A stretch of 39,368 nt of DNA, taken from positions 1 through 39,368 of the forward strand of contig NZ_SMLW01000659.1 of assembly GCF_009711405.1 (NCBI RefSeq). Direction: 5' to 3'. The first letter of the stretch is position 1. The number at the start of each line of letters is the position of its first letter. Both the position numbers and the translations under genes were made by a program. Origin of the DNA: Fulvivirga kasyanovii (GTDB lineage: Bacteria; Bacteroidota; Bacteroidia; Cytophagales; Cyclobacteriaceae). The notes beneath the pieces were generated by a model. That model searched no databases, was not told the DNA's origin, and worked only from the letters and a program-made list of their open reading frames with translations. Below, piece after piece: positions 1-39,368 of the stretch.

Positions 1-63
1 AACAACATCTAAAAAAGAACAGATTATTACCAACTATATCCAAGCAAAACTACAAAATTAAAA

Positions 64-101
64 CATTCAAAAATATAACACAAAAGGTTAATTTTTGAAT
101 G
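64..101 (-). terminator. AT-rich inverted repeat after the Fur gene, possible terminator
   Basis: A perfect 11-bp inverted repeat (CATTCAAAAAT at 64-74, ATTTTTGAATG at 91-101) encloses a 16-nt spacer, starting about 30 bp past the Fur-family stop codon. Read on the minus strand it is followed by a T-rich stretch, as expected for a weak intrinsic terminator. The stem is AT-rich, so an operator for a gene left of the window is also possible. Nothing else is recognisable in bases 1-132. Confidence 0.4.
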
Positions 102-132
102 CACAAAATAGGAACCAATATAACAATATTAA

Positions 133-540
133 TCAGTTACATTGGTCACAAACACCCTGAATTAACAAGTTTTTTTGATGGGCTTTAAACCCGGCCGGAA
201 GGTTGATATCAGGAATCTGAATTTTATCGAGGCACTGTGTATGACCGCACTGCTCACACTTAAAGTGTACGTGCTCGTGGTTATGTTCTTCCTTTGAACA
301 TTCATTGCAGAGGGCATATTTGGTAACGCCCTCATCATCAAGAACCTTGTGGATCAATCCTTTGTCCAGGAAAGTCCTCAACGTACGGTATACTGTAACG
401 CGGTCAAAAGACTGGTCTACCTGATGCTCAATATCGGAGTGCGACAGGGCATGCTCATTGTTGAGAAGTAAAGTCAGGACCTCCGCTCTGCAAGGAGTAG
501 ATTTAAGCTTGAAATTATTCAGTACGTTTTTAAGGTCCAT
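133..540 (-). CDS. Fur-family metal-responsive transcriptional regulator
   Basis: A 135-residue protein of typical Fur/Zur/PerR length. The N-terminal half (about 1-80) is the winged helix, with the family signature DRVTVYRTL in the recognition helix. The C-terminal half has a His-rich segment (HNHEHVHF) followed by CEQC, and CDQC at the very C terminus, which together give the structural Zn(Cys)4 site seen in many Fur proteins. These features support metal-dependent DNA binding, but whether it senses Fe, Zn or peroxide cannot be read from the sequence. The gene starts 10 bp after the ABC exporter stop on the same strand, so the two are probably co-transcribed. Confidence 0.9.
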   Translation of the reverse strand: MDLKNVLNNFKLKSTPCRAEVLTLLLNNEHALSHSDIEHQVDQSFDRVTVYRTLRTFLDKGLIHKVLDDEGVTKYALCNECSKEEHNHEHVHFKCEQCGHTQCLDKIQIPDINLPAGFKAHQKNLLIQGVCDQCN

Positions 541-550
541 TTTTTAGTTT

Positions 551-2347
551 TTATGTTAATTGAAATTGAAGCCTTAACAGATAACTATATATACCCTCAT
601 CATAAGCGGATAGTTCCTCGTGGGTGCCTGTCTCTACTATTTCCCCGTCTTTAACCACAAATATGTTATCCACTTTCCTGATGGTTGCCAGTCTGTGGGC
701 GATTATGATCGTGGTCCGGTTTTTCATCAGTTCATCCAGCGCCTCCTGAACCAGCACTTCCGACTCAGCATCCAGCGAGCTGGTGGCCTCGTCGAGTATA
801 AGCAGTGCAGGATCCTTTAAAATAGCCCTAGCAATGGCTATACGCTGCCTCTGCCCTCCTGAAAGCTTAATGCCCCTGTCTCCTACAAGCGTATCAAACC
901 CTTCCGGAAAACTGGTGATAAACTCATAGGCGTTGGCTTTTCGGGCTGCCTCCTCAATCTCCTGAGTTGTAGCCTCTGGCTTACCATACGCTATGTTCTC
1001 TCGAATAGTACCGCCAAATAAAATCACCTCCTGTGGTACTATACCCACATTGCGCCGATAATAGCTCAGGTCATATTCATTCACATCGTGTCCGTCAACC
1101 AGTATGGTGCCGCCGGTAGCTTTATAAAACCTCATCAACAATTGGATGATAGTAGATTTACCCGCACCACTAGGCCCAACCAATGCAACCTTCTGGCCGG
1201 CACCAATATTTAAAGACAGATTTTTTAATACCTTGAGCTTCTTTCTGGAAGGATAGGCGAAGGACACATCGTTAAAAGTAATATCCCCTTGCAGCTTACC
1301 TTCACCAATTATGCCATGTGTGGTCTCTACGTCTTCATTGATAATCTCAAGCACACGTTCCGAGGCGCCTATGGCACGTTGAAGGTGCCCGTAAATATCT
1401 CCAAGGCCGGCTATTGAGCCTCCAATAAAAGTAGTATACAAAACAAAAGACAGGAGTCCGCCAATGGTCATAACATCATCGGCAACCAGATTGGCCCCAT
1501 ACCACATAACTCCTACTATGCCACCGAACAAAGCAAATATGACAAAAGAAATGAACGCGCCACGATACTTCGCAGCCCTTATCGCTGTATTTACTGTATC
1601 TTTCAGGGCTTTGCCATACCGGTTTATTTCTAACCCTTCATTGCTGTAGGCCTTAACAGTATTCACGGAGTGCAAGGTTTCTTCAACAACTACATTGGCT
1701 CCCGCAAGTTTATCCTGGGTAGACTTTGAAAGGTTTCTGATATATTTTCCAAAAAAGAGGGCTGCTATAACAAGTATGGGGAATGTTGCCAACATGAATA
1801 CCGTAAGCTTTGGCGCGAGGTAAAGTATGATCCCTGTTCCTATTATTAAAGTGGCTATCTGCCGGAATAACTCTGCCAGTGTAACCGAGAAGGTATCCTG
1901 AAGCATGGAGACATCGGAAGTAATCCTGCTGATCAACTCACCGACTCTTCTGCTATCAAAAAATTTTACCGGCAGGGTTATCAGTTTGCTATAGGTGGCT
2001 AACCTCACATCAGCCATAGACCGCTCGCTGACCTGGGCAAACAGGTATACCCGAAAAAAAGAAAAAATACTTTGGGTCAGTAATACGCCTACCAGGGCGA
2101 GTGTAACATGGTTGATGCTGTTTAGTATCCAGGTTTCCCCACTGGCAATATCGATGAGCTTACCTGCCAAAAACGGAAAAGCCAGGAGAATGGTACTGCT
2201 AAAAAACAGACAGATCATACCAAGGATAAACAGCCCTTTATATGGCAGGGTGTACTTGAATATGCCTATTAACTTCTTAAAGTTAGTTTTGTTGAGCTTT
2301 CTTTTTTCCTCAGCACTCAGAGGGTCTTTTCCTCTTCTTTTCGCCAT
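551..2347 (-). CDS. ABC exporter, fused permease-ATPase (MsbA/lipid-type)
   Basis: A 598-residue half-transporter. Residues 35-330 form a six-helix type-1 exporter membrane domain with the QDTFSVTLAELFRQ region typical of this class, and 350-598 form the nucleotide-binding domain. The Walker A motif GPSGAGKST is at 391-399, the Q-loop at VPQE, the signature LSGGQ at 495-499, Walker B LILDEATSSLD at 516-526 and the H-loop at IIAHRL. All ATPase residues are intact. It should work as a homodimer in the inner membrane and export a lipid or other hydrophobic substrate, but the substrate is not evident. It is the first gene of a two-gene operon with the Fur-family regulator, which hints at metal- or redox-linked expression. 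Confidence 0.93.
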   Translation of the reverse strand: MAKRRGKDPLSAEEKRKLNKTNFKKLIGIFKYTLPYKGLFILGMICLFFSSTILLAFPFLAGKLIDIASGETWILNSINHVTLALVGVLLTQSIFSFFRVYLFAQVSERSMADVRLATYSKLITLPVKFFDSRRVGELISRITSDVSMLQDTFSVTLAELFRQIATLIIGTGIILYLAPKLTVFMLATFPILVIAALFFGKYIRNLSKSTQDKLAGANVVVEETLHSVNTVKAYSNEGLEINRYGKALKDTVNTAIRAAKYRGAFISFVIFALFGGIVGVMWYGANLVADDVMTIGGLLSFVLYTTFIGGSIAGLGDIYGHLQRAIGASERVLEIINEDVETTHGIIGEGKLQGDITFNDVSFAYPSRKKLKVLKNLSLNIGAGQKVALVGPSGAGKSTIIQLLMRFYKATGGTILVDGHDVNEYDLSYYRRNVGIVPQEVILFGGTIRENIAYGKPEATTQEIEEAARKANAYEFITSFPEGFDTLVGDRGIKLSGGQRQRIAIARAILKDPALLILDEATSSLDAESEVLVQEALDELMKNRTTIIIAHRLATIRKVDNIFVVKDGEIVETGTHEELSAYDEGIYSYLLRLQFQLT

Positions 2348-2386
2348 TACTTTTTAATGATTATGCCTAATACAGCCTTTAATCCG

Positions 2387-2394
2387 CAAATCTA
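2387..2394 (-). promoter_or_regulatory. -7 box of the ABC exporter/Fur operon
   Basis: On the minus strand this reads TAGATTTG, a perfect match to the Bacteroidota -7 consensus TAnnTTTG. A TTAG lies 20 nt further upstream, near the expected TTTG/TTG -33 position. Transcription would start about 30 nt before the exporter ATG at 2347. Confidence 0.45.
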
Positions 2395-2480
2395 TCCAGA
2401 TAAAGCGTCTTAGACTAATTTATAAATAAAAATCCCGGAAGTAGGGTGCCTTAACCTTCTGCAATTTATTTTTTTTGGCC

Positions 2481-2488
2481 TAACTTTA
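2481..2488 (+). promoter_or_regulatory. Possible -7 box upstream of the universal stress protein gene
   Basis: TAACTTTA matches seven of eight positions of TAnnTTTG and ends 20 nt before the ATG at 2509. The -33 position holds only CTG instead of TTG. Closely similar TAACTTT boxes precede two other genes in this window at the same kind of distance (16265 and 16923). Confidence 0.35.
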
Positions 2489-2508
2489 GCGATCATAAAT
2501 TAAGACAT

Positions 2509-3420
2509 ATGTATCAGGTAAAAAGACTATTGGTAGGGCTGGACATGTCCGAAATGGATGAAAAGCTTCTTTCATATACTTCAGGATTAGTTAAGTTGTT
2601 TGGTGTGGAAATGGTCTATTTTCTACACGTGGCCAAATCACTGGATCTACCCAAAAAAGTGATTGAAAAGTATCCGGACCTTATGGCTCCGGTAGATGAA
2701 GCACTCGAAAGGGACATAACTGCCAAAGTGAAAAAACATTTTACTTCCGAATGTGAATACAAAGTAGAAGTAAGGGAAGGTAATGCCGAGGATAAAATAT
2801 TAAGATGGGCTGACCAGAAGGAGATTGACCTGGTGGTGATGGGAAGAAAGCGTGAATTGCGCGGTACGGGTGTACTTCCCGGTAGATTGGCTAAAACCGT
2901 ACATTGTTCTCTCTTACTGGTGCCTGAGAGCGCAACGGATAAAATAACGCGTATACTGGTGCCTGTAGATTTTTCCAAAACTTCTTCTATGGCCTTGGAC
3001 GAAGCCATTTTCATCAAAGAAGCTACAGGAGCTGAAATTATATTGCATAATTCTTACCGGGTACCGTCTGGCTACCACCTCAGTGGAAAGTCGTACGAAG
3101 AGTTTGGCGAAATCATGAAAAGCAATGCCTATGAAGATGCTGTTGAGTTTCTACAACGATCAGGTTTGAAAGCAAGTGATGTGACGATAGAACTCAATCT
3201 TGACGAAGATGACGATCCGGCCGAACTCTCATATGCAATGGCGGAGGAAAAAAATGCCGACCTTATCATTATCGGATCAAAAGGCAGGACTGGGCTGGCC
3301 TCTATTCTACTGGGAAGCGTAGCGGATAAAATGATTCAATACGACAGCAAAATCCCGCTTATGGTAGTAAAAGATAAAAAGGCCAACCTGGATTTTTTAC
3401 AGGCTTTGCTAAAGCTTTAG
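2509..3420 (+). CDS. Tandem universal stress protein (two UspA domains)
   Basis: A 303-residue cytoplasmic protein made of two UspA domains (about 1-145 and 146-290). The second domain carries the ATP-binding signature GSKGRTG followed by LLGSVADKM, that is G-x2-G-x9-G-S. In the first domain the equivalent GRKRELRGTGVLPGRLA is degenerate, so only the C-terminal domain is expected to bind nucleotide. This two-domain design is common in Bacteroidota, where such proteins respond to starvation or stress, but the partner is not known. The stop codon TAG (3418-3420) overlaps the stop codon of the convergent lipoprotein gene (3417-3419). Confidence 0.9.
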   Translation: MYQVKRLLVGLDMSEMDEKLLSYTSGLVKLFGVEMVYFLHVAKSLDLPKKVIEKYPDLMAPVDEALERDITAKVKKHFTSECEYKVEVREGNAEDKILRWADQKEIDLVVMGRKRELRGTGVLPGRLAKTVHCSLLLVPESATDKITRILVPVDFSKTSSMALDEAIFIKEATGAEIILHNSYRVPSGYHLSGKSYEEFGEIMKSNAYEDAVEFLQRSGLKASDVTIELNLDEDDDPAELSYAMAEEKNADLIIIGSKGRTGLASILLGSVADKMIQYDSKIPLMVVKDKKANLDFLQALLKL

Positions 3421-3995
3421 AGTTTAATCTCGGCTTTGACCTCAAAGTTTACGGAGTCTTTAAAGATCATCTTCTGTGTGCCTTTGATGGTGTACTTATG
3501 AAGTAAAGAAGAGCCTGTAAAGTCGTCGAAAATAAATTTTAAATTGCTGGTAGAGTGGTAAACAGGGTTGTTTTCAATGTATTCGGCCTCGAGTATTCTT
3601 AAATCATTCGGTGTATTCAAATAGTACAGCTTAAGATAAGGGACCTCCAGATCATCGGACACACCTGAGTATTCCTTAACTTTTAGATTACTATTTGGGT
3701 CATCGTACACTTTAACTTCATATGAGCCTTGTAAGGCAGGCTTATTGATATTTATTTTTTCTAATATCTGAAATTCACGGTCCCAGGCATCAAGACTGTC
3801 TGGGGCCACATTTCCTTCCGAAGATTTGCCTTGAACTTTGGCCCATTTGCTGATGCTGGCTTGTTTTTCGTAAAGAAGCTGCTTCTGCTGCTTCATTAAG
3901 CTGTCAGTATCAAAGTATACAGATACTGTTTTGTCTGGCTTCATTTGACATGAAGCCAGACTGATAAGTATAATAAGTATAAAAGTGTTTTTCAT
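3417..3995 (-). CDS. Small lipoprotein of unknown function, coupled to gpmI
   Basis: A 192-residue protein with a lipoprotein signal peptide: MKN, then a hydrophobic run, then lipobox LASC with Cys16 as lipidation site. The remainder is polar, mainly beta-strand by appearance, with no recognised domain. Its start codon overlaps the gpmI stop by one base (TAATG at 3993-3997 on the minus strand), so translation is probably coupled to the glycolytic gene. It is likely anchored in an envelope membrane facing the periplasm. A functional link to glycolysis is not implied by the sequence beyond this arrangement. Confidence 0.75.
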   Translation of the reverse strand: MKNTFILIILISLASCQMKPDKTVSVYFDTDSLMKQQKQLLYEKQASISKWAKVQGKSSEGNVAPDSLDAWDREFQILEKININKPALQGSYEVKVYDDPNSNLKVKEYSGVSDDLEVPYLKLYYLNTPNDLRILEAEYIENNPVYHSTSNLKFIFDDFTGSSLLHKYTIKGTQKMIFKDSVNFEVKAEIKL

Positions 3996-5515
3996 TAGAT
4001 CAGTATATCCCCCGTCATTTCTGTTGGCACCTGCACGCCCATCATCTTTAAAATGGTTGGAGCCAGATCACCTAGTTTACCATCTTTGACAGAACCTTTA
4101 AAGTCACTATCAACGAAAACACATGGTACAAGGTTGGTAGTATGTGCTGTATTTGGAGTGCCGTCGGGGTTGATCATGATGTCCGAATTGCCGTGGTCTG
4201 CGATAATAATAGTAGAGTAGCCATTTTCCAAAGCAGTCTCTGTAACCGCCTGGGCACAGCTATCAACAGTTTCACAGGCCTTAACTGCTGCCTCAAATAC
4301 ACCCGTATGCCCTACCATATCGGGGTTGGCAAAGTTCAGGCATATAAAGTCCGGTTCTTTGGTTTTAAGCTCAGCTATGATCTTGTCCCTGATATCTTTT
4401 GCACTCATTTCCGGCTGCAAGTCATAGGTAGCTACCTTTGGAGAAGGGCACAGGATGCGCTTCTCTCCTTTGAACTCACCTTCACGACCTCCTGAGAAAA
4501 AGAAGGTAACATGCGGGTATTTCTCGGTTTCTGCTATCCGGATCTGCTTCTTGTTGTTTCTTTCCAGTACCTCACCCAGTGTGTTTTGCAAATTATCTTT
4601 CTCGAAGATGACCTTTACGCCTTTAAAAGTATCATCATAGGTGGTCATGGTTACATAGTGCAGATCCAGTTTGTGCATGTTTTGCTCGTGGAAGTCTTTC
4701 TGGGTCAAAGCCTGGGTTATTTGCCTTCCACGGTCTGTTCTGAAGTTAAAACAGATCACCACATCACCATCTTCTATTTTGGCAATCGGCTGATTGGTTT
4801 CATCTACATGAACAATAGGTAATATAAATTCATCGGTTACATCCTCCATGTACGATTCCTTCACTGCCTTAAGTATGTCTCTGGCAGGCTTGCCCTCCCC
4901 GTTTACCATGAGGTCGTAAGCTTTTTTTACGCGCTCCCAGCGGTTGTCCCTGTCCATGGCATAATAGCGACCAACTACAGTTGCAATCTGGCCCGTGGTT
5001 TTCTCTGCATGTGCCTGAAGGTCTGTCAGGTATTTTTCACCGGCCTTGGGGTCAGTGTCCCGGCCATCAGTAAAAGCATGTATGTAAACTTTATCCAACC
5101 CTTTATCTCTGGCTATGGAGCACAGGCCCTTCACATGGTTAATGTGTGAGTGCACACCGCCATCAGAAACCAACCCTATAAAGTGGACTTTTTTGTTTTC
5201 CTTTTTAGCATAATCCAATGCATCGTTTAACACAGGGCTATCATCTATAGTGTGCTCTTCAAATGCTTTATTGATTTTTACCAGATCCTGATAAACTACT
5301 CTTCCGGCACCAATATTCATATGGCCTACTTCTGAATTTCCCATCTGCCCTTCCGGCAAACCAACTGCCAGGCCTGAGGCTTCAAGCTTACTGTGAGGGT
5401 ATTTATCCCATACAGAATCCATAAAAGGGGTGTTTGCCTTAGCAATAGCTGATATTTCAGGGTTTTGTCCTAAACCCCAACCATCCAGGATCATCAGAAG
5501 TACTTTCTTGTTCAT
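3995..5515 (-). CDS. gpmI: 2,3-bisphosphoglycerate-independent phosphoglycerate mutase
   Basis: A 506-residue cytoplasmic enzyme of normal family length that interconverts 3- and 2-phosphoglycerate in glycolysis and gluconeogenesis, using Mn2+ and a phosphoserine intermediate. The alkaline-phosphatase-superfamily metal site is visible: ILDGWG near residue 11, catalytic Ser61 in GQMGNSEVGHMN, SDGGVHSH around 117-124 in the transferase insert, GRDTDP at about 151, and the C-terminal metal ligands in ADHGNSD and NTAHTTNLVP. All key residues are present. It is followed with a one-base overlap by the small lipoprotein gene. Confidence 0.97.
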   Translation of the reverse strand: MNKKVLLMILDGWGLGQNPEISAIAKANTPFMDSVWDKYPHSKLEASGLAVGLPEGQMGNSEVGHMNIGAGRVVYQDLVKINKAFEEHTIDDSPVLNDALDYAKKENKKVHFIGLVSDGGVHSHINHVKGLCSIARDKGLDKVYIHAFTDGRDTDPKAGEKYLTDLQAHAEKTTGQIATVVGRYYAMDRDNRWERVKKAYDLMVNGEGKPARDILKAVKESYMEDVTDEFILPIVHVDETNQPIAKIEDGDVVICFNFRTDRGRQITQALTQKDFHEQNMHKLDLHYVTMTTYDDTFKGVKVIFEKDNLQNTLGEVLERNNKKQIRIAETEKYPHVTFFFSGGREGEFKGEKRILCPSPKVATYDLQPEMSAKDIRDKIIAELKTKEPDFICLNFANPDMVGHTGVFEAAVKACETVDSCAQAVTETALENGYSTIIIADHGNSDIMINPDGTPNTAHTTNLVPCVFVDSDFKGSVKDGKLGDLAPTILKMMGVQVPTEMTGDILI

Positions 5516-5596
5516 AAGCGCATTTTATACTGTTAAAGCGCAAAAAACGTTAATTTTAAGATGGTATTCAAAGCAATCGACCAAAAGTTATATCTA

Positions 5597-7525
5597 TTAT
5601 GTTTTATTGATCATTACTACTTTTTGTTTATCAGAGCGTGCTATCTTCTTGTAAAAACTGATAAGCTCTTCATAGATATCTTTTGAATAAGTACCTTTTT
5701 CCATCAACAAGGTTCGGGTATATATCAGCCTGGTACCATCTATAGTGATCTGGCTGGTATATTTGCCAAAGGAGGACTCCAATATGAGAGGCTCAGGAAC
5801 AAACTCCGGTACATAGCCTATGGGTAGGGTATAGATAATTGAATCTGTGTCATAATAGCTAAACTGCTTAACAATTGGTGTTTTTCTTTGCTCAAGCACC
5901 TCTGGAATGTAGGTGCTTTTATTATTGAGATTAGGACGAATAAACAATCTCTTCCCACTAATTGAAGCAAGCTTCTTTATCTCAAGTGAAGACTTTTGCT
6001 GTATCTCTGGCAAATCCTTTTCTATTAATTCGAACTTAAAATCCAGCAGATTAAATGACGAAATATCGGAATTCCTATATATCCACTTTTCCTGCTCTTC
6101 ATGTCCCTGCCTTAAGTAATAGTCCAGATTTCCATTTTCAATTTGAATACCCTTGTAGCTAACGGCCATATCAACGGTACCAGTACCCTCATCATCTATA
6201 CTTACCCGGGCTACAGTTATTTGTTGGTTTTGTTCGGGCTGATATGCCGGTGTACGTACAACCACCCCACCCTCTTCTGTAATTAAAAGCACTTCCCGGT
6301 CTGAGGTGAATTTGCCCAAGTACCCAAACGGATTGGTTTGACTTGTACACTCCAGCCAGATAGTATCATTTTTCATTGGTACGGCTAATATCGCATGATT
6401 GAAGGTACTATTGGCAAAACCTTTTTTCAGAGGCCTGGGGTACTGGCCAGCCTCAACAAGTACATAGTTTGATTTGATACCTGCGGCTTTCAACATTGCC
6501 TTTGTATAATTTGAAAGTGCTTTGCAATCACCATAACCTACATTATCGACGGTTATAGCTTCTATCGGTTGAAAGCCGCCTATACCAAGTTGCACGCTTA
6601 CATAGCGGGTGTTTTGTTGCAGATAGCTATAGATCCTTTTTACCTTCTCCTTTTCTGTTTGGGCATCTGCTACAAGTGCTTTGATCTTAGATATTGTTGC
6701 CTCAGGCAACTGATCACGGTTGGTATTGAGTGATTTTATCCATTTTCCAAAGTTACTCCAGTTCGTAAATTCCCCTGGGTATCCATCATACTCAAACCTG
6801 TGTGGGGTTGTGTAGATTACAGGTGTATAAAAAGTTATGTTCGTTCCAAATGGTTCGAATTGCACCGGCTTCAAGTGCTCAAATTGCCATTTTAGGCTTA
6901 CCTCAGTTCCACTAGTCTCTTTTACCGGCTCAGGAGCATTGTGTACTTCATAAAATGGGATCAATTCACCTGGCCCTGCCATTTCAAAAGAACTCTTTAA
7001 TACACCAATTTTCTCATCCGGCTGAACGACCCAATTAGGTGTCTGAAATAGATTTTTGTATTCTACTTCGTATTCAAATTCAACCGTATAGGGATATACC
7101 TTCCTTCTAAGGTCTGCTATTCTTACGCGGTTGTCCTCGAAAAGACTCACTTCAGAAATATTACTCCGATCTAAAAATTCGGACTTCTTCAAGTCTTCTA
7201 TCTCCTTGCCATGTTCATCATAGCATTTAGCTTTAAAAGAAACAATTGAGGAGGATTTATCATAATTAATACCTTTTATTCCAAGATTAGCAGCCTGTGG
7301 ATTAAGTATCGTGATCACTGTTCTTCTATGTAGAACTGTTTTGCGAAGACTATGAACCTGAAACCTCGCTTCATCACTTATCACTATTGCTTTAGCATTT
7401 TGCTTAATGCTGTCCGGAATATTTCTATTTAGAACATCTTGGCTCAAGGCCTGCCCGGTAAGCAGACCAAAACCAAGAATTAACAGGTGAATTTTATATT
7501 TTCTTAAGAACAATTTGCTCATCAT
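5597..7525 (-). CDS. DUF3857 / transglutaminase-like protein with intact catalytic Cys
   Basis: A 642-residue exported protein with a signal peptide ending near ALSQ (about residue 29). A DUF3857 beta domain occupies about 40-250, followed by a transglutaminase-like (papain-fold) domain at 270-400 and a C-terminal beta region. The putative triad is Cys334 in YGDCKALSN, His377 in FNHAIL and an acidic residue at Glu392 in WLECT, where Asp is usual. Its start lies inside the end of the upstream paralogue (32-bp overlap), so the two are co-transcribed and probably act together in the envelope. The substrate of this family is unknown. M2 is an equally good start. Confidence 0.85.
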   Translation of the reverse strand: MMSKLFLRKYKIHLLILGFGLLTGQALSQDVLNRNIPDSIKQNAKAIVISDEARFQVHSLRKTVLHRRTVITILNPQAANLGIKGINYDKSSSIVSFKAKCYDEHGKEIEDLKKSEFLDRSNISEVSLFEDNRVRIADLRRKVYPYTVEFEYEVEYKNLFQTPNWVVQPDEKIGVLKSSFEMAGPGELIPFYEVHNAPEPVKETSGTEVSLKWQFEHLKPVQFEPFGTNITFYTPVIYTTPHRFEYDGYPGEFTNWSNFGKWIKSLNTNRDQLPEATISKIKALVADAQTEKEKVKRIYSYLQQNTRYVSVQLGIGGFQPIEAITVDNVGYGDCKALSNYTKAMLKAAGIKSNYVLVEAGQYPRPLKKGFANSTFNHAILAVPMKNDTIWLECTSQTNPFGYLGKFTSDREVLLITEEGGVVVRTPAYQPEQNQQITVARVSIDDEGTGTVDMAVSYKGIQIENGNLDYYLRQGHEEQEKWIYRNSDISSFNLLDFKFELIEKDLPEIQQKSSLEIKKLASISGKRLFIRPNLNNKSTYIPEVLEQRKTPIVKQFSYYDTDSIIYTLPIGYVPEFVPEPLILESSFGKYTSQITIDGTRLIYTRTLLMEKGTYSKDIYEELISFYKKIARSDKQKVVMINKT

Positions 7526-9509
7526 ATTTGGCGACTACTAACTCATAAAATTTTCTTAAGGAGGCATATTCTTCAGGAGAAAAAAATGTTTTCCGAATTA
7601 ATACAGTGCTTGCAATATTAATCTTGGAACCAAGAACACTTGCGGAAAACCTGAGGCTGGCATCATTGTTTGGCAAACCAAAAACCTGTGATTGAGGTAG
7701 CTCCGCAACCGTGTAACCTTCAGGAATATCAAAGGTAAAAATATATTGCTCTTGTATAGGTGCCGGTAGATCTACAGGAAACCTTCTTGTTTCATTTTTA
7801 AATACATTCTCATTAATCGAAGAAAAAAGAAATGGATCAATATATAGAATATCGGCAAGCTCGACCTCCTCATTCACAAACTCTACTTTTTCTGTAAATG
7901 AATCATAAATATCTTCGTCCCCATCAAATTCAGATGAAGTTATTTGCCAATCAGTCATGTTTCCATAGTTTTCTTTCAGGTATTTCTGGCCAGTTTCCTG
8001 TAAATATTTCGCCCTTGCTTTTGCGCTTAACAGGCTGCCTTTTCGTGATTGCAGAACGGCCTGCAAACTCCCTTCCTCAGAGATATTCATTGAAACCATA
8101 TTGGTACTGGAGAAGTTTGTGTTGGCGTTAAGGTTAATCCAATGCGGGTTTTGTGAGAGCAACCAGCCTGAGCCATTCAGGACTTTCTCAGGTAAAGTAT
8201 TAGCAGGCAGGCCTTTTTGAGTTGCATCCAAAAGATAGTACTCATTATCAATTATAGCAGCAGCTATTACATAGTTGAACTTGGACATATTCGGGTAAAC
8301 AGGATGTGGTTTCCCATTAGATCTTGTACTCAACACTACGGGATGGGCAGTGATCCCTGCCTCATTTAACATGGCAACCAATAATAGGTTTATATCCGCA
8401 ACACTGCCTTTTTGATCCTTATAAATAGATTTCAGATTCGATGAAGCAAAAAGCCTGTATTGGTCATTCCACTCCATTTTCGATTTTACGTGCTCATAAA
8501 TTTGAACCATTTTGTCGTATTCACCAGGTATAGAGTCCGTAAGTCCCGCAATTATTTCTTCAGCAAAACCAGTTCTGGAAAGAAGCTTTCCAAACCTGTC
8601 GCTTTCTAAAAAACTCTTTGTGAATTTATCTTCATACGATCCCATAACCACCTCTGCAGGTTCGTTGGGATAACGTATGGAAACAAGCTGAAACTCTATT
8701 TTAGTAAAATAGTCCGATGCCGTGGTCATGTAGGGCTCCCTTTTAATGGCTGGCAAATTTTCTGCCGCCCAGCGATATATTTTGCTATTAGACTTTAAAG
8801 TTGCTTCCCGGTGTTCAACTGCACCTCCCCGCTGCGGAAGTGTAGTATATTTTATCGTAAAAGTTTCTTCTCTGGAATCAGTTTCACGAATTGTCAAAGG
8901 CTCAAAACCTTGATACACCTGTTGGTAATAAAAGTATTCTGGTATCCTAAGCCTGTATTCACTGTACTTGACAGGAATGGTGGATTGAAAAGACCAGCTT
9001 TGAAGATTGTATATGTAATCTGACAAAATAGAATACTCATATTCGATGATGGAACCTTCTTTAACATTAGGAAATGTAAACTTCTGCTGATACCAGTTTT
9101 CACTCAATTGCTCCTCAAAAATTGCATCATTTTTTAATTTTTCTTTTTCAACTTTTCCATCCACCAAATTATATGTGGCTCCCTTAAGTCCGGCTACTTT
9201 TTCCTTACTACCGCCACTACCTTCATAAAACGGTATACTAATATTAGCATGATCATAACCTTCTTTTGAAAGAATTTTTATTCTAACCACCCTGTCAAAT
9301 CTATATTGCCAGCCTTTGTCGTTGGCATAGACAAATTCCGTTGTGCCAAAATCAGCCAAAACTATTGCTTCTGCATCGGGGAATTGTTCATGACTATTAA
9401 CAAATTCCGATTCGTCAATTTTTCCAAACTTGATGGGTACCTTCTGTGCATTTGCTACATGGATAGAGCAAAACAGAATTATAAAAAAGCAACTTCTAAA
9501 CAAATTCAT
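7494..9509 (-). CDS. DUF3857 / transglutaminase-like paralogue, probably catalytically dead
   Basis: A 671-residue exported protein with signal peptide ending at VANAQ (about residue 22), a DUF3857 domain at about 40-270 and a transglutaminase fold at 320-430. Aligning its GSVADINLLLVAML with GDCKALSNYTKAML of the downstream paralogue puts Val370 where the catalytic Cys should be. FNYVIAA has Tyr413 in place of the His, and only Asp428 (YLLDAT) is kept. It is therefore probably a binding or structural partner rather than an enzyme. It precedes the paralogue with a 32-bp overlap, which favours a joint role. Confidence 0.85.
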   Translation of the reverse strand: MNLFRSCFFIILFCSIHVANAQKVPIKFGKIDESEFVNSHEQFPDAEAIVLADFGTTEFVYANDKGWQYRFDRVVRIKILSKEGYDHANISIPFYEGSGGSKEKVAGLKGATYNLVDGKVEKEKLKNDAIFEEQLSENWYQQKFTFPNVKEGSIIEYEYSILSDYIYNLQSWSFQSTIPVKYSEYRLRIPEYFYYQQVYQGFEPLTIRETDSREETFTIKYTTLPQRGGAVEHREATLKSNSKIYRWAAENLPAIKREPYMTTASDYFTKIEFQLVSIRYPNEPAEVVMGSYEDKFTKSFLESDRFGKLLSRTGFAEEIIAGLTDSIPGEYDKMVQIYEHVKSKMEWNDQYRLFASSNLKSIYKDQKGSVADINLLLVAMLNEAGITAHPVVLSTRSNGKPHPVYPNMSKFNYVIAAAIIDNEYYLLDATQKGLPANTLPEKVLNGSGWLLSQNPHWINLNANTNFSSTNMVSMNISEEGSLQAVLQSRKGSLLSAKARAKYLQETGQKYLKENYGNMTDWQITSSEFDGDEDIYDSFTEKVEFVNEEVELADILYIDPFLFSSINENVFKNETRRFPVDLPAPIQEQYIFTFDIPEGYTVAELPQSQVFGLPNNDASLRFSASVLGSKINIASTVLIRKTFFSPEEYASLRKFYELVVAKYDEQIVLKKI

Positions 9510-9626
9510 AATAATTAAACAGTAAAAAATTAAAGAATTTCACAATATAGATACTTTCCAGAAATGGTCACAGTTTAAGGCCATTTATAGGGAAAAAAAG
9601 TTATGTGCCCGCAAAGGTATATTGCC

Positions 9627-9634
9627 TATATTTG
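9627..9634 (+). promoter_or_regulatory. -7 box directly in front of radA
   Basis: TATATTTG is a perfect TAnnTTTG match. GTG occupies the position 19 nt upstream where TTG would be expected. The box ends only 6 nt before the ATG at 9641, so transcription from it would give a leaderless or nearly leaderless radA mRNA. Confidence 0.4.
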
Positions 9635-9640
9635 AGGCCT

Positions 9641-11020
9641 ATGGCTAAAACCAAAACTGTATATTTTTGTCAGAACTGTGGGTATGAGTCTGCCAAATGG
9701 CTGGGTAAATGCCCAGCATGCAATACCTGGAATAGCTTCGTGGAAGAGGTTACTAAAAAAGCTTCGGCTGCGGACAAAAACGACTGGCGCAGCAGTGGTA
9801 CAGGCAAGGCTTCTTCAACGCCAAAGAAAATTGAGGACATAACCCATGAGAAGGAGCAGCGCATCAATACCCGGAGTGGCGAACTAAACAGGGTGCTGGG
9901 TAGTGGCCTGGTGCCGGGGTCGGTAATCCTTATCGCTGGTGAGCCTGGTATAGGTAAGTCTACTTTAATGCTGCAAATAGGATTGTCAGTCAAGCATAAA
10001 GTGCTGTATGTCTCAGGCGAAGAAAGTGAGCAACAGATTAAGATGCGCGCCGAGCGCATGACGGATATTAAAAATCCGGGAGAGTGTTACATACTGGCCG
10101 AAACCTCTACTCAAAATATATTTCAGCAAATAGAGGCTTTAAAACCCGATATACTGGTGGTTGACTCCGTACAGACATTGCACTCTGACAACATCGAATC
10201 TGCGGCGGGCAGTGTTTCTCAGGTCAAGCAGTGTACCGCAGAGCTTATCAAATATGCCAAGGAAACGGCGACTCCGGTTTTTCTGGTAGGTCATATTACA
10301 AAGGAGGGCGCTATTGCAGGACCAAAGGTGCTTGAGCATATGGTAGATACGGTGTTGCAGTTTGAAGGTGACAGACACCTGACTTACCGCATTTTACGAA
10401 CTACCAAAAACAGGTTTGGCTCTACCTCAGAGCTAGGTATTTATGAAATGATGGGCTCCGGACTCCGGGAAGTCAGCAACCCTTCGGAAATCCTGATATC
10501 ACAAAAAGACAGTGAGCTGAGTGGCGTGACCATCGGCGCCACCATAGAAGGCAACAGGCCTTTGCTTATAGAAATACAGTCGCTGGTAAGTACTGCAGCT
10601 TACGGCACTCCACAAAGAAGCTCTACAGGGTTTGATGCGCGACGGCTAAACATGTTGCTTGCGGTATTGGAAAAAAGGTGCGGTTTCCGGCTTGGTTTGC
10701 AGGATGTATTTCTTAATATGGCCGGTGGTATCAAGGTGGAAGATCCGGCTATTGACCTGGCCGTTTGCAGTGCAGTAATTTCTTCCCTTGAAGAAATTTC
10801 AATTTCTGAAAAGGCCTGTTTTGCTGCAGAAGTCGGTCTCGGGGGAGAGCTGAGGGCTGTAAACCGCCTGGATAATCGAATAGCGGAAGCGCAAAAGCTT
10901 GGGTTTGAAGAGGTTTATGTTTCAAAATTTGGCATGAAGGGTATAGACCCCAAAAAATATCAGATCACCATTAAACCTTTTGCAAGGATCACTGATGTTT
11001 TTAGTGACTTGTTTGGATAA
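9641..11020 (+). CDS. radA: DNA repair protein RadA
   Basis: A 459-residue RecA-like ATPase acting in processing of recombination intermediates. An N-terminal C4 zinc finger (Cys10, 13, 24, 27: CQNC and CPAC) is followed by a RecA core with Walker A GEPGIGKST at about 100-108, Walker B ILVVDSVQT, the RadA-specific KNRFGS motif at about 256-261, and a C-terminal Lon-protease-like domain without protease activity. The frame is open from a GTG at 9605, but the family begins at MAKTKTVYFCQNCG, so the ATG at 9641 is chosen. Length and motifs are typical. The UPF0316 gene follows after 30 bp on the same strand. Confidence 0.96.
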   Translation: MAKTKTVYFCQNCGYESAKWLGKCPACNTWNSFVEEVTKKASAADKNDWRSSGTGKASSTPKKIEDITHEKEQRINTRSGELNRVLGSGLVPGSVILIAGEPGIGKSTLMLQIGLSVKHKVLYVSGEESEQQIKMRAERMTDIKNPGECYILAETSTQNIFQQIEALKPDILVVDSVQTLHSDNIESAAGSVSQVKQCTAELIKYAKETATPVFLVGHITKEGAIAGPKVLEHMVDTVLQFEGDRHLTYRILRTTKNRFGSTSELGIYEMMGSGLREVSNPSEILISQKDSELSGVTIGATIEGNRPLLIEIQSLVSTAAYGTPQRSSTGFDARRLNMLLAVLEKRCGFRLGLQDVFLNMAGGIKVEDPAIDLAVCSAVISSLEEISISEKACFAAEVGLGGELRAVNRLDNRIAEAQKLGFEEVYVSKFGMKGIDPKKYQITIKPFARITDVFSDLFG

Positions 11021-11050
11021 CTGTTGAGTCAATAACCTGTTAAAAAAGAG

Positions 11051-11656
11051 ATGCAAGAATTTTTATCAACATACGGAATAGATGCGGAAACATTCAGGAT
11101 CATTGTACTGCCTTTAATGATCTTCTTTGCCCGAATACTGGACGTTTCCATCAATACAGTCAGAATCATATTTGTAATGACCGGCCGCAAGCTGATCTCC
11201 ACCATTCTCGGCTTTTTCGAATCTTTGATCTGGTTACTGGCCATCGGACAAATTTTTCAACATATTGATAACGTTTATTCGTACATCGCCTATCCTGCCG
11301 GGTTTGCAGCCGGCATTATGGTGGGAATGCTGATAGAAGAACGGCTGGCTCTCGGTAATGTGGTGGTGAGGGTAATTTCATCAGAAGATCTCTCAGGGCT
11401 CATTAAGGTTTTGGAAACTCAGAAGGTTCGATACACCCTGGTATCGGCACAGAGCGAAACGGGTGAAGAAAAACTGTTATTCACGGTTTTGAAGCGAGAT
11501 AACCTTCCCCTGCTACAAGCAGAGATTCAACGACATGTGCCAAGCGCCTTCTATACCGTGGAATCCGTTAAAAGTGCATCTGAAGCTGGGATACTAGCAG
11601 AGCAACCAAGTCGAAGGGGTATTGGGGCGTGGCTGACTTCGGTTAAAAGAAAATAA
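11051..11656 (+). CDS. UPF0316 (DUF5698/DUF2179) membrane protein
   Basis: A 201-residue protein with three predicted transmembrane segments in the first 100 residues (about 17-35, 47-67 and 75-97) and a soluble DUF2179-like domain (105-180). The stretch FFARILDVSINTVRIIF is characteristic of the YebE/UPF0316 family, whose function is not established. Both ends of the family are present, and the C-terminal tail rich in Ser and Arg looks disordered. It follows radA by 30 bp, so it may share its transcript. It ends 19 bp before the convergent PLP-enzyme gene. Confidence 0.85.
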   Translation: MQEFLSTYGIDAETFRIIVLPLMIFFARILDVSINTVRIIFVMTGRKLISTILGFFESLIWLLAIGQIFQHIDNVYSYIAYPAGFAAGIMVGMLIEERLALGNVVVRVISSEDLSGLIKVLETQKVRYTLVSAQSETGEEKLLFTVLKRDNLPLLQAEIQRHVPSAFYTVESVKSASEAGILAEQPSRRGIGAWLTSVKRK

Positions 11657-11675
11657 TCAAGTCGGAGTAAGGTGT

Positions 11676-12575
11676 TTATAACCTCCTCCCCTGCAATCCT
11701 CCCGTATGGATGGCGAGTATTTTTACTCCTTCATCGAAGTAGCCTTTCCTGATTTTATCATAAAGGCCATACATCATTTTTCCGGTATACACCTGATCGA
11801 GGGGAATATTGTGGTCCGCTTCAAAGCGCTTGATAAAGTTTATTAACTCCGGAGTGGTTTTGGCGTAGCCACCAAAATGATAGTCTGTCTCTATTTGCCA
11901 GTTCAGGCTCACAGGCCGGTTGATCTGATAGCTGCTTAAGAAATTTTTGACCTCATCTATAAGAAAGTCTCCTTTTAAAGCGGAAAAGCCTATTACCTGC
12001 TGATATTTGTCAGAAGCAGAAATGATACCGGAAATAGTACCTCCTGTACCTACCGGTAGACCAATAAAATCGAAACGCTTTACTTGGTCATCTACTATTT
12101 CTTCGCAGCCCCTTATTGCCAAATGATTAGAACCGCCCTCCGGTACCAGATAAAACTCTCCAAACTGCTCTTTTAGTGCGGTGATGAATAATTCCTCGTG
12201 TTTTATGCGGTAGTCCTCACGGCTTACAAAATGAAATTTCATGCCGTTGTCCTTTGCAAAGCTTAAAGTTTCATTCAAAGGCTTATCGGCTAACTCATCT
12301 CCACGGATAACACCGATGGATTGAAAGCCTGCTTCTTTGGCTGCCGCTGCTGCCGCATAAATATGGTTTGAAAAAGCCCCACCAAACGTCAGAAGGGTTT
12401 TATGTCCATCCTCCCGGGCTTTGAGCAGATTGTACTTGAGCTTCCTCCATTTATTTCCGGAAACAAATGGGTGTATCCTGTCCTCTCTTTTAATAAAGAG
12501 CCGTACGCCCTTCTCATTGATCCATTCCTCCTTTACCTCCTCAATAGCAGGCTGTTCATAAAGCTTGAGCATCAT
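11676..12575 (-). CDS. PLP-dependent enzyme, D-cysteine desulfhydrase / ACC deaminase-like
   Basis: A 299-residue fold-type II PLP enzyme. The PLP lysine is expected at Lys42 in SGNKWRKLKYN, and GGAFSNHIYAAAAA carries the Ser-Asn-His group contacting substrate and cofactor in ACC deaminase and D-cysteine desulfhydrase. GTGGTISG is the phosphate-binding loop. It is about 30 residues shorter than the classic enzymes but lacks no core motif. The reaction is likely deamination or desulfhydration of a small D-amino acid or ACC. The exact substrate is inference. Its ATG overlaps the M20 peptidase stop by 4 bp (ATGA), so the two genes form an operon. Confidence 0.8.
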   Translation of the reverse strand: MMLKLYEQPAIEEVKEEWINEKGVRLFIKREDRIHPFVSGNKWRKLKYNLLKAREDGHKTLLTFGGAFSNHIYAAAAAAKEAGFQSIGVIRGDELADKPLNETLSFAKDNGMKFHFVSREDYRIKHEELFITALKEQFGEFYLVPEGGSNHLAIRGCEEIVDDQVKRFDFIGLPVGTGGTISGIISASDKYQQVIGFSALKGDFLIDEVKNFLSSYQINRPVSLNWQIETDYHFGGYAKTTPELINFIKRFEADHNIPLDQVYTGKMMYGLYDKIRKGYFDEGVKILAIHTGGLQGRRL

Positions 12576-13876
12576 TTGTTCATTTCCATGTAGTCCAGGG
12601 TGAGGTTAAGCAATGCCTTCACTCCTGTAAGCATACCGCTTTCATCAATAACAAAATCAGGCGTATGATGTCCTCCTAAGTTTACTGCGGGTTCGCCTGA
12701 CTCAGGAGCGCGGCCACCTACAAAAATGTATAATCCCGGTATCTCCTTCTGGAAATATGAAAAATCTTCAGCACCCGTAACGGCATTAACCAGATGGACA
12801 TTTTCTTTTCCGGCCACACGTTCTAAAGTAGGAACCATTTTTGAAGTCAGGTCAGGGTCATTATAGGTTACCGGCACGATCTTTTCAATGTCAACCTGGG
12901 CGGTAGCCCCGGCGCTTTCGGCAATTTTAGTGGCCGTAAGCCTCACTTTCTCATGGATCATTTCCTGCATTTCAGTATCAAGCGTACGGATGGTTCCGGT
13001 CAGCTCCACCTCTTCCGGTATAATATTAAAACGGACTCCTCCCTTTATCACCCCTACGGTAAGCACTGCTGCTTCTTTGGTAAGTTCAGTCTGGCGACTG
13101 ATGATCGTTTGCAAGCCATTGATTATTTGAGCGGATACGACTACAGGATCCACGCCTCCCCAGGGTGTAGACCCATGAGCCTGCTGGCCCTTTACTTTGA
13201 TGGTAAACCTGTCTGATGCAGCCATTGCCCCGCCGGGTTTATAATTGATATGTCCTACAGGTGTACCGGCGCTGATGTGTAAACCGAAAATAACCTCTGG
13301 GGCAGGATCTTTTAAAACACCTTCTTTGACCATAAGGCCGGCGCCTCCTTCTTCTCCGGGAGGTGCTCCTTCTTCGGCGGGTTGAAAGATAAATTTCACA
13401 GTTCCGGGCACATCTTTCTTCATGGAAGAAAGCACCTCAGCTACACTTAGTAAAATGGCTATATGGGTATCGTGGCCACAGGCATGCATTACGCCCGTTT
13501 CAACGCCATTGTACTCTGTTACCACTTTTGAAGCAAAGGGCAGGCCTGTTCTCTCAGTAACAGGAAGTGCATCAATATCAGCCCTTAACGCTACGACCGG
13601 TCCCTTTTTACCTCCTTTTAATATTCCAACCACACCGGTCTTTGCCACGCCGGTCTGCACTTCCAAACCGAGCTTCCGGAGGTGTTCAGCAATTTTTTTT
13701 CCAGTTTCAAACTCTCTGTTTGATAGCTCCGGATTTTGGTGAAAATACCTTCGCCATTCAATGGTTTTGGCTTCGATTTGCCCGGCCTTTTGACTGGCTA
13801 TTGCTTGAATGGAATTTTCCTGGGCTGATAGCCTCCCGGCTATCAGTAAAAGTATAAGCAAGTAGGTGGTTTTCAT
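12572..13876 (-). CDS. Exported M20 family metallopeptidase / amidohydrolase
   Basis: A 434-residue M20D-type amidohydrolase with a signal peptide (MKTTYLLILLLIAG to about LSAQ19), so it probably works in the periplasm on N-acyl amino acids or small peptides. Metal ligands are visible in MHACGHDTH (Cys133, His135), PAEEG (Glu168/169), FGLH (His200) and GGHHTPDF near the C terminus. The lid/dimerisation domain lies at about 205-325. All ligands are present. The downstream PLP enzyme gene overlaps it by 4 bp. An acyl-amino-acid released by this protein could feed that enzyme, but this is inference only. Confidence 0.9.
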   Translation of the reverse strand: MKTTYLLILLLIAGRLSAQENSIQAIASQKAGQIEAKTIEWRRYFHQNPELSNREFETGKKIAEHLRKLGLEVQTGVAKTGVVGILKGGKKGPVVALRADIDALPVTERTGLPFASKVVTEYNGVETGVMHACGHDTHIAILLSVAEVLSSMKKDVPGTVKFIFQPAEEGAPPGEEGGAGLMVKEGVLKDPAPEVIFGLHISAGTPVGHINYKPGGAMAASDRFTIKVKGQQAHGSTPWGGVDPVVVSAQIINGLQTIISRQTELTKEAAVLTVGVIKGGVRFNIIPEEVELTGTIRTLDTEMQEMIHEKVRLTATKIAESAGATAQVDIEKIVPVTYNDPDLTSKMVPTLERVAGKENVHLVNAVTGAEDFSYFQKEIPGLYIFVGGRAPESGEPAVNLGGHHTPDFVIDESGMLTGVKALLNLTLDYMEMNK

Positions 13877-13967
13877 AGCGACGTGTTTACCCCAATATAA
13901 ATAAAGTATCTAAAACTAACGATATAACTTTATTTTTAACAGTCGCCAGGGGATTAACTTCTCCAGG

Positions 13968-15122
13968 CTATTTATTTACAGAATGCTGCAAACCTGACAG
14001 ATTAATGGTCACGTCACCTCCCGGTGAATTAATATAAACATTGCCCGGATAATTGGTTTTGTTGCCTATCCTTCCTTTTACCCTCACATATTTCTGTTTT
14101 TCATCAGTATAGGCTTTATCCAGTTTTACATTTTCACGAGGCAGAAAAAGTGATTCTTCCTTGGCCGAAATATCCACTTCAAGGTAGCTGTTCGGCATAA
14201 AATCAAGTGTAATGTCGGTGTACTTTCCTGATAAATTGATCTTGTTGAAGCTGAAAGGTATTGATTTAACTCGCAATTCACCATAATTCATATCCAGATC
14301 AAGGGTTTTCTCCATTTCCTGCAGCTCTATCCTGGAGAACGTTACCTTGCCTTCAAGAATACTTACTTTGTCGATATTAAAGCGCTGATCACCCCGGGAG
14401 TCCAGGGTCACTTTGCCAGCCTCCTTTATATTCACCTCAGACGAACTACTTTTTACTTCTACATTACCAAGTTTGGCAATTTCTGCCTCCACGCCTTTGA
14501 GCACAAGCAGGCCTTCGGTGAGTTGCTTGATCCTGACATCGCCATATCCCACCTCAATATTTGATGATGCATTGAATTTATTCGCTCTAAGGTTGCCATG
14601 CATGAGGTTAATATTGCACTTTCCACTTACTTCATGCATGTAGATGTCCCCAAACTTATTTTCTATGTCAAGAGCCATTGTTTCCGGCATAAAAATCTCA
14701 TAATCAATCTCGATCTTATTTTTACTAAGCAGGGTTTTGGAATAATCGCTTATGTTGTTCCATAGTTCTTTAAAAAAACCTGATTTTCTATCAAGCATGG
14801 TTTCTATCGTTAAATACGGACTGGTACTTCTGAAATCAATGTCTACCCTCTCCAGCATTTTTTCAGCATCGCTGTAGTCTTTCCCATAGGCGGTGATTTT
14901 CACTTTTACCTTTACAGAATCTTTTGACCATGTATTGATCACCACCTGTCCATATTTATTGATCAGCTCCAGATACCCATTTTTAGGCATGCTGAAATCC
15001 CTTTCAATGGTCTTTGTAAGTTTGGTGTCGTCATTATCACCAGGCTTGGCAGGTGCCTGCAGGAAACAAGCACATAGTACTACGCTAAATATTAACTTCA
15101 CTATTTTGTTCTCTCTGATCAT
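13968..15122 (-). CDS. DUF4097-like secreted beta-helix protein of the ECF sigma operon
   Basis: A 384-residue protein with a signal peptide (MIRENKIVKLIFSVVLCACFLQAPA) and a long run of short beta-strand repeats such as IENKFGDIYMHEVSG and VEVGYGDVRIKQLTEG, as in DUF4097/putative auto-transporter adhesin proteins. It has no catalytic motif. Its start overlaps the anti-sigma-like gene by 38 bp, making it the third cistron after sigma and anti-sigma. In other Bacteroidota such proteins accompany ECF modules and are thought to be envelope or surface proteins. Whether it participates in signalling or is just a regulon member cannot be decided here. Confidence 0.75.
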   Translation of the reverse strand: MIRENKIVKLIFSVVLCACFLQAPAKPGDNDDTKLTKTIERDFSMPKNGYLELINKYGQVVINTWSKDSVKVKVKITAYGKDYSDAEKMLERVDIDFRSTSPYLTIETMLDRKSGFFKELWNNISDYSKTLLSKNKIEIDYEIFMPETMALDIENKFGDIYMHEVSGKCNINLMHGNLRANKFNASSNIEVGYGDVRIKQLTEGLLVLKGVEAEIAKLGNVEVKSSSSEVNIKEAGKVTLDSRGDQRFNIDKVSILEGKVTFSRIELQEMEKTLDLDMNYGELRVKSIPFSFNKINLSGKYTDITLDFMPNSYLEVDISAKEESLFLPRENVKLDKAYTDEKQKYVRVKGRIGNKTNYPGNVYINSPGGDVTINLSGLQHSVNK

Positions 15123-15612
15123 GTTGCTTGATTTCCGTTAAAATTTGCTCCAGAATGTTGAGCTTAAGCCTGTAATTGGCAATCATTGCCGCTATCACTT
15201 CTTCATTGTCTGCGTTATCTTTAAGGTCCTTTTTAAGGTCCTGATATGCGCTGTCCAGCGCCATAAGATTATCCATCACTTCCTGGTCCACACCTGAATT
15301 GCTGGCTTTAATTATGCTTAGCTTTTCGGCCACTTGTTGGGAATAATAGTATTCGGTTTCAGCCAGCTCAGGAGAAATCTCATGCAAGGCCACGCCTTCT
15401 GCTACATCATTAAACTTAAAACTTATAAAACCCCAACTGACCATAGCCAGCACCAGTATAGCTGCAGCCACTTTGCCCGCCATGCCCCGGATATTCCACC
15501 GGGATTTATTGAGGTCTCCCTCTATATTATTCCACATTTGGTCAAAGTCGGCATCATACAAGTCAAAATCTGCCCTTCTGGTGTCGACTGACTCTTTAAG
15601 CTTGTCTTTCAT
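15085..15612 (-). CDS. Single-TM probable anti-sigma factor
   Basis: A 175-residue protein with a cytoplasmic N-terminal segment (1-45), one transmembrane helix at about 46-65 (MAGKVAAAILVLAMVSWGFI) and a charged, probably coiled-coil periplasmic part (100-165). It lacks the HxxxCxxC zinc motif of ZAS anti-sigmas. The role is inferred from topology and position: it overlaps the ECF sigma gene by 17 bp and the following DUF4097 gene by 38 bp. It would hold the sigma factor at the membrane until an envelope signal releases it. Confidence 0.65.
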   Translation of the reverse strand: MKDKLKESVDTRRADFDLYDADFDQMWNNIEGDLNKSRWNIRGMAGKVAAAILVLAMVSWGFISFKFNDVAEGVALHEISPELAETEYYYSQQVAEKLSIIKASNSGVDQEVMDNLMALDSAYQDLKKDLKDNADNEEVIAAMIANYRLKLNILEQILTEIKQHDQREQNSEVNI

Positions 15613-16162
15613 GAGCTTCGTCTTTAATACTCAATATTTTTCTAATCTTGCTTTTGGCCTTACTGTACTGGGCTTTTGAAGCCGACTCCGTAATTCCCAA
15701 TATTTCACCTATTTCCTTATGGTCGTAACCTTCAAAAAGATACAGGTTCAGCACTGTTTTACATCCTTCGGAGATCTGATCAATAGCTTCAAGTACGCGC
15801 TTAACTTCGTACCTGGAATAATCCAGGTCTTCTTCATCCTCCTCGGCGAAGTCCTGATGGTCTTCCATGGCTACGGTCATCAGCTTTCTCTTTTTCAACG
15901 CGTTAAGGCAATGGTTAACCACAATCCTTTTGATCCATGCACTGAAAGTAACCTCACTTTTAAGGGTCCTGATCATGCTGAATGCCGTAATGAAAGCATC
16001 CTGCAACACATCCCTGGCCTCCTCTTCATCACCCATCATCCGGCGGCAAATATTATACATAGCTTTCACGTACAGCTTATATAGCTCGTTCTGCGCCTGT
16101 CGGTCTCCTTGCTGGCTACGCTGTACCAGGTATTTATGTATGGTCTGTTGTCCGGACTCCAC
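15596..16162 (-). CDS. ECF-type RNA polymerase sigma factor
   Basis: A 188-residue sigma-70 family ECF protein. Region 2 (about 27-95) contains MMGDEEEARDVLQDAFITAF and FSAWIKRIVVNHCLN, and region 4 (about 130-180) contains LFEGYDHKEIGEILGITES, the helix-turn-helix that reads the -35 element. An acidic linker (EDHQDFAEEDEEDLDYS) separates them. The start is GTG at 16160-16162, since an in-frame stop lies just upstream and no ATG precedes region 2. It is the first gene of the overlapping sigma/anti-sigma/DUF4097 operon and is divergent from the DUF6134 gene. Confidence 0.92.
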   Translation of the reverse strand: MESGQQTIHKYLVQRSQQGDRQAQNELYKLYVKAMYNICRRMMGDEEEARDVLQDAFITAFSMIRTLKSEVTFSAWIKRIVVNHCLNALKKRKLMTVAMEDHQDFAEEDEEDLDYSRYEVKRVLEAIDQISEGCKTVLNLYLFEGYDHKEIGEILGITESASKAQYSKAKSKIRKILSIKDEAHERQA

Positions 16163-16185
16163 TCCAACTTATATGTTATAACAAT

Positions 16186-16211
16186 GACAAGAACTTTAAA
16201 CAGAGGTTTCC
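16186..16211 (-). promoter_or_regulatory. Candidate ECF-type (autoregulatory) promoter of the sigma operon
   Basis: On the minus strand GGAAAC (16211-16206) and GTC (16188-16186) are separated by 17 nt, resembling the GGAAC -35 and GTC -10 elements recognised by many ECF sigmas. The start site would be about 18 nt before the GTG start. The motif is short, so this is a suggestion of autoregulation, not proof. Confidence 0.3.
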
Positions 16212-16264
16212 TTCACCACAAGAAAAGTTTTTATAAATCGTTAACTTTTCAGAAAAGGAGCTTC

Positions 16265-16272
16265 TAACTTTA
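16265..16272 (+). promoter_or_regulatory. Possible -7 box of the DUF6134 gene
   Basis: TAACTTTA fits seven of eight positions of TAnnTTTG and ends 25 nt before the ATG at 16298. No clear -33 TTG is seen. Confidence 0.3.
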
Positions 16273-16297
16273 ATTATCTGCCATTGTTAATTAGCAA

Positions 16298-16891
16298 ATG
16301 ACGAGAAAAATTCTGGTTTATACAGTGTTTATGGTGGCTTCATTGATCGCAGTGTTTTCAACTCATGCTCAAAAGCTGGTTTACAGGATTGATTACAAAG
16401 AGGATTCTATCGGTTATATGATAGCCCGAAAATCGCTTAGCAACAATAAAGTTACTTACGAACTCGAAACCCGGGCGAAGTTCAGCCTGGTGCTCAGCTT
16501 CAACCATGCCGCATATTATAAAGCTGAATATGAAAATGATGTACTGACGGCATCACTGTCAGAGGATTTTTTAAACGAGAAGGAGCAATCCAAAACAACG
16601 GCCACGCTAGAACAAGGAAGGTATACTATAAAAAAGGATGATCAGATAAAAACAGAAAGCAGCCCGATTCATGAAAGCATTGCTTACCTTTATTTTAATG
16701 CTCCACTCAAAGCAGAAATTTTTTCAGAGAAACATGGCCAGTTTTGTTCGATCAGACAGGTATCCTCTAATAAATATGAGCTGATCAAACCGGATGAAAG
16801 GATTAATGTTTACTACTTTAAAAATGGCTTATGCCACAAAGTTGAGGTGAATACATCAATGGCCACGGTTTATTTAACCAGAATTAAATAA
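16298..16891 (+). CDS. DUF6134-type exported protein
   Basis: A 197-residue protein with a signal peptide ending near THAQ (residue 25). The body shows the layout of the DUF6134 family: Y-x-I-x-Y-K-x-D-S-I-G-Y near the start, an antiparallel beta series, a LYFNAP segment near residue 130, a FSEKHG segment and a final YYFKNGLCHKVEV. The protein is probably periplasmic or outer-membrane associated. The family has no known biochemical role. It is divergent from the sigma operon and separated from the hydroxylase gene by 63 bp that contain a promoter-like box, so it may be monocistronic. Confidence 0.7.
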   Translation: MTRKILVYTVFMVASLIAVFSTHAQKLVYRIDYKEDSIGYMIARKSLSNNKVTYELETRAKFSLVLSFNHAAYYKAEYENDVLTASLSEDFLNEKEQSKTTATLEQGRYTIKKDDQIKTESSPIHESIAYLYFNAPLKAEIFSEKHGQFCSIRQVSSNKYELIKPDERINVYYFKNGLCHKVEVNTSMATVYLTRIK

Positions 16892-16922
16892 CAGATTGTA
16901 TAGCATTGACACACAATATCTT

Positions 16923-16930
16923 TAACTTTC
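16923..16930 (+). promoter_or_regulatory. Possible -7 box of the hydroxylase gene
   Basis: TAACTTTC, a near match to TAnnTTTG, ends 24 nt before the ATG at 16955. TTG triplets at 16896 and 16906 lie too far from or too close to it for an ideal -33 spacing. Confidence 0.3.
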
Positions 16931-16954
16931 AAGTTTCATAATTAAAGACATAGA

Positions 16955-17917
16955 ATGGAAAAGGAAAAATTGACAGTTGACCAGGTTCTATCTATGGACC
17001 TCCCTAACATCATATTGTACGCAGCACCGGTAATGGTATCACTTGTTATTCTAGAATGGATAGTGAGTTTTCGCCAAAAGAAAGACTTTTATGACGGTAA
17101 AGATACTATTGCGGCAACTGTAATTGGATTTGTCAATGTAGGTATAAGTGCGGCAATAAAAATTGCAACCTTCGGTATCATCCTATTCTTCTATAATCTG
17201 GTTCCCTGGAGCATTCCACATACCTGGTGGGCTTATGTACTTTGCCTGGTTTGGATCGATTTCTGGAGGTATTGGGCTCACAGAGTTGCTCATGAAAATC
17301 GTTTCTGGTGGGCTACACATGTTACACATCATAACTCGGCCAAGTACAACTGGTCCGTTTCTTTCAGACTGGGGTGGACACAGCATATTAAAATAATTTT
17401 CTTCATTCCCGTAGCACTGGCCGGTTTCCATCCGGTTGTGTTCTTTATTTGTCATCAAATTGAAGTATTGTACCAATTTTGGATACATACGGAGTACATC
17501 AGAAAGCTGCCAAGACCTATCGAATACATCTTCACCACACCTTCGCACCACAGAGTGCATCATGCCAGAAATGCCAAGTATCTGGACAAGAATTATGGCT
17601 CTACCTTTATCATATGGGACAGAATATTCGGAACCTTCCAACCGGAAGAAGAGCAGGCAGAATATGGCATAACCACTCCTGTTAACTCTTATAACCCCGT
17701 CTATTTATGTTTCCATGAATGGGTGGATATTGTAAAAGATATTAGAAACTCAAAGTCATTGAAAGAAGCCTGGGTGATGACATTCACCCGTCCCAGCAAG
17801 CTGGAGGAGCGAAAAAAAGCCTTTAACAATACTATGGCAAAACCAAGCCCGGAAGTAGTACCCGTTACTGAAGAGGTAAATCCTGTTGAAAGAAAATTAT
17901 CTGGTGTCAATGAATAA
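16955..17917 (+). CDS. Sterol desaturase / fatty acid hydroxylase family membrane protein
   Basis: A 320-residue di-iron membrane oxygenase. It has four or more hydrophobic segments (about 17-38, 52-80, 88-107, 145-170) and the three histidine boxes HRVAH (109-113), HVTHH (122-126) and HRVHH (199-203), with an extra His178 in FWIHTE. The boxes are complete, so it should be active in hydroxylating or desaturating a lipid. Related enzymes include alkylglycerol monooxygenase-like proteins and bacterial carotenoid or fatty acid hydroxylases. The substrate is not determined. The C-terminal 50 residues are polar and variable. It overlaps the VOC gene by 8 bp. Confidence 0.88.
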
Positions 17918-18332
17918 TGTTCCTTTATTTCACCTGGCTTTTCCTGTCGCAGACCTTGAAGCGACCCGCGAATTTTATACTGAGGTACTGGGTTGCTCAA
18001 CAGGCAGAAGCTCCGATCAATGGATCGATTTTAACTTCTTTGGTCATCAGGTAGTTGCGCACCTTAAGCCAGAAGAGGCAGGCTCATCACACACCAATGA
18101 AGTAGATGGTGATAAAGTGCCCGTCAAACATTTTGGGGTTATCCTGGAATGGCAAGCGTGGCACGACTTTGCAGAACGGCTTAAAAAGCACAAGATAAAC
18201 TTCATTATAGAACCTCACATCCGGTTCGAAGGGCAGGTTGGTGAGCAGGCGACTATGTTTTTCCTTGATCCCAGTGGCAATGCATTAGAATTTAAGTCTT
18301 TTAAAGACCAGAGTCAGGTTTTTGCTCATTAA
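17910..18332 (+). CDS. VOC superfamily (glyoxalase/dioxygenase-like) protein
   Basis: A 140-residue protein with one vicinal-oxygen-chelate module pair: [20 protein letters not shown] opens the first beta-alpha-beta-beta-beta unit and [16 protein letters not shown] closes the second. Candidate metal ligands are His8, a His in HFGVIL and the Glu in ALEFKS. The frame is open from a TTG at 17886, but homologues start close to the first strand, so the ATG at 17910 is chosen. That places the start 8 bp inside the hydroxylase gene, so the two are co-translated. The small-molecule substrate is unknown. Confidence 0.85.
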
Positions 18333-18371
18333 ACGATAACAAGCCTGCTATCTGTTGCTCAATATTTCCAG

Positions 18372-18392
18372 TTGATTTTTTCAATAAATCAA
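18372..18392 (+). terminator. Weak hairpin after the VOC gene, possible terminator
   Basis: TTGATTT (18372-18378) and AAATCAA (18386-18392) pair around a 7-nt loop and are followed by TTTTT. The stem is AT-rich, so it would be a weak terminator for the hydroxylase-VOC transcript. Confidence 0.3.
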
Positions 18393-18431
18393 TTTTTCAA
18401 CGTTATTTGAGTGTTATATAAACCTTGTACA

Positions 18432-19451
18432 ATGCGAAAATCTCAGCTAATATTTATCCTGTCCTTATTCTTTTACTTTTCATCTTTCGCGCAAGACGAC
18501 GTAAAAATTGTAAAACGACTCGATTCATTGCAGTATGGAGCGGAACTACCGAAGGAAATACTTCAGAGTAAATCGGTAGCACTGGTACAACTCCCGCCCA
18601 AAAGCACTAACCCAATGGTAAGGGGTGACTGGAAAAAGCTGGCAGAGCTTACACAGCCTGGATTCCAAAAGGCAAGTATCGATGTGGTAACGTACTACCA
18701 TGTAGAAGATATTTATAGTGGGAAAGAATCGTATCTCGCCTTCATGGAAGAATTTAAGAAGAGGGAACTCGAAAATATTGTTTTCATTGTTCAAAAAGAG
18801 GGTTCATACCGCATTGTGCTTACGAAACTCAATGATGAAAAGGAGCTAATTAAAAAAGGGCAACCCGCCTGGCAAACCCAAAACGCTGATCTTTCTATAG
18901 CTCTTGATAATCTCTATAAAGCGGCCGCGAATTCATCACAAGACCGGGACAACCTTCTGATACTTGATGTACCCGAGTTTGGAGATATGGCCAAGACCAT
19001 TGACGGAAGAAGGGGTGAGTACTATGACCTGAATTTCTCATCTGAAAAGCTGGCGGTACCAATTTTTGCAGATACTGCAAAAATCAATGCTGTAATGGCC
19101 AATTACCCCTACAAATATGGTTTTGTAGATCCCGATCTGGAAGAGAAAAAGGTGAGATCAGAGGGCTATCAATACATTTTGTATTATGTACACAGCACAG
19201 GGAAAGCTGTAAAAGAGATGTTGGAATATCCCGTTACTGATACGGAGACCGCCTATGTTTCTGAGGTGGTGAAAGATGGCCAGGCCAGAGTAAACTCATA
19301 TAGTATTAATACTCCGGTGTATAAATTTTACATCAAACATATTTATTCAGGCAATACATTCCTTGGCAAAAAATGGGATGCTGCCCCCACCTGGGAGCAG
19401 GCGTTGACCAATTACATCGATAACCTTCGTACAGAATTGATACGCAACTAG
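18432..19451 (+). CDS. Exported protein of unknown function
   Basis: A 339-residue protein (from the ATG at 18432; the frame is open from a GTG at 18411) with a clear signal peptide MRKSQLIFILSLFFYFSSFA cut before QDD. No enzyme motif is seen. The C-terminal third, with PIFADTAKINAVMANYPYKY, YQYILYYVHSTG and NTPVYKFYIKHIYSGNTF, looks like a conserved domain of uncharacterised Bacteroidota secreted proteins. That assignment is from memory and weak. It stands alone between the VOC gene and a strong bidirectional terminator. Its cellular site is probably periplasm or outer membrane. Confidence 0.75.
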   Translation: MRKSQLIFILSLFFYFSSFAQDDVKIVKRLDSLQYGAELPKEILQSKSVALVQLPPKSTNPMVRGDWKKLAELTQPGFQKASIDVVTYYHVEDIYSGKESYLAFMEEFKKRELENIVFIVQKEGSYRIVLTKLNDEKELIKKGQPAWQTQNADLSIALDNLYKAAANSSQDRDNLLILDVPEFGDMAKTIDGRRGEYYDLNFSSEKLAVPIFADTAKINAVMANYPYKYGFVDPDLEEKKVRSEGYQYILYYVHSTGKAVKEMLEYPVTDTETAYVSEVVKDGQARVNSYSINTPVYKFYIKHIYSGNTFLGKKWDAAPTWEQALTNYIDNLRTELIRN

Positions 19452-19486
19452 AAATAAGCTTTAAAAGCACGCTAAATGATATTAAA

Positions 19487-19517
19487 AAAGGCTGTCCTGA
19501 TTTTGAGGACAGCCTTT
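19487..19517. terminator. Strong bidirectional terminator
   Basis: A perfect 12-bp stem (AAAGGCTGTCCT at 19487-19498, AGGACAGCCTTT at 19506-19517) with a 7-nt loop sits between two convergent genes, with A-rich and T-rich flanks on either side. It can end transcription from both the exported-protein gene and the pectinesterase gene. Confidence 0.9.
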
Positions 19518-19536
19518 CTGCTTTAAAAGGAGCCAA

Positions 19537-22500
19537 TTAATGAAGTATTAAACGCATTATGGCCGTCTGATCCTCCGTAATCAGTCTGACCTGATACAGT
19601 CCTGCTGGCAAACCCGAACAATCTAAGGAAAGCCTTTGCTCACCTGCAGGTAGGTTCTTTTTAGTAAATGATTTCACAATTTTACCGTCGGTTGTTAGAA
19701 TCTGTGTAGCCACTTCCGAAGATCTGGATAAGTGAATCGAGATGTTGGTGACACCCCGCGACGGATTAGGATATAAACCCGGCCCTGATTTGTAAGTTTC
19801 ATAAATTGCCGTAGTTACCGGTAGCTTTACTTCAATAGTATATATTGTTTTGCTGCCATCTTCCGCGGTAACAACTACCTGGTCCGAACCGGGTATGTTG
19901 TCAAATGCACCAATACTAACCTGAGCGGCAGAGCTTCTGGCTTCTGCAGAAACAGTTACTTTAGTGGTATTTTCAGGAACCTCAACTGTGTAGGATGTAA
20001 CCAGCGGATCAAATTCAGGAACCAGAGTGCCTTCAGCAACCGAAAGAGATGATAATAAACTGTCGTTATCCAGAGATTCCATCTGCCCCAGAGGATCCCA
20101 CCCATCGGTGCCTTTGGTAAAATTATAAGGAGTAATTTCTGTGCCATCCGCCAAAAAGGGAGTTGTCAATACGGTTGACCATGAAGCACGGCTGGCACTG
20201 TTATCTTCACCTGATGCCTCTATAGTACCGTATTCATACATACCGGGAGACTCGCCTGACAAAGAGTTTGACCAACCTGCCGGAGAGATCAATGATTTGC
20301 CTTCGGAACCTGGATATTCAGAGGCATCTACCCTGGTATTGTAAAAAACCACCTCACTTGTGCTGGCTCTCCAGGGACGTCCGAAGTAGCCAGGTTTGGC
20401 CGTGTTGACAGAGGCTGTTTCAACACCAGGAGTAGTTGATGTAACCCTGCACTCGTACATCAGGTATCCCCTGCCACTGCTTTGCTGGGCCGCCGTGAGG
20501 TATGAAGCATCATTGGATTGGTCACTGGTGTTCATAACCAGATCAGTTTTATAAAAAACCGCAGTCATGGCACCGAAAATGTAATCTACAGCACCCATCA
20601 TAGCGCCTTCATAAACCAGGACTCTGGCGCCTGCACCTCCAAAAAAGGAGTCCTGACGGCCAATCACACGGCACCTGTCCAAAATTACTTTATCAGAATT
20701 ATCAACTATAGCAATGGCCGCTGCCCGTTCTACATAGCTCCTGTTTTGTACAGCAGTATTGCCATAATCAGTCGGCCTTTCGCCTTTACCTCCAACTTCC
20801 CACATTACTACCACGTCTTCCGATTCCTTCTTCGAAATGTATTGATTAAAAGAGTTTTCAAAAATGATTTGACTGGCCTCAAAACCGTTAGCAGCAACTA
20901 AAACAGTGGCATTCCAGTACGAGCCTGATCCTTCATTGGAGTGAGACAAGTATCCGTTTTGTTTGTTTACTTCCAGTATATCCGCGTGCCACTTCCGGTC
21001 AGGGCCCATGCTGTAGTAGTTGTAGCCTAAGCCGTAATAACCTGTAATCCTCACTGCCCCTGCCTCTATATCAACTCCCTGATTTTTCAGAGCGATGCTG
21101 GGGGTTTCAGCAGCATTTTTCAGGGTTATATTGTTTTCTTTGATTACGAGCATTTCCTCGTAATTCCCAGGATCTATCATCACTGTCACGCGCTCGTCGT
21201 TATTTCTCTCCATTTTGGTAATCGCATCCAATGCCTCATTAATGGTTTTATAAGGTTTATCCACACCCACGTATATTTCCGGAGCATAATCAACGGCATC
21301 ATAAACAGCAATTTCCGTTAAGTAGGTGGTAGATGCTGTGCTACCAATAGCAATGGTTGCATATCCTGGTCCGGAACCAGGGTATACGTAATCCACATGT
21401 TCTATCAAACCGGTTGAAGTAGTAACAGGATCACCTCCGTCAATAGAAAAATCGGCACTGAAATAGTATGAGACCCTTAGCTTTTTACCTGCATCTATAG
21501 GTACCTGGATCGTTGCTCCGGATTTGGTCGAAAGGTGGCCCTTCGCAACGTTATTAGACATGTTACCGCTGAGCAGTAGCCCTTTATAGGAAGTAGTGCT
21601 GCCTGATATTGCCTGATCATCAAACGACCACACGGTAACAGGAACAAAATCCAGTTCTTTTGAAGTAACTCCACCATCCACAGTCAGGTTAGAGGTTAAA
21701 GCCATCTGTAGAGGATAATCATCCAGTCCGTTATAACTAATTACATAAGTGCCATCACGTAAAGCAACATCATTTATAGATGAAAAGGTGTACGCATAAC
21801 CCTCTTCATGCCGGTTGCTGAAGGTAAGACTCAAATTACTCAACTGAGAATTGTCCAGGCCAGATGTGGTTATATCTACATCATAAACAGGTTTTGGAGC
21901 GAATACTATATCACTGCTTTGATCTGATGTCCCGATGGTTATCGTGCTTTCGGTAATGTAGTGGTCATTAACTCCCAGAGCAGAAATGGTATACTCAACT
22001 TCAGGCTCCAGTTGAATGGTATATGAGGAAGAATTTAAATTGATTTCAGGCTCTGGTATAAAAGTTTTATTCGCAGCAGGATCAGGCGTATATGTTAGTT
22101 GTAGGCTGGAAATATCGGCTCCCAGGCCTGTGATATTACCACTAACCGTATAAAGTTCGATCTGCTCAACGGTTATATCAAAGTTAGTAGTTGCTTCGGT
22201 TACTTCAAGGGTGCTGCTACTGGTTATAAAATAACCGGCAGCATCGGTTAATTCCAGTTCGTAGGTATATCCGGCAGGCAGTTCTATGCTGTATTGCCCG
22301 GAATTTACCACAGACGTCCAGGTTTTACCGGCTTGGTTTGTAAAGTGTATGCCGTAGCCGTTTGGAATGCCACCGGCAAGACTTTCGTCTACTGATCCGT
22401 TTATTGTAGCATAGGTGGCATCCTTTCTATAGATCCTGTAGTAGCTTGGCTTGGCCTGGGTATCAAAAATTCGGTAAGTTCCGGCTTGTTTGGCAACAAA

Positions 22501-23523
22501 TTGGAGTTCTGTAAGATTCGTGCCTACGGCCACTTCGTCTGTCTGCGCACCGGGGTCAGCTACATATTGGAAATTAATTATTCCATCGGCATCTGTTATC
22601 AACATTACAGTCACCTCGTCGTCCTCGTTCAATGTAAGGCTCATATATCGGCCTGCATTGGCTCTGGAGTTGACATAAACCCGACCAGTATAGCCTGAAA
22701 CGCCGGATAGGTTTTCATCATACCTTGTTAGGTTGGTATTGGTAGTCCTTAAGCGGTCGCTGGTACCACCTACCCAGCTTAACACTCCTGATGAGAAGCT
22801 GGGCAGCACATTGCCGGAAGTACCGGGAGTTATAGACCCGTCATACCAGGAGTTGATTTCTGACTCGGTCAGCATATTATTGTAGGTTTCGCTATTGAGT
22901 TGTTCCGCCCCAAAGTCCCAAACATCAATTTTGCCATTGCCTGGGCTTATCTCAGGAGCATTTTCAACAGCAATAGCATGAATGTATACCGTACCCGAAG
23001 ATTGCAATGTAGCCTTAACAACTCCTGCATTTCCTGAGTAAGCAAAGCTTACAGGAAAACCATCGGCCTCACCAGTATTTTCAGCAACCATACTACCAAG
23101 CGGACTACCGTCCTGATCCGTTAAGTTGAATACAGCATTATCGGCGCTATAAGTACAGGTTGTGAGCGTAATTATAGCGTCACCTGCCACTTTGACCTCA
23201 AAAGAATTGGCATTGTACATTGCAGCCCCATGCGACGGATCATGCCACCATAGCTGTGTACCTTCGTTACTCTTCAGGATTAAGAGACTATCGCTGCTTG
23301 CGAATGTATCATATTTAATTTCTGTATCCTGAGGCATTTCACTCCCATCTGTAAGGTTATAGGTGTAGGTAGTACCGGGTTCAGGTTGAAGGGTTAGGGT
23401 GCTTTTGTTAATAGTGTCAATATCCTTTCCCGGATAATTGGGTTGGGCATTTACCCATACTGTTCTCATTGCTGAAGTGATCAGTAATAAGATGATAAAG
23501 TAAGGTCTGAGATTGTTTTTCAT
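19537..23523 (-). CDS. Large secreted pectinesterase (CE8) with T9SS sorting domain
   Basis: A 1328-residue secreted multidomain protein. It has a signal peptide (1 to about 26), then about 720 residues of beta-rich modules (two carbohydrate-binding-like regions and Ig/carboxypeptidase-regulatory-like repeats near 370-620). The right-handed beta-helix pectin methylesterase domain runs from about 749 to 1140, followed by a cadherin-like beta-sandwich (1152-1233) and a T9SS type A sorting module (about 1250-1328, YPNPSRG to the end). Catalytic residues Asp958 (GRQDSFFG), Asp980 (VDYIFG), Arg1049 and Trp1051 (GRPW) are present. The usual QAVAL oxyanion Gln is replaced by Arg933 (RAAAIAI). It should demethylate pectin outside the cell. 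No other pectin gene is in the window. A LacI-type operator lies in its promoter. Confidence 0.92.
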   Translation of the reverse strand: MKNNLRPYFIILLLITSAMRTVWVNAQPNYPGKDIDTINKSTLTLQPEPGTTYTYNLTDGSEMPQDTEIKYDTFASSDSLLILKSNEGTQLWWHDPSHGAAMYNANSFEVKVAGDAIITLTTCTYSADNAVFNLTDQDGSPLGSMVAENTGEADGFPVSFAYSGNAGVVKATLQSSGTVYIHAIAVENAPEISPGNGKIDVWDFGAEQLNSETYNNMLTESEINSWYDGSITPGTSGNVLPSFSSGVLSWVGGTSDRLRTTNTNLTRYDENLSGVSGYTGRVYVNSRANAGRYMSLTLNEDDEVTVMLITDADGIINFQYVADPGAQTDEVAVGTNLTELQFVAKQAGTYRIFDTQAKPSYYRIYRKDATYATINGSVDESLAGGIPNGYGIHFTNQAGKTWTSVVNSGQYSIELPAGYTYELELTDAAGYFITSSSTLEVTEATTNFDITVEQIELYTVSGNITGLGADISSLQLTYTPDPAANKTFIPEPEINLNSSSYTIQLEPEVEYTISALGVNDHYITESTITIGTSDQSSDIVFAPKPVYDVDITTSGLDNSQLSNLSLTFSNRHEEGYAYTFSSINDVALRDGTYVISYNGLDDYPLQMALTSNLTVDGGVTSKELDFVPVTVWSFDDQAISGSTTSYKGLLLSGNMSNNVAKGHLSTKSGATIQVPIDAGKKLRVSYYFSADFSIDGGDPVTTSTGLIEHVDYVYPGSGPGYATIAIGSTASTTYLTEIAVYDAVDYAPEIYVGVDKPYKTINEALDAITKMERNNDERVTVMIDPGNYEEMLVIKENNITLKNAAETPSIALKNQGVDIEAGAVRITGYYGLGYNYYSMGPDRKWHADILEVNKQNGYLSHSNEGSGSYWNATVLVAANGFEASQIIFENSFNQYISKKESEDVVVMWEVGGKGERPTDYGNTAVQNRSYVERAAAIAIVDNSDKVILDRCRVIGRQDSFFGGAGARVLVYEGAMMGAVDYIFGAMTAVFYKTDLVMNTSDQSNDASYLTAAQQSSGRGYLMYECRVTSTTPGVETASVNTAKPGYFGRPWRASTSEVVFYNTRVDASEYPGSEGKSLISPAGWSNSLSGESPGMYEYGTIEASGEDNSASRASWSTVLTTPFLADGTEITPYNFTKGTDGWDPLGQMESLDNDSLLSSLSVAEGTLVPEFDPLVTSYTVEVPENTTKVTVSAEARSSAAQVSIGAFDNIPGSDQVVVTAEDGSKTIYTIEVKLPVTTAIYETYKSGPGLYPNPSRGVTNISIHLSRSSEVATQILTTDGKIVKSFTKKNLPAGEQRLSLDCSGLPAGLYQVRLITEDQTAIMRLILH

Positions 23524-23555
23524 AGGATGGTCTTATTTATAAATTAATCATATTT

Positions 23556-23585
23556 CAACATTATGTAATCGATTGCGCAAATCAA
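23556..23585 (-). promoter_or_regulatory. Pectinesterase promoter (TTG-N19-TAATGTTG)
   Basis: On the minus strand a TTG (23585-23583) is followed after exactly 19 nt by TAATGTTG (23563-23556), one mismatch from the Bacteroidota -7 consensus TAnnTTTG. Transcription would begin near 23550, giving a leader of about 25 nt before the ATG at 23523. The spacer contains a LacI-type operator. Confidence 0.5.
23564..23577 (-). promoter_or_regulatory. LacI-family-type operator in the pectinesterase promoter
   Basis: TGTAATCGATTGCG matches the LacI-family operator pattern TGNAANCGNTTNCA at every fixed position but the last. The centre AATCGATT is a perfect palindrome. The site fills the spacer between the -33 and -7 elements of the pectinesterase promoter, where a bound repressor would block polymerase. 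The regulator itself is not in this window. Confidence 0.45.
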
Positions 23586-24075
23586 GCAAATTCAGCCTCT
23601 ATTGCTACAATTTCGCTATACTTGATTTGATTTGTTGTTCGGCTTCTATATAAACCGGACGGCGTATTTAACTAAAATACAACAGTAGGGGATAGCCGCT
23701 GTAAGTGTAAAAAAGAAGGGCTGCCACTTTATTGATCTTACCAATCAGTGGTAAAATAATAACTATTCACCATCACATAAACGCCCGAGTTTCAAAAAAG
23801 GAAATATATTTCTCAATATCAACCCTATTAAGCGTTTAATTTTGCTAAATCACATAGAATACAAATAAAATAATGAAATAATATTATTTGCCATAAAACG
23901 CAGATATTCAGCACTATAATAAAAACCTTCGATAATTATAAGCTTTTTGTCCGGTTACCGTTTAGAATGTTGAAAGCATATACATTTAAGAATAACCAAT
24001 TTTTTAAGTAAGAACCAGGTCAATTTTTTGTTCTCAACATCATGGTTATCAGCACTTTGTAAGAGTATTTTGATT

Positions 24076-24092
24076 TTGGCACGCAGGTTGTT
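24076..24092 (+). promoter_or_regulatory. Sigma54-like -24/-12 element
   Basis: TTGGCACGCAGGTTGTT fits the sigma54 consensus YTGGCACGrNNNTTGCW at the whole -24 half. At -12 it has TTGT where TTGC is standard, and the r position is C. Transcription would start around 24102, about 50 nt before the ATG at 24154. Confidence 0.35.
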
Positions 24093-24153
24093 CTTCTACT
24101 GAATTATTTAGGGGTTTTCTTCGTTAGCGTACGGAGGTTAAAGTTAAAGCAAT

Positions 24154-24678
24154 ATGAAAAAGAAAAGTTTACTTATGGTGGGATTGCTGTTAATAATAGG
24201 AGACGCTATGGCCGAAATGGCGGCCGCAACCTTTATGGCAGCAGCAGAAGGACAAAAGATCCAGGTTATTATTGACAAGAAGGTAATTAACAGTGAACCG
24301 AAAAGAGTAGTAAAAATTAAAGGAGCCGGAGGAGTACACCAGGTAAAAATTAAAGTCTTTAAAGGACCTAAGCTATTTACGACCAAAGAGCAGTTGCGCA
24401 TAAGAGCTGGTTACAAAAATGAGTTTACCGTTTTTGTGAAGCCTGACCGTAGCCTTGAGGTAAAACGAACAAGATCAACCAAAATATACAATTCACAATA
24501 TAAACGCCCTGACAGATTTTACAACAGACGGTTTTATGCCGGTATTAAAACACGCCATAGAATACCAAAGGTCCGAATTCCTCAATTGGATCAACGAAAA
24601 AATTATCTCGCCCAAAGTGCGACAGACCATAAGCGGTATGTAGCTGTCACTGAAAATCATAAGGCAGCGATTTGCTAA
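24154..24678 (+). CDS. Small basic exported protein, DUF4476 N-domain-like
   Basis: A 174-residue protein with a signal-like N terminus (MKKKSLLMVGLLLIIGDAMA) and a very basic body. Residues 30-105 show the pattern of the N-terminal beta domain found before DUF4476 in Bacteroidota: EGQKIQVIIDKKVINSEPKR, then a KIKVFKGPKL strand and NEFTVFVKP. The DUF4476 domain itself is absent. The C-terminal 60 residues are rich in Arg, Lys and Tyr and look disordered. An SD-like GGAGG lies 16 nt before the ATG, a rather wide spacing. Function is unknown, and the domain likeness is a judgement by eye. Confidence 0.7.
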   Translation: MKKKSLLMVGLLLIIGDAMAEMAAATFMAAAEGQKIQVIIDKKVINSEPKRVVKIKGAGGVHQVKIKVFKGPKLFTTKEQLRIRAGYKNEFTVFVKPDRSLEVKRTRSTKIYNSQYKRPDRFYNRRFYAGIKTRHRIPKVRIPQLDQRKNYLAQSATDHKRYVAVTENHKAAIC

Positions 24679-24690
24679 TTATATAGGTTA

Positions 24691-24710
24691 AGGCGGCTGA
24701 TCAGCCGCCT
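24691..24710. terminator. Palindromic terminator shared with the App1 stop codon
   Basis: AGGCGGCTGA followed by TCAGCCGCCT is a perfect 20-bp palindrome ending in TTTTT on the plus strand, a strong terminator for the basic-protein gene. The stop codon of the convergent App1 gene (TGA at 24703-24701) lies within it, so its last Gly-Gly codons form part of the stem. Confidence 0.85.
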
Positions 24711-25864
24711 TTTTCATTGTTGTCTTCAGACTCTACCAACTGCCCCACCAGAGATGCAGGCCGCTGGCTCTGGCCTCTCGTTTCCTCTACTACATAAAGC
24801 ATTTCTTCTCTTGATATTAGTCCATTGTCATAGGCATGCCGTGCCGCCTCTTCGGTGTCGGTAACCAGGAGCATTTCCACATTATGCTCCAGAAGTTCAC
24901 GCGCAATGGCATTTACTTTTTCATCCTTTTTGGATTTGGATACGTCCCTGATATATATGGCTTTTACCCTCTCCGGAAACTGGCGTGTAATCTCTGCATA
25001 AAGTAAACTATCCCTTTGCCCGCTATCGCCAATCAATATAAAAGGCAAATCATCAAAGGTCGACATCAGGTGCTTTATTTTTTCCAGTTTGTGATAATGG
25101 TTGCCTCCACCTGATGTTATTAATTTCCACAAGCTGGTTTTCAGATCCTGTAGCAGGAAAGGTCCTTTGGGGATATTTCTCACTTCGCAAAAGTCTTCGA
25201 GAAAATCATATAAGTTCCACTCGCTGCTACTAACATAAAACACCGGATTTTGTATAGATCTGTCTGCTCCCTGGTGAAGGGCATTGTAAAAAGCCGCCAC
25301 ACCGGTAAATGGCAGTCTGGTCTTTGAGTTTTTGGTGAGGATAAGCCTGAGTTTACTCAAAACTTTGGTAGCATGAGATATGAGGATGGTGTCGTCCACG
25401 TCAGAGATCACTCCGTATCTGGCTTCCCCATTCCGGTGGATATAAACTTCTCCCTCAACCTCGAGCTCTTCCTGCTCTTCAACGATTTTATCCAAAACTT
25501 TATACCTTACCTTATGCCAGCCGGATACGGCCAACGGCTCATTAAAAATGAAGTCTTTTTCAAAATAGCCATTGCTGTCAGTTTCAACAACACACTCCTG
25601 GTCAAATAAAAGGATCTCGACCCTGACATCAGGAATCGGGCTACTCATGTAACGACTGATCATAGCCCTGAAGTTTTTACGGCTTTTATCCGTGTGGGCG
25701 GATTCATATAAAATCCGGTCATCAAGCACATGTCCTCGAATGTGGACGAGCTTGCTGGTGCCATACCCGCGATAGGGCAAAATAATAGGAGGAGCCAGCA
25801 GCCCGAGCCTCTTCTTGATACGAAGAGACAGCTTTTTGATCGGTTTACGAATAAACTTTTTAAT
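24701..25864 (-). CDS. App1-type phosphatase (DUF2183), non-ATG start
   Basis: A HAD-superfamily phosphatase related to yeast App1 phosphatidate phosphatase. An N-terminal beta domain (LPYRGYGTSKLVHIRGHVLD, then DVRVEILLFDQE) is followed by the catalytic domain with YGVISDVDDTIL (the DxDxT motif), SSSEWNLYDFLEDF and the C-terminal acidic site ILIGDSGQRD. The first usual start codon is a TTG at 25780, but the frame continues upstream in a conserved-looking way (KKRLGLLAPPIILPYRGYG) to a stop at 25873, with no ATG, GTG or TTG. The only obvious initiator there is ATT at 25864, used here with caution. With it the protein is 387 residues. It is divergent from a lipid kinase gene, which fits a role in lipid phosphate turnover. 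Confidence 0.8.
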   Translation of the reverse strand: MKKFIRKPIKKLSLRIKKRLGLLAPPIILPYRGYGTSKLVHIRGHVLDDRILYESAHTDKSRKNFRAMISRYMSSPIPDVRVEILLFDQECVVETDSNGYFEKDFIFNEPLAVSGWHKVRYKVLDKIVEEQEELEVEGEVYIHRNGEARYGVISDVDDTILISHATKVLSKLRLILTKNSKTRLPFTGVAAFYNALHQGADRSIQNPVFYVSSSEWNLYDFLEDFCEVRNIPKGPFLLQDLKTSLWKLITSGGGNHYHKLEKIKHLMSTFDDLPFILIGDSGQRDSLLYAEITRQFPERVKAIYIRDVSKSKKDEKVNAIARELLEHNVEMLLVTDTEEAARHAYDNGLISREEMLYVVEETRGQSQRPASLVGQLVESEDNNEKGG

Positions 25865-25922
25865 GGTGGTTTAGTTTTATTTTATAACTAATAAGGCCAT
25901 CTTAATGTTCCTATTATAATCT

Positions 25923-26810
25923 ATGAATAAAATACTATTTGTAGTCAATCCTATCTCCGGAGGCATTGACAAATCAGACCTCAAAACGGAGCTCAAATCT
26001 TGCTGTACGGAAAGCAATGTAGCATTTGATTTAATAGAAACAAAAGGAGAAGATGATCACCGGTTGATCTCGGAAGAGATAGAGAAAAGCAAACCGGATG
26101 CTGTGGTAGCTTGCGGTGGAGACGGCACCATTAATCTAGTGGCGCAGGTATTGCTGGGCAAGGGCATAAGTCTGGGAATAATTCCTCTGGGTTCTGCCAA
26201 TGGGCTGGCTACCGAACTGCTTATTCCAAGAAATGTAAGGAAAGCCGTCAAGATCATTGTCAAAAATTATGTTATTGACATGGACGTCCTCCGCATCAAC
26301 GGCAAATTTCTTTCCCTGCACCTCAGTGATGTTGGCTTTAACGCTAAATTGATCAAAAATTTCGATGAAGGTGGTTCACGGGGTAAACTGGCTTATGCGG
26401 CACATTTTTTTAAGGTGTTGTTTAAAAAGGCCCCCAGCAAATACACCTTCATAATGGGGGAAAACAGTTTCCGCCGAAGGGCCGAAATGGTAGTGTTTGC
26501 CAATGCATCAAAGTATGGCACCGGAGCAGTGGTAAATCCGGACGGATGCCTGTACGACAAGAAATTTGAGGTTTGCATATTCAAGCCGTATCCCTGGTAT
26601 GCCATATTCAGGCTGGCATTCGACTTTTTCACCGGGGGAATGAAACAATCTCCGTACGTTAAAATATTCTCTACCACCAACATAGTGGTAAGATCAAAAA
26701 AGAAAGTGCCTCTCCAGGTGGATGGAGAAGTAATGGGAGATTTCAAGCAAGTAAAGGTCACTCTTGAAGATGTTCAGTTGCCCATCATAGTGCCTCCGGG
26801 ATTTAAGTAA
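25923..26810 (+). CDS. Diacylglycerol/lipid kinase family protein (DagK/YegS-like)
   Basis: A 295-residue soluble lipid kinase. The nucleotide site is visible as VVACGGDGTINLVAQVLLG (GGDGT motif) near 60-75 and PLGSANGLATEL near 90, where family members have PxGTxNxxA. Later strands include the conserved VQVDGEVMG-type end (LQVDGEVMGDF). It transfers phosphate from ATP to diacylglycerol or a related lipid at the inner face of the membrane. It is of normal length with no missing motif. The App1 phosphatase gene is divergent, about 60-140 bp away depending on its start, so kinase and phosphatase may act on related lipids. Confidence 0.9.
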   Translation: MNKILFVVNPISGGIDKSDLKTELKSCCTESNVAFDLIETKGEDDHRLISEEIEKSKPDAVVACGGDGTINLVAQVLLGKGISLGIIPLGSANGLATELLIPRNVRKAVKIIVKNYVIDMDVLRINGKFLSLHLSDVGFNAKLIKNFDEGGSRGKLAYAAHFFKVLFKKAPSKYTFIMGENSFRRRAEMVVFANASKYGTGAVVNPDGCLYDKKFEVCIFKPYPWYAIFRLAFDFFTGGMKQSPYVKIFSTTNIVVRSKKKVPLQVDGEVMGDFKQVKVTLEDVQLPIIVPPGFK

Positions 26811-26924
26811 AAAGGGAAACAAACGTAAAACCTGTGGAGTAAATGGACTCGAAAGTAAAGCAAGCAATGTGAAACTTGACACTAAAAATCAGTAAACCGC
26901 GCTTATTGTTATTATTATACGAGT

Positions 26925-26958
26925 TTGCCCACTGCTTTTGCCGATTGCTGATTAACAA
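26925..26958 (+). repeat. 34-bp repeat, distal copy of the four-helix-gene repeat
   Basis: This element (TTGCCCACTGC, T, TTTGCCGATTGC, then TGATTAACAA) is identical at 32 of 34 positions to the reverse complement of 30213-30246. It contains two tandem copies of an 11-nt unit TTGCCNAYTGC. It lies in the 3' intergenic region beyond the acyl-CoA dehydrogenase gene, so the two copies are inverted and bracket 3.3 kb with that gene and the thiolase gene. Confidence 0.85.
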
Positions 26959-27015
26959 CTGTCTGTCAGCAAAGAGGTGAAAATTTAGGGGCTCCCCAGA
27001 AATTCCGCTTATCTA

Positions 27016-27045
27016 AAAAGGGAAGCTGCTGGCAGCCTCCCTTTT
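27016..27045. terminator. Bidirectional terminator ending the fad operon
   Basis: A 14-bp stem with one A-C mismatch (AAAAGGGAAGCTGC at 27016-27029 and GCAGCCTCCCTTTT at 27032-27045) around a 2-nt loop lies between the convergent lipid kinase and acyl-CoA dehydrogenase genes. The A and T runs serve both strands. Confidence 0.85.
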
Positions 27046-27075
27046 CGTGTTTAGGTTTGTGGTAATATATTCTGC

Positions 27076-28905
27076 TTAAAAAGGATATTGATTTTTAGCG
27101 ATAACATGGTCTGCTATCCTTCTCCTTGCCTCTTTAAGGTTAAATGGTTCCAGTTTGGTAAATCTCTTCAGTCCCATCAACATCATTCTCTGCTCATCAC
27201 CTTCAGCAAAAGCATAGATGGCTTGCTTACCTGCCGCTGCTGCTTTTTCAACTGCCTCATACAGATATACTCGCACCATGTCTGTTTCCAGCTTCATGGC
27301 TTCTTCGCCTTTCTGACCGATCAATTTCTCTACACGAAGTAAGCACGACTCTGCCACGTAACCTTCAATAAGCATATCAGCGAGGTTCATCAGTATCTCC
27401 TGCTCATCGCTCAGTTTTTGCATGAGCTTCTGAACAGCAGCACCGGCTACCATCAGACCCGCTTTTTTCAGGTTTCTAAGTACTTTCTTTTCCTTCGCAA
27501 AGATCTCGTCTCCATCAGAAGCACCAAAATCAGGAATAGACATCAGCTCTTTTTGTACCGCCATTGCAGGGGTCATCAGGTCGAGCTGGCCTTTCATGGC
27601 TCTCTTCAACAGCATATCGATAGAAAGCATTCTGTTGATCTCATTGGTTCCTTCAAAGATCCTGTTGATACGGGCATCTCTGTAGGCTCTGTCCATCGGG
27701 CTTTCTGCGGAGAATCCCATACCGCCATAGATCTGCACACCTTCATCAGCTACAAAATCCAGCACTTCCGAGCCATGCACTTTAAGGATAGCACACTCGA
27801 TGGCAAACTCTTCTACAGATTTAAGTCTGGCCTGAGCAGGCTCCATTCCCTGAGAAGTAAGCGATTCATAAGCATCATCGATGTTCTGGCCTGCTCTGTA
27901 GTGGGCAGATTCAGAAGCATAAACTTTAGTTGCCATTTCTGCTATCTTATGCTTGATAGCTCCAAAGTTAGAAATTGAAGTTCCAAACTGCTTTCTCTCA
28001 TTGGCGTAGTTCGTAGCATTGTCTATAATGGCTTTGCTACCACCAATAGCGGCTATACCCAGCTTGGCACGACCGATATTCAGGATGTTAACGGCAATCT
28101 TGAAACCGTTTTCTCTCTCTGAAAGCATGTTTTCCACAGGGACTTTGCAGTCGTTAAAGAAGATCTGGCGTGTAGAAGATCCCTTAATTCCCATTTTCTT
28201 CTCTTCTTCATTCATGGTAATGCCACCAAAACCTTTCTCTACTATAAATGCAGAAAGGTTTTTATCGTCATCAATTTTTGCAAACACGATAAAGACGTCG
28301 GCAAATCCACCATTGGTTATCCACATTTTCTGGCCATTGATGATGTAGTGCTTGCCATCATCAGTCAATTTGGCTTTGGTCTTTCCGGAGTTGGCATCAG
28401 ACCCTGAATCCGGCTCTGTAAGACAGTAAGAAGCTTTCCACTCACCTGTAGCGAGTTTTGGAAGGTATTTGGCTTTTTGCTCTTCGTTACCGTAGTAGAG
28501 GATTGGTAAAGTACCAATACCGGTATGTGCTGAAATAGCTACGGCAAACGAATGGCCTGCTCCCAAAACTTCTGCTACAAGCATTGAGGTATTGAAGTCC
28601 ATGCCGAAGCCACCGTACTGCTCAGGAATAGATGTACCTAGAAGTCCCAGTTCACCGGCTTTATCCAGCAGTGAAGGCATCAGCTCGGGCTGCTTCATAG
28701 AGTCCAGCTCATCCAGCTTAGGATAAACCTCCTGATGAAGAAAATCTTTACAAGTCTGAGCAATCATTTTTTGCTCTTCTGTCCATTCTTCAGGGGTAAA
28801 TATTTCTTTGGCTTCAGTTTCCCTGATTAAAAACTCACCCCCTTTTATTGCCGACGCAGTTCCGGCCGGCACTTCTTTTGATTGTTCTGTTGCTGTAGTG
28901 CTCAT
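27076..28905 (-). CDS. Acyl-CoA dehydrogenase (long form)
   Basis: A 609-residue FAD enzyme catalysing the first step of fatty-acid beta-oxidation. After an N-terminal extension come the all-alpha domain, the beta domain (YCLTEPDSGSDA, KMWITNGGFAD) and the C-terminal flavin domain with the signature GGMGFSAESPMDRAYRDARI. The catalytic Glu is expected in RIFEGTNEINRML, at about residue 425. A further 170 residues follow, as in VLCAD/ACAD9-like proteins that act on long-chain substrates and associate with membranes. All motifs are present. It is the last gene of the fad cluster, 79 bp after the thiolase and ahead of a strong terminator. Confidence 0.93.
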   Translation of the reverse strand: MSTTATEQSKEVPAGTASAIKGGEFLIRETEAKEIFTPEEWTEEQKMIAQTCKDFLHQEVYPKLDELDSMKQPELMPSLLDKAGELGLLGTSIPEQYGGFGMDFNTSMLVAEVLGAGHSFAVAISAHTGIGTLPILYYGNEEQKAKYLPKLATGEWKASYCLTEPDSGSDANSGKTKAKLTDDGKHYIINGQKMWITNGGFADVFIVFAKIDDDKNLSAFIVEKGFGGITMNEEEKKMGIKGSSTRQIFFNDCKVPVENMLSERENGFKIAVNILNIGRAKLGIAAIGGSKAIIDNATNYANERKQFGTSISNFGAIKHKIAEMATKVYASESAHYRAGQNIDDAYESLTSQGMEPAQARLKSVEEFAIECAILKVHGSEVLDFVADEGVQIYGGMGFSAESPMDRAYRDARINRIFEGTNEINRMLSIDMLLKRAMKGQLDLMTPAMAVQKELMSIPDFGASDGDEIFAKEKKVLRNLKKAGLMVAGAAVQKLMQKLSDEQEILMNLADMLIEGYVAESCLLRVEKLIGQKGEEAMKLETDMVRVYLYEAVEKAAAAGKQAIYAFAEGDEQRMMLMGLKRFTKLEPFNLKEARRRIADHVIAKNQYPF

Positions 28906-28934
28906 AATATTAAGATTATTAGATCCGGGATGAG

Positions 28935-28961
28935 AGATGTGAGATATTGAAAATCACATCT
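28935..28961. repeat. 8-bp inverted repeat between acyl-CoA dehydrogenase and thiolase genes
   Basis: AGATGTGA (28935-28942) and TCACATCT (28954-28961) form a perfect inverted repeat with an 11-nt spacer in the 79-bp gap between the two genes. It could be a weak mRNA hairpin or the remnant of an intergenic repeat. No regulator is suggested. Confidence 0.5.
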
Positions 28962-28984
28962 GCCGTCCCATTAGATTGTTAATG

Positions 28985-30160
28985 TTATTTCAAAAATTCA
29001 TAAATACCGGCTACGCCTTGTCCACCACCGACACATGCCGTTACCATACCATACTTGCTTCCATTTCTTCTGCGCATTTCGTTAAGCAGGGTGATAGAAA
29101 GTCTTGCTCCGGTGCTTCCAAGCGGGTGGCCCAGTGCGATAGCTCCTCCGTTAACATTGATTTTGGACATGTCCAGGTCAAGGTCACGGATAACTGAAAG
29201 TGATTGGGCCGCAAAAGCTTCGTTCAGTTCTATCAGATCGATATCGTTGATCTTCAACCCGGCTCTGTCGAGGGCTTTTGGAATAGCATAAGTTGGCCCT
29301 ACACCCATAATACGCGGCTCTACACCTGCTGCGGCATAGCTTACCAGTCTTGCTACAGGCTCCAGACCCAGCTCTTTCACTTTTCTCTCCGACATTACCA
29401 CCACAAAGGCTGCTCCGTCGTTGGTAGGTGAAGAGTTACCGGCTGTTACTGATCCTCCGGCGGCGAATACAGGCTTAAGCTTACCCAATACCTCTTTAGA
29501 GGTTTCCGGCCTCGGCCCTTCATCAGTGTCTACAGTAAATTCGCGGGTTTTCTTTTTGTTGTCTTCAACATAAGTTTCCTTCACAGTGATCGGCAGGATC
29601 TCATCTTTGAATTTACCCGCTTTTTGTGCCTCCACTGCTTTCATATGCGAATTGTAGGCAAATTCATCCTGATCGTCACGTGAGATTTTCCACTCCTGGG
29701 CTATTTGCTCAGCAGTAAGTCCCATGCTGGTGTAGTAGTCAGGGTGCTCTGAAGTGATGTTGTAATTCAGCGCGGTTTTATATCCCATAACCGGCACCAT
29801 GGACATGGATTCGGTACCTCCGGCTATCACCACATCGGCCATGCCTGCATTGATCTTTGCTGAAGCCAAATGAATAGCTTCAAGCCCTGAGCCACAGTAT
29901 CTGTTTATTACCATACCCGGAGTGTCGATACCCAGGGCCATCAGGGAGATCATTCTTCCCATTTGCATCCCCTGCTCCGCTTCCTGCACGGCATTCCCTA
30001 CGATCACATCATCAACCATATTGTTTTCCAATCCGTCGATCGATGACATGAGGTGCTTAATAATATCCACAGCCAGATCATCAGGTCGAGTAAAGCGGAA
30101 ACCGCCTTTCTTAGCTCGTCCTACGGCTGTTCTAAATCCTTTTACTATATATGCGTCCAT
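28985..30160 (-). CDS. fadA: Acetyl-CoA C-acyltransferase (beta-ketothiolase)
   Basis: A 391-residue thiolase for the last step of beta-oxidation, cleaving 3-ketoacyl-CoA with CoA. The nucleophile is Cys89 in NRYCGSGLEAIHLAS, the His is in GGAIALGHPLGSTGAR and the second Cys is in VTACVGGGQGVAG. NEAFAAQ is also present. Length and motifs are typical of degradative thiolases. It is separated from the upstream FadN-like gene by 503 bp that hold the four-helix-bundle gene and its repeats, and it is followed after 79 bp by the acyl-CoA dehydrogenase gene. The gene symbol is by function, and paralogous thiolases may exist elsewhere. Confidence 0.93.
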   Translation of the reverse strand: MDAYIVKGFRTAVGRAKKGGFRFTRPDDLAVDIIKHLMSSIDGLENNMVDDVIVGNAVQEAEQGMQMGRMISLMALGIDTPGMVINRYCGSGLEAIHLASAKINAGMADVVIAGGTESMSMVPVMGYKTALNYNITSEHPDYYTSMGLTAEQIAQEWKISRDDQDEFAYNSHMKAVEAQKAGKFKDEILPITVKETYVEDNKKKTREFTVDTDEGPRPETSKEVLGKLKPVFAAGGSVTAGNSSPTNDGAAFVVVMSERKVKELGLEPVARLVSYAAAGVEPRIMGVGPTYAIPKALDRAGLKINDIDLIELNEAFAAQSLSVIRDLDLDMSKINVNGGAIALGHPLGSTGARLSITLLNEMRRRNGSKYGMVTACVGGGQGVAGIYEFLK

Positions 30161-30212
30161 TGTAGTATTTTAATTATTTTGTACGTCTATTTCGTTTTGT
30201 TTCCTTTTGCTT

Positions 30213-30246
30213 TTGTTAATCAGCAATCGGCAAAGGCAGTTGGCAA
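30213..30246 (-). repeat. 34-bp repeat, left flank of the four-helix-bundle gene
   Basis: Its reverse complement reads TTGCCAACTGC, C, TTTGCCGATTGC, TGATTAACAA and matches 26925-26958 at 32 of 34 bases. Its inner 24 bp (30223-30246) also match 30637-30660 at 20 of 24 positions in inverted orientation. It ends 2 bp before the stop codon of the four-helix gene. Confidence 0.85.
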
Positions 30247-30248
30247 CC

Positions 30249-30623
30249 TTAGCCACTCGTATACTTTTCAGGATAATTGATCATATGATTTAAAAGTCGT
30301 CCGATTTCTGCGGCCTCCTTATCAAGATTATCTTTTATCTCCGCTGTTATGTAATTGCACTCTTTCGCAAAATCCAACCATACCTGGGTTTCGCTGTTTT
30401 CCATATCTGCGTCTGAAGTTTTACTAATAAAGTGAGCCGGATAAATCCTTTTCCGGTATGCTTCAGCTATCGAAGTGGATACCGATCTTGAAGATCTCCT
30501 GATTTGATCAGTTAGAGAATAAGTTTCTTCCTTTGGAAATGACTTTGATACTTCAAAAATTTTCATTGCCAGTTCAAAGGATTTTTTGTAAACCGTAAGC
30601 TCTTTAAAACCAAAATTCTTCAT
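30249..30623 (-). CDS. Four-helix-bundle protein (23S rRNA intervening-sequence/S23 family)
   Basis: A 124-residue all-helical protein of the family found in 23S rRNA intervening sequences and, in distant form, as diversity-generating-retroelement Avd proteins. Diagnostic segments are FKELTVYKKSFELAMKIFEV at the start, LTDQIRRSSRSVSTSIAEAY in helix 2 and ENSETQVWLDFAKECNYI in helix 3. No catalytic site is expected. Members form basic-surfaced pentamers and may bind nucleic acid, but their role is unsettled. It sits in the fad operon, same strand, bracketed by imperfect inverted repeats, which suggests insertion as a small element rather than a part of beta-oxidation. Confidence 0.88.
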   Translation of the reverse strand: MKNFGFKELTVYKKSFELAMKIFEVSKSFPKEETYSLTDQIRRSSRSVSTSIAEAYRKRIYPAHFISKTSDADMENSETQVWLDFAKECNYITAEIKDNLDKEAAEIGRLLNHMINYPEKYTSG

Positions 30624-30636
30624 TCATTTAACAATT

Positions 30637-30660
30637 TTGCCGACTGCATCTGCCTATTGC
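30637..30660 (+). repeat. 24-bp inverted repeat, right flank of the four-helix-bundle gene
   Basis: TTGCCGACTGC, ATC, TGCCTATTGC agrees with the reverse complement of 30223-30246 at 20 of 24 positions. It lies 13 bp upstream of the four-helix ATG and 3 bp from the stop codon of the FadN-like gene. The two repeats enclose 30247-30636, almost exactly the gene. Confidence 0.8.
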
Positions 30661-30663
30661 CTA

Positions 30664-33066
30664 CTAGTTTCTAAGCGGTTTCCCCGTGGTCAATATCGAC
30701 TGTATTCTTTCCAGGGTTTTCTTCTCTCCGGTCAGGGACAGGAAGGCTTCTCTTTCGAGGTCGAGCAGGTATTGCTCTGAAACTTCCTGTGGATATGACA
30801 GGTCTCCGCCGCTCATTACGTAAGCAATTTTGTTGGCAATCTTCACATCATGGTCTGAGATGTAGTTACCCATTCTCATACCATTCACTCCGGCCATAAA
30901 CAAAGCCATACCGGTTTTACCCTGTACTTTGATGTTGGTAGCCTGGATCGGTTGTGTATATCCTGCATTGGCCAGCTCCAGCACTGTGGCTTTGGCGTCT
31001 GCTATTTGTCTGTCTTTGTTGATCGTGATCTTATCTTTCGGACGGATGATGTTCATGCCCATAGCCTCATGTGCCGAGGTGGCAACTTTGGCCGTAGCAA
31101 TATTCATAAATGCATTTTGCAAAGCATTTAACTCCACATCACCTTCTTCTATGGCATCAGATACGCGCTTGGTCAGCTCCTTCGTTCCGCCACCACCGGG
31201 TATAAGACCAACACCAACCTCTACAAGACCGATATAGGTTTCGGCTGCTGCCTGTACCACATCGGCGTGCATGGTCATCTCACAACCTCCACCAAGGGTA
31301 AGGCCATGTGGTGCCACTACTACGGGAACAGATGAGTAGCGTACTCTCATCATGGTATTCTGGAAATGACGGATCATGAAATCTACTTCATCAAACTCCT
31401 GCTCTATGGCATACATAAATACCATTCCCAGGTTGGCTCCGGCAGAGAACTGCGATCCCTGGTTACCGATCACCAATCCGCGGTAATCTTTTTCGGCCAT
31501 ATCTATGGCGCGGTTGATCCCTTCTACGACTTCTCCACCAAGGGTGTTCATTTTGCTGTGGAACTCGACATTCAATACGCCATCTCCAAGATCAAAGATG
31601 GTGGCTCCGGCATTGCTCCAAAGCACTTTGTTTTCGCGGATGTTGTCGAGAATGATATATTCGTCAGCTCCGGGAACGGGCTTGTACGATTTGGATTCTA
31701 TGTCGTAATAGTTTCTGACACCGTCTTTTGCCGTGTAGAAGGATTCGATGCCTGAATCCAGCATGTCATAAACCCACTGGTTAGGTTTATAACCCATCTC
31801 TTCCATTTTCTCAACAGCCTTCTTCACGCCAACGGCATCCCATGTTTCAAACGGACCTACTTCCCAGCCAAAGCCTGCGCAAATGGCGTCATCAATTTTA
31901 TAAAGTTCGTCAGCTATTTCAGGGATTCTGTTGGAAACATATTTAAACAAAGCATAGAATGAGTCTCTGTAGAATTCTCCCGCTTTGTCTTTTCCTGAGA
32001 ATAAAGGCTTAAACCTTTCTTTAAGGTTTTCGATAGGCTTGGTAGCTTCAAGTGTGCCAAACTTAACCTTTTGCTGAGGCTTATATTCTAAAGTTTTAAG
32101 GTCGAGGGTAAGGATTTGAGTTTTGCCTTTTTCATCTTTGGTTTTCTTATAAAAACCCTGGCCGGTTTTATCTCCCAACCACTTGTTCTCTTCAAGCTTC
32201 GCTACTACTTCCGGTAATTTGAAAGTTTCACGTCCTTCGTCGTTAGGCAGTCCCTGGTAAAGGCCATTGGCCACTTTGATAAGGGTATCCAGGCCTACAA
32301 CATCCGAAGTCCTGAATGTGGCTGACTTGGGCCTTCCGATTACCGGGCCTGTGAGTTTATCCACTTCGTCAACATTCAGGTCGAGCTTCTGCATAGAGTC
32401 GATCACCTTAAGAATGGCATAAATACCAACTCGGTTGGCGATGAATGCAGGTGTGTCTTTACAAAGTACCGTTGTTTTACCCAGGTAAAGATCGCCGTAG
32501 TGCATCAGGAAATCTGTTATCTCAGGGTCTGTTTTCGGTGTAGGGATGATCTCGAGTAATTTCAGGTATCTCGGAGGGTTGAAGAAGTGCGTTCCACAGA
32601 AGTTCTTTTGGAAATCTTCACTTCTGCCATCCAGCATCAGGTGAATCGGAATACCTGAGGTGTTGGATGTGATAAGGGTACCTGGTTTGCGGTGTTTTTC
32701 TACCTGATCAAATACTTTCTTTTTGATGTCAAGATTTTCCACAACTACCTCAATAGTCCAGTCGCAATCTTTGATACCGGCCATATCATCGTCGAAGTTA
32801 CCTAACGTAATTCGACTGGCAAAGGCCTTGTCGTACAAGGGAGCCGGCTTCGATTTTATTGCAGACTCAAACGCCTGGTTAACAATTCGGTTCCTGACCG
32901 CTTTGTTTTCCAACGTAAGCCCTTTCTTCTTTTCATCCTCCGTTAGTTCACGGGGCACGATATCTAACAACAGCACTTTTACTCCAATGTTCGCGAAGTG
33001 ACATGCGATCCGGGAACCCATGATCCCCGAACCCAACACTGCTACTTTGTTAATTCTTCTGGTCAT
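30664..33066 (-). CDS. fadN: FadN-like 3-hydroxyacyl-CoA dehydrogenase / enoyl-CoA hydratase
   Basis: An 800-residue bifunctional beta-oxidation enzyme. The NAD-binding domain comes first (VAVLGSGIMGSRIACHFA, residues 1-195, with NTSGIP and THFFNPP), then two 3-hydroxyacyl-CoA dehydrogenase C-terminal domains (about 200-480). The crotonase domain lies at the C-terminal end (about 500-720), with SQFSAGANLG and HGLTLGGGCEM forming the oxyanion hole and VGVGLIPGGGGTKEL in the active site. This order is that of Bacillus FadN and the reverse of E. coli FadB. It hydrates enoyl-CoA and oxidises the product to 3-ketoacyl-CoA for the thiolase. Its start overlaps the MarR stop (ATGA). Confidence 0.93.
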   Translation of the reverse strand: MTRRINKVAVLGSGIMGSRIACHFANIGVKVLLLDIVPRELTEDEKKKGLTLENKAVRNRIVNQAFESAIKSKPAPLYDKAFASRITLGNFDDDMAGIKDCDWTIEVVVENLDIKKKVFDQVEKHRKPGTLITSNTSGIPIHLMLDGRSEDFQKNFCGTHFFNPPRYLKLLEIIPTPKTDPEITDFLMHYGDLYLGKTTVLCKDTPAFIANRVGIYAILKVIDSMQKLDLNVDEVDKLTGPVIGRPKSATFRTSDVVGLDTLIKVANGLYQGLPNDEGRETFKLPEVVAKLEENKWLGDKTGQGFYKKTKDEKGKTQILTLDLKTLEYKPQQKVKFGTLEATKPIENLKERFKPLFSGKDKAGEFYRDSFYALFKYVSNRIPEIADELYKIDDAICAGFGWEVGPFETWDAVGVKKAVEKMEEMGYKPNQWVYDMLDSGIESFYTAKDGVRNYYDIESKSYKPVPGADEYIILDNIRENKVLWSNAGATIFDLGDGVLNVEFHSKMNTLGGEVVEGINRAIDMAEKDYRGLVIGNQGSQFSAGANLGMVFMYAIEQEFDEVDFMIRHFQNTMMRVRYSSVPVVVAPHGLTLGGGCEMTMHADVVQAAAETYIGLVEVGVGLIPGGGGTKELTKRVSDAIEEGDVELNALQNAFMNIATAKVATSAHEAMGMNIIRPKDKITINKDRQIADAKATVLELANAGYTQPIQATNIKVQGKTGMALFMAGVNGMRMGNYISDHDVKIANKIAYVMSGGDLSYPQEVSEQYLLDLEREAFLSLTGEKKTLERIQSILTTGKPLRN

Positions 33067-33524
33067 TGTTGATTGATTGTTTTTCCGTTTTCGTATATAT
33101 TATTATTCTCTATAATTCCATTGATGTCGTTGATCACCTCAAAAAAGACTTTGAGTTTTGAATCCGGGATTTTGGCTCGTACAGCTTCATTGAAGGCTAA
33201 TACGGTTTTCCTTGAAACTTCCTTTTTCTCTTTGCCTTTTTCTGTAAGGTGAATGCGTACAGATCGTTTATCGTTTTCGTCAGGCTTGCGATATACAAGC
33301 CCTTTCTCCTCCATGTTTTTTAGCACACGGGTGAGGCTCCTGGATTCAAGGCCCATTAGCGGGGCGATCTTTGTGGCCGGTGTACCTTCTTTCGAAGAAA
33401 TATTAAGCAGAACAAAACCAATCGAGGTTGTAATCTCCTGCTTCACTGCCTGCTGGTTGTACATTCTGGCTATCGCATGCCAGGCAGTTTTAATATTGTG
33501 GTCAATTGTTTCTTCTCTCTTCAT
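33063..33524 (-). CDS. MarR-family regulator of the fad operon
   Basis: A 153-residue winged-helix protein. The wHTH is at about 45-110, with ATKIAPLMGLESRSLTRVLKNM as the recognition region and DENDKRSVRIHLTEKGKE as the MarR wing motif D-x-R-x3-V-x-L-T-x2-G. It is the first gene of the beta-oxidation operon and overlaps fadN by 4 bp, so it probably represses the operon and is released by a fatty acid or acyl-CoA. The ligand is inference. Two inverted repeats upstream (33547-33573 and 33603-33628) are candidate autoregulatory operators. Confidence 0.9.
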   Translation of the reverse strand: MKREETIDHNIKTAWHAIARMYNQQAVKQEITTSIGFVLLNISSKEGTPATKIAPLMGLESRSLTRVLKNMEEKGLVYRKPDENDKRSVRIHLTEKGKEKKEVSRKTVLAFNEAVRAKIPDSKLKVFFEVINDINGIIENNNIYENGKTINQQ

Positions 33525-33546
33525 TTATTTGTATCTTATATATATC

Positions 33547-33573
33547 GCCAAAGCTTATTTTACTTTCTTTGGC
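33547..33573. promoter_or_regulatory. Candidate MarR operator GCCAAAG-N13-CTTTGGC
   Basis: A perfect 7-bp inverted repeat (33547-33553 and 33567-33573) begins 23 bp upstream of the MarR ATG, over the expected promoter start region of the fad operon. Confidence 0.4.
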
Positions 33574-33602
33574 AACCGGCACCTCGGTATTTGGAACGAT
33601 GG

Positions 33603-33637
33603 ATAACAAATATAATAAAATTTGTTATGCATGCATA
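33603..33637. promoter_or_regulatory. Two overlapping palindromes between MarR and PadR genes
   Basis: ATAACAAAT (33603-33611) and ATTTGTTAT (33620-33628) form a perfect 9-bp inverted repeat with an 8-nt spacer. Immediately overlapping is the perfect 12-bp palindrome TATGCATGCATA (33626-33637). The cluster lies about 80 bp upstream of the MarR gene and 130 bp upstream of the PadR gene, and either regulator could bind it. Confidence 0.45.
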
Positions 33638-33734
33638 CCAATTATGAAGAAATTTTACAGCGCTCCGTTTCCCTCTAATAAGCAGCCAGTTAATTTTTTT
33701 GGAAGAGCCCGTGCAACCTTTTAAATATACCGGC

Positions 33735-33750
33735 GTCTTATACCTAAGAC
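33735..33750. promoter_or_regulatory. Candidate PadR operator GTCTTA-N4-TAAGAC
   Basis: A perfect 6-4-6 inverted repeat ends 19 bp before the PadR start codon, a position suited to autorepression. PadR sites often have a short dyad of this size, but the half-site is not the classic ATGT/ACAT. Confidence 0.35.
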
Positions 33751-33769
33751 TCTAATGTATTAAACACTT

Positions 33770-34105
33770 ATGCATTCAAAAGAATTATTGAAAGGGACAT
33801 TGCAGATGATCATCCTTAAACTTCTTGCCGATGAGGGTAAAATGTATGGCTACGAAATCACACAAAAAGTAAAGGAGTTGTCTGATGGGCAAATGGTGCT
33901 GACGGAAGGGGCGCTCTATCCTACTTTACATAAGCTGGAAGCCGAAGGATTATTGGTTACTGAGAAAGTGGCTATGGGGAAGAGGATAAGAAAATATTAC
34001 CGACTCACTGAAACCGGTCAGTCATCTGTATTGAAAAAGGTAGATGAATTCACGAATTTCATCTATATGATGAGCCGTGTATTGCAAATTAAACCCGCTT
34101 TGTAA
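33770..34105 (+). CDS. PadR-family transcriptional regulator
   Basis: A 111-residue short PadR (subfamily 2) repressor. KGTLQMIILKLLADEGKMYGYEITQKV opens the winged helix, and LTEGALYPTLHKLEAEGLLV is the recognition helix and wing entry, followed by the RKYYRLTETG beta wing and a C-terminal dimerisation helix. Its stop codon overlaps the permease start by one base (TAATG), the usual arrangement in which such PadR proteins control the adjacent FtsX-type permease, often in response to antibiotics or envelope stress. Confidence 0.92.
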   Translation: MHSKELLKGTLQMIILKLLADEGKMYGYEITQKVKELSDGQMVLTEGALYPTLHKLEAEGLLVTEKVAMGKRIRKYYRLTETGQSSVLKKVDEFTNFIYMMSRVLQIKPAL

Positions 34106-36801
34106 TGGAGCTCTCCGATGAACAAATAGATTATATCCAAAAGGATATCAACTACCGGGGCATCGTGCTCGAAGATCTGGAAGAGGAGCTGCTCGACCAT
34201 GTCTGCACACTGGTGGAAGAAAGGATGTCTTCGGGGGAAAGGTTCATTGATGCATATGATGCGGTGATCCAAAGCTTCGGCTCTGATCAGGAAATTCAAC
34301 AGGTTCAAAATCAAACACTCATTTTATCAAATAACAACGCAAAAATCATGTTCAGGAATTACTTCAAAATAGCCATCAGGAGTTTATCCAAGCATAAATT
34401 CTATTCGTTTATTAATGTGGCCGGGCTGGCTGTCGGTTTGGCCTGCTGCATGCTCATTGCCTTATTTGTTGGCGACGAATTAAGCTACGACAGCCATCAT
34501 GAGCATAAAGACAGAATATACCGGGTAGTGAGGCATGGAAGCTTCAACGGAAATGAATTTCATTTTTCTGTTAACCCTGCTCCTTTGGCATCTGCTCTTG
34601 TAGAAGAGCTTCCGGAGGTAGAGAAAGCGGTAAGGTTCCGCAGCCGGGGTACCTATTTGGTTACAACGGATGCTATGACTGAGAGCTTCAAAGAAAACCG
34701 GCTGATCTTCTCCGATCCTGATTTCTTTCAAATATTCAGTGTTCCTCTTATTGAAGGAAGTCCTGAAACGGCCCTGAAAGACCCGATGTCTATAGCTATA
34801 AGCAAAGCCATGGCATCCAAATATTTCGGACAGGAAGATCCTATGGGCAAAACCCTGACACTTGATGGTGACGAGGAGTATCATGTTACGGCTGTATATG
34901 AAGATATGCCCACCAACAGCCATTTGCAATTCGATTTTCTAATGTCGATGTCGTCTCTCGAAGAAAGTAAAAACACTGAGTGGCTCAGTAATAATTTTTT
35001 TACTTACTTCCTGCTTAAGGAGGGTACGGATGCGAAGGTTTTTGAGCAAAAACTGAATGACATGACGGAGCGTCATTTAGAGCCGGAAATCATGGCTTAC
35101 ATCGGCAAGTCTCTGGAAGAGTTTAAGGAAGCCGGTAATTATGTGGTATTTAATATCCAGCCACTGCAAGATGTCTATCTCTATTCAAATTTTATTTTTG
35201 ATATTGGCCCAACGGGAGACATTACCTATGTATACCTGTTTGCGGCTGTTGCCATTTTTATTCTGGTCATTGCCTGTATCAATTTCATGAACTTATCCAC
35301 AGCCAGATCTTCTAACCGTGCAAAAGAAGTGGGTGTACGTAAGGTGTTAGGTTCATTCCGCTCTCATTTGATCAAGCAATTTCTTCTCGAAACTATTCTA
35401 CTCTGCCTGGTGGCTTTTGTTATAGCAATCGCTCTGGCTTCCATGGCCATTCCTTTCTTCAATGATTTGGCCGGTAAATCCATTGAGATACCACTTGGCA
35501 GCCCAATTTTTTATGGGGTCATATTTCTATGCGCTCTTTTCATTGGCCTTTTGGCTGGCGTTTATCCTGCCTTCTTCCTAAGTGCCTTTAAGCCCATCAA
35601 CGTTTTGAAGGGAAAGCTAGCCCTGGGTACCGGTAGTAGCCTGATCAGAAGTGGCTTAGTAATCTTTCAGTTTTTTATCAGCATTTTGTTGATCATAGCT
35701 ACTGCTACGGTTTATCAACAATTGAATTTTATTCAAAATAAAAAGTTGGGGTTCGCCAAAGACCAGGTATTGATTATCGGCGATGCTTATATGCTCAATG
35801 AAAAGATTGATCCGTTTAAAAAGGAAATAGAGCAGCTCCCTCAAATTACAAGTGCGTCTTTATCAGGCTACCTGCCGGTGCATGGATATAACCGCAGTGA
35901 CATCAGCTTCTGGGAAGATGGTCAGGAGCCTTCTCAGAACAATATGGTAAATATGCAGATCTGGAGGGTGGACGAGGATTATATCTCCACATTGGGAATG
36001 GAATTGATAGATGGTCGTAATTTCAATGAAGAGCTGGCGTCTGATTCCAATGCTATAATTCTTAATGAAGCAGCATTCAGAGCCTACGGATTTAAGAAGT
36101 CAAGTGATAACCATGGCCTGCTTACTTTCCATTTTGACGGCGAAACAGGGGTGGTCTCCAAGGATGTTTATGACAAGTATAATGTTATCGGCGTTGTCAG
36201 GGATTTTCATTTTGAATCCATGAAAGAAGACATTAGCCCGGTCGGCTTATCTCTTGGTCGCAATACCAGTGTGATCTCCGTGAAGTTTGCTACGGAAGAC
36301 ATACAAAACGTATTAGCTTCGGTGGAAGATACATGGAAAAAATTCGCACCTGAGCTGCCTTTTAATTATTCGTTTCTGGATAGTGATTTTGGCACCATGT
36401 ACAAAACAGAAAAACGTGTAGCGACGGTATTCACCGTATTCTCAGGGCTGGCCGTTTTTATTGGCTGCCTCGGCTTGTTTGCTCTGGCAGCTTTTATGGC
36501 CGAGCAGCGGACCAAGGAAATTGGTATCCGCAAAGTGCTGGGTGCTTCGGTTGGCGGAATAGTATTCATGCTATCCAAAGAGTTTAGCAAACTGATCATC
36601 GTGGCTTTTGTTATTGCAGTGCCTTTGGCCTGGTGGGCATCTTCGCAATGGCTGAGTAACTACAGCTATAAAGTGGAGATTGGTTTAGGGCTATATCTTG
36701 TCGCCGGGTTGATCGCTTTTGTTATCGCCTGGCTCACGGTGGGTTATCAATCTGTCAAGGCTGCGCGTTCCAACCCTGTCAATTCTTTGAGAAATGAATA
36801 A
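34105..36801 (+). CDS. FtsX/MacB-type ABC permease with N-terminal prefix domain
   Basis: An 898-residue inner-membrane protein. Residues 1-80 form a soluble helical prefix domain (LEDLEEELLDHVCTLVEERM), typical of permeases encoded next to PadR regulators. Then come TM1 (about 100-122), a MacB-like periplasmic domain (125-365), three FtsX helices (about 372-500), a second TM plus periplasmic domain (510-765) and three final helices (about 770-895). Both FtsX domains carry KEVGVRKVLG- and KEIGIRKVLG-type coupling motifs. No ATPase gene is adjacent, so a partner ATPase must come from elsewhere. A lipoprotein- or peptide-related mechanotransmission role is inferred from the family. Confidence 0.9.
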   Translation: MELSDEQIDYIQKDINYRGIVLEDLEEELLDHVCTLVEERMSSGERFIDAYDAVIQSFGSDQEIQQVQNQTLILSNNNAKIMFRNYFKIAIRSLSKHKFYSFINVAGLAVGLACCMLIALFVGDELSYDSHHEHKDRIYRVVRHGSFNGNEFHFSVNPAPLASALVEELPEVEKAVRFRSRGTYLVTTDAMTESFKENRLIFSDPDFFQIFSVPLIEGSPETALKDPMSIAISKAMASKYFGQEDPMGKTLTLDGDEEYHVTAVYEDMPTNSHLQFDFLMSMSSLEESKNTEWLSNNFFTYFLLKEGTDAKVFEQKLNDMTERHLEPEIMAYIGKSLEEFKEAGNYVVFNIQPLQDVYLYSNFIFDIGPTGDITYVYLFAAVAIFILVIACINFMNLSTARSSNRAKEVGVRKVLGSFRSHLIKQFLLETILLCLVAFVIAIALASMAIPFFNDLAGKSIEIPLGSPIFYGVIFLCALFIGLLAGVYPAFFLSAFKPINVLKGKLALGTGSSLIRSGLVIFQFFISILLIIATATVYQQLNFIQNKKLGFAKDQVLIIGDAYMLNEKIDPFKKEIEQLPQITSASLSGYLPVHGYNRSDISFWEDGQEPSQNNMVNMQIWRVDEDYISTLGMELIDGRNFNEELASDSNAIILNEAAFRAYGFKKSSDNHGLLTFHFDGETGVVSKDVYDKYNVIGVVRDFHFESMKEDISPVGLSLGRNTSVISVKFATEDIQNVLASVEDTWKKFAPELPFNYSFLDSDFGTMYKTEKRVATVFTVFSGLAVFIGCLGLFALAAFMAEQRTKEIGIRKVLGASVGGIVFMLSKEFSKLIIVAFVIAVPLAWWASSQWLSNYSYKVEIGLGLYLVAGLIAFVIAWLTVGYQSVKAARSNPVNSLRNE

Positions 36802-36810
36802 ATTTATTGA

Positions 36811-36843
36811 GATTTTCAGGGTTGTTGTTAAATCCTGAAAATC
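36811..36843 (+). terminator. Terminator after the permease gene
   Basis: GATTTTCAGG (36811-36820) and CCTGAAAATC (36834-36843) form a perfect 10-bp stem with a 13-nt loop, followed by CCCCTTTT. It separates the permease from the Crp/Fnr gene, whose ATG is 10 bp further on. Confidence 0.65.
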
Positions 36844-36852
36844 CCCCTTTTA

Positions 36853-37428
36853 ATGTTTAAGCTACTCAAGGATAAATTAATTTCAGAAGGTTGTTTCAAT
36901 GCCGGCCAAATAGAAGAGCTTCTCTCCTACTTTCAGCCTTTAGCCACCGAAAAGGGACAGATCCTGCTACACAAAGGGGAAACGTCGAGGTATTTATATT
37001 TTATCAACAAAGGTTGTTTGCGGGTATTCTGTATTCAGCCCGATGGTAAGGAGTCTACCCGCTTTTTTGCCTTTGAAGGGAGGTTTGGAACGGCATTTCC
37101 AAGTTTTATTTTACAACAACCTTCTGTTGCACTGATTGATACTGTGGATAAGTCTGAGTTATTAAGAATCAACTATTCTGATTTTCAGGCATTGCTTGCA
37201 ACGGTGCCTGGCTGGGAAACTTTATATCGCAAAGAGCTGGAACGCGATTATGTGGATAGCATTCTTCGTATAGAATCGTTCGTGACGATGAACGCGGCTG
37301 AAAGGTATCAGCGGATATTACAGCATGAGCCTCATTTGATCCATCGACTGCCAAACCGGATCGTGGCCAGTTACATGGGAATATCACAGGAAACTTTGAG
37401 CCGGTTGAAATCAGATCGCCGTTTTTGA
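36853..37428 (+). CDS. Crp/Fnr-family transcriptional regulator
   Basis: A 191-residue protein with an N-terminal cyclic-nucleotide-binding beta-barrel (about 10-125: KGQILLHKGETSRYLYFINKGC and a following FCIQPDGKESTRFFAFEG segment) and a short C-terminal HTH ending in PNRIVASYMGISQETLSRLK. The barrel lacks the Arg/Ser cAMP pocket motif of E. coli CRP, as is usual in the Bacteroidota members of this family, so the ligand is unknown. No Fe-S cysteine cluster is seen. It is 60 bp upstream of the alpha/beta hydrolase gene on the same strand and may regulate it. Confidence 0.88.
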   Translation: MFKLLKDKLISEGCFNAGQIEELLSYFQPLATEKGQILLHKGETSRYLYFINKGCLRVFCIQPDGKESTRFFAFEGRFGTAFPSFILQQPSVALIDTVDKSELLRINYSDFQALLATVPGWETLYRKELERDYVDSILRIESFVTMNAAERYQRILQHEPHLIHRLPNRIVASYMGISQETLSRLKSDRRF

Positions 37429-37488
37429 CATTTGTCAATGTTTCTTACTGCTCAAGTCGGTACCTATGCAAAATAAAAAGTATCCGAT

Positions 37489-38526
37489 ATGCATAAAGTA
37501 CTACCCATTATAGTCTTTGTATTTTTCACGTGTAACGCAGGCGCCCAATCTTATATAGGTCAGCAAACTTTGGAATTATACGACCAGTCCAGGAGCCGGC
37601 CTGTAATTACTGAGATCTGGTACCCAAGCTATAAAGCTCCCATAGAAGCTGATGTAAAATTCAAGACACCTTTTGTAAGGGAAACAACCACGCGAAATGC
37701 TCCCCTACCTGAAAAGAAACTGCCACTGATTATGTTATCCCACGGCACGGGTGGCGGAAGGCTCACTTTGGAGTGGCTGGCTGCAGGGCTTGTGAAGCAG
37801 GGATACATGGTAGCTGCGGTGGATCACTGGGGAAATACTTTCGATAACAAAATCCCGGAGCAATTCCTTAAATTCTGGGAACGGCCCAAAGACATTTCTT
37901 TTGCCACCACAGCACTGCTGTCTGATGATAAAATCGGCCAGACGATTGATAAGGAAAAAATCGTGGTAGCCGGTTTTTCCCTTGGCGGCTTTACGGCTAT
38001 TGCTCTTTCAGGAGCCATGCTGGATTATGAACAGCTCATGGCATTCACCGGCTCTGAAAAAGGTGAGAAAGAGGCAGATATTCCTGAGCTGCACGATTTA
38101 CCAGATTTGTTGAAAAATGAGGCATTTATGGAAAAGCTTTTGGAGGAGTACAAAAACTCCGGATCACTAGCAGATCACCGCATCAAAGCAACTCTGGCTA
38201 TTGCACCGGCGCTGGGGCAAGGCTTCAAAAATGAGGAACAAGTCCGAAGCATTAACATTCCTGTTTTCATCATAGGAGCAGAAGGCGACGAAATAGCTCC
38301 TATAGAAACCAATGCTGCCCATTACCATCAGCTCATTGAGGGATCTGGTTTTTTCCTGTTTGAAGGTGAGGTTGGTCATTATGTTTTTCTCAACGAGACC
38401 CATGTGCCCATGACGGGTGACGCTGCAATATTCTTTAGGGATCACGCCACCGTAGATAGAAATCAGGTACACCAGAAAACGATCGAGTTATCCACAGCGT
38501 TTTTTGAGAAGTGTATAAAGGATTAG
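37489..38526 (+). CDS. Exported alpha/beta hydrolase (dienelactone/PAF-acetylhydrolase-like)
   Basis: A 345-residue serine hydrolase with a signal peptide (MHKVLPIIVFVFFTCNAGA, cut before QSY). The oxyanion region is LIMLSHGTGGG, the nucleophile is Ser164 in AGFSLGGFTA, the acid is probably Asp267 in GAEGDEIAP and the His is His297 in VGHYVFL. A helical lid insert lies at about 180-230. The triad is complete, so it should hydrolyse an ester or lactone in the periplasm. The substrate is not evident. It is preceded by a Crp/Fnr gene and followed by a strong hairpin. Confidence 0.87.
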   Translation: MHKVLPIIVFVFFTCNAGAQSYIGQQTLELYDQSRSRPVITEIWYPSYKAPIEADVKFKTPFVRETTTRNAPLPEKKLPLIMLSHGTGGGRLTLEWLAAGLVKQGYMVAAVDHWGNTFDNKIPEQFLKFWERPKDISFATTALLSDDKIGQTIDKEKIVVAGFSLGGFTAIALSGAMLDYEQLMAFTGSEKGEKEADIPELHDLPDLLKNEAFMEKLLEEYKNSGSLADHRIKATLAIAPALGQGFKNEEQVRSINIPVFIIGAEGDEIAPIETNAAHYHQLIEGSGFFLFEGEVGHYVFLNETHVPMTGDAAIFFRDHATVDRNQVHQKTIELSTAFFEKCIKD

Positions 38527-38532
38527 CAAGAT

Positions 38533-38561
38533 GTTGCCGCAGAGTTTGCTTCTGCGGCAAC
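38533..38561. terminator. Hairpin between convergent genes
   Basis: GTTGCCGCAGA (38533-38543) and TCTGCGGCAAC (38551-38561) form a perfect GC-rich 11-bp stem with a 7-nt loop between the hydrolase and the excalibur lipoprotein genes. There is no long T tail on either side, so it may act as a bidirectional terminator or as an mRNA 3'-end stabiliser. Confidence 0.65.
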
Positions 38562-38575
38562 TTACCCCAAGTGGA

Positions 38576-38902
38576 TCAACTACATTTGCAGCCGGAGCCT
38601 GTAACCCATTGGCAACAGGATCCGCCACACTCATTTTTGTTCTTACCCGAACACCCGCAGTTTGCTGTCGTGGGACAGCCGCTGCTTCCTGAGCCGGAAG
38701 TCCCTTGTTCACATGCTACCCCATCATTATCGGCATCCAGGTCGCCGTGGCATTTTGGGTTAGCATTGTAGGCCGCCTGGGCATCAGCCTGGCTGGCGTA
38801 GTCTGCACAATTGGTATCAGGACAGCTGCTCTCTTCTGCTGTACATCCCGAAAAACATAATGCCCCTGCAAACACCATTAGTAATAGAAATATTCTGTTC
38901 AT
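38576..38902 (-). CDS. Excalibur-domain lipoprotein with Cys-rich tail
   Basis: A 108-residue protein. The ATG at 38902 is preferred over 38923 because AGGAG lies 5 nt before it and the signal peptide starts there. The lipobox is FSGC with Cys20 lipidated. Residues 33-65 fit the excalibur calcium-binding motif, ending in DLDADNDGVACE. The remaining 40 residues carry eight Cys in the pattern C-x-C-x7-C-x3-CC-x6-C-x-C preceded by one more Cys, including CGCSGKNKNECGG and CCQW. The tail could be disulphide-bonded or metal-binding. It is probably an envelope lipoprotein. Function is unknown. Confidence 0.78.
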   Translation of the reverse strand: MNRIFLLLMVFAGALCFSGCTAEESSCPDTNCADYASQADAQAAYNANPKCHGDLDADNDGVACEQGTSGSGSSGCPTTANCGCSGKNKNECGGSCCQWVTGSGCKCS

Positions 38903-38988
38903 GATTTCTCCTTTTTCAGCCAATTAAGACTGATGGAGGGTGTTTGGGAAATTTGTTTTCCGGGTGGTGGGGTTTGGTTTCCGAGTGA

Positions 38989-39368
38989 TTATTGCTCATG
39001 GAGCATAACCAATTCCCGTCTCTTTACTATAGCCACCACTTCAACGGCAACATTCAACCCATATAATGTAGAAGGATTTTTTATACCAAGGTAAATGAGG
39101 AAATTGGGATGAAACTCTAATTCAACAATTCCGGATTTAAAATTCTTTCTTGTTCCCTCAGTATAGTACCTAAACTCTTGCTTTGATTCAAATAGATTTA
39201 AATTATCGTGGTTCACTAAATATATATCACAATAATCAGATCCAGGGGGTTGAGTCAACTGGTCTATTCCAAAGCTTAAAGTACCTGTTCCGTCAATAAA
39301 AATTTTAGATAAATCTGATACTAGGCTAAGGTTTTGCTTTACTTTATTATTTTCCTCCTCACTTCTCT
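38989..39368 (-). CDS. Partial gene running off the right edge, unknown function
   Basis: The reading frame ends with a stop at 38989 and stays open to the window end, so the true start lies outside. A TTG at 39258 is an internal Leu (GIDQLTQPPGSDY), not a start. About 126 residues are visible, with IFIDGTGTLSFGIDQ, YCDIYLVNHDNLNLFES and GIVELEFHPNFLIYLG segments suggesting mixed alpha/beta or beta-rich structure. No domain is recognised. It lies 86 bp upstream of the excalibur lipoprotein gene on the same strand. Confidence 0.6.
   Translation of the reverse strand, partial: RSEEENNKVKQNLSLVSDLSKIFIDGTGTLSFGIDQLTQPPGSDYCDIYLVNHDNLNLFESKQEFRYYTEGTRKNFKSGIVELEFHPNFLIYLGIKNPSTLYGLNVAVEVVAIVKRRELVMLHEQ

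What the first reader, a model, noticed from the sequence alone, without database searches (positions are those of the whole stretch)
30213..30660. Four-helix-bundle gene bracketed by 24-bp inverted repeats
Sequence shows: 30223-30246 and 30637-30660 are imperfect inverted repeats (20/24) that enclose the four-helix gene within 2 and 13 bp of its ends. Each contains two copies of an 11-nt unit TTGCCNAYTGC. Known: this protein family occurs in rRNA intervening sequences and is often isolated in genomes without a clear job. Inference: gene plus repeats may be a small non-autonomous mobile unit, or the repeats may be RNA or DNA sites bound by the protein.
Basis: partly seen in the sequence, partly recalled or inferred. 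Interest (0 to 1): 0.65.

Follow-up and report, generated by a model that had tools for sequence, protein, structure and literature searches.

The report
Four-helix gene with heptamer-array arms
A tiny bacterial gene sits between two mirror-image arrays of 7-letter DNA words, and the same design, with a different word for each protein clade, recurs in many other bacteria and has gene-less copies scattered in some of the same genomes, so it looks like an overlooked kind of minimal mobile element.

Summary
The inverted repeats are arrays of about four 6-7-nt units, not 11-nt units; the gene is an S23/23S-rRNA-IVP four-helix protein.

The design is general. Inverted arrays flank 76 of 107 such genes in own and related genomes (mock positions 1 of 189), 61 of 78 clade homologues, 18 of 30 phylum-wide and 15 of 18 on plasmids; DGR Avd genes 0 of 7. 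The word differs by protein clade, and related proteins at unrelated sites share it more often: a CART core in 54 of 78 clade loci, 3 of 98 more distant genes.

Arms also occur without the gene: 146 matches in this genome (two are the gene's own), none in 23 of 38 genomes. Those examined share the resident gene's 6- or 7-nt third unit. In genome G025, four identical gene-deleted copies of a full element lie at four different sites, so gene plus arms has moved as a unit.

Best reading: a minimal mobile element whose protein recognises its own arrays and spreads gene-less derivatives; REPIN/RAYT-like, without a known transposase. Binding, ring stoichiometry and catalysis are inferred. The fadN-fadA copy is vertically inherited under purifying selection, at a junction where another element family also sits.

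The parts
30249..30623 (-). S23 / 23S-rRNA-IVP family four-helix-bundle gene, 124 aa
   Evidence: PF05635 4.9e-32, TIGR02436 2.7e-30; AF2 pLDDT 95.2, four helices; 2gsc_B TM 0.86, 2rld_B TM 0.78; dN/dS 0.040 G000-G014 and 0.052 G012-G009
30636..30666 (-). Upstream arm (A type): units AGTAGGC AATAGGC AGATGC AGTCGGC then AAAA, read on the - strand; its first bases are the TAG stop codon of the fadN-like gene
   Evidence: same layout in G014, G012, G009
30218..30246 (+). Downstream arm (B type), inverted: units AATCAGC AATCGGC AAAGGC AGTTGGC then AAC, read on the + strand
   Evidence: arms of the same AATCAGC...GGCAAC type occur at gene-less places in this genome
30664..33066 (-). FadN-like 3-hydroxyacyl-CoA dehydrogenase / enoyl-CoA hydratase, upstream neighbour in gene direction
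28985..30160 (-). FadA-like acetyl-CoA acyltransferase (thiolase), downstream neighbour in gene direction

Best explanation
The gene and its two inverted heptamer arrays are one unit of a minimal mobile element family whose only gene is an S23/IVP four-helix-bundle protein. Shown here: the two-armed design is widespread; the array word is tied to the protein clade; arms without the gene are dispersed, mostly in genomes with a related gene, and those examined share its fine structure; gene-deleted copies have moved to new sites in one genome. Inferred: the protein is a homopentameric ring, as in the Xanthomonas homologue, each subunit taking one short core (CART in this clade) with the following 2-4 nt as a flexible spacer, so that an array of about four or five tandem units makes one binding site. 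Binding both arms pairs the ends of a single-stranded, hairpin-shaped copy of the element and directs it, with the protein's own or a host activity, to new, mainly extragenic and perhaps hairpin-like places. Gene-less derivatives are mobilised in trans. At fadN-fadA the element is now old, vertically inherited and kept by selection on the protein.
For: Generality: inverted score 15 or more in 76 of 107 genes against 1 of 189 mock positions; lag-7 autocorrelation of 0.65 or more in 33% against 3.7%, a smaller excess at lag 8, little or none at 4-6 and 9-12. Further sets: 61 of 78 against 3 of 148, and 18 of 30 against 0 of 53; plasmids 15 of 18 against 0 of 24. Family control: 0 of 7 DGR Avd genes over their cut-off. 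Specificity: at sites without homologous outer flanks, arms score 14 or more in 34% of 29 pairs at 60-70% protein identity and 0% on the wrong strand, against 1-3% for pairs below 45% (pairs share genes and are not independent). CART chains of three in 54 of 78 clade loci, wrong strand 7 of 78, other clades 0 of 14 and 3 of 84. Core spacing 7 (296), 6 (79), 8 (7). Dispersal: 146 arm matches in G000, 150 in G012, 157 in G025 (lower bounds, gene arms included), 0 in 23 of 38 genomes; at least 10 in 6 of 8 genomes with a gene of 50% identity or more and 2 of 30 without, Fisher p 2.5e-4 (grouping made after the counts were seen). Fine structure: third unit 7 nt in 30 of 31 arms examined from G012 and in its gene arms, 6 nt in 30 of 31 from G000 and in its gene arms. 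Mobility: four copies identical over 178 nt at four sites with different neighbouring genes, each the G025:C59 element with the same internal deletion. Selection: dN/dS 0.04-0.05.
Against: No catalytic motif is known to me in the family; the enzyme step is open. No recent full-length copies were seen: the highest protein identity between genes at unrelated sites among 77 loci was 69%. The overall Mantel correlation is weak (r 0.10; 5 of 999 permutations as high). The arrays have a median of four clean cores per arm, not five, so the match to a pentamer is loose (a figure of five came from an error in my script). The arms of the window, G014, G009 and G012 do not themselves pass the three-core chain test, because the third unit deviates. 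G013 (37 arms) and G021 (16) have arms without a gene of 50% identity, and GAAGTCN arrays are abundant in G001 (62) without a recognised gene of that type. 31 of 107 genes lack clear inverted arms. Neighbouring ORFs reach the same score in 7-14%. Spacers agree more between the arms of one locus (0.52) than between loci (0.41), which pairing or gene conversion would also give. 8 of 32 arms of G000 lie inside open frames of 100 or more codons, random positions 63%. Head-to-head arm pairs were seen in 7 of 20 G012 loci but 0 of 22 G000 loci, where pairs are direct.
Confidence: 0.6

Rival explanations
1. The arms are RNA features: the transcript folds into a stem around the ORF, as in 23S rRNA IVS, is cut by RNase III, and the protein regulates its own mRNA. 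Dispersed arrays are leftovers.
For: The Coxiella 23S IVS has a 28-bp terminal stem cut by RNase III and 2-3 tandem heptamers before the S23p ORF (PMC4990558, passages). The arrays are mainly inverted: score 15 or more inverted in 76, direct in 13 of 107 genes. Spacers agree somewhat more within a locus than between loci.
Against: In the window-type elements the variable base of paired units agrees in only 2 of 9 cases, and spacers in clade loci agree at 0.52, so the stem would be short helices between loops. Both arms fit a consensus rather than each other.
Confidence: 0.15
2. The protein is a regulator. The arms are its autoregulatory sites and the dispersed arrays are a regulon near other genes; nothing moves by its agency.
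For: Arms lie close to start and stop codons; dispersed arms are under-represented in open frames (1 of 31 in G012, 8 of 32 in G000, random 41% and 63%); the gene is under purifying selection.
Against: Identical gene-deleted copies at four different sites. The genes beside dispersed arrays were not surveyed.
Confidence: 0.14
3. The elements move by an unrelated enzyme in trans (a RAYT/IS200-like transposase or a reverse transcriptase); the four-helix gene is a passenger or an Avd-like helper.
For: The family is homologous to Avd, the helper of DGR reverse transcriptases (PF22296 bAvd-like 41.4 bits, cut-off 40; 4dwl TM 0.79). REPINs are thought to spread with RAYTs (PMC3116915, passages).
Against: The word goes with the clade of the four-helix protein; the gene is the only listed ORF between the arms; by eye the arms are not single palindromes as REPs are. 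Whether these genomes hold a RAYT or RT was not tested.
Confidence: 0.21
4. Artefact: slippage-prone tandem repeats accumulate in intergenic DNA, and small isolated genes lie in such DNA.
For: Neighbouring ORFs reach score 15 in 7-14%; by eye arrays of several types cluster in the same gaps.
Against: DGR Avd genes, equally small, 0 of 7; inverted orientation, clade-specific words and strand rule; third-unit length shared by gene arms and the dispersed arms examined.
Confidence: 0.03

Closest known systems
23S rRNA intervening sequences (IVS) with an S23p ORF (Leptospira, Coxiella)
   Same: Same protein family; one ORF between terminal inverted repeats of about 28 nt; tandem heptamers before the ORF are reported in the Coxiella IVS (PMC4990558, passages)
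   Different: Not in an rRNA gene; arms follow a clade-specific heptamer code; arms without the gene are dispersed in the same genome
REP/REPIN - RAYT systems
   Same: Resident gene flanked by repeats of a type that is dispersed through the genome, in G012 partly as inverted doublets; repeat type goes with the gene (PMC3116915, passages)
   Different: The gene is a four-helix-bundle protein, not a Y1 (HUH) transposase; the arm is a tandem array, not a palindrome; inverted doublets were not seen in G000
Diversity-generating retroelement Avd
   Same: Homologous fold (4dwl_D, TM 0.79); PF22296 bAvd-like just over its cut-off
   Different: Far below the DGR Avd cut-off (31.2 against 80 bits); no RT among the neighbours scanned; DGR Avd genes lack inverted arrays
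Published dispersed heptamer arrays: TAACTGA in Beggiatoaceae/cyanobacteria/Bacteroidetes (PMC4679880), GGGAATC in Xanthomonas and GGGGA(C/T)T in Nostoc (PMC4692102)
   Same: Dispersed, largely intergenic 7-nt arrays; two TAACTGA arrays here adjoin four-helix genes in the expected orientation
   Different: Those papers, in the passages seen, link the arrays to no four-helix gene; 16 of 18 TAACTGA loci here have no such gene within 1.5 kb
MITEs
   Same: Internally deleted, non-autonomous copies that keep both inverted ends (in G025)
   Different: Parent element encodes no recognised transposase; no clear direct target duplication seen
TRAP (trp RNA-binding attenuation protein), recalled, not looked up
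   Same: Proposed analogy only: ring protein taking one short core per subunit with flexible spacers
   Different: Unrelated fold (recalled); binding is not shown here

Membership tests
S23 / 23S_rRNA_IVP protein family (PF05635, TIGR02436) | Score above the curated cut-off | tested here: met
   110.7 bits against 33.8; 104.8 against 24
S23 / 23S_rRNA_IVP protein family (PF05635, TIGR02436) | Four-helix bundle fold of 2gsc/2rld | tested here: met
   AF2 pLDDT 95.2; TM 0.86 to 2gsc_B
S23 / 23S_rRNA_IVP protein family (PF05635, TIGR02436) | Homopentamer | not testable with these tools
   Homologues 2gsc and 2rld have five chains each; the oligomer of this protein was not modelled
rRNA intervening sequence | Lies inside an rRNA gene | tested here: not met
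   Lies between fadN-like and fadA-like genes
rRNA intervening sequence | S23p ORF between terminal inverted repeats | tested here: met
rRNA intervening sequence | Excised by RNase III | not testable with these tools
   No transcript data
REPIN-RAYT | Dispersed, mainly extragenic repeats of the same type as those flanking a resident gene | tested here: met
REPIN-RAYT | Repeats organised as inverted doublets (hairpins) | tested here: inconclusive
   7 of 20 G012 loci have arms head to head 39-42 nt apart; 0 of 22 G000 loci at the same threshold
REPIN-RAYT | The flanked gene is a Y1 REP-associated tyrosine transposase | tested here: not met
   The only listed gene between the arms is PF05635; presence of a RAYT elsewhere not tested
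Diversity-generating retroelement | Gene scores as DGR Avd (NF033474) | tested here: not met
   31.2 bits against a cut-off of 80; it does pass the broader PF22296 bAvd-like, 41.4 against 40
Diversity-generating retroelement | Reverse transcriptase beside it | tested here: not met
   The three nearest neighbours scanned (FadN-like, FadA-like, MarR) are no RT; other ORFs and the rest of the window were not scanned
Insertion sequence / MITE pair | Internally deleted copies sharing both ends with a full-length copy | tested here: met
   In G025, not at the window site
Insertion sequence / MITE pair | Encodes a recognised transposase | tested here: not met
Insertion sequence / MITE pair | Direct target-site duplication | tested here: inconclusive
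   Array ends blur the boundary; host flanks look more like inverted than direct repeats, by eye

The most novel reading that the evidence does not exclude
S23/IVP proteins are the self-specifying end-recognition proteins, and perhaps the recombinases, of a large unrecognised class of mobile elements that inserts at hairpins. Each protein clade carries its own 6-8-nt word. The rRNA IVS, and the long-known dispersed heptamer arrays of cyanobacteria, Xanthomonas and Beggiatoaceae, would be products of this one class.
Probability: 0.35. Interest if true: 0.95.

Novelty: categorically new. Interest (0 to 1): 0.86.

Why it matters
The S23/IVP family is common (142 of 198 genomes sampled from the window's phylum have a match at E 1e-15 or better) and is described as having no known function (PMC4990558, introduction). 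A clade-specific array code, gene-less arms of the same type and moved, internally deleted copies would give it one, and could give the scattered heptamer repeats of several phyla a source. The claim is directly testable: each protein predicts its own binding word, and each orphan array predicts the clade of a present or lost protein. A self-addressing pair of small protein and short array could also become a tool for placing or tagging DNA or RNA.

Tried and rejected
Viral contigs: one scan found no relative. An 11-nt unit was dropped in favour of the 7-nt one. A scan for the window's own word alone found inverted arrays at 6 of 92 loci and a one-sided array at a seventh and would have missed the general pattern; the word-free flank comparison showed it. 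An RNA-stem reading was weighed and put second, because the variable bases of paired units mostly do not match. An empty-site test at fadN-fadA was not clean (by eye): G011 (29 nt) and G008 (84 nt) have short gaps, G003, G004 and G001 hold array-like remnants without a gene, G005 and G006 a degraded element of another family, and G002, G007, G010 and G013 an intact one of another family. Empty sites for the G025 copies could not be had: only one genome of its genus is held. The GAAGTCN type gave a poor gene-array match. TAACTGA: only 2 of 18 first arrays adjoin a four-helix gene. A Pseudomonadota set was not obtained. A count of five units per arm was wrong: the script credited a skipped unit that need not exist; corrected (median four; three or more cores in 85 of 156 arms, wrong strand 9 of 156). 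My confidence in the best explanation was lowered from 0.62 to 0.60 for this. Literature: no paper linking four-helix genes outside rRNA with heptamer arrays was found in searches of the open library; subscription papers were not seen.

Rows left out: of the PF05635 places listed, 113 were analysed and 107 had 150 bp or more on both sides; the rest, mostly fragments or weak matches, were not fetched. One search used the 77 loci with score 14 or more and no stop, and left out 59 pairs with homologous outer flanks. Plasmids: 18 of 32 records taken by hand. DGR Avd: 13 of 16 matches had usable flanks and were measured. One search scored about 150 candidates a genome, so high counts are lower bounds. 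One search looked at 20 G012 and 25 G000 loci and a few others, not all copies. Gene types behind the CTGGTTN test were assigned by eye, and the places of the G025 matches were not listed.

Full report
WHAT IS THERE. The gene at 30249-30623 (-) is a 124-aa S23/23S-rRNA-IVP protein between a FadN-like and a FadA-like gene. Each is an array of four units of 6-7 nt. In the direction of the gene the upstream arm reads AGTAGGC AATAGGC AGATGC AGTCGGC AAAA and begins at the stop codon of fadN; the downstream arm is the same kind of array inverted, 2 bp behind the gene. The predicted fold is a four-helix bundle (pLDDT 95.2) that superposes on 2gsc (TM 0.86), 2rld (0.78) and the DGR protein Avd 4dwl (0.79, E 0.0076).

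IT IS A RULE, NOT A CURIOSITY. I took PF05635 genes from 38 genomes, own included, and compared the 250 bp before each gene with the reverse complement of the 250 bp after it. A score of 15 or more was reached by 76 of 107 genes and 1 of 189 mock positions in the same loci; direct repeats reached it in 13 of 107 and 1 of 189. Autocorrelation at lag 7 was 0.65 or more in 33% of genes against 3.7% of mock positions, with a smaller excess at 8 (9% against 2%) and little or none at 4-6 and 9-12. The word is not the window's word but differs from gene to gene: GACARTA, GTTTCYA, GAAGYTG, CTGGTTN, TAATTGA and so on (read by eye). Further sets agree: 78 homologues of the window protein from named records, 61 with 15 or more against 3 of 148 mock (57 of 74 without two loci shared with the first set and two near-duplicates); 30 genes sampled across the phylum, 18 against 0 of 53, where the period-7 excess is absent (7% against 6%) and period 8 shows instead (13% against 0); 18 genes from 18 of 32 plasmid records, 17 cyanobacterial and one Azospirillum, 15 against 0 of 24. 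Harder controls: neighbouring ORFs reach 15 in 16 of 214, 27 of 193, 3 of 43 and 3 of 32; DGR Avd genes over their cut-off in 0 of 7, and 0 of 13 with weaker matches.

THE WORD FOLLOWS THE PROTEIN. Among pairs of genes without homologous outer flanks, arms are alike (score 14 or more) in 34% of 29 pairs with 60-70% protein identity, 9% of 74 at 50-60%, 5% of 88 at 45-50% and 1-3% below 45%; with one arm reversed the figure is 0% at 50-70%. Pairs share genes, so these are not independent counts. The overall Mantel correlation is weak (r 0.10, 5 of 999 permutations as high); the signal lies in the closer pairs. By record titles, mostly of metagenome assemblies, the 78 clade loci come from Bacteroidota, Ignavibacteria, Chlorobi, Calditrichota, Marinimicrobia, Cloacimonadota, Scalindua and Nitrotoga. 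Chains of three or more CART cores on the expected strand occur in 54 of 78 (either arm) and 31 of 78 (both arms), on the wrong strand in 7 of 78 (either). In the first set they occur in 3 of 9 genes of 50% identity or more, 0 of 14 (35-50%) and 3 of 84 (below 35%); in the phylum sample in 2 of 30. The arms of the window, G014, G009 and G012 fail this strict test because their third unit deviates. Cores are spaced 7 nt 296 times, 6 nt 79 times and 8 nt 7 times (wrong strand 39, 1, 3). Counted strictly, 85 of 156 arms have three or more cores, median four; wrong strand 9 of 156. A median of five was a script error. The Xanthomonas homologue is a toroidal homopentamer (PMC4990558, introduction read), and both solved homologues have five chains. 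Constant core, elastic spacer and a handful of units suggest one unit per subunit of a ring on a single strand. That is inference, and four is not five.

ARMS WITHOUT THE GENE. A profile of the arm gives 146 matches in the own genome (two are the gene's arms), 150 in G012, 157 in G025, 72 in G001, 37 in G013, 37 in G014, 18 in G009, 16 in G021, 1-5 in seven more and none in 23 of 38 genomes, at E 0.1 and with about 150 candidates scored a genome. Eight genomes hold a gene of at least 50% identity, one of them with a stop codon: 6 of them have 10 or more arms, against 2 of 30 without (Fisher p 2.5e-4; grouped after the counts were seen). The exceptions G013 and G021 may have lost the gene. The own genome's second S23 gene (G000:C663) has CTGGTTN arms, and CTGGTTN arrays are dispersed too: 45 matches, 9 of them at the gene. 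Over the 38 genomes this word has 5 or more matches away from the gene in 5 of 7 genomes with such a gene and 1 of 31 without (p 2.4e-4; gene types assigned by eye). A third word, GAAGTCN, does not fit: it is commonest in G001, where no gene of that type was recognised.

SHARED FINE STRUCTURE. The third unit of the arm is 6 nt in both gene arms of G000 and G014 and 7 nt in those of G012 and G009. The arms examined from the same genomes follow: 6 nt in 30 of 31 (G000) and 3 of 3 (G014), 7 nt in 30 of 31 (G012) and 2 of 2 (G009). By eye they come in the two types of the gene's upstream arm (ending GGCAAAA) and downstream arm (GGCAAC). In 7 of 20 G012 loci the two are head to head, 39-42 nt from start to start; in 22 G000 loci no such pair passed the threshold, and pairs there are direct. 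Some G012 arms lie inside longer dispersed repeats, so copies are not all independent. Arms avoid open frames: 1 of 31 in G012 (random 41%), 8 of 32 in G000 (random 63%).

IT MOVES. G025 holds an intact element of the same clade (C59, word RTAGACA). Five other places hold the same element with the gene cut to its two ends: left array, first few codons, about the last 35-40 codons, right array. Four are identical over the 178 nt between the arrays, one is 87% identical, and the parent is 100% identical on both sides of the deletion. Their neighbours differ: ribosomal protein L15 and SecY; RbfA and an ORF without a Pfam match; an SBF-family and a saccharopine-dehydrogenase-like gene; UDP-glucose-dehydrogenase-like and epimerase genes; a methyltransferase gene on one side. 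L170 looks like a similar derivative of a second G025 element. The host sequence outside the arms is itself an inverted repeat at some of these places (AGCGCATGGC, GTAATTCAATGG): own-pair scores 12, 7, 13, 10, 10, mismatched pairs median 5, maximum 15, as if the element had entered a hairpin; rRNA IVS also sit at helix tips (PMC4990558, introduction). This is suggestive only. Movement was shown in this one genome.

THE WINDOW SITE. The element is at fadN-fadA in G000, G014, G012 and G009 with dN/dS 0.040 (G000-G014) and 0.052 (G012-G009); in the other pairs dS is saturated. So it is old here and the protein is maintained. The junction is a hotspot: G002, G007, G010 and G013 carry there a four-helix gene of another family (25-37% identity to the window's group), and by eye five others carry array-like remnants.

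LINKS. PMC4990558 (passages) reports 2-3 tandem heptamers GACAGAT before the S23p ORF and a 28-bp terminal stem in the Coxiella IVS. PMC4692102 (passages) reports 186 dispersed GGGAATC-type arrays in Xanthomonas campestris, the organism of XCC0516. PMC4679880 (passages) reports TAACTGA arrays. Exact triple TAACTGA occurs in 18 of 395 genomes of the phylum, and in 2 of 18 first loci a four-helix gene lies beside it in the expected orientation.

VERDICT ON KIND. By what it works like, the nearest is REPIN-RAYT; by protein, the rRNA IVS. A defining feature of each fails here (no Y1 transposase; not in rRNA), so it is filed under neither. I call the class new, with the caution that rRNA IVS are probably members of it. 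What is shown is the design, the code, the dispersal of like arms and past movement in one genome; what is not shown is binding, the active form and the enzyme.

Noticed in passing
L120, L123, L130 (plasmid records): Four-helix genes inside CRISPR-Cas loci (type I-D between cas6 and cas4; III-B between cas10 and a cmr3-like gene) have their own inverted arrays (scores 39, 29, 17), so the reported link of this family with cas loci may be insertion rather than a cas function. L131, beside cas1-cas2, has none (score 9).
   Followed up: partly
fadN-fadA junction of 15 same-genus genomes (L185-L199): An intergenic hotspot: two four-helix families intact in eight genomes and, by eye, array-like remnants in five more.
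   Followed up: partly
L139, L153 (G001), L150 (G000): Arrays of two or three different words lie side by side in the same gap, as if elements prefer sites that already hold arrays.
   Followed up: no
G012 loci L203-L221, L138 (G009), L141 (G013): Several arm pairs lie inside a longer dispersed repeat with conserved outer sequence (around GAGGTATTG...GGGATTGG) of unknown nature.
   Followed up: no
Set B loci L323, L329, L343, L350: Some four-helix clades seem to use an 8-nt period (TTCTAAGA-like) instead of 7.
   Followed up: no
G001, word GAAGTCN: 62 matches of a word for which no resident gene was recognised in that genome: a lost or missed gene, or a counterexample.
   Followed up: no
G001:C111:3186-3936: Several GAAGTCN arrays repeated at roughly 150-280-bp intervals, an array-bearing tandem repeat.
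   Followed up: no
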